The position numbers and the translations under genes were made by a program. This document shows positions 1 to 46,460 of a stretch of 46,460 nt of DNA, piece after piece; the stretch's first letter is position 1, and each line of letters starts with the position of its first letter. The notes beneath the pieces are model-generated. The model saw only the letters and a list, made by a program, of their open reading frames with translations, had not been told where the DNA came from and made no database searches. The stretch spans positions 1 to 46,460 of the forward strand of contig JAIYAU010000051.1 in NCBI GenBank assembly GCA_027488865.1, read 5' to 3'. Source of the DNA: Cytophagaceae bacterium (GTDB lineage: Bacteria; Bacteroidota; Bacteroidia; Cytophagales; UBA9547).

Positions 1-147
1 GGCAGGGGTATTGGATACTGGGCCTTGGTACAATGTATAAAAAACAGTACGGCCGTGTTGCTGGCGTAACACCCAGTTGCCAAACTTGCCAACCACTCCT
101 TGTAAGAATCCAGCGTTAATTAGGTACTCCATTCGATTTCGTTCCAT
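1..147 (-). CDS. Unidentified protein, N-terminal part only (runs off left edge)
   Basis: On the minus strand an ATG at 147 opens a frame that stays open for 49 codons to the window edge; a second ATG lies five codons in (132). The residues include GKFGNWVLRQQHGRTVFYTL and PVSNTP, which reads like real protein. The GK-x-GN-x-V-x(4)-G-(K/R)-T pattern recalls short Bacteroidota phage-like or structural proteins of the DUF6266 type, but this resemblance is weak and no function is assigned. No signal peptide is visible. The gene is co-directional with the glycanase genes to its right and separated from them by 335 bp and a hairpin. Confidence 0.45.
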   Translation of the reverse strand, partial: MERNRMEYLINAGFLQGVVGKFGNWVLRQQHGRTVFYTLYQGPVSNTPA

Positions 148-482
148 ACCACAAAGATATTATGGCACAGTGCAACCAGCGTGCATGGTGGTAAAAAGTT
201 TAAAAGTTATTGGATGATTAAGGGACTACCATCGAATGACTCTTGGAAGATGACCGTAGGATAGGCTTAGTCCCCTGACCCAGATGAGGGTATTTTCAAC
301 CTAGAATATACACCAAACTTTATTGATAATTCTTTGCCAATTATCAATTATACATTCTCAAATATCCACTATCTATTCTCAATTATACACTTAATAGAGA
401 CCTGGAAGAGGTACATTATTTAAATTGTAAGACTTAATACTGGTTAACAATCTTAAAAAGATTACTAACCAGTACTAGGAAT
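148..482. other. Intergenic region with an AT-rich inverted repeat
   Basis: No gene is seen. It holds a perfect 10-bp inverted repeat (ATTGATAATT at 322-331, AATTATCAAT at 339-348, 7-nt spacer). Two similar AATTATACA stretches lie on either side of a TATCTATTCTC stretch at about 345-390. The larger hairpin at 438-474 is listed separately. The region presumably carries the promoter of the partial minus-strand gene at 1-147, but no convincing TAnnTTTG element was found. Confidence 0.5.
438..474 (-). terminator. Two-step hairpin after the GH64/GH5 gene
   Basis: The outer arms TACTGGTTA (438-446) and TAACCAGTA (466-474) are perfectly complementary. Inside them, after a symmetric 2-nt internal loop, AATCTT and AAGATT pair around an AAA loop. 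It begins 9 bp past the stop codon of the minus-strand glycanase, the expected place for a terminator or 3' stabilising hairpin. The following sequence is only moderately U-rich, so termination strength is uncertain. Confidence 0.55.
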
Positions 483-3400
483 TTATTGTTTAATCACCTT
501 TATTATTTCTGTTTTATTGAGATATGATACTTTTAGTATGTACAACCCCGTGGATAGTTCAGTTCCTACAATAATTGATTCACCCGTTAATCCAGTTGTG
601 GTGCAAACCAATTTACCTTGAATATTCATAACTTGTATGATTACAGGCACATTGGTTGTTTCCAACACCATAAGATGGGTTTGATCTTGAAAAGCAGTTG
701 CGGTAATGAGGATTTTATTCTCTATATCTAAGTTTTCAACTGTTGTGGGCAAAGGCTCCAAAAATTCAATATTACCTAGGTTAAATCCTGACTTTTCAAC
801 CAAAATCTTAATTTGTTGTTTACCTGAGGTTAAATTAATATTTCCTAAATCAATTGTTTTCCAACCATCCCAATCTCCGGTAGCGCTTACTTTAGCTTTG
901 TCTATTACCTTAATGCCATCCACCAAAACAGAAAGCTCGCCTCCATATCCTGCAACACGCGCTTTAACCAAAAAATTACCTGTGCGTGCCGCTTGCACGG
1001 TATAAGACATCCATTCGCTGGCTTCGAGCCATGCTACTATCGGTTGCTTTTCAGAGGTAGAATACTGTATATCTACCCCATCGTTGCGATAATACCAACC
1101 ACTATTCCACGCCGTATAGTCGCCGCCTGCAGCTCCAAATTGTGTAGTTCGATAGATAACATCATTGTAGGCTAAGCCATTTTTGCCCTCGTCATAATGA
1201 GCTGCTAAAATCGAGGCGGGTAATGTAACCAACTGAAACGGCTTAACTTCATTGTTTTGATCAGGAAACAAAGCATTTAAATAACCTTTGTTAAGACTAC
1301 AATTATTAAGTTTAACGTTATTAACCAACTCGTTTAAAATCTCTTGGCCAGTGGTGGCAGAAGGCTTGGTTCCTTCCCCTTTAATAAATTGAGCCAATAA
1401 AGACCAATTTTCAGGTTCTTTAAAAGCCATGGCACTCGAAACGCTACCCATCTTTTTATAAGGCCATACTGCCCAACCAATATTGTGCTTGTTCATTAAT
1501 TCTATCGTTTCTTGAATCCAATGATTGGAATTTTCACCAAATTCTCCCAGCCAAATTGGCACATTTTGTTCATCTCGCATTTTAAAAATAAAATTAAGCG
1601 AACCGTCATTTACGTCATTCCAATATTTATGAAAACTATAGGACATGTTATTGTCCCATTTAGGGGTCATGCCAGTATAATCATTGGCGTAACTATTGCC
1701 TTCAATAAAAATATGGTGTTTTTTATCTATGGAACGAATAGCCATAGTAATATCCTTCATCAGATTAAACAACAGCACATTACCTGGTATAGTCCAATTA
1801 GTTTCATTGATTAAATCATATCCTGCTACAGTTTCTTCTTCGGCGTATCGCCGTGCAAATTCTTTCCACAAGGCTATAGTTTGGGTGCGATTCTGAGCAC
1901 TAGTAAATGTGCTACCTGGGGCATCTTCCCACAAGGATGATTGACCTGCTATGTAATCACTAATATCGCCACTATTTTGACCACCTGGAGCGGCATGTAA
2001 ATCTAATATCACATACATTTTGTTTGCTTTGCACCATGAGATGATTTGATCAACCAAAGCAAACCCATTTTCTATGAAAAGGTCTGGTTTACCTAACTCT
2101 GTGAAGAGGTTGTAATGCATAGGCAATCGGATCGAATTAAAGCCCCATTTTGCAAGACTATCAATATCTGCTTTAACTAAAAAGTTAGTTTTGTAATCTT
2201 TATAAAACTTTTCAGTATTAGCTGCGCCCACCACTTCTGTTAATTTTTGTTTAATAACATATTGATAACCACCTCCTAGATTAAGCATATATCCTTCTTG
2301 CACCATGTAGTTCCCAATATTAATGGCACGAATTTGATAGTTACCATTGTCGTTAACGATATTTTTGCCCTCAGCACGTATAAATCCTAATCCCGTAGTA
2401 GATTTTATGGATTCGCTTACAGTAAAATAATTGAGATTAAACCCACCTTTTGTAGCGATTACTTTAAGATTGTGATTTCCTTTGGTTAGTGATATTTTTC
2501 TTTGAAGTGTGGTATACCAATTTTGCCATCCACCTGTGATAGGCAAGGTAATTTCGGTAGCTTTAATCCCGTCTATTTCCAAAACTAAGGTTCCACCATT
2601 TCCCAAACTTGCTGAACGAAAATCGAAATCATAGTTTCCTGTATTTGTAACTGTTACGTTGTATTCCAGCCAATCCGCATTGTCTATGTAGCCAACATTG
2701 TCGCTACCACCTACGTCGCTAGTAGGTTCTAATTGAACTCCATTCATATTGCTATAATCTTCTGCTTGTATAATACCTGGCACTATCAGTGGTGAGGCTA
2801 TTTTTTCGCCATAACCTCCAACTACCACCTTTACTTTGGAGGGAAAAGTGCATTGAATTGTGGACGACTGGTCTCCTACGTCATCATAGGCAAAGGCATA
2901 AGTTTGGGACAAATAGCTGATGTCAGTGTCATGAAAAAATTTAACATATTGATTATGTGGAAAATAATTAAAAAATCGGTTCGAATCATGATTGTATTGA
3001 ACCTCTCCTGTAGGTGCATTGGTGTGTATTGCGTGCCTATTAATAGCTGCACACACTTGGGCTTGAATCATAAGGTCCTCATCGTATTTTGCACTTGGTG
3101 CAGCGGCATAAGTAGTAGCTAGCGCACCTGCGCCTTCAATAGCATCTTGTGTGGTAGGTTTTCTATAAATGGTGGCTTGAGAATTATCTGCAGGATCGTA
3201 AAAATCAAAGCGGTCACCGGTTACCCTTCCCCTCCAAGTGCCTCGATCGCCAATATTTAACAATAAATCTTTGGATCGATAGGTATTCCAAATATTATTT
3301 ATGTAAGTTGCAAAATAGTCTTTATGAGGCCCATTTGATTTAAAATCATCAATTTTTGAAGGTTGTTCAATTATTGGCTCGTTATCTAATGAATGACGCT

Positions 3401-4109
3401 TCACTAGTTTACAACCAAAAAAGGGAGCATCTACTTTTTGAGGCCAAGCATTTAATATAGTTTGATGAGAAATTAATTCACCTATTTTTTTATTAACATC
3501 AGGCGAAGCTCCACTATTTACACGTGCATTATAGGAGGCTTGATAAGAGGCATTAATCCCGCCGGTATATCCGGTGACCTCCAGTCCCATTGGATATTGG
3601 TAAGCATCTACCCTACTAGTATTAGTCCACAATCCTGCATTTCCCCAAGTAAGCTCTACCAGTTCCCATCTTATTCCGTCGTTCGGATCATTGGAATTTT
3701 GCAGATTGGCGCCAGCATACCCACCATTTTTATGAAAATAAATATACATAGGAGATTTAAATGATATCAATATTCTACAACCAAATAGCCCATGGGGAAT
3801 CTGGATGGTTTTATTGGGTATATCACTTAATTTATAAAACATGTTCGCGTATTTGTTCTTGCCATCGGGTGTGTTGGCCCAAGCAGGACCAGGCATTGTA
3901 TTATTGGCATACTCCATATATTTAAGTTGGCTTTTGGACATGTCCATCCACACATTACCCATTCCAGGATATTGACCCACTAAACCAATATAAATTTCGT
4001 TGTCTTTGTACCTAGAACTATTCTCAAAAACGTAAGGAAGTGATTGTGCTTTGCCACTAAAGATTGAACATATATAAAAGAAAATCGGTCCAAGTAATAT
4101 AATTTTCAT
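483..4109 (-). CDS. Secreted GH64-CBM6-GH5-CBM6-like beta-glucanase with T9SS sorting domain
   Basis: This 1208-residue modular enzyme probably hydrolyses beta-1,3-linked and related glucans outside the cell. Residues 1-22 form a signal peptide. Residues ~24-435 resemble GH64 beta-1,3-glucanases; E152 and D168 keep the 16-residue spacing of the catalytic pair of the Streptomyces GH64 enzyme. Residues ~444-565 are a CBM6 (AEDYS start, DWLEYNV, GGWQNW). Residues ~570-930 are a GH5 barrel with acid/base E769 (NETNW) and nucleophile E856 (WLGEFGE). Residues ~960-1120 are a second CBM6-like domain (EWMSYTV, DWDGWKTI), and ~1125-1208 a T9SS C-terminal domain ending KVIKQ. Two catalytic domains of different families in one chain suggest cooperative attack on a mixed or fungal-type glucan; that target is inference. 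It lies 100 bp downstream of another GH5 gene on the same strand, with a hairpin in between. The ATG at 4109 is followed directly by the signal peptide. Confidence 0.88.
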   Translation of the reverse strand: MKIILLGPIFFYICSIFSGKAQSLPYVFENSSRYKDNEIYIGLVGQYPGMGNVWMDMSKSQLKYMEYANNTMPGPAWANTPDGKNKYANMFYKLSDIPNKTIQIPHGLFGCRILISFKSPMYIYFHKNGGYAGANLQNSNDPNDGIRWELVELTWGNAGLWTNTSRVDAYQYPMGLEVTGYTGGINASYQASYNARVNSGASPDVNKKIGELISHQTILNAWPQKVDAPFFGCKLVKRHSLDNEPIIEQPSKIDDFKSNGPHKDYFATYINNIWNTYRSKDLLLNIGDRGTWRGRVTGDRFDFYDPADNSQATIYRKPTTQDAIEGAGALATTYAAAPSAKYDEDLMIQAQVCAAINRHAIHTNAPTGEVQYNHDSNRFFNYFPHNQYVKFFHDTDISYLSQTYAFAYDDVGDQSSTIQCTFPSKVKVVVGGYGEKIASPLIVPGIIQAEDYSNMNGVQLEPTSDVGGSDNVGYIDNADWLEYNVTVTNTGNYDFDFRSASLGNGGTLVLEIDGIKATEITLPITGGWQNWYTTLQRKISLTKGNHNLKVIATKGGFNLNYFTVSESIKSTTGLGFIRAEGKNIVNDNGNYQIRAINIGNYMVQEGYMLNLGGGYQYVIKQKLTEVVGAANTEKFYKDYKTNFLVKADIDSLAKWGFNSIRLPMHYNLFTELGKPDLFIENGFALVDQIISWCKANKMYVILDLHAAPGGQNSGDISDYIAGQSSLWEDAPGSTFTSAQNRTQTIALWKEFARRYAEEETVAGYDLINETNWTIPGNVLLFNLMKDITMAIRSIDKKHHIFIEGNSYANDYTGMTPKWDNNMSYSFHKYWNDVNDGSLNFIFKMRDEQNVPIWLGEFGENSNHWIQETIELMNKHNIGWAVWPYKKMGSVSSAMAFKEPENWSLLAQFIKGEGTKPSATTGQEILNELVNNVKLNNCSLNKGYLNALFPDQNNEVKPFQLVTLPASILAAHYDEGKNGLAYNDVIYRTTQFGAAGGDYTAWNSGWYYRNDGVDIQYSTSEKQPIVAWLEASEWMSYTVQAARTGNFLVKARVAGYGGELSVLVDGIKVIDKAKVSATGDWDGWKTIDLGNINLTSGKQQIKILVEKSGFNLGNIEFLEPLPTTVENLDIENKILITATAFQDQTHLMVLETTNVPVIIQVMNIQGKLVCTTTGLTGESIIVGTELSTGLYILKVSYLNKTEIIKVIKQ

Positions 4110-4162
4110 AAGTATTGATTTTTATAACATAGGTGAACATTCAATTAAGCTAAACAAGATGA

Positions 4163-4201
4163 TTTGTATGTGCCAAGCCCCTTTTGCTTGACACATGCAA
4201 A
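4163..4201 (-). terminator. Long hairpin between the two glycanase genes
   Basis: The arms 4163-4178 and 4186-4201 are 16 nt each and match at 14 positions, with a 7-nt loop. The structure starts 9 bp after the stop of the GH5 gene at 4210. No strong U-run follows on the minus strand, so it may be a weak terminator or an mRNA-stabilising element separating the two glycanases. Confidence 0.5.
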
Positions 4202-4209
4202 CCTTCCTG

Positions 4210-7188
4210 TTAATTTTTTACAATTTTACTTTGATACCACTTCCCGTCCATTTTAAATCGGACAAGATAAATACCACTGTTAAGATTAGAACCTAAACTA
4301 AGCGATTGATTTATAACGCGTTCATCTACCAAAGACCCTTGAGCATCGTAAATATAAACTACTGAATTATTAACAGGAATGGTAACTACAAATTGTTCGT
4401 CAAATGGATTAGGTGCCACCATTACTTGTGCCTTGGGCAATTCTTCTGAAGCGTTAACACCACATTGTTTGATGTCTGTTGTTGGCTTAAGTCCTGTAGT
4501 GCCTCCAGCGCAAATATTACAAACATCAATTACAGCCGTTCCATTGGGTACTCCTGCACAATCCAAGCAGCTATTTTCAGTTTTACCACAGCCACAATTC
4601 CCTGGAGAAACTTTAAGTGGGTCATTTGGGCATAAATCACCAATTTTGGACACATAACCAAGCGGTTTCACACATGCCTTTAATACATTTTGTTCATCAC
4701 CTAATCCATCGTTATCTACATCAGCGTACCATGAAGTTTTTGAAGTTTGTATAACTTCGTATGCAGCAGAGGTGTCTTTACATCCGTTATTATCAGTAGT
4801 TTCTACTTTATATAAGCCAGCTGCATTTGCGCCAAAAGATTTTGTTGTTGCGATTTGAGCGTTGTTTCTTATCCAGTTATAAGAAGAAGCATCAGTTGCT
4901 GTAAGCTCCAAAGAACTGCCTTCACAAAACGAATTGGAAACGGCAGAAATTGTAGGCTTTGTGGTGGTAAGTATCGTGATTGTTTTGTTTTGTGATATTG
5001 CTTTACAACCATTTTTTACCTCAGTAACTTCGACCGTAAAAACACCTCCTTTATTGATGGTGATATTTGAAGAATTAGCATTTAGAATATTGACAGAGGC
5101 TAAACTCCATTGATACGTTAATCCTACACCAGTATTAGCAGACAAGGTTAAGCTATTGCCCTTACAAATGGTATTGGTAGGTGTGGTAATGGTAGCATTT
5201 GGCAAAGGTTGAACTGTTATTGTAGAAGGATTGGCAGTAGCTTTGCAACCATCAGCAAAAGTAATTTCTACTGTGTAAGCCCCTGATGTATTGACTGACA
5301 AACTTGAAGACCCAGCACCACTTACAACTGTATTCCCATTTTTCCAAACATAAGATACTGCATCGACTGCACTTGTAGATAATGTTACATTTTGACCCTC
5401 ACAAATTGATGTTTTGGGAGTGGTAATCGAAGCAGATTTTTTACAAGGTTCTTTAGCTATTGCCAGCCAATTGATATTAAATCCACCAGTTGAAATTCCT
5501 AGTCCTAAAGAATAACTACCAGCTGGCAAGTCTATTAACTTGGAAATAGTAGTCCATTTTTGCCATCCACCTGTATTTGGCACATTGAAGGTACCTAATT
5601 TAGTAAGCCCAGCATCTTTTTCTAGAGAGATAACACCCAAATTGTTTTCAGATGCCACTCTAAAAAATACTAAATATTTACCAGCTGTCGGAATTGTGAT
5701 TGGGTTGTAACTTAACCAATCACCAGTATCTAAGAAGCCAACGTTTGATAAGCCTTCGTTGCAAGTTTCTTGTTTAATACCAGACATCGCATTGTAGGAT
5801 TCAGCTTCAACTACCACTAGAGGATCTTGCTCAAGCAGAATTACAGTTGCGTTAGTTTGAGTAGCTAAATTTGAAGCAGCATTACCCCCTGTAGGTCGTA
5901 ATTCGGCTTTCCAACTGTATTTACCACCTTGTAAAGGAAGGTTACTTAAATTAACAACCACATCAACAGACTTCACCCCCTCTACTTGGCTTGTCGTACT
6001 AGCAATTACATTATTTAAACTATCACATAATGAAACAATTAAATCTCGCTTTTGAGTAACAGAGTAATTCACCTCTACTGTATAACTGCTTTTGGGCGTA
6101 GTTAAATTGGGCGAGTTCATATAAGTTATGCCCTCGCTTACTTTACCATAATCATAAGATTTCAAAATCCCTTTTACCAATGAACCAGACCAAGTAAGGT
6201 TGTTACTTGTCCAATTGCCTTGCGCGCTTGCTCCCGAGGTTAAGGCAGATGAGCCTTCTACCTTGTCGTTGATGGCCCAGTTACAGTGGCTTATATTATT
6301 TCTCTTTAAAAAATCAATCCAAGCGTTTGTTTCACCTTCATTTACAGCACCATCACCATTGGCGTTTACACTACCCCATTCCGTGGCGAATAAAGCAATA
6401 CCTTTATTTAAAGCATATTGGCATTTATCTCTATTAGCTTGCCCATGTGAACCACTGTAAAAATGAACTGTATAGGCAATATTACTTTTATTGATTGGGT
6501 CGTTGGCGGCGTCATCTACATTAGCAGACCAAAAAGGAGTACCAACGATAATTAAATTATCGGGATCGACAGCTCTAATGGCATTAATTACCGTTTCAGC
6601 ATAAGGTTTGATGGTATTACTCCACGAAACTTGAAGTGGTTCATTATAAATTTCATAAATTACATGAGGGTTTGAACCATAAGTTTGAGCCATTTCAGTA
6701 AAAAATGTAATTGCCTCGTTCGTGTATAAATGTGCATTATGACTATGCCAATCAATAATCACATACATGTTGTTGGCAATTGCGGCATCTACTACAGTTT
6801 TTACCTTGTTCTTGTTACTAGTTTTACTTGCCAGATATCCTCCCGGATCTTCTACACCCATTGCCGCCCTAACTATGGCTGAATTCCAATCATTCTTAAG
6901 CCAAGATACCACATTAGCATTGTAGTATTTTTCACCACCCCAGCCGTCATTACTCCAAAACAAACTATTGCCCGCAAAACTTACAGGGATACCATTTTTA
7001 TTAACAATTTTATTTCCAGTTACAGACAGGTTTCCGTTAATGAGAACAGGTTGTGCATAAGAAATTATAACTGTAGACATAAGAATCGCCATAAAAACAA
7101 TCGGTCTTTCATATTTTATTTGATATGAAAATGTTTTTATACATTGAATCCAAGCTTTGAACTTTTTGAGAAATAAGGATGCTTTCAT
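4210..7188 (-). CDS. Secreted GH5 endoglucanase with CBM6, Ig-like and calcium-repeat regions, T9SS cargo
   Basis: This 992-residue enzyme probably cuts internal beta-1,4-glucan bonds outside the cell. A long N-region precedes a hydrophobic signal at ~30-46 ending SYAQ. Residues ~48-345 are a GH5_2-like endoglucanase barrel with acid/base E183 (IYNEPLQ) and nucleophile E270 (FATEWGS). Residues ~350-455 are a beta-rich domain I cannot name. Residues ~458-581 are a CBM6 (VEAESYN, DTGDWLSY, GGWQKW). Residues ~582-817 hold three Ig-like units, each with a conserved cysteine pair. Residues ~818-903 carry a DVDNDGLGD calcium-binding, thrombospondin-3-like motif and a Cys-rich stretch common in Bacteroidota secreted enzymes. 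Residues ~916-992 form the T9SS sorting domain (PNPFDEQF, ending KIVKN). The start is kept at 7188 because the frame has a -7-like element upstream; a later ATG near residue 33 would give a shorter, more ordinary signal peptide. Confidence 0.88.
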   Translation of the reverse strand: MKASLFLKKFKAWIQCIKTFSYQIKYERPIVFMAILMSTVIISYAQPVLINGNLSVTGNKIVNKNGIPVSFAGNSLFWSNDGWGGEKYYNANVVSWLKNDWNSAIVRAAMGVEDPGGYLASKTSNKNKVKTVVDAAIANNMYVIIDWHSHNAHLYTNEAITFFTEMAQTYGSNPHVIYEIYNEPLQVSWSNTIKPYAETVINAIRAVDPDNLIIVGTPFWSANVDDAANDPINKSNIAYTVHFYSGSHGQANRDKCQYALNKGIALFATEWGSVNANGDGAVNEGETNAWIDFLKRNNISHCNWAINDKVEGSSALTSGASAQGNWTSNNLTWSGSLVKGILKSYDYGKVSEGITYMNSPNLTTPKSSYTVEVNYSVTQKRDLIVSLCDSLNNVIASTTSQVEGVKSVDVVVNLSNLPLQGGKYSWKAELRPTGGNAASNLATQTNATVILLEQDPLVVVEAESYNAMSGIKQETCNEGLSNVGFLDTGDWLSYNPITIPTAGKYLVFFRVASENNLGVISLEKDAGLTKLGTFNVPNTGGWQKWTTISKLIDLPAGSYSLGLGISTGGFNINWLAIAKEPCKKSASITTPKTSICEGQNVTLSTSAVDAVSYVWKNGNTVVSGAGSSSLSVNTSGAYTVEITFADGCKATANPSTITVQPLPNATITTPTNTICKGNSLTLSANTGVGLTYQWSLASVNILNANSSNITINKGGVFTVEVTEVKNGCKAISQNKTITILTTTKPTISAVSNSFCEGSSLELTATDASSYNWIRNNAQIATTKSFGANAAGLYKVETTDNNGCKDTSAAYEVIQTSKTSWYADVDNDGLGDEQNVLKACVKPLGYVSKIGDLCPNDPLKVSPGNCGCGKTENSCLDCAGVPNGTAVIDVCNICAGGTTGLKPTTDIKQCGVNASEELPKAQVMVAPNPFDEQFVVTIPVNNSVVYIYDAQGSLVDERVINQSLSLGSNLNSGIYLVRFKMDGKWYQSKIVKN

Positions 7189-7221
7189 ATTGAAATAGTT
7201 ATAGTTATTATTTTTATATTA

Positions 7222-7255
7222 CAAATTTAGTCCTAGTTATTGGTCTTATTGGAAA
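7222..7255 (-). promoter_or_regulatory. Candidate Bacteroidota promoter of the GH5 endoglucanase
   Basis: On the minus strand TAAATTTG (7229-7222) matches the -7 consensus TAnnTTTG exactly. A TTTC, a one-base variant of the -33 TTTG, lies 22 bp upstream (7255-7252). It would give a 5' UTR of about 30 nt before the ATG at 7188. It sits in the 164-bp spacer shared with the divergent receptor gene. Confidence 0.45.
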
Positions 7256-7352
7256 GAGTTAAAGAAATAATGTTATAAAATTTATAATTTAAGTGCAATT
7301 TTTTATACTTTTATACTCATTGATAATCATTTGATAACTAATAAATTAGAAC

Positions 7353-9161
7353 ATGTTTAGGTATCTATTGTATTTGCTTCTATACGCATTAGTTTTTAAT
7401 CTATTTGCTTCCGACACCTTGTCCATAAACGGGATAAATCAAACTGAAATTTCACGACCTTATTTGAAATATAGAACTGATAACCTTATTAATGAAAAAT
7501 GGCGTGTGATTAATCAGGAAAACACCATTTTAAAGCCAAAGCATATTTTTGAGGGTGAAGCTATCTTTAAAAACAAAACCACCACAAGCTTGGTATTCGA
7601 GTGGGCTGACAATAAAATAGAAACCTTGCAAGCTTGCATAACAAATGCGAATGGAGACACGGTTGAATCGGTGAACTACCATGATGCACAAGGCTATAAC
7701 AATCAATTATTCATAAAAAACCAAGTATTGATTTTACATAACCCCGACACTAATGAAACTTATAAACTTAACTATAAAATTTATTCACACAATCCAGTTT
7801 ATGTTATTAGCTGGGCTCGCAATATTGATGCATTATTAAACAGATTTATAAAAGAATATACCTGGTATGGGATTTTTTCGGGCATGATATTAATTGTGTT
7901 CTGTTTAAATCTATTGTTTTATGTCGTTTTGAGAAATAATACCTTTTTGTGGTATGGTCTGTACACCATTTCACTTGGCTTTTTTCATTGGTCATACATA
8001 GGGGTGGGATTTCAATGGATATGGCCTAATCTGGTCCATTGGAATCGATACGCGTATATTTATTCATCATTTTTAATGTTAAGTTTTCAATTTATATATT
8101 TTAGATTTTACATTAATAACTTATTTCAAATCAACAACTGGTACATTATAAGCATTATAATGATCAGGTTTGTAATATTATTAATGTCCATTCTTAATAC
8201 GTTTTTTATAGAATGGTATTTTCTAATCGACTTTGTCACCTTCTCTTACCTCTTATTTTTATTGATTAAGATAAAAATATTTAATACCCTTCATGGTAAA
8301 ATGTTTATAACTTCAATCAGCTTACTATTAGTGGCTTATCTGGTTTTTATCCTGGCATATTATCACTTTATTATTAGCAGTTTCTGGGCCTATAACTCAT
8401 TAGCTATGGGAGGTACATTGGAATTACTCGTAGGTCTTTTGGCATTGGCACTGCGATACAAGTATTTAAGTGATGAGAAAACGAAATTACAACGATCTGA
8501 AATTTCCTCTCTAACAGAAATATCCAATCTAAAAGACCAACTCATTGTTGAAATAAGAGATAAAGAGAGGATTCAAAAGGATATAAATAAAGATTTGGCT
8601 ATCAAAATTGCCGAACGAACAGAAGAACTTGCGCTAAAAAACAAAGAATTAGAGGAGTTAAATTCCAAATTGAATGAATTTAGCAGCTCGCTAGATAGAA
8701 AAAACTGGACCTTGAATAAAGAGCTCTCCACGGACAGGATAAAATTAATGTGGGGTAAAAAAATTAGTTTCAAGGAATTTCAATTAATGTTTCCATCAGA
8801 TAAACAAGCATTTAGGTTTATAGCAGAACTAAAATGGCAAGACGGATTTAATTGTAAAAAATGTCAATCAAGTGAATGGATAGAAGGATTACAGCTACAC
8901 TCAAGAAAATGTTCGATGTGCAGGTATGAAGAATCTGTAACTGCTAACACCCTCTTTCATGGTATAAAGTTCCCAATAATAAAGGCGTTGTACATTAGCC
9001 TGACCACCGTTCTTAAACGTGATTCTGTTACAGTAAAAGAAATTGCAACTGAAATTGATTTACGGGAAGCTACGGTGTGGGCATTTAGAAAAAAGACCTT
9101 AGTAAAAATAGAGAACGCCAATAACCAGCATGGAGAGATATTAAAATACCTAGTAAATTAA
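7353..9161 (+). CDS. 7TMR-DISM-type membrane receptor fused to an IS1595 transposase DNA-binding module
   Basis: The 602-residue protein appears to be a one-protein membrane sensor and DNA-binding regulator. Residues 1-20 are a signal sequence. Residues ~40-165 form a periplasmic beta-domain of the DISMED2 type. Residues ~170-368 hold about seven membrane helices of the 7TMR-DISM kind. Residues ~372-458 are a long charged coiled coil. Residues ~472-545 match the zinc-ribbon start of IS1595-family transposases: FQLMFPSD, ELKWQDGFNC, ribbon C501-X2-C504-X15-C520-X2-C523, then TANTLFHGIKFP. Residues ~556-590 form the HTH that follows the ribbon in those transposases (VTVKEIATEIDL). The protein ends there, so the DDE nuclease domain is absent: a domesticated DNA-binding half, not an active transposase. 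DISMED2 domains are thought to bind carbohydrate-like ligands. The gene is divergent from the GH5 gene with a 164-bp spacer, which suggests control of glycanases; that role is inference. Confidence 0.8.
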   Translation: MFRYLLYLLLYALVFNLFASDTLSINGINQTEISRPYLKYRTDNLINEKWRVINQENTILKPKHIFEGEAIFKNKTTTSLVFEWADNKIETLQACITNANGDTVESVNYHDAQGYNNQLFIKNQVLILHNPDTNETYKLNYKIYSHNPVYVISWARNIDALLNRFIKEYTWYGIFSGMILIVFCLNLLFYVVLRNNTFLWYGLYTISLGFFHWSYIGVGFQWIWPNLVHWNRYAYIYSSFLMLSFQFIYFRFYINNLFQINNWYIISIIMIRFVILLMSILNTFFIEWYFLIDFVTFSYLLFLLIKIKIFNTLHGKMFITSISLLLVAYLVFILAYYHFIISSFWAYNSLAMGGTLELLVGLLALALRYKYLSDEKTKLQRSEISSLTEISNLKDQLIVEIRDKERIQKDINKDLAIKIAERTEELALKNKELEELNSKLNEFSSSLDRKNWTLNKELSTDRIKLMWGKKISFKEFQLMFPSDKQAFRFIAELKWQDGFNCKKCQSSEWIEGLQLHSRKCSMCRYEESVTANTLFHGIKFPIIKALYISLTTVLKRDSVTVKEIATEIDLREATVWAFRKKTLVKIENANNQHGEILKYLVN

Positions 9162-9184
9162 ATGGGTAAAAAGTTTACCCATTT
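9160..9184. terminator. Perfect 11-bp hairpin between convergent genes
   Basis: AAATGGGTAAA (9160-9170) and TTTACCCATTT (9174-9184) are perfect inverted repeats with a 3-nt spacer. The hairpin overlaps the receptor stop codon and lies 17 bp from the convergent lipoprotein stop, so it could end transcription from both sides. Confidence 0.6.
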
Positions 9185-9201
9185 ATTCACCAAATCCATT
9201 G

Positions 9202-9888
9202 CTATTCAGATTTTTCTTTGGTTATTTTTTCGATTTCATCAAATTTATATACAAATAAGCTACCATCTTTGGTAGTTATTTTTACATGCACGTTAGGTAA
9301 AATTTCATTTATGTTTCCTTTAATAATACTTCCGTTTTTCAAATAGACTAAATCATACCAAACAAGTTTTTTTTCTTCAGGAACTTCCTTATCAGAGCAA
9401 TTTGGATATTTTACATTATACTTATAAGTTTTGTAGTTAATTTTTGTTATTCCTCTCTCCATAAGATTTGGCTTCCAATAAGCTCCATTTAACAAGTCTA
9501 CAGCAATACCAATAGGCAAGTATATTTGATTAATAACGAAAGTCCAACCAAATAAAGAACCCACAAACGCCCACCCTCTAAAAGTTCTGGTGTAATAAGA
9601 ATATCTTTTTGTTTCACAACCCTCTTTATTAATAGTAAAGGTGAATTTATTCGCATTTTTTCGCTTTACCATCACCGTTCCACTTCCAGTACCTACAAAA
9701 GTTCCATTATAGTAAATTTTTGCTTTTTCATCATCCACTTCAATATTTGCCCTATAGTCTGCGCCACCTATAATGGATGCACAACTTGAAAAGAACAGGA
9801 CACCAACTGTTAAAAAGATAAAAGCTAAATGACGATTAAGATTATTTAATTGAATACTGGAAAGTTGCATACTGAAAAAGGAAATCAT
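9202..9888 (-). CDS. Predicted lipoprotein of unknown function
   Basis: The 228-residue product starts with a long n-region, then a hydrophobic stretch ending in a lipobox (FFSSC), so it should be a lipid-anchored envelope protein. The segment after the cysteine, with YYNGTFVGTGSG, resembles PEGA-like beta-domains. A mid-region at about residues 100-135 is hydrophobic and aromatic (GWAFVGSLFGWTFV). The C-terminus (GSIIKGNINEI and GSLFVYKFDEIEKI) looks like the short beta-repeat found in many Bacteroidota surface proteins. An in-frame ATG at residue 7 (9870) would shorten the n-region and may be the true start. No enzymatic motif is visible. It is monocistronic with a good promoter. Confidence 0.7.
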   Translation of the reverse strand: MISFFSMQLSSIQLNNLNRHLAFIFLTVGVLFFSSCASIIGGADYRANIEVDDEKAKIYYNGTFVGTGSGTVMVKRKNANKFTFTINKEGCETKRYSYYTRTFRGWAFVGSLFGWTFVINQIYLPIGIAVDLLNGAYWKPNLMERGITKINYKTYKYNVKYPNCSDKEVPEEKKLVWYDLVYLKNGSIIKGNINEILPNVHVKITTKDGSLFVYKFDEIEKITKEKSE

Positions 9889-9911
9889 GTTAAAAAGTTA
9901 AGTTTAAGAAA

Positions 9912-9942
9912 CAAAAGTAATAGTTGTAGCTATTTTAACAAA
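9912..9942 (-). promoter_or_regulatory. Promoter of the lipoprotein gene
   Basis: On the minus strand, TTTG (9942-9939) is followed after 19 bp by TACTTTTG (9919-9912), an exact match to the Bacteroidota -33/-7 pattern. The predicted transcript start falls about 20-35 bp before the two candidate ATGs. This is the best promoter match I see in the window. Confidence 0.6.
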
Positions 9943-10054
9943 AACAAATTTTAAGAATATTAAGGTATTTCGAGATAATGGCTTCAAAACATCGACTCCT
10001 GGGTAACCTTTGCCTATAAAGACTAACCTGTCTAACCTTGGTAGTACTAAAAAT

Positions 10055-10087
10055 AATAGCCAGAAAACTTTACATTTCCTGGCTATT
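10055..10087 (-). terminator. Intrinsic terminator after gyrA
   Basis: On the minus strand AATAGCCAG (10087-10079) pairs perfectly with CTGGCTATT (10063-10055), followed by ATTTTTAG. A GC-containing stem with a U-rich tail 22 bp past the gyrA stop is a standard Rho-independent terminator, with a rather long 15-nt loop. Confidence 0.75.
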
Positions 10088-10109
10088 GTTATTTAAAACT
10101 ATTGTTTAA

Positions 10110-12647
10110 TTAAGTAGGATCGACTGGCTCAATTTCTTCGTCCGAAGTTAAAGATGTTGATTCATCCGTTCCAGAAATTTCTGTTTCGCCTTCAATTTCC
10201 TCTCCTTCTATTCTTTCAATTTTAGCTATTGAAGAAATTTCATCCGTATCATTGAGTTTAATGAGCCTTACACCTTGTGTAGCCCTACCCATCACACGAA
10301 GTTCACTTACAGGAGTGCGTATGGTTATTCCAGATTTGTTAATAATCATTAACTCATCGGTATCAACCACTTGTAATACAGATACTAATTGGCCTGTTTT
10401 TTCTGTGATATTCAAGGTTTTTACCCCTTTACCACCACGATTTGTGATTCTATAATCTTCAATGTCAGTACGTTTACCGTAACCTTTTTCTGAAACAACC
10501 AACAATGTTTGATTGGCTGAATCACTTATACTTGCCATACCCACTACACGATCATCGTCTTCTATGTTTATCGCTCGTACTCCAGCGGCAGTTCTACCCA
10601 TTGGTCTCACTGTAGATTCGTTAAATCTAATTGCCCTACCTGAACGTGAAGCAATTACAATTTCATCGTTACCATTGGTTAATTTCACATCCAACAAATG
10701 ATCTCCTTCATTTATAGTAATGGCATTGATACCGTTAGATCTTGGTCTAGAATAAGCCTCTAAAGTGGTTTTTTTGATAGTTCCTTGTTCAGTACACATG
10801 ATAATGTAATGGTTGTTTACATAATCAGGGTTTTGAATATCATTTATATTAATAACTGCCTTTACTTTTTCATCTTTCTCTATCTGAATAAGATTTTGCA
10901 AAGCACGACCCTTAGCAGTTTTACCAGCTTCTGGTATTTCATATACTTTTAACCAATAGACACGGCCAGCATCAGTAAAAATTAATAAAACACTATGGGT
11001 ATTTGCCACAAAAAGATGTTCAGTAAAGTCTGTTTCTTTACTTCCTGCTCCTTTAGAACCAACGCCACCTCTTCCTTGTGTGCGATATTCTGTAAGTGGT
11101 GTACGTTTAATATATCCTTCATGAGAAATGGTGAGCACCATTTGTTCATCAGCGATCATATCCTCAAGGGTAAGATCGTCAGCGGCATAAACAATTTCCG
11201 TACGGCGTTTGTCTCCGTATCTTTCTTTTATCTCTGCTAATTCCTCTTTTATTATCTGATATCTACGTGGTTCGTTAGCCAAAATATCTTTAAGGTCGGT
11301 AATGAGCGCCATTATTTGATTATATTCTTCTATAATCTTTTCACGCTCCATGCCTGTAAGCCTTTGAAGTCTTAAATCAAGAACTGCTCTAGCCTGAATT
11401 TCAGACATATTAAAGTTTTCCATTAAGCCTGTTCTGGCCGTTTCTGGATCTCTTGACTCACGTATTAGTTTAATAACTTCATCTAAATTATCTAGAGCTA
11501 TTAAATAACCTTCAAGTATATGTGCGCGTTTTTCTGCTTCAGCAAGTTCGTATTTAGTTCTTCTTACAACTACCTCGTGCCTATGCTCTACGAAGTTCAC
11601 AATCATATCCTTTAGCGTAAGCATTTGAGGACGACCATGAACCAAGGCAATGTTATTGACACTAAAAGAGGTTTGTAATGAAGTATATTTGTAAAGGTTA
11701 TTAAGAACTACGTTTGGAATTGCGTCTCTTTTAAGATCATAAACTACACGATAGCCATCTCTATCCGATTCATCACGAATATCTGATATTCCCTCAATTT
11801 TTTTCTCATTAACTAAGGCTGCCGTTTTTTCAATCATCATGGCCTTATTCACTTGATAAGGAATTTCGGTCACAATTATTTGCTCTTTACCTGTTTTAGA
11901 GGTTTCAAAACCAACCTTAGCCCGCATTACTATACGTCCTCTACCCGTTTCAAATGCTTGTTTTACACCCAAATAGCCGTAAATAATTCCACCAGTTGGA
12001 AAATCTGGTGCAATGATGTGTTTCATTAATTCAGCTATTGTGATTTCGTTATTGTCTATATATGCCACAATACCATCAATTACCTCAGTTAGGTTATGTG
12101 GTGCCATGTTAGTGGCCATACCAACTGCTATACCCGCTGAACCATTGATCAATAGGTTTGGTATTTTTGCCGGTAAAACTGTTGGTTCTTTTAAGGAATC
12201 ATCAAAATTAGATTGAAAGTCGACAGTATCTTTATGGATATCTGCCAATAGCTCTTCTGCAATTCTTCTCAATCGGGCTTCTGTATAACGCATGGCTGCA
12301 GGTGGATCTCCATCTATTGAACCAAAGTTTCCTTGACCATCCACTAAAGTATATCGCAGTGACCAATCTTGTGCCATACGAACCATGGTGTCATAAACTG
12401 AAGTATCACCATGTGGGTGGAATTTTCCTAATACCTCGCCTACGATCCTTGCTGATTTTTTATAGGCTTTATTATAATTAACCCCCAATTCATCCATTCC
12501 ATACAGCACACGCCTATGTACAGGTTTTAGCCCATCTCTTACATCGGGTAATGCTCTTGAAACAATAACTGACATCGAATAATCGATGTACGCACCGCGC
12601 ATCTCATCTTCGATGGTAATGGGTATAATATTACTTCCGTCTGACAT
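10110..12647 (-). CDS. gyrA: DNA gyrase subunit A
   Basis: The 845-residue protein is the DNA-breaking and rejoining subunit of gyrase, which introduces negative supercoils with GyrB. The N-terminal DNA-binding core has [17 protein letters not shown] near residue 30-46 and the catalytic tyrosine Y121 in MRYTEARL. The C-terminal half carries the GyrA box [12 protein letters not shown], which separates gyrase A from topoisomerase IV ParC, followed by six-bladed beta-pinwheel repeats and an acidic tail rich in E, D and S. In the quinolone region ([10 protein letters not shown]) the position equivalent to E. coli Ser83 is Thr82, and that of Asp87 is Asp86. Full length for the family. It is transcribed alone and followed by a terminator; gyrB is not in the window. 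Confidence 0.97.
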
Positions 12648-12916
12648 TTTAAATGAATAAATTATTGATTATAACCGCTTTTAAATAGCATGGCAAGATA
12701 GCTAATAAAATCGATATTTAAGCAGCAGAATATGAATTTAATATGGTATTTACGGTACTAATATTAAAATATTCACCAAAATATCTTAATATTCCAATTA
12801 CAAAAAGGGGTTTGCTCTTAATAAGGCAGTAAAAATCAAATGGCCTTCTTTCCAATCTCAGACGGTTGGGTTGTTTACCACTATGATATCAGAAATTTTT
12901 GACAATACCATTTATA

Positions 12917-13630
12917 TTAAGTTATAGTATTCCCTTTTCTAACTACTATTTCAGAACCATCTACTAAAAAAACTGAAGTAGGCTCAGTATTAAGAAAAGG
13001 TACAAATTGACTTCCGTACAATTTTTCAAAATCACATTTACCCACAAATTTCAAAATTTTATGGGTGTTCCATTTGGGATGTTCTACTCCATATTCTAGG
13101 GTTTTCTGTGTATTAAACTTATTATAACCAAAATAATGTTCTGTAATAAAATCTTCTTCGGTGTTGGGTAAAATGGTTTTTTTGTCTATCTCGGCCATTA
13201 CTGCGATATGATTTTCTCCAAAATCATATCGACAATATATTTGATTGTTTTGTGTTTGTATATCTGTGTGCATTTTCATAGTTACGTAGGGTTCGTGATA
13301 AATAGTGCGCGCTACCCAGGCAATAGCTGGCTTGGGTACTATTTCTTTTACAAATACCACGCCCCGTCTAATTTCATTACCTATTTTCCGCTTGACGTAA
13401 AATCTTAGGTTAAATTCTTCAAAATTGGTATGAAAAGGTATTTTTATACCTAAAACACGGGTATTGACAAATTGAAAACCAACCAAACTTACCAAACATC
13501 GATTTTGATAAAAATCGAGTTCTGTACCAAGTGGCAAATAGGATTTAAGTATTTCAGGATCAATAACATAATTGGCCATGATTAAATTTCTCCATTCTGC
13601 ACGCAAAAAAATACTGTTGTTATTACTCAT
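12917..13630 (-). CDS. DUF2071 (YqjF/COG3361-like) protein
   Basis: The 237-residue soluble protein matches the DUF2071 family: an early LRAEWRNLIMANY segment, PEILKSYLPLGTELD, and later CLVSLVGFQF with the typical conserved core VPKPAIAWVAR. No biochemical role is established for the family. There are no membrane segments or signal peptide. It stands alone, 269 bp upstream of gyrA on the same strand and divergent from the EamA transporter. An in-frame Met at residue 18 is possible, but conserved residues before it favour the listed start. Confidence 0.75.
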   Translation of the reverse strand: MSNNNSIFLRAEWRNLIMANYVIDPEILKSYLPLGTELDFYQNRCLVSLVGFQFVNTRVLGIKIPFHTNFEEFNLRFYVKRKIGNEIRRGVVFVKEIVPKPAIAWVARTIYHEPYVTMKMHTDIQTQNNQIYCRYDFGENHIAVMAEIDKKTILPNTEEDFITEHYFGYNKFNTQKTLEYGVEHPKWNTHKILKFVGKCDFEKLYGSQFVPFLNTEPTSVFLVDGSEIVVRKGNTIT

Positions 13631-13808
13631 ATATTCAAGAATTTTAAAACGAATTAAGATGGCTCAATTTTACAGCAAATTAAGAGATTTATTTGATTAT
13701 ATAAAGCTTATGTGATTGTGCTACTGTCAATATCACAAAGGCTATGTTTTCATAAAAGTTTTAAAATATACCTAGTTAATACATAAACTATAACTTTTTC
13801 ATCCATAC

Positions 13809-13843
13809 TTTGTTGAGAATATGATTTTTTATAACCAACTTTG
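13809..13843 (+). promoter_or_regulatory. Promoter of the attenuator-transporter transcript
   Basis: TTTG at 13809-13812 and CAACTTTG at 13836-13843 are 23 bp apart. The second box matches TAnnTTTG at all but its first base. Transcription would start near 13850, just before the leader ATG at 13854, which makes the leader peptide the first thing translated. Confidence 0.45.
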
Positions 13844-13853
13844 CGTTAAATAT

Positions 13854-13937
13854 ATGAGAAACTTACTAAAACATATTTGCGCGGCGGTCGTGGTCATCTT
13901 TAAGATTGATTGGGCTCGTGTGCTTTTTATGTTTTAA
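13854..13937 (+). CDS. Leader peptide (27 codons) of the transporter attenuator
   Basis: A short frame with ATG at 13854 and TAA at 13935-13937 precedes the terminator hairpin. Codons 10-15 read Ala-Ala-Val-Val-Val-Ile (GCG GCG GTC GTG GTC ATC), an aliphatic run resembling branched-chain amino acid leader peptides. These GC-rich codons stand out in an AT-rich region. Leu codons 4-5, Ile 8 and Ile 18 add to the bias. The antiterminator strand (13911-13923) lies in codons 20-24, so a ribosome pausing at codons 10-15 would leave it free while one that proceeds would cover it. The peptide itself is probably without function. Confidence 0.65.
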   Translation: MRNLLKHICAAVVVIFKIDWARVLFMF

Positions 13938-13992
13938 TTAATAATAACAACAATAAATTTCGCACCCGAGCCCAAACAGCTCGGGTTTTTTT
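13911..13992 (+). promoter_or_regulatory. Transcription attenuator: antiterminator and intrinsic terminator
   Basis: Two mutually exclusive structures are visible. Terminator: CCCGAGC (13965-13971) pairs with GCTCGGG (13979-13985) across a 7-nt loop, followed by seven Ts (13986-13992). Antiterminator: 13911-13923 pairs with 13962-13974 at 12 of 13 positions, taking up the whole left arm of the terminator stem. The upstream strand is inside the leader peptide frame. The terminator ends 18 bp before the EamA start codon. This is the textbook arrangement for translation-coupled attenuation; the sensed amino acid is inferred from the leader codons (Ala/Val/Ile group). Confidence 0.72.
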
Positions 13993-14010
13993 GTTTATAA
14001 ATTAGAATTC

Positions 14011-14937
14011 ATGAAAAATCAACTATTTGATAAAACCATCGACCCTGGTGCAAAAATCCGTTTATATATAGCTTTTGCTATCGTATACGTGATTTGGGGC
14101 TCTACCTATTTAGGTATAAAAATGGCCTTAGTTTCATTTCCCCCATTTTTACTTTCTAGCTTTAGGTTGCTAGTAGCTGGTATGGTTTTGTTAGCATTGG
14201 GATTAATTTTAAAAGCTTCGAAACCAACAGTAGTAGAACTTAGGAATGCGGCATTAAGTGGCATAATTCTACTTGGTTTGGCGAATCCTTGGGTAGCATG
14301 GACATCTCAATTTGTACCGTCCTCTATAGTGGCTTTGGTGATTACCTTCGAACCCATATGGGTGGCTATTATACCTTGGTTTATTAACAAAAACGAAAAA
14401 CCTACTACAAATACTTGGATTGGTTTAATTTTGGGAATGTTAGGAATGTTTTTATTGGTAAAACCCGAGGGTGTTGCTGGCATTGGGCAAATAAGTCTGT
14501 GGCATTTAACGGTTCTTATCTTGTGTACGTTTAGTTGGGCGGGTGGATCTATATTCTCGTCAAAGGTACCAATGCCATCATCTCCATTTATTAGTACTGG
14601 AGTTCAAATGTTTACAGCAGGAATAGTAAACCAACTGTACGCTTTAAGTTTTGGTGAGTGGGATTTAATTGACATCAACGAGATTGAACCCACTGCGTGG
14701 TGGGCAATTTCCTACTTAACAATATTTGGGTCAATAGCTGGATTTTCTGCTTACAGCTATTTGGTTGCTAATGCGAGTACTACAAGTGTGGCTACACATG
14801 CCTATGTAAACCCGTTGGTTGCTGTACTACTAGGCTATTTTATCGCTAATGAAATTATTAAATTGAATACAATAATCGCAGCTGTTTTTTTAATAACTGC
14901 TGTGGTGATAATTCTGTTAAAAGAAAAAAAACGTTAA
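14011..14937 (+). CDS. EamA/DMT-family transporter (YedA-like)
   Basis: The 308-residue inner-membrane protein has about ten helices in two EamA repeats. The first begins near residue 18 with YVIWGSTYLGIKMALVSFPP, the typical start of the YedA/RhaT-like drug/metabolite transporter group; the second begins near residue 165. Members move small metabolites, often exporting amino acids or related compounds. The attenuator upstream, with its Ala/Val/Ile leader, suggests that this one handles branched-chain or aliphatic amino acids or their keto-acids; direction and substrate are not shown by sequence. The stop codon overlaps the convergent patatin gene by 4 bp. No partner gene follows in the transcript. 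Confidence 0.88.
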   Translation: MKNQLFDKTIDPGAKIRLYIAFAIVYVIWGSTYLGIKMALVSFPPFLLSSFRLLVAGMVLLALGLILKASKPTVVELRNAALSGIILLGLANPWVAWTSQFVPSSIVALVITFEPIWVAIIPWFINKNEKPTTNTWIGLILGMLGMFLLVKPEGVAGIGQISLWHLTVLILCTFSWAGGSIFSSKVPMPSSPFISTGVQMFTAGIVNQLYALSFGEWDLIDINEIEPTAWWAISYLTIFGSIAGFSAYSYLVANASTTSVATHAYVNPLVAVLLGYFIANEIIKLNTIIAAVFLITAVVIILLKEKKR

Positions 14938-17222
14938 TCAAATACCCTTTTGTTAAAAAGTAAATATCCTAAATGAAAGAATAGACCAAGTTGTTTTTTA
15001 GTATCGGTATAATAGTTAACACTCACAGCACAGGGCCCAACAATGGTCCAATAAAGTAATGTTGAACTCGCAGCAAATTGTGTGTTTTGTGGTTTATAGA
15101 ACACTTTGTTGAGAGAATTTTTGTTTAACATTTCAATGGGAAACATCACATGTCCTTCAAATCTAAGTTCTAACTTTCTTTTAAGAAAAAATGACTGTGT
15201 TAAGCCACCTGCAATAAAGGTAAATGCCCTAAAATTTTGCAGTAACAACGTTCTACTGTCGTTAAGTGGATAATAACCTGGCAAATTAATAATAGTGGAG
15301 GTATAGTTTCTAAAAACTGGTTGCATACTTGCAGCAAAATCTGTGGAGATTCCAGTTTTTACTTTCGAGCTTATAGATATATATTTTTGTGCTGTTGCTC
15401 TTAAGCTTACCCAATTATGCGCTTGTAAATAATTTTGATTAAATGCAGAGGTGGAACCGGGATAATGGTGTTCAGTTATGTTATAATACTTTGCAGAAAG
15501 AAAGAATTGTTTGCCAGAGCTGCTGTACATTCTTTTGTCTAATGTAGTTCTTTCAAATTTAGCTTCAGCCACGTATCCATCAAAAGTAGTTTTATCAGTA
15601 GTGTCTTTTGAAGAAATTACCTGAAGATTATAATAATTATCCAAATTATAAAAATAGTGAGAGGAGATTGACAATTTACTCTTTACATCAATGGGGGTAT
15701 TAAAGGTAATTCCAAATTTATTATTATTTTGTCGAACGTAAGATGGATTAGGATCTAATAATATTAGCTGAGTTGTACGAAAATAGTTGTAACTAATGTA
15801 TTGTGCTTCAAGATTTATATTATAAGGAAATTTAGAAGGTGGCGTAAATCGTATTTTAATCAATCCGCTGTTATAAAAAGTACCGATATTGGCACTTCCT
15901 AAAATCTTAATTCCCAAATAATTAATAAACTTATATTGAAGCCCCACATATAGTTGATTAATTTCACGATTGCTCAGTGAACCTCCTAGGTCAATATTTA
16001 GCCTTCTGTCTCTTTTGGCAAAAAAATTTAATAAGTAATTGCCAGTGGTTTTGTCATAATCAATTGCTGGATATTCAATTTGCAAATACTCTTCGTTAGC
16101 CATTCTAAAATATTCCTTTTTTACATAACTCATCGTTCGAGGTTTGCGTCTTGGAGTTAAAATTTTATACACATAACTTTTTTGTTCGGGTGTTAAATGT
16201 TGCATTTGGAGATCTTTTATAAAAAAATCTCGCTGAGGATTATAAAAGTTGGCACGCCGTTTTGCTAATTCAGAGGAATCGCCAGACCGCCTAATCTTAA
16301 GTTTTAATTCATTTATTTTTAACAATGTTGTTTCATAGCCATTATTTATGATTTTTTCTGCTTGATTAAAGTCGTATGCCGTATAATTATTCACATTGGG
16401 ACTTATTAAAATATCTTGTGAATCTAGCTTGGTTGTATCACTTTTAGATAAAAACATGTATAACATACCTTCATTTATAAGCACTTCATCCTTGTTTTCA
16501 GGATAAGTGCTGTAATTTTTTGAGGATACATTTACACCAATGGTAATGTCTGGATGAAACGTTTCTTTAGCCACATCTACAGGAAAATTGTTATATAATC
16601 CCCCGTCATAGAGGTATTTTCCATCAACTTTTATAGGTTTATAGATTAAGGGGATACTGGTTGTCGCACGAATAGCATCTGCGATTCTACCTTTGGACAA
16701 TATAACTTGTTGTTGACTAAATATTTCTGCGGCTACAAATCTTACTGGTACCAATAAACTATCAAAATTGCCTCCTGCTTGGCCGTTTGCATAAGCTAAG
16801 TATTCATTTAAAGCAAAATTAAGCGGGATATCATTAATAATGGTAGAATTAAGCTGGGTTTTTAAAGTAGAATCTATTTTAAGTTTAAGCGAAATTAAAG
16901 ATGTGCTGGGATCGTTTTGATTGTAATTGTAATTATACCGAGGGTGAATGGTACCGTTTAGCCATTCTAAAAAATCTCTTGTTTTGGCAATTCTTTCTAT
17001 TTCTTTAATACTATACCCAGCGGCATAAAAACCCGCCACAGTACCTCCCATCGAGGTACCCACAATATAGTCAATTGGAATGTTGTTTTCTTCTAATGCT
17101 TTAATTACGCCAATATGCGCTAGCCCTTTGGCCCCACCACCACTTAAAACTAATGCAACTTTTTGGGCAAAATTATTATAAATATTTATAAATAATAAAA
17201 AGATGATTAGGAATACCCTCAT
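14934..17222 (-). CDS. Patatin-like phospholipase with outer-membrane beta-barrel
   Basis: The 762-residue protein begins with a signal peptide (to ~19) and a patatin domain: VLSGGGAKGLAHIGV oxyanion loop, nucleophile S57 in GTSMG and D206 in DGGLYNN, the Ser-Asp dyad of patatin lipases. A linker at about 310-395 has a POTRA-like position. Residues ~395-762 are rich in alternating beta-strands ending in phenylalanine-containing aromatic strands, as in the BamA/surface-antigen barrels of PlpD-type (type Vd) proteins. It should therefore be an outer-membrane-anchored phospholipase. The widespread Bacteroidota homologues have this architecture. It is the last gene of a same-strand group with an ABC exporter, asnB and a GT39 gene, each separated by under 100 bp. 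Confidence 0.85.
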   Translation of the reverse strand: MRVFLIIFLLFINIYNNFAQKVALVLSGGGAKGLAHIGVIKALEENNIPIDYIVGTSMGGTVAGFYAAGYSIKEIERIAKTRDFLEWLNGTIHPRYNYNYNQNDPSTSLISLKLKIDSTLKTQLNSTIINDIPLNFALNEYLAYANGQAGGNFDSLLVPVRFVAAEIFSQQQVILSKGRIADAIRATTSIPLIYKPIKVDGKYLYDGGLYNNFPVDVAKETFHPDITIGVNVSSKNYSTYPENKDEVLINEGMLYMFLSKSDTTKLDSQDILISPNVNNYTAYDFNQAEKIINNGYETTLLKINELKLKIRRSGDSSELAKRRANFYNPQRDFFIKDLQMQHLTPEQKSYVYKILTPRRKPRTMSYVKKEYFRMANEEYLQIEYPAIDYDKTTGNYLLNFFAKRDRRLNIDLGGSLSNREINQLYVGLQYKFINYLGIKILGSANIGTFYNSGLIKIRFTPPSKFPYNINLEAQYISYNYFRTTQLILLDPNPSYVRQNNNKFGITFNTPIDVKSKLSISSHYFYNLDNYYNLQVISSKDTTDKTTFDGYVAEAKFERTTLDKRMYSSSGKQFFLSAKYYNITEHHYPGSTSAFNQNYLQAHNWVSLRATAQKYISISSKVKTGISTDFAASMQPVFRNYTSTIINLPGYYPLNDSRTLLLQNFRAFTFIAGGLTQSFFLKRKLELRFEGHVMFPIEMLNKNSLNKVFYKPQNTQFAASSTLLYWTIVGPCAVSVNYYTDTKKQLGLFFHLGYLLFNKRVFD

Positions 17223-17311
17223 GTTTAAATCAAGCTACATGACTTCAAAAAATTATATATTTAATTAAACCGAATATCAATCTTAATAATTCACTTGGTT
17301 AATTATTTTGT

Positions 17312-19105
17312 TCAGGTATTAATGGCTTCAGTTGTTAATTGTTTATCATAAATGGACTTATACATCCCGTTGTGGCTAAGTAGCTCTTCGTGACTTCCCT
17401 GCTCAATAATCTGGCCATTTTCTAGCACAATAATGGTGTCTGCGAGTTTAACCGATGATACTCTATGAGAAATTACTACCGTTGTTTTTCCTTTCATCAC
17501 CTCTTTTAAGTTTTCAAGAATGGCATTCTCAGTATTGGTATCCACAGCAGAAAGGCTGTCGTCTAATATTAAAATTTTAGGTTTTTTTACTAGTGCTCTA
17601 GCAATAGACACACGCTGTTTTTGTCCTCCCGATAATGTAATCCCTCTTTCTCCAAGTACAGTATCAAATCCATCAGGAAATTGACTTATGTTTTCAAATA
17701 GATCAGCATTTTTTGTGGCAGTAATTACTTCATCCATTGCAGCTTCTGATGCACCAAACTTGATATTGTTTATAATCGTATCTGAAAACAAAAACACATC
17801 TTGTGGTATATAGCCAATTTGATTTCTTAGTGAATCAATGCTATAATCTTTAATATCACTATCGTCGATGGTAATTCTTCCGCCTGTCACATCATATAAC
17901 CTACAAATAAGATTGGCAATGGTACTTTTACCCGATCCAGTAGTGCCCAATATCCCGATTGATTGGCCTTCGGTTACCTCAAAAGAGATTGACTGAAGAG
18001 CCACTGTCCCCGACTGGTCATAAATAAAATTAACGTTTTCAAACTTAATTCTACCTTTTAGTTCAGTGCTTAGGTTTTTGGTAGAAACGATGTCTGTTTT
18101 TGTTGACAATATTTCATTCAATCTTTTTTGGGAAGCTTCTGCACGCTGCACAATGCTGGTAACCCATCCAATAGCAGTAACTGGCCAAGTTAAATTAGTC
18201 ACAAACATTACAAAAGCAGCTATAGTAGCAATGTCTGCATTTGGAGCTTTATTAATTATTTGCAAGCCTCCTATCAACACGGTAAATACAATACTTAGGC
18301 CAATTAAACCAATCATAATCGGCTGAAAAAACGACTGAATTCTAGTAAGTTCTAAAGACTTGTCTCTATATAATTGGCTGGCTTGTGAAACTTTATCGGT
18401 CATTTCTTCTTCCCTTGCAAAAGATTTAATTACCCTTATTCCAGCAAATGATTCTTGTACTTGAGTGGAAAGTGCCGACAAACTTTCTTGAATTTCGGTG
18501 GATTTTTTTTCTATGAGTTGGCTAATGTAATAAATGGTGATGGATAAAATTGGTAAAGGAATTAGTACATATAAAGTTAAAATTGGATTTACATATAACA
18601 TTGTGCCAACTGTAAGTACAGTAGAAGTAATCATGTTCATACCATACATAACTGCTGGTCCAAAATACATCCTTACCTTACCAATATCTTCACTAATTCG
18701 TGCCATCAAATCACCGGTGTTATTTTTTCTATAAAAACTCAAGGGAAGTGACTGATAATGCTGGTAGAGTTCATTTTTTTGATCAAATTCTACCATTCTA
18801 GACATCACAATTATAGTTTGTCTATTTAGGAACAAGAAAATTCCCGAAATAATAGAAAAAAGTAAAATAGTGAGACCATAGGTCATCAAAAATGTAATGG
18901 TATCGTTATATATAAGTTCTTTTTCTGCAGGGCTAGTACTGGAGTTATAATTTTTGATGCTTAAGGTCACTTTTCCAAGTGCCAAGCCAATATAAATGGG
19001 TTGTAATGTTTTAAAAACATTATGTAACGTGATAAATAAAAGTCCTAGCAAGAATCTAAGCCTGTATTTAAGAAAGTATTTATTAACTGAATTAAGTGAT
19101 CTCAA
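17312..19105 (-). CDS. ABC exporter, fused permease and ATPase (MsbA/MdlB-like)
   Basis: The 597-residue half-transporter has six membrane helices in residues ~15-320 and an ATPase domain in ~350-590. The nucleotide site is complete: Walker A GTTGSGKST with K393, Q-loop, signature LSGGQ at 491-495, Walker B ILILDDSLSAVD and a switch histidine in ISHR. It works as a homodimer or heterodimer exporting lipids or drugs; lipid flipping fits the neighbouring envelope genes but substrate cannot be read from sequence. It lies 91 bp downstream of asnB and 89 bp upstream of the patatin gene on the same strand, so co-transcription is possible. Confidence 0.88.
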   Translation of the reverse strand: MRSLNSVNKYFLKYRLRFLLGLLFITLHNVFKTLQPIYIGLALGKVTLSIKNYNSSTSPAEKELIYNDTITFLMTYGLTILLFSIISGIFLFLNRQTIIVMSRMVEFDQKNELYQHYQSLPLSFYRKNNTGDLMARISEDIGKVRMYFGPAVMYGMNMITSTVLTVGTMLYVNPILTLYVLIPLPILSITIYYISQLIEKKSTEIQESLSALSTQVQESFAGIRVIKSFAREEEMTDKVSQASQLYRDKSLELTRIQSFFQPIMIGLIGLSIVFTVLIGGLQIINKAPNADIATIAAFVMFVTNLTWPVTAIGWVTSIVQRAEASQKRLNEILSTKTDIVSTKNLSTELKGRIKFENVNFIYDQSGTVALQSISFEVTEGQSIGILGTTGSGKSTIANLICRLYDVTGGRITIDDSDIKDYSIDSLRNQIGYIPQDVFLFSDTIINNIKFGASEAAMDEVITATKNADLFENISQFPDGFDTVLGERGITLSGGQKQRVSIARALVKKPKILILDDSLSAVDTNTENAILENLKEVMKGKTTVVISHRVSSVKLADTIIVLENGQIIEQGSHEELLSHNGMYKSIYDKQLTTEAINT

Positions 19106-19196
19106 AATAATAATAGATTATATCTGTATGTTAACCAATTTGAACAAAGTAAAGTTTGTTGTCTTTCAATTAACAAAGTAATTGAAAAAATTAATG

Positions 19197-21116
19197 TTAA
19201 TTTTTGATTTCGTTGAAGTTTTTCTTCCACCAATATTGAAATACCAATAATGCCCACAGTTGCCCTTGTACGTCCTCTGGATTATTAGAATTTAGTCTTT
19301 TTTTCAAAGTTTGAATGGCATTTAGGTCAAAAATGTTTTGGGCAATTATAAAATCGTCATTTAAAATTTCCATTAAATAGGGTTTTAAATCACCTTGCAT
19401 CCATTTTAACAAAGGCACTTCAAAACCTTTTTTAGGTCTTTGATAAAGCTGTGTTGGTAACAGTGATCTAAAGGTATCTTGTAAAATCCTTTTCTTGTAG
19501 CGATGGTTTATTTTATAATTTTCTGGAATGGAGAACGCAAACTCTACCACTTTATAATCCATAAAAGGGCTTCTCACCTCCAAAGAATTTGCCATACTCA
19601 TCAGATCTACTTTTGGCAACATATCATTTTGTAAAACTAAATTTACATCATTTAACAACGTATTGTTAATTCCAAGATTATTTTTTGCAGATGCATGTTT
19701 TATGAGATGCTCAAAATCTGTTTGGTAGGTTTTAAAATCAATTTGTGTTTGACTGGAGCTATTCAACAACTCAAAGGCATCATTTTCAGTAGTAATTGCA
19801 CAAAATCTCCAGTACCGTTCTTTAGCAGAAAGTTGCATCCCTTGAGCGAATTTATGGAGTTGCCTAAACAAATTACCTAATTTGGAATGTCTTGATTTTG
19901 GTAAAATATTCCATAAAGGTAACAATGCAGCTATGGTTTTAGCAAAAATATCTGCATGCGTGGTAGTAAATTCTCCATGATGTTTATGATAACCAGCAAA
20001 TAGTTCGTCTGCGCCATCACCAGACAAGGCTACGGTTACGTGTTTTCTAGTTTCTTTGCTCAAAATATAAACTGCCAGTGCGGAAGAATCAGCAAATGGC
20101 TCATCGAGATAATCCAACATTGGAAACAAGCCATCAAACAATTCCTGATTGCTCAACTTAAAAACATGGTGGTTGGTGTTGTACTTTTTAGCCACCAAAT
20201 TGGCATAATGAGTTTCATCATAAAACGGTTCATCTGTATATCCAATAGAAAAAGTATTCAAGTTTTTAACGTACTTACTTGCCAAAGCCACTATAATGGA
20301 GGAGTCAATACCACCACTTAAAAATGCGCCTAGTGGCACGTCAGACACCAATCGGCGTTTTACAGCTTGGTCCAATAATCCCAGCAAAGTATTTTGGGCA
20401 TTGGAGTAAGACAATTCATCCTTTTTATGGATGTCACTGATTTGGTTGTTTATACTATACCATCTTTGGCATGTAAACGCATTATGGCTAATTTTAAGAA
20501 AGTGGCCTGCCTCAAGCTTTTGAATATTTTGAAGCATGGCATGAGGAGCTGCCACATAGTTAAGTTGGATATATTGAAATAACGTATTATAGTTTAATTT
20601 CTTACTATAATTATATTCATTTAGTGCCTTAATTTCAGAGCCAAAAATAAATACATCAGCATCAAAATAATAAGATAACGGTTTCTCACCATATCGGTCT
20701 TTGGCAACAAAAAGAGAATTTTCTACAGAATCATAGATTGCAAAGGCAAAAAAGCCGTTCAAAAGAGGTAATACCTTTTCTCCCAGTATAATAAATAAAT
20801 AAAGTAGCACCTCCGTATCAGTGGAGGATATTAAGTTTGATTCAGGTAAAAATTCACTTTTTAACTCATTGTAATTAAAGATTTCGCCATTAAAAACGAT
20901 GGTGTACCTTCCGCTGACATCGGTCATGGGTTGGTTGCCATTTGTTGAAGTGTCGATGATTGAAAGTCGAGTATGGCCTAGGCTGCAATGTTGATTTGTA
21001 AAAATACCTTGTGCATCAGGACCTCTTTTTCTTAATTTGGAAAGGGCATTTTCTACCAAACGTAAATATGGTATACCTTTGGGTGATAAAGCAAACACTC
21101 CGGTAATTCCGCACAT
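19197..21116 (-). CDS. asnB: Asparagine synthase (glutamine-hydrolysing), AsnB family
   Basis: The 639-residue enzyme transfers glutamine amide nitrogen to aspartate or another carboxylate using ATP. Cys2 (MCGITG) starts the class II glutaminase domain (~1-215), and the synthetase domain follows with PP-loop SGGIDSS at 267-273 and a later DELFAGYH segment. The length is typical for AsnB paralogues found in polysaccharide gene clusters. It begins 2 bp after the stop of the GT39 glycosyltransferase, pointing to translational linkage and to a role in amidating a sugar or envelope polymer rather than only in asparagine supply; that specialised role is inference. Confidence 0.87.
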   Translation of the reverse strand: MCGITGVFALSPKGIPYLRLVENALSKLRKRGPDAQGIFTNQHCSLGHTRLSIIDTSTNGNQPMTDVSGRYTIVFNGEIFNYNELKSEFLPESNLISSTDTEVLLYLFIILGEKVLPLLNGFFAFAIYDSVENSLFVAKDRYGEKPLSYYFDADVFIFGSEIKALNEYNYSKKLNYNTLFQYIQLNYVAAPHAMLQNIQKLEAGHFLKISHNAFTCQRWYSINNQISDIHKKDELSYSNAQNTLLGLLDQAVKRRLVSDVPLGAFLSGGIDSSIIVALASKYVKNLNTFSIGYTDEPFYDETHYANLVAKKYNTNHHVFKLSNQELFDGLFPMLDYLDEPFADSSALAVYILSKETRKHVTVALSGDGADELFAGYHKHHGEFTTTHADIFAKTIAALLPLWNILPKSRHSKLGNLFRQLHKFAQGMQLSAKERYWRFCAITTENDAFELLNSSSQTQIDFKTYQTDFEHLIKHASAKNNLGINNTLLNDVNLVLQNDMLPKVDLMSMANSLEVRSPFMDYKVVEFAFSIPENYKINHRYKKRILQDTFRSLLPTQLYQRPKKGFEVPLLKWMQGDLKPYLMEILNDDFIIAQNIFDLNAIQTLKKRLNSNNPEDVQGQLWALLVFQYWWKKNFNEIKN

Positions 21117-21118
21117 TA

Positions 21119-22759
21119 TTATAACAATTTAATAAAATAATGTTTTCTAGTTACGGTGCTACGCGTGGTGGGATTTAAAAACTCTGGAGTAAGTATAGTA
21201 ACAGAAAATTTATCACCAGCAAACAAGAGTTGATGTGCTATCTTATTTTTTTTAATTTCTTGAAATTCATTTTCAAAAAGTATCAAATATTCTCCTGAGA
21301 AAAAGTCCTTATTTTTCCATTTTGGTTCTTCGATGCCATGGCTGCTAATTATAGATTGGGAATAAACATCTAATGAATGATCACATCCGGTATAGTTATA
21401 AACTAAACCTGTAGGAATTTTTTGTTCCTTTATAATTTTACCAATACTGCCAGAAGTTTGGTATTTAAGCAGTCTTGGATAAATGTGTGCATTCAAGAAA
21501 AAATTGGCCATAATTGCAGTGAGCATTACCAAATTAAAAATTTTGAGCCAGTTTTGCGAACGATAAGTTACAAAGATGGTAACACCTAATAATAGTATGT
21601 AAATAAAGATACTTGGTAAATTATTGGAACTAAAACTAAATGTAATTAAATAAAAACACAGCCCCCAAAGCACCGCCATTAAAAAAATGTGTAAAGGAAA
21701 CATCCATTTGATTATTTTGTCGTTAATCTGTTCTATTAAAAAACGTGATGTAATAATACCTGCAAGAGGGAAGGCCATAAAAATATAATGAGGTAATTTA
21801 TAGTGAGACATAGACATGGCCCAAAGAGTAAAGATGAAACCAATTAAAGTTATCAACTCCTGTTGTCGGTTTATCTTAAATTTTTGTTTGAATAATTGAA
21901 CCAAGATAATCACTAATCCTCCAATAAAAATGATAGGCCAAGGAGAAAATGCCCATAAAAATGTATGATAGAAGAAAAATGGATCATTAACATAGTCATT
22001 GGACGAAAGTGACTTTACAAAATCGTTATCACCTGTAATTCTACCAAAGCTTTGTTTCCAAAAATAAAATTCTAACCCTTCATTACCATATTGTTCATAA
22101 AGACCAATACACATAGGAACCAACATTAAACTCACAATTATTAGGCCAACAATCCATTGAAGTTTAAAAATATTTTTCCAATCAGCCTTTATCAATAAAT
22201 CCCCACCAATAGCGACGGCAGGCACGATTAGCCCAATTGGGCCTTTGGCCAACATAGCTAACCCGAGGCCAATAAAACCCAATATAAAATGATGAATTTT
22301 TTTATTAAGAATATAGGCTGAAATATGGAATATGGACATCATCACTGCCCCAGTGAGTACAGTATCTGTTCGGCAATCGTTGTTCATCATAAAGAAAGCT
22401 TGACAAGAAGCGGTGATCAACACTGCTAATCTTGCAATATTTTCCTGATAATAAAGCTTACAAAACTTGTATGTTGAATACAACGCCAATAAGGAAAAGA
22501 GAAATGAAGGAAGTTTATATGCAAAATTACTCATGCCAAATATTTTATAACAAATGGCACTGAGCCAAAAAATCAATGGGGGCTTATCAAGATAGGGTAC
22601 ATACCTGTTAGTAAAATGAATCCAATCGTTCTTTTCTAACATTTCGCGTGTAATGCTAGCATATTGGGTCGCATCCACATCCATCATATCGATAGAAAAA
22701 CCAATAACATAGATAACTACAGTAATGGCCAAGTATAAAAGGAAATCGGTAGTTTTCAA
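21119..22759 (-). CDS. GT39/ArnT-like membrane glycosyltransferase
   Basis: The 546-residue protein has about a dozen membrane helices and the PMT_2/ArnT signature near its N-terminus: D27 and D29 in MDVDATQY, then REMLEKNDWIHF and YLDKPPLIFWL. Such enzymes use a polyprenyl-phosphate sugar to glycosylate lipid A or proteins on the periplasmic side. The large middle region is hydrophobic and the C-terminal ~100 residues are a soluble periplasmic domain. It is the first gene of a group with asnB 2 bp downstream. The acceptor and sugar are unknown. The start gives a good initial membrane helix (YLAITVVIYVIGF). Confidence 0.85.
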   Translation of the reverse strand: MKTTDFLLYLAITVVIYVIGFSIDMMDVDATQYASITREMLEKNDWIHFTNRYVPYLDKPPLIFWLSAICYKIFGMSNFAYKLPSFLFSLLALYSTYKFCKLYYQENIARLAVLITASCQAFFMMNNDCRTDTVLTGAVMMSIFHISAYILNKKIHHFILGFIGLGLAMLAKGPIGLIVPAVAIGGDLLIKADWKNIFKLQWIVGLIIVSLMLVPMCIGLYEQYGNEGLEFYFWKQSFGRITGDNDFVKSLSSNDYVNDPFFFYHTFLWAFSPWPIIFIGGLVIILVQLFKQKFKINRQQELITLIGFIFTLWAMSMSHYKLPHYIFMAFPLAGIITSRFLIEQINDKIIKWMFPLHIFLMAVLWGLCFYLITFSFSSNNLPSIFIYILLLGVTIFVTYRSQNWLKIFNLVMLTAIMANFFLNAHIYPRLLKYQTSGSIGKIIKEQKIPTGLVYNYTGCDHSLDVYSQSIISSHGIEEPKWKNKDFFSGEYLILFENEFQEIKKNKIAHQLLFAGDKFSVTILTPEFLNPTTRSTVTRKHYFIKLL

Positions 22760-23060
22760 TCTTTAAAAATTAGAATGCACTAAGTAATTGTAGCAACGAA
22801 TTTAGCTTAATTGGTTAATATTATAAAAGAATTAAACATTTAAAACTACAAAATATGCGATTGGATGAAGTATGTAATTTTGATTTATAATTTCAATTAA
22901 TTGATTATAAATATATTATATCCTAGATGTACCTATCAATGATCATATATTAACAAAACTTATTTCTATTTTTCCCTATGTAAGAATATACCAAGTATCG
23001 TTAAAAATATAAATTTCTATTTAATGATATTTGTAAGCAGGTTGATAAGAGTATAAAACG
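22760..23060. other. Divergent intergenic region
   Basis: No gene is seen between the GT39 and Hpt genes. An AT-rich 9-bp inverted repeat (ATTTATAAT at 22883-22891, ATTATAAAT at 22904-22912) encloses the palindrome CAATTAATTG. Promoters for both neighbours must lie here, but only imperfect -7 elements were found. Confidence 0.4.
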
Positions 23061-23402
23061 ATGAAGGTTGATTTGACAAATTTGGAAATTATGCTCAATG
23101 GGGACAAAGAAAGTCTCAAAAGTGTGATTAAAATGATTGTGGACAAGGCGCCGTCAAGTATGGAAAAACTTCGTTATTGCCTTCATACTCATAACCACGG
23201 AGCACTTAAATCTGCAGCCCATTCCCTTAAGCCTCAAATGAGTTACATCGGAAATACCGAAATGTTAGAAATGGTATCAAACCTAGAAAAATACTCTCTT
23301 GAAAAAAAGGATTTTGTATTTCTAAAACACGAAATAGAAAATTTTGAAAATGAGTATCAATGTGTTATATTTGAATTAAATAAGTGGTTACTTATATTAT
23401 AA
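23061..23402 (+). CDS. Stand-alone Hpt (histidine phosphotransfer) protein
   Basis: The 113-residue protein is an all-helical Hpt domain with the phosphorylatable H54 in the motif AAHSLKPQMSYIG. Hpt proteins shuttle phosphoryl groups between hybrid kinases and response regulators. No kinase domain is attached and none lies nearby. The receiver gene starts 16 bp downstream, so the two are probably co-transcribed and may form the end of a phosphorelay. Family identity is clear; the partner kinase is not known. Confidence 0.85.
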   Translation: MKVDLTNLEIMLNGDKESLKSVIKMIVDKAPSSMEKLRYCLHTHNHGALKSAAHSLKPQMSYIGNTEMLEMVSNLEKYSLEKKDFVFLKHEIENFENEYQCVIFELNKWLLIL

Positions 23403-23418
23403 TTCAAATATCAACACG

Positions 23419-23808
23419 ATGCAAATTGTATTTATTGTAGAAGACGATCCAATTTTTCAATTTATATTAGGAGATCATTTAAGGAAAAAACACAATTATA
23501 CCGTATTTAACTTTGATTCAGGCGAAAAGTGTATTGATAATATGCTATTACTTCCTGATTTCATCTTATTGGATTATCACCTTAATAGTAAAAACAACCT
23601 AGCCATGAATGGTTTTGAAGTTTACAAAAAAATTAAAGAACTAAAGCCAGACGTTAAGGTAATAATGCTTAGTGGTCAAGATGACAATGAAATATTTTTA
23701 AAGCTCATAAAACATGGCTTACGGGACTATGTGATGAAAAACGAGTCAACCTTAGAAGAGCTTGATTACTTGCTTGAAGAATTTATGGAAAGCAGAAAAG
23801 TTGGCTAA
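23419..23808 (+). CDS. Single-domain response regulator
   Basis: The 129-residue CheY-like receiver has the acidic pocket E8-D9-D10, phosphoacceptor D52 (LLDYHL), a serine in IMLSGQ and the conserved lysine in YVMKNES. There is no output domain, so it acts by protein binding or as a phosphate carrier. It lies 16 bp after the Hpt gene. An insertion after D52 (NSKNNLAMNG) is a little longer than in CheY. Its target is not apparent. Confidence 0.9.
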   Translation: MQIVFIVEDDPIFQFILGDHLRKKHNYTVFNFDSGEKCIDNMLLLPDFILLDYHLNSKNNLAMNGFEVYKKIKELKPDVKVIMLSGQDDNEIFLKLIKHGLRDYVMKNESTLEELDYLLEEFMESRKVG

Positions 23809-23988
23809 TTTTATCATTTAATTTGTACTAGCACTAATTTTTATGGCTCAGGTAGTTAGCCATTGAACTTTATTCTTAAACGTTCAATAAGGCAACTATT
23901 TTACTTTCAGAAATCTCCTAATATTATAAATTCGGTTAACACGGTTAATCTGTACTCAATATATTGGCTAACTTTGAAATAGCTTTTT

Positions 23989-25287
23989 CTATCCCTTCTT
24001 TTTAGAATATTTTTCGTTTTTAGCCTTAATTTTTAATTTTTCCTTCATTCCTAAGTTGTAGTTTTTAGCATTGCTTGCCTTCTTTTCATGAAAAGCTCCA
24101 GTGCTCAACACCTCTTCGGTTTCCTTTACATCCTTTTTTTGATTTCCCTCTATCACCAACCCAATCGGTAAATCTTGAAGTTCCATTTTACGTCCTGTGG
24201 CTGTTTCTATTTTTTTTACTACACCTAGTTCAATGTCGGTGGCAAAAGCTATGGAAATAGCATTTGTGTCTATTTGGTATTCATCTATGGTGACCCTATT
24301 GATAAAAATTTCTTTATCTACGGGTATATCAAAATGTAATAAAAACGAAAGACCCTCTAGCTCAAGTGCTTGATGATCTTCATTGGCAATGAGTAAAAGC
24401 CTAAGTTCATCGTTTCTCAAAAAATCGAAAAGATCTTCAACCCCCAATTGATCTCCAAAAGATGGTTTTAACATGCCCACTGCTCCCAAAAATTTGCGCT
24501 CTAGGCTTTTATAAACTTTGGAGGCGGTTGCACGCGTATTTATAAAAATCGCCACTTTGTCAAATACCTCTTCATCTGCCATAAGTAGATTTATAAGGTT
24601 GAGTTTGGTCTTGTAGTTTGGCAATTTATATAAAAATTGTGTTATGGTTTCTAAGGTGCTTTGTTGTTCACCATCAACCTCGATTACTGCTGGGTTTATG
24701 ATAAAATAACTCAATAACTTGTCAAGTTTATCATGATAAACCTCTGTAAAAATCAAATGTTGGCATTTGGGCAAACTTTCAGTAAGTTGATGCACCAAAG
24801 TTTGTGAACCTTGTTTTATTATCAATTCTCCATCGTCGATTGCAAATACCTTTAATTTATTCACATTTAAACCAGATCTCAAATAAATAGCCAGTGTTCT
24901 ATCTGGTGTACCAATAACCACATCTACGCCATCTGCGAGTTCTTCTCGTTGTGGATCTATTTGTCCGCCGTTATGCAAGCCAATTATTCTAAGGTTGGTA
25001 TTTTTGCCTAATAATTCAAATCGTGCCATCAACTCTTCTACATGGTCGCGGTCTGGAGCAATAATGAGCGCACGCGGCGCTTCTCCTTGAGCATAATTTA
25101 GTTTTAATATGGTGGAAATCACCAAGCTTGAAGTTTTTCCACAGCCCTCAGGGGCTATGGCTACCACATCTTGCCCACCCATTATTCTAGTTAATATTTT
25201 AGCTTGTAGTTGAGTTGCAGTACTATATCCTGCATCAGAAAGCGCTGCAAGTTGTTGTTTATTTGCTTTAAGTTTATCGAATGACAC
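23989..25287 (-). CDS. Degenerate DEAD-box helicase-like protein
   Basis: The 432-residue protein follows the DEAD-box fold from a Q-motif-like start (YSTATQLQAKIL) through motif I APEGCGKTS (K51), Ia-like LIIAPDRDHVEEL and TPDR (motif Ib). Motif II is changed: where DEAD is expected it has DDGE (151-154), so D and a displaced E remain but the motif is not canonical. Motif III (SAT) reads FTE, motif V is ALELEGLSF in place of an ARGxD pattern, and the HRxGR of motif VI is replaced by INRVTIDEY. The C-terminus is a lysine-rich tail (KEKLKIKAKNEKYSKKKG), typical of RNA-binding extensions. It may bind RNA or nucleotide but is unlikely to be a normal helicase. Such a paralogue could be a ribosome- or RNA-associated factor in this phylum; role unproven. 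Confidence 0.8.
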   Translation of the reverse strand: MSFDKLKANKQQLAALSDAGYSTATQLQAKILTRIMGGQDVVAIAPEGCGKTSSLVISTILKLNYAQGEAPRALIIAPDRDHVEELMARFELLGKNTNLRIIGLHNGGQIDPQREELADGVDVVIGTPDRTLAIYLRSGLNVNKLKVFAIDDGELIIKQGSQTLVHQLTESLPKCQHLIFTEVYHDKLDKLLSYFIINPAVIEVDGEQQSTLETITQFLYKLPNYKTKLNLINLLMADEEVFDKVAIFINTRATASKVYKSLERKFLGAVGMLKPSFGDQLGVEDLFDFLRNDELRLLLIANEDHQALELEGLSFLLHFDIPVDKEIFINRVTIDEYQIDTNAISIAFATDIELGVVKKIETATGRKMELQDLPIGLVIEGNQKKDVKETEEVLSTGAFHEKKASNAKNYNLGMKEKLKIKAKNEKYSKKKG

Positions 25288-25312
25288 TTGATGGAAGTTA
25301 ATAGAATTGGAT

Positions 25313-25320
25313 ACAAAAGT
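25313..25320 (-). promoter_or_regulatory. -7 element of the DEAD-box-like gene
   Basis: TACTTTTG on the minus strand matches TAnnTTTG exactly and lies 25 bp before the ATG at 25287. No good TTTG is found 17-23 bp further upstream, so only the -7 element is claimed. Confidence 0.4.
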
Positions 25321-25368
25321 ACAAAACTTACTTCATTTTAATTGTATTTTTAGTTTTTTAAGTCCAAG

Positions 25369-25402
25369 TTTCCTCGTAATTGCGCCTAATCTTGTAAATT
25401 TG
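25369..25402 (+). promoter_or_regulatory. Candidate promoter of the 92-residue protein gene
   Basis: TAAATTTG at 25395-25402 matches the -7 consensus exactly, with TTTC (25369-25372) 22 bp upstream, the same variant and spacing as before the GH5 gene at 7188. It places the transcript start about 20 bp before the ATG at 25428. Confidence 0.45.
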
Positions 25403-25427
25403 TTATTATCATTCTCCTTAATTAAAA

Positions 25428-25706
25428 ATGAGCGCACCATTTAATTCAATTCTTATCAAGGCAGAAGCTCCCAAAGCATGGTTGGAGTTTAATGAGTTTG
25501 TTTATCAAAATTTCAACACCTTTATTAACAGCTATCAAATTGATTTTGAACACATTCCGTTTGAATTTCAAGTTGGGGTATTTAAAAGTTATTTTGATGA
25601 GCAAGGCATGGAACTAGACGTTTCTAATCTTGGAAATGATGAATTACAAAAAGAAATTTTTTCCAATTTTATTATCCATGAGAAAGTCGTTAGTCACTAT
25701 TCCTAG
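25428..25706 (+). CDS. Small hypothetical protein (92 residues)
   Basis: I do not recognise this protein. It is soluble, rich in phenylalanine and acidic residues, with no signal or membrane segment; residues such as FEFQVGVFKSYFDEQGMEL suggest a compact alpha/beta domain. It has a convincing promoter and an AT-rich leader and is divergent from the DEAD-box-like gene across 140 bp, which supports its being a real gene. No motif gives a function. Confidence 0.6.
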   Translation: MSAPFNSILIKAEAPKAWLEFNEFVYQNFNTFINSYQIDFEHIPFEFQVGVFKSYFDEQGMELDVSNLGNDELQKEIFSNFIIHEKVVSHYS

Positions 25707-26207
25707 AAGCGGATATAGTTTTTAAAACCATTATTTTATTATAAACAATAACTCCCTCAAAAATCGAAAGAACCTCTACTAAAATGAGATGATTTATTCC
25801 AATTTGTTATAATAAGACGATAAGAATTTAATTGTTGACCCAAACCAAAGTTTGAATATTCTTATCTACTATAATTAATATTGCAATAAATATTGTTTTA
25901 GCAAATTCAAAAATCTTCATTGTTTTTTAGGCGAATATATTGAAGGATTAATACAATATGATAATTTGTTGATTATCGGATTATTATACGCCTATGGTTA
26001 AATGTTTTTTAACTTTTTAATTGTTTAGCATGTGTAAAATAAATAATATAAATATCTATTAATGAGTATTTTATAAATAATATTTTTTAATATTTACTTG
26101 TAAAGTGACAAAAAATAGGAGAATATTGCAATGAGATATGATAATTTCTATCCTCCAATTTTCAATTAATCCACAAACAGATTTTCCATCGTATTAAGTT
26201 TTGTTTT
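25707..26207. other. Long intergenic region upstream of the GH3 gene
   Basis: No gene is visible in these 501 bp, which are unusually AT-rich. Two copies of AATATTGCAAT occur, at 25877-25887 (inside AATATTGCAATAAATATTG) and at 26122-26132; the same 11-mer forms the arsR operator region. A CAAAGTTTG near-palindrome lies at about 25848. The length suggests a regulated promoter for the beta-glucosidase, but no clean TAnnTTTG element was found. Confidence 0.45.
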
Positions 26208-28460
26208 ATGAGATCCAGCAGCGTGTTTATTGTTTTGTTATTTTGTACAATTCTGGCCTTATCCCAGACAATAGATGAACAAAAGAAGGCAATAAACTTG
26301 CTGGTCTCAAAAATGACTTTGGAAGAAAAAGTGGGTCAAATGACTCAATTGACTCTAGATTATGTGTGCAAAGGAGCTGCTTTTGATGACCACAAGGAGA
26401 TGTTCATAGATCCAGCTCGATTGGATAGTGCAGTTCGAATACATCATGTGGGAAGTATTTTAAACACAGGTACTTATACTTTATCGCGTAATAAATGGTA
26501 CGAATTAATTACCCAAATACAGAACAAAGCTCAAACTACCAGACTGAAGATTCCAATAATCTACGGAGTAGACGGCATTCATGGAGCAACGTATACCCAA
26601 GGTTCGACGCTAATGCCTCAGCAACTGGCCTTAGCAGCCACGTGGGAGCCAAATCTTGCTGAACAAGCAGGAACTATTACTGCATATGAATTAAGGGCAT
26701 CTGCAATTCCATGGAATTTTTCACCTGTATTGGATTTAGGAAGGCAACCACTATGGTCCAGATTTTTTGAAACTTTTGGCGAAGATCCATTACTTGCTAG
26801 TGCTATGGGTAATGCGATGTTGAAAGGATATCAAGGCAATGATTTATCCTCTCCAGATAGGGTGGTGGCATGTTTAAAACATTTTGTTGGATACAGCCTA
26901 CCATTTAGTGGCAAAGATCGAACACCAGTACTTATGCCAGAACGTCTTCTAAGGGAATACTATTTGGTGCCATTTGCACAAGCAATCCAACAGGGAGCAT
27001 TAACCGTCATGGTTCATTCTGGAGAAATAAATGGTACTCCTGGCCATGCCAACTATCACCTGTTGACAGAAATCCTTAAAGATGAGCTTAAATTTGAAGG
27101 ATTTGCCGTTACTGATTGGGAGGACATCAAATATCTCCATACGGTGCATAAAGTTGCTCCTAGTTATAAAGATGCAGTAGCAATTGCCATAAATGCTGGA
27201 ATAGATATGAGTATGGTACCTTCTGATATACAATTTTGTAAGTATTTAATTGAATTGGTTAAAGAAGGTAGGGTAGCTATTTCAAGAATTGATGATGCTG
27301 TATCAAGAATTTTATGGGTAAAATATAAGTTAGGTCTGTTTACAAAATCTATTCATGATTTTAATGATTACAAAAAATTTGGGTCGGAGGAGTTTGCAAA
27401 ACTAAACTATAACGCTGCAGTTGAAAGCATTACTTTGCTAAAAAATGAATCTCAGATTTTGCCATTGAATAAAACAAATCAAAAAGTACTTGTAACCGGA
27501 GTGGCCTCAAATTCATTAACTCCATTAAATGGCGCTTGGACACACACTTGGCAAGGCCGTGAATCAAAATATAATCCTAAAAACAAAAAAACCATTTTTC
27601 AAGCAATAAATGACAAAATAGGCAATAAGGCGGTTTGGATAGAAGGAACAAGTTATGACCAAGATATCAACACTGAAAAAACCGTAGAGGAGGCCAAAAA
27701 ATCAGATATTGTGGTTATTTGCCTAGGGGAATATCCCGGGACAGAAAAGCCCGCAGATATAGAAGACTTGAATTTTGACAAAATTCAATTGGAATTGGTA
27801 AAACGAATCGCAGCCACTGGTAAACCAATTGTACTCGTGTTAGCAGAAGCGCGCCCACGTTTGATTACAGAGATAGAACCTTTAGCAAAGGCCATTATCA
27901 TGGCTTATCTCCTAGGTAATGAGGGAGGAACAGCCCTAGCAGATATCTTGTTTGGCGAAGCCAATCCTTCTGGTAAGCTTCCCTTTACATACCCTAAGTA
28001 CACGGGTGCACTTACCACTTATGACCATAAGTTTTCTGAAACTCGTGATACCAAGTTTGGCTTTGATGCGATTAAACATCAGTTTCCATTTGGTCATGGG
28101 CTCAGCTATACACAATTTACAACTGCAAATTTGACTATCGATAAAACATCATTCAATCTACTTGATAGTGTTACAGTTTCAGTTGATGTAAAAAACATAG
28201 GCGCTAAATCCGGAAAAGAAGTGGTGCAGTTATACATCAGGGATGAATTCGCAAGCATTACCCCATCTATAAAACGCCTACGGGCATTTAAAAAAATCTT
28301 TTTACATCCCAATGAAACGCAAAAAGTTACTTTTAAGGTGGCGATTAAGGACCTTGGTTTTGTTAATTATTACAACCAATGGATTGTGGAACCTGGTGAT
28401 TTTACAGCAATGATTGGTAATGAACAAAAAGGATTTGTGGTGGTTCAATCGCCAAAATAA
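26208..28460 (+). CDS. Periplasmic GH3 beta-glucosidase (BglX-like)
   Basis: The 750-residue enzyme releases glucose from cello- or laminari-oligosaccharides. Residues 1-19 are a signal peptide. The N-terminal TIM barrel has KIPIIYGVDGIHGATY, FFETFGEDP and the nucleophile D303 in FAVTDWEDI. The alpha/beta sandwich domain (from ~410) contains LGEYPGTEKPADIEDL, where the acid/base residue is expected, and NPSGKLPFTYPK. A fibronectin III-like domain closes the protein (GFVNYYNQWIVEPGDF). No T9SS sorting domain is present, so it is probably periplasmic, finishing what the secreted GH5/GH64 enzymes start. It stands alone behind a 501-bp upstream region and is convergent with a small hydrolase gene. 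Confidence 0.93.
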   Translation: MRSSSVFIVLLFCTILALSQTIDEQKKAINLLVSKMTLEEKVGQMTQLTLDYVCKGAAFDDHKEMFIDPARLDSAVRIHHVGSILNTGTYTLSRNKWYELITQIQNKAQTTRLKIPIIYGVDGIHGATYTQGSTLMPQQLALAATWEPNLAEQAGTITAYELRASAIPWNFSPVLDLGRQPLWSRFFETFGEDPLLASAMGNAMLKGYQGNDLSSPDRVVACLKHFVGYSLPFSGKDRTPVLMPERLLREYYLVPFAQAIQQGALTVMVHSGEINGTPGHANYHLLTEILKDELKFEGFAVTDWEDIKYLHTVHKVAPSYKDAVAIAINAGIDMSMVPSDIQFCKYLIELVKEGRVAISRIDDAVSRILWVKYKLGLFTKSIHDFNDYKKFGSEEFAKLNYNAAVESITLLKNESQILPLNKTNQKVLVTGVASNSLTPLNGAWTHTWQGRESKYNPKNKKTIFQAINDKIGNKAVWIEGTSYDQDINTEKTVEEAKKSDIVVICLGEYPGTEKPADIEDLNFDKIQLELVKRIAATGKPIVLVLAEARPRLITEIEPLAKAIIMAYLLGNEGGTALADILFGEANPSGKLPFTYPKYTGALTTYDHKFSETRDTKFGFDAIKHQFPFGHGLSYTQFTTANLTIDKTSFNLLDSVTVSVDVKNIGAKSGKEVVQLYIRDEFASITPSIKRLRAFKKIFLHPNETQKVTFKVAIKDLGFVNYYNQWIVEPGDFTAMIGNEQKGFVVVQSPK

Positions 28461-28491
28461 GTAATACATTAATTGATATTCGATTACTTAT
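28457..28491. terminator. Inverted repeat joining two convergent stop codons
   Basis: ATAAGTAAT (28457-28465) and ATTACTTAT (28483-28491) are perfect inverted repeats with a 17-nt spacer, spanning both the GH3 stop and the convergent hydrolase stop. It may act as a weak bidirectional terminator; the stem is AT-rich and no U-run follows. Confidence 0.35.
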
Positions 28492-29126
28492 GGAGTATTA
28501 TCCACAATTGTAATTATCTGGTATTTTTTGTCCACAATCATCCAATGCGTTCCAGATGGGATAATATAGTTAACGTTTCTTATATGTTTAATTGGAAAAA
28601 TCCTATCCTTGTTCCCATGAATTTGAATAATTGTAGCGTTGCACCCTTCATTTTGCCAATTTGCAATACAATTTATGGCCCATTTAAGAAAAATATGATT
28701 AGTATCGGCAATTATATTTTTTAATAACTTGGTATCAGCAGGGGTAGTTGTTCCAAAATAATAAGCTGCAGTTAATAAATTTGACCAAATGAGGACTGGA
28801 GTTGGAATAAATTTATACACAGGTAATTTACCAATTATTCGTAGGTAAAGCGGGTATTCTTGGGGAGAGGTCACAGAAGAAACCAAAAAAATAGTTTTTA
28901 CAGAAATTAATTTAGCCAATTCTTGGGCAATAATACCACCAAAAGACATCCCTAAAATTTCAACTTCGTTATTCAAGTCAATTTGTGCTAAAAGCCTTCG
29001 GCAGTAATTTGATATACTTTCTTGAGGAATTGGATCAATCCAAGTAAGTATTTTCGAGGGTCGGTTGGTAATAAAATTGGCATAAACCCTATAATCTGCT
29101 CCTAAACCAGGAATGAGGTACAACAT
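28488..29126 (-). CDS. Alpha/beta-hydrolase fold protein
   Basis: The 212-residue soluble protein begins directly with the first strand and oxyanion loop (LYLIPGLGADYR). The nucleophile elbow is S61 in GMSFGG, with D174 in GNKDRIFP and H194 in SGTHWMI completing the triad. The lid region is short, at about 85-150. Substrate cannot be inferred. There is no signal peptide, so it is cytoplasmic. Related small hydrolases are common singletons in Bacteroidota. It is divergent from the DUF6495-like gene with a striking inverted repeat in the shared region; a TAnnTTTG match (TATATTTG at 29153-29146, minus strand) lies about 20 bp upstream. Confidence 0.8.
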   Translation of the reverse strand: MLYLIPGLGADYRVYANFITNRPSKILTWIDPIPQESISNYCRRLLAQIDLNNEVEILGMSFGGIIAQELAKLISVKTIFLVSSVTSPQEYPLYLRIIGKLPVYKFIPTPVLIWSNLLTAAYYFGTTTPADTKLLKNIIADTNHIFLKWAINCIANWQNEGCNATIIQIHGNKDRIFPIKHIRNVNYIIPSGTHWMIVDKKYQIITIVDNTP

Positions 29127-29177
29127 CTTTATCTTCTTTATGTATCAAATATAAGGTATTGACAACCCTTGGTAGAA

Positions 29178-29211
29178 TTTTATGCAAATATTTATTTTTA
29201 TTTGCATAAAA
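29178..29211. promoter_or_regulatory. Perfect 13-bp inverted repeat between divergent genes
   Basis: TTTTATGCAAATA (29178-29190) and TATTTGCATAAAA (29199-29211) are perfectly complementary with an 8-nt spacer. It lies 10 bp before the ATG at 29222 and about 50 bp before the divergent hydrolase start at 29126. The symmetry and spacing fit either a dimeric regulator's operator or a hairpin in the 5' UTR. Confidence 0.6.
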
Positions 29212-29221
29212 GTTGTTGAAA

Positions 29222-29710
29222 ATGAAATTACCCAAATACAGAAAGTTAACCACTGAAGAACTACTGCCTTTAGAAAAGGAATTTGTGGAGTTTTTGGTGG
29301 TAAGCGGCATCACGGCTGATGAATGGATAAAATTAAAAGAACAGGATTTAGATCGAACAGACGAAATAATTTCACTTTTTAGTGATGTGGTGTTCGAAAG
29401 TATATTGATCAAAACCAAGTATTTGGAAGTGAGGGGTGTAGGTTTTGTTTATGTTTATCAATGCTTACCTGAGCATTTAGTATTGGTAGCCTTAGAATCA
29501 GAAAATGATACAGAATTAGATTTTTCAAATCCTTCGTTGGTTCAAGATTTGGTGAATATGCCTCCCAAAGGTTTGAAGATATATACCAATTCGAAAAAAT
29601 ATGCAGGATCAAGAGAAGTTGAATTATTTAAAATACTGGAATCAGGTGGTGTGATTACCAATGATAAACTTTTTATTACCTTGTCGCTGGCTTTAGCTGC
29701 AAATAATTAA
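29222..29710 (+). CDS. Probable DUF6495 family protein
   Basis: The 162-residue acidic soluble protein starts with a conserved-looking YRKLTTEELLPLEKEFVEFL and SGITADEWIKLKE, followed by a pattern I associate with the Bacteroidota family DUF6495; the function of that family is unknown. The ATG at 29222 is chosen over a TTG nine bases earlier because it follows the inverted repeat cleanly and begins with the conserved part. The chitinase gene begins 23 bp downstream on the same strand, so the two may share a transcript. Confidence 0.65.
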   Translation: MKLPKYRKLTTEELLPLEKEFVEFLVVSGITADEWIKLKEQDLDRTDEIISLFSDVVFESILIKTKYLEVRGVGFVYVYQCLPEHLVLVALESENDTELDFSNPSLVQDLVNMPPKGLKIYTNSKKYAGSREVELFKILESGGVITNDKLFITLSLALAANN

Positions 29711-29733
29711 TATTCAATTTTAATCAAACCAAA

Positions 29734-30642
29734 ATGAAAAAATCTATCGTAATTGTTCTAATTATTATTTCAAATGTTGTCAACGCACAAAAAGTCGTTG
29801 GTTATTTGGCCTCTTGGGCAGAAGGATTTAATGAAGTGTCGTTTAAATACTTAACCCACGTCAACTATTCTTTTGTAACACCATACTCCAACGGTAGTTT
29901 AAGGTTGGAAAATTTTGATAGTAACAAACTTCAAGAAACTCAAAAAAAGGCTAAAGAGGCCAAGGTAAAATTATTTATCGCCGTAGGTGGTTGGGACCTT
30001 GGTGATGGTGGTGGCAATGATGAAGCGTTTGAAGCACTGGCTTCTAACGACAAATCCATTCAAAATTTTGTAAAAAATATCACTCAATTTGTAAAAGAAT
30101 ATAATCTTGATGGTGTGGATATTGACTGGGAATATCCTAATGGTATAGAATCTGCGAAAAAATTCACCTTACTTATGAAGACTTTGTCATCCGAGCTAAA
30201 TGCCCAAGGAAAGCTCCTAACATTTGCAGCCGTTGGTGATGGCATCAATATGGATGGACTAGAAATGGAAGTTTTTGAATACGTAGACTGGGTGAACATT
30301 ATGTGTTATGATCATGAACCGGCTCCACACTCTGACATTAAATATGGGGAACAATGTATAAAAGAATGGCAAGCCAAAGGTTTAAGCAAAGAAAAATTGG
30401 TATTAGGTGTTCCATTTTATGGAAAACATCCCGAAAAAGCCTATAAAGATATTATTGCCGACAATATAAAGTATGCCCAATTAGATTCACAAGGGGAAAT
30501 ATATTATAATGGCATACCTACGATAGTTGCAAAAACCAAACTTGCTAAACTACATGGATCTGGTATTATGATTTGGGAAATAAGTCAAGATACACAAGAT
30601 GATACATCACTTATTAAAGCAATATTTGAAGAAATGTTTTAA
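29734..30642 (+). CDS. GH18 chitinase-like hydrolase
   Basis: The 302-residue secreted enzyme should hydrolyse chitin or N-acetylglucosamine oligomers. A signal peptide (to ~18, ending VNAQ) precedes a minimal TIM barrel. The family motif DxxDxDxE is complete: D126, D129, D131 and catalytic E133 in DGVDIDWE. The sugar-binding SxGG site reads VGGW and later MCYDHE and WEISQD mark the barrel's other strands. There is no carbohydrate-binding module and no T9SS sorting domain, so it is probably periplasmic or released by another route, acting on soluble chito-oligomers. It lies 23 bp after the DUF6495-like gene. Confidence 0.9.
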   Translation: MKKSIVIVLIIISNVVNAQKVVGYLASWAEGFNEVSFKYLTHVNYSFVTPYSNGSLRLENFDSNKLQETQKKAKEAKVKLFIAVGGWDLGDGGGNDEAFEALASNDKSIQNFVKNITQFVKEYNLDGVDIDWEYPNGIESAKKFTLLMKTLSSELNAQGKLLTFAAVGDGINMDGLEMEVFEYVDWVNIMCYDHEPAPHSDIKYGEQCIKEWQAKGLSKEKLVLGVPFYGKHPEKAYKDIIADNIKYAQLDSQGEIYYNGIPTIVAKTKLAKLHGSGIMIWEISQDTQDDTSLIKAIFEEMF

Positions 30643-30980
30643 TTAGAAAAGTCAATGAAGAATCGTATTAAAGCTTAAGCTTTAGGTTAAACTTTTGGTG
30701 TATGGACAGGCCATTAACTGTGCTATTTAATAATCCAGGTTCAAAATTACACTTTATGGAATAGTTTACCTTTTTGGTAAAACTAAGAAGTATCATAAAT
30801 TAACCTAGACTATTCAATCGCAATTATAAAACAACCAACCCTCCAAAAGTTCTTACTATTTAGCACAAACAATCGAAGAAATTATAAACTTTTGGAGGGT
30901 TTACCCCTACTATCGATTCTGGGTTAAAAATAGCAACCGAAAGGAGAAAACTAGCTACTCCTACCCTTTAGAATCAATTA
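30643..30980. other. Convergent intergenic region with inverted repeat
   Basis: No gene is seen between the chitinase and sbcC, which converge here. The main structure is the 15-bp inverted repeat at 30837-30901, listed separately. A further AACTTTTGG copy occurs at 30690-30698. A small GGAG/CTCC hairpin lies at about 30941-30960 near the sbcC stop. Confidence 0.45.
30837..30901. repeat. Perfect 15-bp inverted repeat with 35-bp spacer
   Basis: AACCCTCCAAAAGTT (30837-30851) and AACTTTTGGAGGGTT (30887-30901) are exact inverted repeats. The long spacer is unlike a normal terminator loop, so it may be a transcript hairpin, a protein binding site pair or a remnant of a small mobile element. Confidence 0.6.
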
Positions 30981-33900
30981 TCATAACCCTGCCACTGCTA
31001 TTTTGCTAGTGCCTTCAGATATTCTTATCACGTTAATTTGGGCATGTATTCGTTCAGTCATTTCAGGGATATGGGAAATAACGCCTACTTTTCGGCCTTG
31101 TGATTGAAGTCGCTCTAAGGTATCCATAGCCACACGTAAGGTATCTGCATCTAAGGAACCAAAACCTTCATCAATAAACAAAGATTCTACACTCATTCTG
31201 TTGGTTGACAATGAGGCTAGGCCTAGTGCAAGTGCAAGCGAAACTATAAAAGATTCACCACCCGAGAGGGTATGTACCGATCGAATTTCGTCGCCCATAT
31301 CTTGGTCCACTACCTGTAGTGCTAGTGTATCTGGAATTCTCTGCAAATAATATCGATTACTGAGGTCTTTGAGGTGAACATTGGCGTAGTTAAGTAAAAT
31401 TTCAAGCGTGTATTCTTGCGCCATTTGACTAAATTTTTTGCCATCACTCGAACCAAACATGTCGTTCAGCTTTTTAAGATTCTCCTGATTTTTAATTAAA
31501 TCATCTAATTCGGAAATAAACTTAGCTGATTTTATTCTTGCTTCTTGGTCATTTTTAAGGTGAAAACTAATTTCTTGTGCCCGTACAAGTGTATTTTTTA
31601 GTTCTTCCTCATTTTTTTGTAATTCGAGTTGTACATCAGCCAAGTTAAAAGCCGCAGTATACGATTCCTTATGAATGGCCTGCTGTTGTTTACGCTCGTC
31701 AAGGGTAGACAAAGCTCGCAAAAGTTGATCGTCAAGATTTTTGAAAAACAATCGTTCATTTTCTCTCCATGTTTGTGAGTGCCTAAGTAATTTTGAAATT
31801 TCGTCAATGGTAAGGTTCAGACTTTCAGATTGGTTAAAATCCAAAAGCCACTGTTGTATTTTAACTAGAACACTTTCAAGTTCTTTTGTAGTATCATTAA
31901 AAATCTCCTCAATTTTCTTGATACTACCTGTTAATCGTTCTTCTTCCAAGTCTCTTTGATGCATATTTTGCAAAAGAAGGGCTAGTTGCTCTTTGAGTTG
32001 TGAGCGCGTATCCTTCCATTCTTGTTGTAACAAAAGCAGGTCTTTGCCATCGAACAATAATTTTCTTTGGGCTAGCTTACTTTCATATTCCTCCAGAAGT
32101 ACTTTGAGCTTTTCTTGTACTTTTTGACTAATATCAATTTTATCTTGCCAATTTTTATATAAAGCATTCACAGAGCCATCTATGGTGTGTATTTCTTTAC
32201 TGTTTTTTTCAAAAAGTTCTTGATTCAATTGCCATTTCTGAGCAAACTGTTCGATTTTAGTTCTAAAAGTACTAGGATCGCTTAACCAAGTGGTTTTCCA
32301 ATCTTTTTTATCAAAATACTGCGATACGGTGTTAATGCACTGTGCTACCTGCGATTGAGCTTTTGTATTATTCTCAAATATTCGTAGTAAACTTTCCTTT
32401 TCGAGCACAATATTTGACTCTAATTTGGCATTTTCAGCACTTAGCTGGGCTATGGTAGATTGTGCCTTATGAAAGTTTTCTTTATTTTCTTCAAGTAACT
32501 TTTGAAGTTCATAAAAACGACTTTCTTGTTCGTTAAACTTGGTTATTAAATGGTTACATTCTGCAAGTGAAGTTTCAATAAAGTGTTCAAATGATACTTC
32601 CTTAATGGTATAATTAAGTTCAAATTGGATGTTGTCCAGTTGTTTTTGCTTTAACTCGTAATTTTGTAACGTTTGAGATTGGTTGGCGGTTAAATTTACC
32701 AAAAGATCACTTAAGACTTTTATTTTCTGCTGCGCCCCTATTAACATATTTAGACTTTCTTGGTAGTCGTCTTTATGTTTTTGGTGGTTGGCCAAAAGTG
32801 CGTCAAGCACATGATTAAGCAATTTATTTTCAGTAACATAAGGGTGGCTAGTACTACCACAAACCATACATGCCTCATTAGGAACAAGTTGCGTGCGAAG
32901 AGAAATAATATTCTCTGAACTTGCCAACAAGGCAACTTGATAGGCGTTTTCAGCCTCTTTTTCTTTTTCTTTTAAGCGGTTAGCTTCGGTTTGATAGATT
33001 ATACGAGCATTTTCTAACGTTGCAATGGTATTAGTATGGGTTAATATTTCATTATTTAAACTATTGATTTGGTCTTGGAGTTGATTAGCCTCCTGAAGCG
33101 TAAATCTGGCATCTTTTAAATTTGTAATTTTTACTTTATTTGTTTCAATTTCAGTTTTAATAAATTGAATATCAACCTCATTTAACTCCTTTTGCTTATT
33201 TTGTATAATTTTTTTAAGGCTATTGAACGCATCTGAATGTTCCAAAAGACAATCTTGATTGGTCCTTAAAATAGCTTGATTTTGTTCTATGTTGGTTTCT
33301 AATAACTCTACGGATTGCTTGTTTTTAATTATCTCTTCCTGTGCATTTTCTGCCTCAATTAATTTTTGTACAATTAAAATAGCATTTTTGGCAATAGGTT
33401 CTCTAGATTTATTGTTTAAAAGAAATTGTTCCGAATCTCCTATTTCCTTTTCTAGCACCTTCCGTTTTGTTAACGTTTCTTGGTGGGCTGCGCTGGCGTT
33501 ATTTTGAGATAGTATTGCCTCATTGTGTTCATTTTGTAATTCCTTAATCTGTTTTTGTAATATTGTCAATTGATAATCAATTGCTTCTGCAGTTTTGATT
33601 AGTTCATTATTATCTTGAATGTATTTTTCAAAATCTTCTGATTTATTAAGCAACAGCGCATGTTTATTCTTTTGATCTTCCACATCTGCTTGAATAACCG
33701 TTCTTTCTGCTGTTAACTTATCACGTTCACGAATATTTTCAGCTAATTGAATTGTGAGTCTTTGATGGGTTTCTTGAAGCACACGAGCTGGTTGTACTTT
33801 TTCTATAATGTTCCATGTTGCTTTACGCTGTTCATTCGCTTTCTCTTCTATTTTTAGCTGATCATAAAGGAATTGCGCTTGAGACACATCTTGATTAAAT

Positions 33901-34715
33901 TTAAACAACGCATTATGCCATGCCAATTCTTTGTTTAATTCAATTTTTGTTTGTTGCAATTTTTGAAGTTGTATTTGAACTTCTGTTTCTTCTTTTTGAT
34001 ATGCGGCTAGAGGCTCATCAGCCAATAATTTTACATCCTTAAGATAATTTTGAATCCGAACTACTTCTTCTGTTGCCTTTTTAGTTTTGTCATAAATAAG
34101 TTTGGAAACTTTGGTATAAATTTCTGTGCCAGTGAGCTTTTCTAGGATAATAGACTTTTCATTTTTAGTGGACTTTAAAAATGCTGTGAAGTCGTTTTGA
34201 GCCAATAATACGGATCTAGTAAATTGGTCATATGAGAACCCTATAAGCCGCACAATTTCCTCCTTAGTTTCGGTTTTTTTATCAGCAAATGGCAATCCTG
34301 TAGTCACGTTTCTCAATTCAATACTATCAGCTTGTAATGCGCCGTTTGACTGATTCTTAGCTCTTCTTACCGCCCATCTGCTGCTATAGATTTGTTTATC
34401 TTGTGCCATAAATTTAACTTCGGCATATCCATCTGTTTCTCCCTTTCGTAAAATATTTTTAACATCTTTTTGGGCAATAGTACCCTCGCCGTCGGCCAAC
34501 ACCACTCCGTTTTCTTTTGCTGAATTGGTATTAAATCGAGGAGTTTGTCCAAAAAGCGCCAAGCACATCGCATCTAAAATGGTAGATTTGCCAGCACCAG
34601 TAGGTCCTGTAATGGCAAAAATACCTGCAGACAATAATGGTTCCTTATCAAATTCAATGTTAAATTCACCTTTAATGGATGCTAAATTTTTACCTTTTAT
34701 TCCTAATATTTTCAT
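30981..34715 (-). CDS. sbcC: Exonuclease SbcCD subunit C (SMC-like ATPase)
   Basis: The 1244-residue protein is the ATPase arm of the SbcCD nuclease, which trims DNA ends and cleaves hairpins. The N-terminal half-domain has Walker A GPTGAGKST (37-45). Long coiled coils flank a zinc hook with C616-M-V-C619 (NEACMVCGSTSHPY), almost exactly in the middle. The C-terminal half-domain has signature LSGGESF and Walker B SLFIDEGFGSLD. It is longer than E. coli SbcC (about 1050 residues), mostly in coiled coil. The nuclease subunit gene sbcD, normally just upstream, is not here: upstream lies a 353-bp spacer and a divergent ars operon. The start at 34715 opens with the expected first strand (KILGIKGKNLASIKG). 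Confidence 0.93.
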   Translation of the reverse strand: MKILGIKGKNLASIKGEFNIEFDKEPLLSAGIFAITGPTGAGKSTILDAMCLALFGQTPRFNTNSAKENGVVLADGEGTIAQKDVKNILRKGETDGYAEVKFMAQDKQIYSSRWAVRRAKNQSNGALQADSIELRNVTTGLPFADKKTETKEEIVRLIGFSYDQFTRSVLLAQNDFTAFLKSTKNEKSIILEKLTGTEIYTKVSKLIYDKTKKATEEVVRIQNYLKDVKLLADEPLAAYQKEETEVQIQLQKLQQTKIELNKELAWHNALFKFNQDVSQAQFLYDQLKIEEKANEQRKATWNIIEKVQPARVLQETHQRLTIQLAENIRERDKLTAERTVIQADVEDQKNKHALLLNKSEDFEKYIQDNNELIKTAEAIDYQLTILQKQIKELQNEHNEAILSQNNASAAHQETLTKRKVLEKEIGDSEQFLLNNKSREPIAKNAILIVQKLIEAENAQEEIIKNKQSVELLETNIEQNQAILRTNQDCLLEHSDAFNSLKKIIQNKQKELNEVDIQFIKTEIETNKVKITNLKDARFTLQEANQLQDQINSLNNEILTHTNTIATLENARIIYQTEANRLKEKEKEAENAYQVALLASSENIISLRTQLVPNEACMVCGSTSHPYVTENKLLNHVLDALLANHQKHKDDYQESLNMLIGAQQKIKVLSDLLVNLTANQSQTLQNYELKQKQLDNIQFELNYTIKEVSFEHFIETSLAECNHLITKFNEQESRFYELQKLLEENKENFHKAQSTIAQLSAENAKLESNIVLEKESLLRIFENNTKAQSQVAQCINTVSQYFDKKDWKTTWLSDPSTFRTKIEQFAQKWQLNQELFEKNSKEIHTIDGSVNALYKNWQDKIDISQKVQEKLKVLLEEYESKLAQRKLLFDGKDLLLLQQEWKDTRSQLKEQLALLLQNMHQRDLEEERLTGSIKKIEEIFNDTTKELESVLVKIQQWLLDFNQSESLNLTIDEISKLLRHSQTWRENERLFFKNLDDQLLRALSTLDERKQQQAIHKESYTAAFNLADVQLELQKNEEELKNTLVRAQEISFHLKNDQEARIKSAKFISELDDLIKNQENLKKLNDMFGSSDGKKFSQMAQEYTLEILLNYANVHLKDLSNRYYLQRIPDTLALQVVDQDMGDEIRSVHTLSGGESFIVSLALALGLASLSTNRMSVESLFIDEGFGSLDADTLRVAMDTLERLQSQGRKVGVISHIPEMTERIHAQINVIRISEGTSKIAVAGL

Positions 34716-34753
34716 AATAAAAAATAGTGCTTATCTGTTTTTATAAATACTTT

Positions 34754-34800
34754 CTATTTATTTTAAACTATCCTCCTTGGATAGTTTTAGGAATAAATAG
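34754..34800. repeat. Double-stem palindrome upstream of sbcC
   Basis: The outer arms CTATTTATT (34754-34762) and AATAAATAG (34792-34800) and the inner arms AAACTATCC (34765-34773) and GGATAGTTT (34779-34787) are all perfect, with a small internal loop and a 5-nt apex. It begins 38 bp before the sbcC start codon, so it would lie in the 5' leader of the transcript or across its promoter. Confidence 0.6.
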
Positions 34801-35019
34801 CTAAAGTTTAAATCGTTTTGCTGTTAGTAAGTGAATGCCCTCCACCTCAATTCCCTTCCTTAATTTTACAACAAACAAATTCCTTTGTATATAGCAAAAG
34901 TCGTATTTTTTAGAATCTATATTTAAATTATGAAATATAAAGTAAAAAAATAATTATTACCTGGATGATCTATTGAAGTTAAGTTAGATAGACAGTTTAC
35001 AAATTATTTCAATGAAGGA

Positions 35020-35051
35020 TTTGTTGTTTTTAAATTATTATCGTAATATTG
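35020..35051 (+). promoter_or_regulatory. Promoter of the ars operon
   Basis: TTTG at 35020-35023 and TAATATTG at 35044-35051 are 20 bp apart; the second matches TAnnTTTG at all but one base. The -7 element overlaps the palindromic operator, so repressor binding would block the promoter directly. Confidence 0.55.
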
Positions 35052-35057
35052 CAATAT
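35046..35057. promoter_or_regulatory. Palindromic ArsR operator candidate
   Basis: ATATTGCAATAT is a perfect 12-bp palindrome 11 bp before the arsR start codon, and AATATTG is repeated just after it (35058-35064). Position over the -7 box and adjacency to arsR fit self-repression by a dimeric ArsR protein. Confidence 0.55.
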
Positions 35058-35068
35058 AATATTGAAAA

Positions 35069-35401
35069 ATGGGAGCAACTAAGACCGAACATTTTACAGA
35101 CGAACAAAATGCTATTGCCATTCTTGCAAAAGCCATAGGACATCCTGCCAGAGTGGCCATTTTGGAATATTTATTAAAGGTGGACACCTGCATCTGTGGT
35201 GATATCGTTAATGAATTGCCTTTGGCACAGCCTACAGTTTCACAACACTTAAAGGAACTAAAAAATGCTGGACTTATTAAAGGCAACATTGAGGGTAACG
35301 CCATTTGTTATTGCATTGATGAAAATGTTCTGAGCAAACTTAAAAGCTATTTCGCAACTATTTCAGACAATTTAGAAAAGAAAAAAAATAACTGTTGCTA
35401 A
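35069..35401 (+). CDS. arsR: ArsR-family metalloregulator
   Basis: The 110-residue winged-helix repressor should release its operator when it binds arsenite. The HTH core reads HPARVAILEYLL, PTVSQHLKELKNAGLIKG. The metal site C41-x-C43 (DTCICGDIV) sits in the helix used by classical ArsR proteins, and the C-terminus ends in a second cysteine pair, C109-C110. It is the first gene of a four-gene operon and has a promoter with an overlapping palindrome. Confidence 0.9.
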   Translation: MGATKTEHFTDEQNAIAILAKAIGHPARVAILEYLLKVDTCICGDIVNELPLAQPTVSQHLKELKNAGLIKGNIEGNAICYCIDENVLSKLKSYFATISDNLEKKKNNCC

Positions 35402-35418
35402 AATAAAAATTATAAAAA

Positions 35419-35889
35419 ATGAAAATATCGACTTTCAAACAACACTTGAACACAGTAAACAATATAAACTTTGTGCAGCCTAATGGAACTTTAGTACCAA
35501 GGCATTTTCACATCACAGAAGCGGGACTATTCACCAAAAACTTTATTGACTGCGGCGGTACTGTTAGAGAAGAAAAATCAATCAACTTTCAAGTATGGGT
35601 TGCTAGGGATACTGACCACCGCTTAGAACCCAAAAAACTACTTGGAATTATTGAACTTTCTCAAAAACTATTTGGCAATGAGGACTTAGAGATAGAAGTA
35701 GAGTATCAAACTGACACAGTTGGCAAATACGGAGTTGACGTTCAAGGTGAAAATTTTTTATTGACAGCAAAACAAACTGACTGTTTAGCCAAAGACAATT
35801 GCGGAATACCACTTGACAAACAAAAACTGCAATTAGCAGCGTTAGAAACATCCAAAACTTGCTGCACTCCAGGAGGTGGCTGCTGTTAA
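35419..35889 (+). CDS. DUF6428 protein of ars operons
   Basis: The 156-residue protein matches the DUF6428 family, which is linked to arsenic operons in Bacteroidota. HFHITEAG near residue 29 holds two histidines, and the C-terminus ends TCCTPGGGCC, a dense cysteine cluster able to bind thiophilic metals. No signal or membrane segment. It begins 17 bp after arsR and ends 4 bp before the next start. A metalloid-binding or delivery role is plausible but unproven. Confidence 0.8.
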   Translation: MKISTFKQHLNTVNNINFVQPNGTLVPRHFHITEAGLFTKNFIDCGGTVREEKSINFQVWVARDTDHRLEPKKLLGIIELSQKLFGNEDLEIEVEYQTDTVGKYGVDVQGENFLLTAKQTDCLAKDNCGIPLDKQKLQLAALETSKTCCTPGGGCC

Positions 35890-35893
35890 ACTT

Positions 35894-36049
35894 ATGGTAC
35901 AAATAATAGAATATATTAGTAGAAATAAAAGATTTATAATAATTCTTGTAGGAATTATTTGCCTAAATTTTATTTATGGATTTGATGCTAGGTTTACCAT
36001 CATTAATTTACTTTGGATTTTAATAAATATTATAAAAATAGACAGATGA
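35894..36049 (+). CDS. Small membrane protein (51 residues) of the ars operon
   Basis: An ATG at 35894, 4 bp after the DUF6428 stop, opens a 51-codon frame whose TGA overlaps the arsC ATG (ATGA at 36046-36049), the mark of translational coupling. After a basic start (SRNKRF) come two hydrophobic stretches, IIILVGIICLNFIYGF and then FTIINLLWILINI, so it should be a two-pass membrane peptide. I do not recognise a family. Its tight packing on both sides argues that it is a real gene. It may be a small membrane partner of the arsenic system; no pump gene is present in the window. Confidence 0.7.
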   Translation: MVQIIEYISRNKRFIIILVGIICLNFIYGFDARFTIINLLWILINIIKIDR

Positions 36050-36468
36050 AAAAAGTATTAGTTTTATGCACAGGCAATAGTTGCCGAAGCCAAATTGCTG
36101 AAGGGTACTTGCGACATTTTGCTAACGAAAAAGCAGAAATTTACAGTGCAGGTGTTGAAACTCACGGAGTAAATCCAAGGGCAATTGCTACCATGAAAGA
36201 AGACGGGATTGATATTTCGAATCATACTTCAAACAACATTGACGAATATTTAAACATTGACTTTGATTTTGTAATTACAGTATGTGACAACGCCAAAGAA
36301 CGATGTCCTTACTTCCCAACAAATGCAAAGAAGTTTCATTATAATTTTCCTGACCCAGCAAAAGCGACAGGAACAGAAGAAGAAATAAGTACGGAATTTA
36401 GACGTGTAAGACAGCTCATAAAAAATTATTGCCAAGAATTTGTGGACGAAAACTTATTTATTGAATAA
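36046..36468 (+). CDS. arsC: Arsenate reductase, thioredoxin-coupled (LMW-PTP fold)
   Basis: The 140-residue enzyme reduces arsenate to arsenite. The P-loop C8-TGNSC-R14-S, the redox cysteines C80 and C87 (VCDNAKERCP) and the general acid D103 in FPDPA correspond closely to C10, C82 and C89 of the S. aureus enzyme. The ATG at 36046 is used rather than a TTG 33 bp earlier, because the family starts at KKVLVLCTGNSC and the ATG overlaps the stop of the small membrane protein. The last codons and stop lie in the left copy of a 47-bp repeat. Confidence 0.93.
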   Translation: MKKVLVLCTGNSCRSQIAEGYLRHFANEKAEIYSAGVETHGVNPRAIATMKEDGIDISNHTSNNIDEYLNIDFDFVITVCDNAKERCPYFPTNAKKFHYNFPDPAKATGTEEEISTEFRRVRQLIKNYCQEFVDENLFIE

Positions 36469-36504
36469 AATTAATGCAAGGCAGCGTTAGCAATCAAAAT
36501 AAGA
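36458..36504. repeat. 47-bp direct repeat, left copy
   Basis: This stretch matches 38131-38177 at 46 of 47 positions; the only difference is A36483 against G38156. It covers the arsC stop codon and, read on the minus strand, encodes the last ten residues of the downstream channel protein with one synonymous change. Confidence 0.9.
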
Positions 36505-36731
36505 GTTGAGAACTTACCACAAAGGTTTCTAAATAGTATAGTGGATTATCTATAACGCTAAGGTCTTCCTGATATTGGAAGCGCATATGGTTTCTACCGC
36601 TTTGTATTAAAAAAATTTTAATTTTGAGTCTAACTATTTTTGTTTAAATCATAAATTGGAGCTACAAAACAATGTTTAATGAAATAAACGCAAGAATTGT
36701 ATAGTTCCAAAAGTTAACCAAACATTATGAA

Positions 36732-38042
36732 ATGACCATATTTAGATTGATTCTTCTTTTAATTACTCTCAACATTCCTTGGAACACATTTGGACAAAAG
36801 GACTGCAATTTAAATGATTTGGTTGGCGAATGGAAATTAATTAATTTGAGTAATTGGGGAGCTTACACCAATATAGACAGCCTAAAATTAGTCTCGCAAT
36901 CACATAACTCCGAAGAATTTTTAACAATTGAATTTTTCAAAGACAGTACATTCACATTCCGATCATCAAAAAACAATAAGGTTAGTAAAGGTTATTACTT
37001 TCCTGATGAAAAAAAATGTGAATTAATTCTGAATAAGAATAAAAAGCGGTTAAAGAATATAAAGTACATTGACCGAAACAATTGGGAAGTTATATATGTA
37101 AACAAGGATATTTTGATTTACAAAGAAGACAATAACCCATTTAACTATGCCACCCATATTTTAGTTTTCGGACAGAATTCTACCTTCTTGAAAACGACTG
37201 ATAGGAAAAATCTTCATTATATTGAACTATGTGATGATTATGTGAAGGTGTATAAAATGGGCAGGTATTATGACAAAGCAGGTATAGGTTCAGCAATTAT
37301 TAAAACAGACACGTTATTCCGTACCATACAGAATGAATTTAAGGGTAAGTTCTATACTTTGTTAAAGAATGAAACGATTTATACCTTAATATCCGACAAT
37401 GAAAAAAAATATCAAACTGAGCTAGAAAGCGGATTAAAAGTTTATAGAGACTTAAATAATGCTTATTGTTTGAAAAGCTATTTTGATTTAAGTAGTAAAT
37501 TAAACAAAGAATTCCCGTTATATCATTATACCTTTAGAAATGGTTATTATGCTTGGGAAAAGCAACCCAACAAATCTATTAATCACGGCAAGTTTACTGC
37601 ACAGATCGACCAAGAGATAGCTTTAATTTACGACCAAATGTCCATAAAACAGACAGCATTTACAAAAACAACAAAATTTATCACTGATAACATTACTCAA
37701 TCAAATTATTCCATTTTGAAAGACAGTCTAAGTACCTTGCCTATGGAATATCAATCTCAAAGCGGTTATTTTTACAAATCAGTTTATCAAATGGTAAAAG
37801 CAAACCCAGAATATTTTTATAAAATATTGCAGGACTTTCCAACTAGTAGACAGTATACATACGCTGCAGTTGAACAAGACAAAGAGCTAATAAAAAACCT
37901 AAAACAAGTACGAGGTTATGAAGGATTTAAAAAGGAGTTTTTTAAAGAATATAACTTTAGAAAAACATTGCCTTACCGAATTATTGGAACATATGCAATT
38001 ATTGCTGGATTATTTACATGGTTAATGATCGCAAAAACTTAA
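36732..38042 (+). CDS. Secreted or membrane-tethered protein of unknown function
   Basis: The 436-residue protein has a signal peptide (to ~21, ending NTFGQ). Residues ~27-110 look like a lipocalin-type beta-domain (DLVGEWKLI, then FLTIEFFKDSTFTF). The middle, to about 300, is beta-rich and unrecognised; the region after it is more helical (YQSQSGYFYKSVYQMVKA). A single hydrophobic helix at ~413-433 closes the chain, so it should be anchored in a membrane by its C-terminus and exposed to the periplasm. It lies in a ~1.7 kb segment bounded by 47-bp direct repeats between arsC and a channel gene, which suggests later insertion. Confidence 0.7.
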   Translation: MTIFRLILLLITLNIPWNTFGQKDCNLNDLVGEWKLINLSNWGAYTNIDSLKLVSQSHNSEEFLTIEFFKDSTFTFRSSKNNKVSKGYYFPDEKKCELILNKNKKRLKNIKYIDRNNWEVIYVNKDILIYKEDNNPFNYATHILVFGQNSTFLKTTDRKNLHYIELCDDYVKVYKMGRYYDKAGIGSAIIKTDTLFRTIQNEFKGKFYTLLKNETIYTLISDNEKKYQTELESGLKVYRDLNNAYCLKSYFDLSSKLNKEFPLYHYTFRNGYYAWEKQPNKSINHGKFTAQIDQEIALIYDQMSIKQTAFTKTTKFITDNITQSNYSILKDSLSTLPMEYQSQSGYFYKSVYQMVKANPEYFYKILQDFPTSRQYTYAAVEQDKELIKNLKQVRGYEGFKKEFFKEYNFRKTLPYRIIGTYAIIAGLFTWLMIAKT

Positions 38043-38130
38043 AAATGCACACAATTAAGTATTTTAAGTTTTTTACCAATTTTAACAAATTTTGACGAGG
38101 GTTAACTACAATTTTTTACTAAAAAATACC

Positions 38131-38177
38131 TTATTGAATAAAATTAATGCAAGGCGGCGTTAGCAATCAAAATAAGA
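38131..38177. repeat. 47-bp direct repeat, right copy
   Basis: Partner of 36458-36504. It contains the stop codon and last ten codons of the pentameric channel gene on the minus strand, followed by a stretch identical to the arsC stop region although arsC itself is 1.6 kb away. Confidence 0.9.
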
Positions 38178-39115
38178 TTGATGATGAAATAAACCACAAT
38201 GGTAATTATTGATCCATACCTATCAAATTTCAACGAACGTTTAAGGTTATTTTTACCATATAGCAATAAACTAATAGAAGAAATGAGTAAAATAATGAAA
38301 ATAAATATGAAAGTGGTGGTATGGAGAGCATCTACTAGCGTAAAAGTGGAACTTTCGGGCAATAAGGAATCGATAATATATTTATTACCAACTGCTGCGA
38401 AGAGTCCGCCCACAGGCAAGGAAAATTTAGGTTCTGCGTGCTCGGCATCCACCAAAAAGGCAATGCAAGAAATAGAAAACGCGATATACATGCCCACAAA
38501 TAACTTTAGAAAGAGACCTAACGCACTACGATCAATATCGATATTTATGTTAAATGCAGCATAATGAGAAACTTTAGAGTCTAAACTGACATCACCAAAG
38601 TCGGTAAGGTAGTCATGCTGGTTCGTAGAAATAGCGATTTTGTTAATCCTCCATCCGTCAATGGTAAAATCTGGGTCAAAATGTTGGCCAGTAGTATCTG
38701 CCTTAAATACAAGTGAGCGCGTATCGTATTTACTGTTTTCTACTTGTATGGATAAAAATTGTTTGTCAAATGGGTAATCTGCCACCTTCCAACTTTGTTT
38801 CATTACACATTTAAGTTTCATTAACACCCATACCTCTCCTGTAGCCGTATCTCTTGACACTATAGATTCTAAAATTTCAAGATCCTTTGCATTAGGCACT
38901 TCTACAGAATTAGCAAAATCAAAATCAGGATTTTTGTACTTCATCCATATCCAAAATCTTAAAGTATACTCCTTATCCCTAAAGTTTATATCATGTAAAC
39001 TCATTACATAAGTCCCTAGGCGTACAGTATCTGGCTCTAAGGAGGAACCATTTTGCGCAGAACTTGAGATAAAAGAAAAAAGTGTTACAAAAAATACAAC
39101 CAAATATCTTGACAT
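38144..39115 (-). CDS. Pentameric ligand-gated ion channel homologue
   Basis: The 323-residue protein resembles prokaryotic pLGICs such as GLIC and ELIC. A signal peptide (to ~20) precedes an extracellular beta-sandwich with the TLRFWIWMKY strand and the Pro-loop core ADYPFDKQFL (P115, D117), which lacks the Cys-loop disulfide as expected in bacteria. Four membrane helices follow: M1 ~200-222, pore-lining M2 ~231-250, M3 ~258-286 and M4 ~301-321. Ligand and ion are unknown. It starts 14 bp after the stop of the HtrA gene on the same strand, so the pair is probably co-transcribed. The final codons lie in a 47-bp direct repeat. Confidence 0.82.
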   Translation of the reverse strand: MSRYLVVFFVTLFSFISSSAQNGSSLEPDTVRLGTYVMSLHDINFRDKEYTLRFWIWMKYKNPDFDFANSVEVPNAKDLEILESIVSRDTATGEVWVLMKLKCVMKQSWKVADYPFDKQFLSIQVENSKYDTRSLVFKADTTGQHFDPDFTIDGWRINKIAISTNQHDYLTDFGDVSLDSKVSHYAAFNINIDIDRSALGLFLKLFVGMYIAFSISCIAFLVDAEHAEPKFSLPVGGLFAAVGNKYIIDSLLPESSTFTLVDALHTTTFIFIFIILLISSISLLLYGKNNLKRSLKFDRYGSIITIVVYFIINLILIANAALH

Positions 39116-39129
39116 CGCACTAGGGAGTT

Positions 39130-40563
39130 TTACATGAAAAATTGATAACTCTGTTTATAGCCATTCTTGGCAACACCCTCTACTACTACCCTACCCCTAG
39201 CCTTCTGAAACACCTCCTCTAACTCTTTAGGATAGTTTACTTTTTTAAAATTAACCGCGGTAATGATAAATCCTTCTTCGATACCTGTTCTCCTAAAAAA
39301 ACCATTAGGAGTCATTTTTAGCAATTTAATTCCAGATTCTATAGATAGTTTTTCTCGTTCTACTTTGGAAACTCGCTCTAGTTCAGCTCCTAAAATGGTT
39401 GATTTATAAATTTCCCTTTTTATGATAGCAGTAGTACCTTCTATATTTGTTAGTTCTAAGGTAGCTTGATACTCTTTATCCTCTCTTTTGTATACTACAT
39501 TAATACGATCTCCAGGTCTTTGATAGCTTATTTGTTCTTCAAATTGTGCCTTGGAGTCAATACTATTCCCATTTATTTTAATTATAATATCCCCTTTTTG
39601 AATCCCAACTTTTGCACTTGCGCCATCTTTTTGAACGTAAGCCACTACCACACCACTTAAGTCTTGGGTGTGGAGTTTATTACCGATTTCAGTATTTAAA
39701 TCAAGTACTTCAAGGCCAGTAAATGCTTTTTGCACCTCTCCAAATTCAATTATATCTTTCACAGCCTTGTCCACTATATTAATTGGCACTGCAAAGCCAT
39801 ATCCAGCATAAGAGCCCGTTTCTGAAAGAATGGCAGTGTTTATGCCTATAAGTTCACCTTCTATATTTACCAAGGCACCACCAGAGTTGCCAGGATTAAT
39901 GGCTGCATCTGTTTGAATAAACGACTCTATTGGAAACCTACTTTTCACTACATTAATATCTCGTCCTTTGGCACTTACAATTCCTGCGGTAACAGTAGAT
40001 GTTAAATTAAAAGGATTGCCCACGGCCAATACCCACTCTCCTACTTGCACTTCTTTTAGGGAAGCTATCTTAATAGCTGGTAAATTTTCTGCTTCAATTT
40101 TAATTACTGCAATGTCAGTAGAAGGGTCAATCCCAATAACTTTAGCCGGATAAGAACGTTTGTTATGAATTACTTCAATTTGTTCTGCCCTGTCTATCAC
40201 GTGGTTATTGGTAACGATGTACCCATTATTGGTAAAAATTACACCTGAACCTGAAGAAAGTTCTTGCCCTGTGCGACCATTAAAATAAAAGTCGAACCAA
40301 TTATATTGATCTACTGATGAGGAAGATACAGTTTTGATATACACCACAGAACGGGTGCTTACTGCAGAGGCTTTTATAAAATTATCACTACTGTTAGCCA
40401 TGGCTTGGTAGCGGCTATTGGTAATAACTGGTGCTTGAGAGTAATTTTCAACAAAGGTCTGATTTTTGGGTGTAAAAAAATAAATCACCAAACTACCCAA
40501 AGTGCCCGAAAAAAATCCAATTATTATTAAAAGAACTATTTGTTTAGCGTTTATTCCTTTCAT
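39130..40563 (-). CDS. HtrA/DegP-family periplasmic serine protease
   Basis: The 477-residue protease degrades or refolds damaged envelope proteins. A membrane anchor or uncleaved signal (about 8-30) precedes the trypsin-like domain with triad H121 (TNNHVID), D150 (DPSTDIAVI) and S227 (NPGNSGGA). Two PDZ domains follow; the first has GVVVAYVQKDGASAKVGIQKGDIIIKI-type residues at ~300-330 and the second, around 400-477, is shorter and more divergent. It is the first gene of a pair with the pLGIC homologue. A -7-like element lies about 40 bp upstream. Confidence 0.93.
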   Translation of the reverse strand: MKGINAKQIVLLIIIGFFSGTLGSLVIYFFTPKNQTFVENYSQAPVITNSRYQAMANSSDNFIKASAVSTRSVVYIKTVSSSSVDQYNWFDFYFNGRTGQELSSGSGVIFTNNGYIVTNNHVIDRAEQIEVIHNKRSYPAKVIGIDPSTDIAVIKIEAENLPAIKIASLKEVQVGEWVLAVGNPFNLTSTVTAGIVSAKGRDINVVKSRFPIESFIQTDAAINPGNSGGALVNIEGELIGINTAILSETGSYAGYGFAVPINIVDKAVKDIIEFGEVQKAFTGLEVLDLNTEIGNKLHTQDLSGVVVAYVQKDGASAKVGIQKGDIIIKINGNSIDSKAQFEEQISYQRPGDRINVVYKREDKEYQATLELTNIEGTTAIIKREIYKSTILGAELERVSKVEREKLSIESGIKLLKMTPNGFFRRTGIEEGFIITAVNFKKVNYPKELEEVFQKARGRVVVEGVAKNGYKQSYQFFM

Positions 40564-40604
40564 TTAACAATATTATTAGCAACAATTGTATAAATTTAAC
40601 AAGG

Positions 40605-40612
40605 CAAATATA
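40605..40612 (-). promoter_or_regulatory. -7 element upstream of the HtrA gene
   Basis: TATATTTG on the minus strand is an exact TAnnTTTG match, 41 bp before the ATG at 40563. No good TTTG is found at the usual -33 distance, so the assignment is tentative. Confidence 0.35.
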
Positions 40613-40707
40613 ATTTTAAAACTCGAATGTTAAAAGTGTATTTACTTATGTAAAATTTTGATTATTGAAATTTAAATTGTTAATTAGTTAAAATAATTTT
40701 TAGTTGC

Positions 40708-42297
40708 ATGTATCTACTTTTTCCTGGACGTCATCATTTAATGACGGATTATCAATTCAAGTATCTTTTTAAATTAATTCAAACGCAACTACAACATGAA
40801 GTAGATATTGATGGCAACCGATTTGACAAAAGTATTCCCGTTGAAGGAATCATTTTTGCTGTTACCTCCGCCAATCATTCCAATACCAGACGAAATCCTG
40901 TGCCTTTTTACATCAGGTCCATTATGTTGCAAGATTTTGTACGAGACTTAGATGTACCTTCTTATATATATGGAATTGATGACATTGGTATCGTGGATGA
41001 TTTCGCAGCATATACTTTAAAACGAATTGCCCACGAAAGTGATTATACCTTACAACTTTCGCCTGAAAACACATTAGTTATTTGTTCTACAGTTGTCTAT
41101 AAGTTATACGAAAAATTAGGATTTACTATATTACCCGCTGAACTGGCTGATAAGGACAATATGGTATATCAAGCAAGCTTGCCATGGCAAGTAGTGGAAA
41201 AAATTGCTGAAGCCATGACTTGGCAAAGTGACAAAGATGTAATAAGATTAATTCATCCTGCCTCGTATAAAATATGGAATCAATATAAGCTGGGAGAAAA
41301 GGTGCAACAGCTTTTTAATGACCACATTGTAGGAGATGATGGTGACATAACTGAAACCAGAGACTACAGCAGCTATGTGAAACAAATGGATGACACTGCC
41401 CAACTCAAATACAACGAAACAGCTCCTTATATCCAAACTGGGAGAATTGGAGACATTGGTTGTGCTGTAGCCTCTTGGATTAAGCTAGCCTGCCAAGATC
41501 GACGACTTAAAGAATGTGATTTTTATGGGATTGAAGTTGCGAGGCATTTTTATGACATTTGCCAACAAAGGAAACACAACCAAGAGTTTGACAACCCTAA
41601 CGTATTTTTTGCACAGCGCAATGCAGTAACAGGTCTTGCTTTTCAGCGTAACTCCATGCACACCATCCATACCTCATCTCTTACGCACGAAATAGAATCT
41701 TATGGCAGCAGACAAGATTTATTGCAATTTATAAAAAACAGATATGAGGAATTAGCTTTTGGTGGAGTTTGGATTAATAGAGATGTTGTAGGCCCAGAGA
41801 ATCCATCGGATTTGGTACTCATGCGACTAAACAAACAGGATGGAAGAATGGACGACTTCGATAAGGAAATAGAAGATCCCAAAGCGTTTAAGGAATATCT
41901 AGATGGCCTTTCTACCCATGGTAGATTTTTAAGATTTGTAAAAGATTTTAGAAAACAAGAAGGCTACACCCTTCATTATAAGGTGGAAATTATTAATAAT
42001 GAAGAATTTATATACTTAACTTTGGCAGACGCAGCCGAATTTATGTCTAGAAAAGATTATACAGACAATTGGCTCAGTGAAATGCATGAAACTTTTACCT
42101 TCTGGAGTTTTTCAAACTGGAAATCGGCGTTGGAGGCTGTAGGATTCACCATAGATCTAGTTTCTAATGCTTACGTAAATCAGTGGATTGTTAATAACAG
42201 ATTAAAAGGTAAAATAGAATTGTATAAAATTGAAGACAACCAACTTTCACCAGTTGATTTTCCTGTTACTAACATGTTAATGGTAGCAAGAAAATAA
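40708..42297 (+). CDS. Nucleotidyltransferase-like domain fused to a methyltransferase domain
   Basis: The 529-residue soluble protein appears to have two domains. Residues ~1-200 resemble NMN-adenylyltransferase-like (HxGH) enzymes: FPGRHHLMTDYQFKYL at the start, where GRxHxxT-type residues bind nucleotide, then TSANHSNTRRNPVPFYIR and ICSTVVYKLYEKLGF in places where that fold has its NP-x-x-x-R and IS-x-T motifs. Residues ~240-420 look like a Rossmann methyltransferase: GRIGDIGCAVASW as the SAM loop, DFYGIEVARHF as the next acidic strand, HTSSLTHEIESYG, then GGVWINRDVVGPENP. The last ~100 residues are a further alpha/beta part. The substrate is unknown; RNA or nucleotide modification is possible. 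It lies 62 bp upstream of rnhB on the same strand. Confidence 0.6.
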   Translation: MYLLFPGRHHLMTDYQFKYLFKLIQTQLQHEVDIDGNRFDKSIPVEGIIFAVTSANHSNTRRNPVPFYIRSIMLQDFVRDLDVPSYIYGIDDIGIVDDFAAYTLKRIAHESDYTLQLSPENTLVICSTVVYKLYEKLGFTILPAELADKDNMVYQASLPWQVVEKIAEAMTWQSDKDVIRLIHPASYKIWNQYKLGEKVQQLFNDHIVGDDGDITETRDYSSYVKQMDDTAQLKYNETAPYIQTGRIGDIGCAVASWIKLACQDRRLKECDFYGIEVARHFYDICQQRKHNQEFDNPNVFFAQRNAVTGLAFQRNSMHTIHTSSLTHEIESYGSRQDLLQFIKNRYEELAFGGVWINRDVVGPENPSDLVLMRLNKQDGRMDDFDKEIEDPKAFKEYLDGLSTHGRFLRFVKDFRKQEGYTLHYKVEIINNEEFIYLTLADAAEFMSRKDYTDNWLSEMHETFTFWSFSNWKSALEAVGFTIDLVSNAYVNQWIVNNRLKGKIELYKIEDNQLSPVDFPVTNMLMVARK

Positions 42298-42359
42298 ATT
42301 GAACATAAAATTTCAAAGTAAATCATGCTCAGATTTTATAAAATTTTAATTTTTGCAAC

Positions 42360-42956
42360 ATGCTTCTGCCATTTCATACCCAAGATTTAATAGAGGCAGG
42401 CTTAGATGAAGCTGGCCGTGGTTGCATAGCAGGACCAGTTACAGCTGCAGCGGTAATATTACCCAAAGACTATAAGAATAATTTTTTGAATGATTCCAAA
42501 AAACTGAGCGAAAAAAGAAGAGACCAATTAAGAGAAGTTATTATAAAAGAGGCCATCGCTTGGAGTGTGCAAGATGTTTCCAATACTGTAATTGACAAAA
42601 TCAATATTCTAAAAGCCACTTTTTTGGCTATGCACCAAGCCCTTGACCAGCTCAAAACCACTCCAGAACTACTACTTATTGATGGGAATAGATTTATACG
42701 TTATAAAAATATCCCTTATTCATGTATTGTAAAAGGTGACGGTAAGTACATGGCGATTGCTGCAGCTTCCATCTTGGCCAAAACATTTCGTGATGATTGG
42801 ATGGAAAACGCGGCCCTCCAATATCCGCAATATCGATGGGAACAAAATAAGGGATATCCCACAGAAGACCATCGAGAAGCTGTTAAAGAACATGGCTTGT
42901 GCGATTTGCATAGAAAAAGCTTTTCTATCCTCTCGCCCCAGTTAAGTATTTTCTGA
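42360..42956 (+). CDS. rnhB: Ribonuclease HII
   Basis: The 198-residue enzyme removes ribonucleotides and RNA primers from RNA-DNA hybrids. The catalytic acids are visible: D16-E17 in AGLDEAGRGC, D108 in LLLIDGN and D145 in AKTFRDDWM. DSKKLSEKRR is the usual conserved loop and YPQYRWEQNKGYPTEDH the C-terminal signature. Length is typical for the family. It may be read together with the upstream two-domain gene. Confidence 0.95.
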   Translation: MLLPFHTQDLIEAGLDEAGRGCIAGPVTAAAVILPKDYKNNFLNDSKKLSEKRRDQLREVIIKEAIAWSVQDVSNTVIDKINILKATFLAMHQALDQLKTTPELLLIDGNRFIRYKNIPYSCIVKGDGKYMAIAAASILAKTFRDDWMENAALQYPQYRWEQNKGYPTEDHREAVKEHGLCDLHRKSFSILSPQLSIF

Positions 42957-43080
42957 TGCTAGGTTGACATAAACTAAATTAAGATAACAAAACCTAAAAA
43001 ATAAACAGATGTTTGTTTTGTTGTTTATCTACATATTGGTACATTTAATAAGTTTTTTTTTTACTTAATCTTCTAATCAT

Positions 43081-44535
43081 ATGAAACATTCAACTTTTGC
43101 TACTGTCCTACTTTTTTTTGTTTTTAGTCAATATTCGCAAGCATTTCCTTACCAGCCTTTTAGAAAGTCGATGGTGTATGAATATTTTACCAATAAGGCG
43201 TTTTCATTGACATACCCAGTGACTAATAATGAAATACCTACAAAGCTCATTATTGGCTCAAGGATAGATTCGGCCTTGGCACTAGGGAATGGGGATTCTT
43301 TGTATATGTTAAAAACTACCATTAACCCGAACTATTTTGAAGGATCGTGGTGCTATGGTTCAAATTGCAATGAGTTTGAAGGAATTTTTGGCAAACAATT
43401 GTTGTTAAAAGTCAATGGTGATGCGCTTTTCCTAGCAAATGGCGGCAAGGACACTTTTTTGATCAAGACGAATGTGTCTTTGAATACATCTTGGATACTG
43501 AACAAGACCTTACCGATTGAAGCTACCTTCAAAAGCAAAACATATGAGTCCTTTTTGGGATTGCAAGACAGTGTCATGAATATTGACTTAAGTAATGGTC
43601 TTACAATCAAAATCTCCAAACAGTATGGCATCATTAATGGGAGTACTTTTGTGTTTGCCGACCCTACAGGAGGTAACAACAATGTGATTGAAAGTACGCC
43701 TATTGGGCTAAACACTATTGCCAATATCACATCTTCTTATCCTGCATGGGATATTCGTTCTTATTTTAACTACAAGCCAGGCGATGAATTAAGGTATTAC
43801 ATAGTCCATACCAGTTGCTACCAGCCTGTTGTGAGTATGTCCAAACGTATCATCTTAGAACGATTAGAGTTTCCTGCGCAAGATTCCATGGCCTTTATTT
43901 ATTCCAATCGTGTGTATTATAAGAATAATAACGGCATTATTGACACCACCAATACGATAGATACGCTTAAGATTAATAAAGTTGCTGTTAGTAATTTACC
44001 TATCAATCCTTATGATGAGTATCCAATCTTGGGTCCTTTTACCACCTTGGACAAAGTGCTATCGACATCGTATTTGGATTCCATTCGGTATTTGAAGATT
44101 CAAACACAAATGTTCGAAGTTGGTAAGGAATCTATATTATTGGACAGTAAAAATGGGATGGTTCAAGTTCAATTCTTTCCTTTTACTGAAGGGACAATAT
44201 GCCCAGATATTAAAAGTCAAACTTTATATTATTCCCATATCGGTGGTAAAACTTATGGGGATAGTACCTCCAAGGTGTTGGAACTTGACGACCAACAAGA
44301 AGCTATTGGCCTTGGTACCAAAGTCTTCCCTAACCCTACTGCTGGTAAGTTAAATGTGAGTACACAAGTGGGAAGTCAAATATTCATTACAGACGTGGCT
44401 GGTCAGGTGGTTTACACCCATGTTAATGCCCAAACTGAATCCTTTTCCTTAGATGGTTTGAACAAAGGTCTTTATTTTATAAAAATAGTTTCACCCTCAG
44501 GTGCTCAAGAAGTGGTAAAGTTAATAAAAGAGTAG
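43081..44535 (+). CDS. Secreted T9SS cargo protein of unknown function
   Basis: The 484-residue protein has a signal peptide (to ~21, ending SQAFP) and a clear T9SS sorting domain at ~415-484: VFPNPTAGKLNVS, DVAGQVVYTH, NKGLYFIKIV, ending KLIKE. Between them lies an unrecognised beta-rich region with a cysteine pair in WCYGSNCNEFEG near residue 90 and further cysteines at about 245 and 380. No catalytic motif is apparent. It would be exported through the outer membrane and attached to the surface or released. No close operon partner. Confidence 0.8.
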   Translation: MKHSTFATVLLFFVFSQYSQAFPYQPFRKSMVYEYFTNKAFSLTYPVTNNEIPTKLIIGSRIDSALALGNGDSLYMLKTTINPNYFEGSWCYGSNCNEFEGIFGKQLLLKVNGDALFLANGGKDTFLIKTNVSLNTSWILNKTLPIEATFKSKTYESFLGLQDSVMNIDLSNGLTIKISKQYGIINGSTFVFADPTGGNNNVIESTPIGLNTIANITSSYPAWDIRSYFNYKPGDELRYYIVHTSCYQPVVSMSKRIILERLEFPAQDSMAFIYSNRVYYKNNNGIIDTTNTIDTLKINKVAVSNLPINPYDEYPILGPFTTLDKVLSTSYLDSIRYLKIQTQMFEVGKESILLDSKNGMVQVQFFPFTEGTICPDIKSQTLYYSHIGGKTYGDSTSKVLELDDQQEAIGLGTKVFPNPTAGKLNVSTQVGSQIFITDVAGQVVYTHVNAQTESFSLDGLNKGLYFIKIVSPSGAQEVVKLIKE

Positions 44536-44777
44536 ATTAAATAAACTTCAAAAAACCATACGTCAAAAAATTTAATGTGGCGAAAGAACCGTTACCAATC
44601 CTTTCATTTTACAATTTATATATATTACTGATAAAAAAATTTAAATAATTATCAGTACAAGTGTTCATTTCAAATTTTTGAAATGCAAAGTTGGAATTCT
44701 TTTTATGCAAGTCATAAACCTCTTTATTTTCAATATAAGTTGTCATTGCATTTAATAACTCTTTTTGATCTATTTGT

Positions 44778-44964
44778 CTATCCGTACCCTGTTTTGGTTT
44801 GCAAGACCATGTGCTTAAAATCGGCCACCGTGTTGTGGCATAGTATTACTCTTCTGAAGGCTACTTCGGTAGCAAAAAACTTACTTAAATTGAAGGAGCG
44901 AGCCTGCTCCAAAGTCGTTTTTGATTTCTTTAATTCGGTTTTCTGCTGTTGCTCGTCCTCCCAT
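44778..44964 (-). pseudogene. IS1380-family transposase remnant
   Basis: On the minus strand the frame from 44964 reads TAENRIKEIKNDFGAGS, then a stop at 44881-44883; a one-base shift continues as KFFATEVAFRRVILCHN until a stop at 44778-44780. Joined, this matches the conserved C-terminal part of IS1380-type transposases (ENRIKELK-DFG, then a FxATEAA segment). Both ends of the gene are missing. It begins 9 bp after the stop of the repeat-protein gene. The remainder of this intergenic stretch, 44536-44777, shows nothing recognisable. Confidence 0.6.
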
Positions 44965-44972
44965 TTTTATGT

Positions 44973-46460
44973 CTAATTATTTTTCACTGTTAAATTATAA
45001 CCAGACACCACCACATTGTTTGCCCCTCCCTTATTAGAAACAATTTCTAATAATTGCCAACCAGTAGGTATTACTCCTGTAATTTCTATGATATTACTAG
45101 AAGGTGTAGCGGTAGAAACTGTATTTACCTTTGTAACCACTGAATTTAATCTAAAACCAACAGAACCATTTACTCCACCATTTACATGTGCAAGAATTGA
45201 CCCAGATAGTTTTAATGTGCCTGCAGGAATATAAATCATGGTTTTTGCGATAACTACGTCTGTTGCATTGCCATTTGAAATAACACCAGCAAACGACTGA
45301 TTAGCCAGCATTTGCCCTCCAGCAGAAACATCTCCTACAACTTGGAAAGTTTTAGTACCAGTTGTAATTGTTGTATTTTGAGTAAGTGCACCACCTAGTT
45401 TCAGCGTATCTCCTGGAGAAGTAACTTTGGTAATCCCATTTGTAACCGTTGGATTAAAAATTAAACTTTTCTTATCTACCCAGTTCACTGTGCCAGTTCC
45501 TGTGGTGGTTAGTACTTTATTATTACCGCCGGATCTGATTTTTGTACTATCTACTGAATTTGGAGCTAGTTTGATGGCTGTAATACCAGCATCCTTTACT
45601 TGTAAAATATTCGCTGACGTCTCTATGGTGATACTATCCACTCTTGTTCTTACTTGATTGCCTGCGTTTACCAAGATACCACTTCCTGCAGTGTAGGTTT
45701 TACCTAAACTTGCTTTGTCAGCCCAGTTTACTGTTCCCACGCCTGTGGTAGTTAATACTTTGTTATTTCCACCCGACCTAAATTTTGTACTATCAACGGC
45801 ATTTGGGGCTAGTTTTATGGCTGTAATACCAGCGTCTTTTACTTGTAAAATGTTCGCTGACGTTTCTATAGTGATACTATCCACTCTTGTTCTTACTTGA
45901 TTGCCAGCATTGACCAAGATCCCGCTTCCGGCTGTGTAAGTTTTACCAAAACTTGCTTTGTCAGCCCAGTTCACTGTGCCTGTGCCTGTAGTAGTTAATA
46001 CTTTATTATTACCTCCCGACCTGATTTTTGTACTATCAACTGCATTTGGGGCTAGTTTGATGGCTGTAATACCTGCATCTTTTACTTGTAAAATGTTAGC
46101 TGACGTTTCTATGGTGATACTATCTACTCTAGTTCTTACTTGATTACCAGCATTTACCAAGATACCACTTCCTGCTGTGTAGGTTTTACCAAAACTTGCT
46201 TTATCAGCCCAGTTTACAGTGCCTGTACCAGTGGTTGTTAATACTTTGTTAATCCCTCCCGATCTTATTTTAGTACTGTCTACTGCACTAGTGGCTAGTT
46301 TGATGGCAGTAATACCAGCGTCTTTTACTTGTAAAATGTTCGCTGAAGTTTCTATGGTTATGCTATCTACCCTAGTTCTTACTTGATTGCCAGCATTGAC
46401 CAAGATACCACTTCCAGCTGTGTAGGTTTTACCAAAACTTGCTTTGTCAGCCCAGTTCAC
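44973..46460 (-). CDS. Large tandem-repeat surface or fibre-like protein, C-terminal part
   Basis: The frame is open to the right window edge, so the N-terminus is missing; 495 residues are visible. It contains four consecutive 81-residue repeats starting NWADKASFGKTYTAGSGI, each with DAGITAIKLA and AVDSTKIRSGG. This ItaIKLApnaVdsTKI pattern recalls the short repeats of phage tail fibres and bacterial stalk-like adhesins. After the last repeat comes NWVDKKSLIFNP and a ~165-residue Gly/Asn/Thr-rich end domain (GWQLLEIVSNKGG) without a T9SS sorting domain. It may be a trimeric fibre or surface adhesin; function is inferred from composition only. Confidence 0.75.
   Translation of the reverse strand: MNWADKASFGKTYTAGSGILVNAGNQVRTRVDSITIETSANILQVKDAGITAIKLATSAVDSTKIRSGGINKVLTTTGTGTVNWADKASFGKTYTAGSGILVNAGNQVRTRVDSITIETSANILQVKDAGITAIKLAPNAVDSTKIRSGGNNKVLTTTGTGTVNWADKASFGKTYTAGSGILVNAGNQVRTRVDSITIETSANILQVKDAGITAIKLAPNAVDSTKFRSGGNNKVLTTTGVGTVNWADKASLGKTYTAGSGILVNAGNQVRTRVDSITIETSANILQVKDAGITAIKLAPNSVDSTKIRSGGNNKVLTTTGTGTVNWVDKKSLIFNPTVTNGITKVTSPGDTLKLGGALTQNTTITTGTKTFQVVGDVSAGGQMLANQSFAGVISNGNATDVVIAKTMIYIPAGTLKLSGSILAHVNGGVNGSVGFRLNSVVTKVNTVSTATPSSNIIEITGVIPTGWQLLEIVSNKGGANNVVVSGYNLTVKNN
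45486..46457 (-). repeat. Four 243-bp tandem repeats in frame
   Basis: Units run 46457-46215, 46214-45972, 45971-45729 and 45728-45486, each exactly 243 bp (81 codons). Protein-level identity between units is very high, with changes at only a few sites (ATSAV/APNAV/APNSV, KI/KF, GGI/GGN, TGT/TGV), while many third positions differ. This indicates constraint on protein sequence after the units duplicated. More units probably continue beyond the right edge. Confidence 0.92.

Follow-up and report, generated by a model that had tools for sequence, protein, structure and literature searches.

A seven-helix membrane receptor with an IS1595-related C-terminal domain as a putative one-component regulator of glycan-use genes in Cytophagales

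The gene at positions 7353..9161 (forward strand) of contig JAIYAU010000051.1 (GCA_027488865.1, Cytophagaceae bacterium) raises the question of what a membrane receptor of the 7TMR-DISM type does with a C-terminal domain that resembles part of a transposase. The window, by which we mean the whole stretch of DNA that was analyzed, comprises 46,460 nt, and within it the gene forms one uninterrupted ORF of 602 aa, as supported by Pfam and a structure model. The initial annotation had placed a periplasmic DISMED2-like domain, about seven membrane helices, a coiled coil and a zinc ribbon plus helix-turn-helix (HTH) in this single protein, and that description was borne out: sensor, membrane part and DNA-binding domain lie on one chain without phosphorelay domains, as judged by Pfam, the model and hhalign.

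The AlphaFold model of the protein (pLDDT 82.7, pTM 0.61) begins with a hydrophobic helix (residues 2-16; 7356..7400, on the forward strand like all features of this gene), inferred to be a probable signal peptide. A periplasmic DISMED2-like beta-sandwich follows (residues 23-157; 7419..7823), recognized by the family profile, by Foldseek and by the PF07696 matches of other family members. The seven transmembrane helices (residues 158-about 370; 7824..8462) were modelled at 158-193, 196-216, 228-255, 263-281, 283-307, 313-336 and 349-about 370, the last boundary being our own estimate, and this region matched PF07695 (7TMR-DISM_7TM) with an E-value of 2.4e-20 and 73.8 bits against a cut-off of 29 (residues 168-367). 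The seventh helix is continuous with a coiled-coil connector (residues about 371-466; 8463..8750), both being part of one long helix (349-440) in the model, and the junction between coiled coil and DNA-binding domain (residues 433-466) was modelled with low confidence (pLDDT <50). The C-terminal DNA-binding domain (residues 473-602; 8769..9158), related to IS1595 by hhalign, blastp and the model, reached a pLDDT of 90.2. It contains a zinc ribbon, C501-X2-C504-X15-C520-X2-C523 (residues 481-525; 8793..8927; Pfam and invariant cysteines), and an HTH (residues 561-588; 9033..9116) with model helices at 561-568 and 572-588, in the same order as in transposases.

The initial annotation had expected all three families to be hit above threshold, which held for the 7TM domain only when the window protein was scanned alone: Zn_ribbon_IS1595 matched at E 1.7e-4 and 21.9 bits (residues 481-525), below the Pfam gathering score of 25.4, and DISMED2 gave no Pfam match at E<=1. 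When the genome was searched in six frames with the ribbon model, five of the six members of this receptor-ribbon family encoded by the 4.3-Mb window genome scored above the cut-off, the window copy among them with 27.7 bits. Among the other five members, 7TM and DISMED2 passed in all (Pfam, protein scan); the ribbon passed in L004 and L005, fell short by 0.1 bit in L006 and scored lower in L002 and L003. Further, in an alignment of the window protein with 58 members chosen from 66 full-length ORFs, matches at E<=0.001 were obtained for 7TM in 59/59, DISMED2 in 57/59 and the ribbon in 50/59. The profile built from these 59 members matched the periplasmic DISMED2 domain of RetS (3jyb, 9jpe, 2xbz) with E-values of 6e-6 to 9e-6, and Foldseek with the modelled sandwich retrieved the RetS domain 3jyb (E 1.9e-5, TMt 0.70), making it the best solved relative by both approaches.

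By Pfam and hhalign, the intracellular output domain of this receptor is the C-terminal ribbon/HTH; no histidine kinase, receiver or AraC-type HTH was matched in the window protein by Pfam or NCBIfam at E<=1. The proposed match to the N-terminal part of IS1595 transposases, in order, was supported by hhalign, which aligned ribbon and HTH over 119 columns (probability 99.9, E 1.9e-32), and by a tree; blastp of the domain against a transposase gave 32% over 117 aa. The catalytic DDE domain was indeed absent, as PF12762 (DDE_Tnp_IS1595) had no Pfam match in the window protein at E<=1, unlike L028, L040 and L192, which matched it; 79 residues separate C523 from the end of the ORF. In the tree, which omits domains shorter than 85 aa as well as near-duplicates, 80 fusion rows and 5 short rows split from the 28 others (23 transposase-type rows, nine of them from genome G397, plus 5 short ones) on a branch of length 1.04 with support of 100/100. 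By these sequence comparisons, the fusions are one group apart from all sampled transposase-type rows. For the isolated DNA-binding domain, Foldseek found no PDB match at E<=0.001, and the best hit of its profile against PDB sequences had an E-value of 0.025.

Transposase pieces are common in genomes, and IS1595 transposases occur in relatives of the window genome (L028, L029, L040), which would suit a functionless fusion, decaying or accidental, between a receptor and a piece of a transposon. We regard this reading as scarcely tenable, contradicted as it already is by recurrence and conservation. Many divergent full-length copies exist, the four cysteines named by the initial annotation are invariant in 40/40 and 59/59 aligned members, and synteny is conserved across genera. 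No long matching inverted repeats surround the gene: between 6900 and 9700 only short or imperfect pairs were detected (14-28 nt, 75-93%; no shuffled control), and when the transposon ends at L028, L040 and L045 were compared with the operators, a perfect 33-nt inverted repeat was present around L028 only. A frameshift or assembly join that would make receptor and ribbon separate genes is likewise very unlikely, since separate full-length copies exist in many genomes.

Relatives of the C-terminal domain were detected at E<=1e-5 in 85 of the 241 genomes and 39 of the 103 genera of Cytophagales sampled, and among the best 150 matches 137 sit in ORFs 582-1001 aa long that represent at least 26 genera. 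The suggested survey for the same domain order found it recurring in many genomes and genera, beside glycan genes; the scan of named loci kept 80 of 100 relatives. Genome contigs scanned with a single protein gave 11 pattern matches and no relative, and phage records searched with L081 gave two partial matches (31% and 18% covered). The four annotated copies inspected carry the sole label '7TM diverse intracellular signaling domain-containing protein', so the regulator that serves many polysaccharide loci of Cytophagales may have been overlooked under this name.

The genes next to the receptor point to a role in glycan use. Divergently from it lies a gene for a GH5 cellulase-family enzyme with CBM6 and a T9SS sorting tail (4210..7188, reverse strand) and, 100 bp behind that, one for a GH64 beta-1,3-glucanase with CBM6 and GH5 (483..4109, reverse strand). 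Both genes, and their divergent layout, are kept in two other genera (Cytophaga aurantiaca and genome G002), and they are the probable targets of the window receptor. Across the family, a co-oriented susC lies directly downstream in 51 of 80 receptor loci (42 of the 58 loci longer than 12 kb, which were query-selected). A SusC+SusD pair occurred within about 10 kb in 11/20 receptor regions vs. 2/19 control regions 100 kb away, one of the 20 controls not existing. In group f13, counted without genome G220, the receptor is followed by susC in 18/18 loci (10 directly, 6 behind a GH3 gene and 2 behind a small ORF). These counts are not independent, because many loci are related, and enzyme families not represented among the roughly two dozen reference proteins used to label genes by blastp were missed. 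No carbohydrate enzyme was found among the scanned neighbours of L079 and L081, two of the six members of the window genome; a GH18 gene lies about 6 kb from L079. The Flammeovirga copy (L048) lies next to genes for ribokinase and sugar transport, and SusC/SusD are encoded about 5 kb away.

Receptor-adjacent promoters carry two direct repeats with clade-specific spacing of 64-66, 69, 73-77 or 80-81 bp. In the window, putative operator site 1, AATGCGTATA (7381..7390, reverse strand), lies inside receptor codons 10-13, and putative site 2, AATGAGTATA (7312..7321, reverse strand), is intergenic, 69 bp from site 1 and in direct orientation; there are no binding data for either. The spacer at 7189-7352, which the initial annotation had proposed as the target, thus contains one site, and the second falls just inside the receptor gene. 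A Cytophaga aurantiaca pattern, allowing up to 2 mismatches, had a single match in the 4.3-Mb window genome, at 7312-7389, and two in G002, the better one at the orthologous locus. In five promoter comparisons the shared spaced pair was equalled by shuffles in 0-3 of 300 cases, and the HTH segment EIDLREATVWAFRKKTL is identical between the window and C. aurantiaca proteins. Site 1 lies in coding sequence in the window, C. aurantiaca GH64 and G002 promoters, and its conservation may be partly coding because it overlaps the codons of the conserved LYAL residues. By plain alignment, the window promoter resembled the C. aurantiaca GH5 promoter no better than chance (175/500 shuffles), and nothing resembling the divergent promoter was seen between the two GH genes of the window. 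Across 21 genomes, 11 exact GCGTATA pairs with spacers of 56-72 bp were counted (2 for the reversed pattern); two of the 11 are at a receptor locus, both in C. aurantiaca, and the other nine were left unread.

At the susC loci, the two best motif sites were 63-67 bp apart in 39 of 51 receptor-susC gaps (all 51 met the minimum length of 150 bp), against a shuffled mean of 2.1 and a maximum of 6 in 50 runs. When gaps were held out, the pair was recovered in 16-24 of 26 (five splits) vs. 0-1 of nine susC promoters without a receptor, a small control set of mixed lineage. The 73-77-bp spacing was found in 17/17 gaps of f13 (17 of its 18, L160 being omitted), and that of 80-81 bp in 6/6 gaps of f19. 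The motif model from the 51 gaps detected a pair neither at the window operator nor in the four f13 gaps scanned, and among three f19 loci scanned only L114 matched; each clade therefore needs its own motif, and the idea of a single motif common to all clades was abandoned. The GH18-linked paralogue L080 and its relative L092 showed no spaced repeat in common.

A transcript feature, such as a leader or small RNA, could also account for a fixed spacing upstream of susC. That the repeats are an RNA element rather than protein-binding DNA is nevertheless highly improbable in our assessment: folding five repeat-to-repeat stretches as RNA yielded z-scores of -1.66 to 0.29, the inter-repeat stretch has no visible conservation in f13, and site 1 of the window sits in the divergent receptor gene. 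The repeats were picked out through their association with these same promoters, without DNA-binding data, and could serve another regulator; other nearby regulator genes were outside the analysis. Zinc ribbons can also bind protein, and the receptor might thus be a glycan sensor in which the ribbon/HTH is a mere protein-protein or structural module, the repeats belonging to another PUL regulator. This is quite unlikely in our view, given that ribbon and HTH are both retained in transposase order, that the repeats are far commoner in receptor-adjacent gaps than in the nine receptor-free susC promoters and that repeat motif and spacing vary with receptor clade.

The one-component transmembrane regulator suggested by the initial annotation is supported by architecture, transposase relation and glycan linkage, with DNA binding remaining an inference. 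Based on what was computed (architecture, homology, the single group of fusions, gene linkage and conserved spaced repeats), we consider it likely that the protein is a membrane-embedded one-component regulator whose IS1595-derived domain binds paired sites and activates glycan-use genes. The periplasmic DISMED2-like domain would bind a glycan fragment, and the inferred ligand of the window copy is most likely a beta-1,3-glucan or related beta-glucan oligosaccharide. The seven membrane helices and the continuous coiled coil would relay the change to the ribbon/HTH domain, which, membrane-tethered and probably as a dimer or dimer pair, is inferred to bind the two direct repeats; dimerization is itself an inference. 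In the window, 69 bp would separate the bound sites at 7312-7321 and 7381-7390, and the bound receptor would activate the divergent GH5-CBM6/GH64-GH5 genes, the sign of regulation also being inferred. The receptor may in addition damp its own expression, because site 1 lies in its first codons.

With the same architecture, the regulator might instead work after proteolytic release of its C-terminal part, for which the low-confidence residues 433-466 could serve as a cleavable linker. We deem release unlikely. In the model, TM7 continues without a break into the coiled coil (helix 349-440), and the connector residues R422, T423, D448 and L454 are invariant in 59/59 members, as expected for conformational signalling. 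We prefer action while tethered, by inference, to release from the membrane.

More tentatively, and at somewhat less than an even chance, a single IS1595 domestication founded a major undescribed class of Cytophagales PUL regulators with clade-fixed repeat spacing (about 65, 69, 75 and 80 bp). In that combined proposal, the receptor would contact the promoter directly, with no phosphorelay or sigma/anti-sigma partner, and two-site promoter capture at the membrane would be a relic of the transposase habit of holding two ends together. If the regulator reading itself is right, a seven-helix receptor has acquired the DNA-binding half of a transposase as its output, regulator-operator pairs are predicted in many genera, and ligand, regulon and membrane-tethered DNA capture can be tested directly in bacteria that degrade algal and plant polymers and can be cultured.

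Membrane one-component regulators are not new in themselves. Those of the ToxR/CadC type, with sensor and DNA-binding domain in one protein, have a single helix and an N-terminal winged HTH, whereas the window receptor has seven helices and a C-terminal ribbon-HTH. SusR is a membrane-anchored PUL regulator that senses periplasmic oligosaccharides. The HTCS of Bacteroidota PULs are likewise membrane-anchored and sense periplasmic oligosaccharides, according to the part of the source available (PMC10766802); unlike the window protein, in which no such domain was found, they contain kinase, receiver and AraC domains. The initial annotation knew of no described system of this kind. A 7TMR-DISM + ChiS-domain architecture from proteobacterial genomes is in print (PMC8092284), so joining a 7TM receptor to a DNA-binding domain at its C-terminus is not in itself a new idea. 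The ChiS family also joins a sensor and a C-terminal DNA-binding domain in one protein; the ChiS domain is described as an HTH variant in a trihelical bundle, and the available part of that article mentions neither zinc ribbon nor transposase (PMC8092284). In the open-access literature, no paper was found that pairs 7TMR-DISM with a zinc ribbon or with polysaccharide utilization, or that joins 7TMR-DISM, transposase and DNA-binding; nothing was found on a C. hutchinsonii 7TM regulator or on Zn_ribbon_IS1595, nor, as far as titles and the beginnings of abstracts go, on a domesticated IS1595/zinc ribbon receptor. In the literature searched, we thus found no description of the transposase-derived domain, of its PUL linkage or of the paired sites. 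IS1595/ISXO2 transposases share the N-terminal ribbon and HTH with the window receptor, which, unlike them, lacks DDE_Tnp_IS1595 and matching terminal inverted repeats. DISMED domains are predicted to bind carbohydrates (PMC6107284) and RetS has been reported to respond to mucin glycans (PMC7695008), as far as the accessible portions of these sources go. The 7TMR-DISM receptors RetS, LadS and RgsP share the DISMED2 periplasmic domain and the 7TM core with the window receptor; they signal through histidine kinase or PAS/GGDEF/EAL domains, whereas the output of the window receptor is a DNA-binding domain.

The receptor-regulator gene (7353-9161, plus strand) reads as one intact ORF of 602 residues. 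Pfam detected its 7TMR-DISM membrane core with an E-value of 2.4e-20 and an IS1595 zinc ribbon at 1.7e-4 (21.9 bits, under the curated 25.4), while DISMED2 was not found in this protein by Pfam. These doubts about the ribbon and DISMED2 were settled by the relatives: at E ≤ 0.001, the 7TM model was matched by all 59 aligned members, DISMED2 by 57/59 and the ribbon by 50/59. A profile of the 59 members also matched the periplasmic domain of RetS (3jyb, 9jpe and 2xbz; E 6e-6 to 9e-6).

The AlphaFold model of the protein (pLDDT 82.7, pTM 0.61) comprises an N-terminal helix, a beta-sandwich (residues 23-157), seven membrane helices, the seventh of which continues into a coiled coil as far as residue 440, then a stretch of low confidence (433-466) and, C-terminally, a domain at 473-602. 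When the whole model was compared with the PDB by Foldseek, the RetS periplasmic domain was matched at E 1.9e-5 with a TM-score of 0.70 (target length), and weaker matches included the sugar-binding modules CBM6, CBM35 and CBM61. The top-ranked match was human WLS (Wntless, 8tzs; E 1.1e-5), with a TM-score of only 0.26-0.31 and an rmsd of 15, followed by GPCRs at weaker E-values. Elsewhere in the window, a 323-aa protein (38144-39115, minus strand) matched Neur_chan_LBD, of pentameric ligand-gated channels (E 1.2e-6).

The C-terminal domain was compared with IS1595-type transposases. Profile-profile alignment of 40 members against nine such transposases covered 119 columns (probability 99.9, E 1.9e-32) and spanned the ribbon and then the HTH, an order common to receptors and transposases; the window domain is 32% identical to transposase L028 over 117 residues. 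A DDE domain is present in L028, L040 and L192. It is absent from the window receptor, as the initial annotation had claimed, and with neither this domain nor matching terminal repeats at the gene, its identity as a transposase was ruled out.

A tree was built from 113 domains: 80 fusions of receptor and ribbon-HTH, 23 transposase-type entries and 10 short entries. In it, the fusions and five short entries were split from the other 28, namely the 23 transposase-type (nine from genome G397) and five short ones, by a branch of length 1.04 supported at 100/100. Four of the five short entries on the fusion side (L023, L034, L044 and L057) begin at a contig edge. The tree program counted six changes for the label 'fusion' since the short entries carried a separate label of their own. 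On the simplest reading, a transposase DNA-binding half was joined to a receptor once, and the fusion then spread. That the transfer ran from transposon to receptor is an inference, made because IS1595 elements are widely spread; midpoint rooting is no proof of it.

Also inside the fusion group is L191 (genome G395; L218:1194-1607), a stand-alone 137-aa ribbon-HTH protein without receptor part, possibly through secondary loss. G397, a genome of the same class, carries ten scattered IS1595-type transposase homologues (L209-L217). The nine compared are 42-87% identical and 304-332 aa long; by eye, the catalytic motif region is degenerate, without VDExxxGG, and the DDE_Tnp_IS1595 cut-off is still passed by three of the four scanned. 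These homologues may reflect the same transposase group having been domesticated a second time, as soluble proteins. An IS1595-type element in a relative of the window genome (L028:958-1967) has a perfect 33-nt inverted-repeat pair flanking the transposase.

The window genome encodes six full-length members and three further 7TMR-DISM proteins without ribbon, whose C-termini read as histidine-kinase-like. Across Cytophagales, the C-terminal domain was matched at E ≤ 1e-5 in 85 of 241 genomes, which belong to 39 of the 103 genera sampled. The best 150 matches in the order comprise 137 in long ORFs (582-1001 aa; at least 26 genera) and 13 in ORFs that are shorter or cut off at an edge; matches beyond these 150 were unclassified and may include transposases. 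Named carriers include Cytophaga aurantiaca, Algoriphagus, Echinicola, Cyclobacterium, Roseivirga, Fulvivirga, Marinoscillum and Mongoliibacter, with plasmid copies in Persicobacter, Aureibacter and Flammeovirga. G081, a genome from the genus of C. aurantiaca, gave four C-terminal-domain matches. In a phylum sample, the profile was matched at E ≤ 1e-10 in 52/395 genomes, and outside Cytophagales the majority of matches were ORFs of transposase length. Fusions outside the order were found in G483 and G374; both adjoin SusC and SusD, and that of G483 also GH5 and GH2.

Divergent from the window receptor lie a GH5-CBM6 gene (4210-7188) and a GH64-CBM6-GH5 gene (483-4109). In C. aurantiaca, the GH5/GH64 pair adjoins, in swapped order, a receptor 70% identical to that of the window; in genome G002, it stands in window order beside the N-terminal half of a receptor. 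Other members of the window genome lie near a GH18 (L080), a CE2/polysaccharide-deacetylase protein (L082) and a GH9 enzyme (L083), and no carbohydrate enzyme was found directly alongside L079 or L081 among the neighbours scanned. Of four copies on annotated plasmids, three belong to SusC/SusD/GH loci and one adjoins ribokinase and sugar-transport genes.

Region surveys bore out the earlier prediction that the fusion recurs in several genera near glycan genes. A SusC and SusD pair was present in 11 of 20 receptor regions (13 genomes) vs. 2 of 19 control regions, taken 100 kb from receptors on the same contigs. In receptor clade f13, the receptor precedes susC in 18/18 loci read (10 directly, six via GH3, two via a small ORF). 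Among 80 loci from named carriers, co-oriented susC follows immediately downstream in 51; of the 58 loci longer than 12 kb, 42 have direct co-oriented susC, 45 SusC and SusD, and 49 any PUL or GH label. These loci are inter-related and were picked by query similarity, so the counts are not independent draws. PKD, GH3, GH16 and GH5 occur among the enzymes near f13 and f19 receptors, and two f20 loci examined carry GH3 and a PF10091 protein, of a beta-1,2-glucanase family. The enzymes point to beta-glucans in several clades.

Paired elements recur in the receptor promoters. In f13, TTGTTTTTTA is present in all 18 receptor-adjacent gaps (model score 181 vs. 58-64 in six shuffled sets), and a second element, CGTGTGNNNTAAGYGTAT, starts 73-77 bp downstream of the first in 17/17 usable gaps. 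The two-element pattern, derived from 18 of 19 f13 genomes, gave 31 matches in 18 of these 19: 18 at the receptor, one upstream of a same-locus GH5 gene (G038) and 12 elsewhere, whose context is unread. The reversed pattern had no match in the 19 genomes. G220, the f13 genome outside the pattern's sources, has a match at its receptor. The second putative paired operator of G038, upstream of the GH5-CBM6 gene (L117 ~5777; G038:C2:156476), is spaced ~12 bp tighter than that at the receptor. In f19, TTTTTAARTG occurs twice, 80-81 bp apart, in six gaps. Across 51 gaps of the named loci, the motif GTTaTTaATGCGtgAA scored 256 vs. 73-87 in five shuffled sets, and its two top sites lie 63-67 bp apart in 39/51 gaps. 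In 50 runs with the remainder of each gap shuffled, this spacing was seen in 2.1 gaps on average and in 6 at most. With half-trained models (five splits), the pair was recovered in 16-24 of 26 held-out gaps vs. 0-1 of nine susC promoters without receptor.

The matrix from these 51 gaps did not find the window site. In C. aurantiaca, GCGTATA occurs twice, 69 bp apart, ahead of each of two GH genes; these are the only exact pairs with 56-72-bp spacers in that genome, and nine more occur in four other genomes (21 searched; context unread). Comparison of orthologous promoters placed putative operators in the window at 7381-7390 (site 1, AATGCGTATA, minus strand) and, exactly 69 bp away, 7312-7321 (site 2, AATGAGTATA). 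Allowing ≤2 mismatches, the C. aurantiaca pattern has one match in the window where 0.02 would be expected; chance extrapolates to ~2 matches per genome. The entire 4.33-Mb window genome has a single match, at the window promoter; G002 has two, the better at the orthologous promoter, and C. aurantiaca seven, the two perfect ones lying at the GH promoters. A pattern-free comparison recovered the same spaced pair in three orthologous promoters. Shuffles equalled the pair in 0/300 cases for the window vs. either C. aurantiaca promoter, for C. aurantiaca GH5 vs. GH64 and for G002 vs. C. aurantiaca GH5, and in 3/300 for the window vs. G002. In three cases (the window, C. aurantiaca GH64 and G002), site 1 falls within the receptor's first codons, and coding conservation may therefore contribute; at the C. 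aurantiaca GH5 promoter, both sites are non-coding.

With no kinase, receiver or sigma domain in its single chain, which runs from the sensor through seven helices and a coiled coil to the DNA-binding domain, the protein may act as a one-component regulator. Its DISMED2 domain would be a sugar sensor, given the RetS precedent and the CBM-like fold: the RetS periplasmic domain is described as carrying a carbohydrate-binding module, and RetS is reported to be responsive to mucin glycans (PMC7695008). The clade-fixed spacing of two direct sites hints at joint action by two DNA-binding units, perhaps a membrane-held dimer or pair of dimers. DNA binding, ligand, stoichiometry and sign of regulation are all inferred, none having been shown.

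No description of an IS1595-derived output, its PUL linkage or the paired sites was found in the open-access literature searched. The window protein belongs to the 7TMR-DISM receptors by its membrane core. A hybrid two-component system (HTCS) was ruled out, as kinase, receiver and AraC domains are lacking. For the signalling-helix coiled coil, one paper mentions HTH domains joined through it at low frequency (PMC1592074). By inference, the receptor works like membrane one-component regulators, and the nearest published analogue found is the ChiS family, which is reported to include a 7TMR-DISM plus ChiS-domain architecture (PMC8092284).
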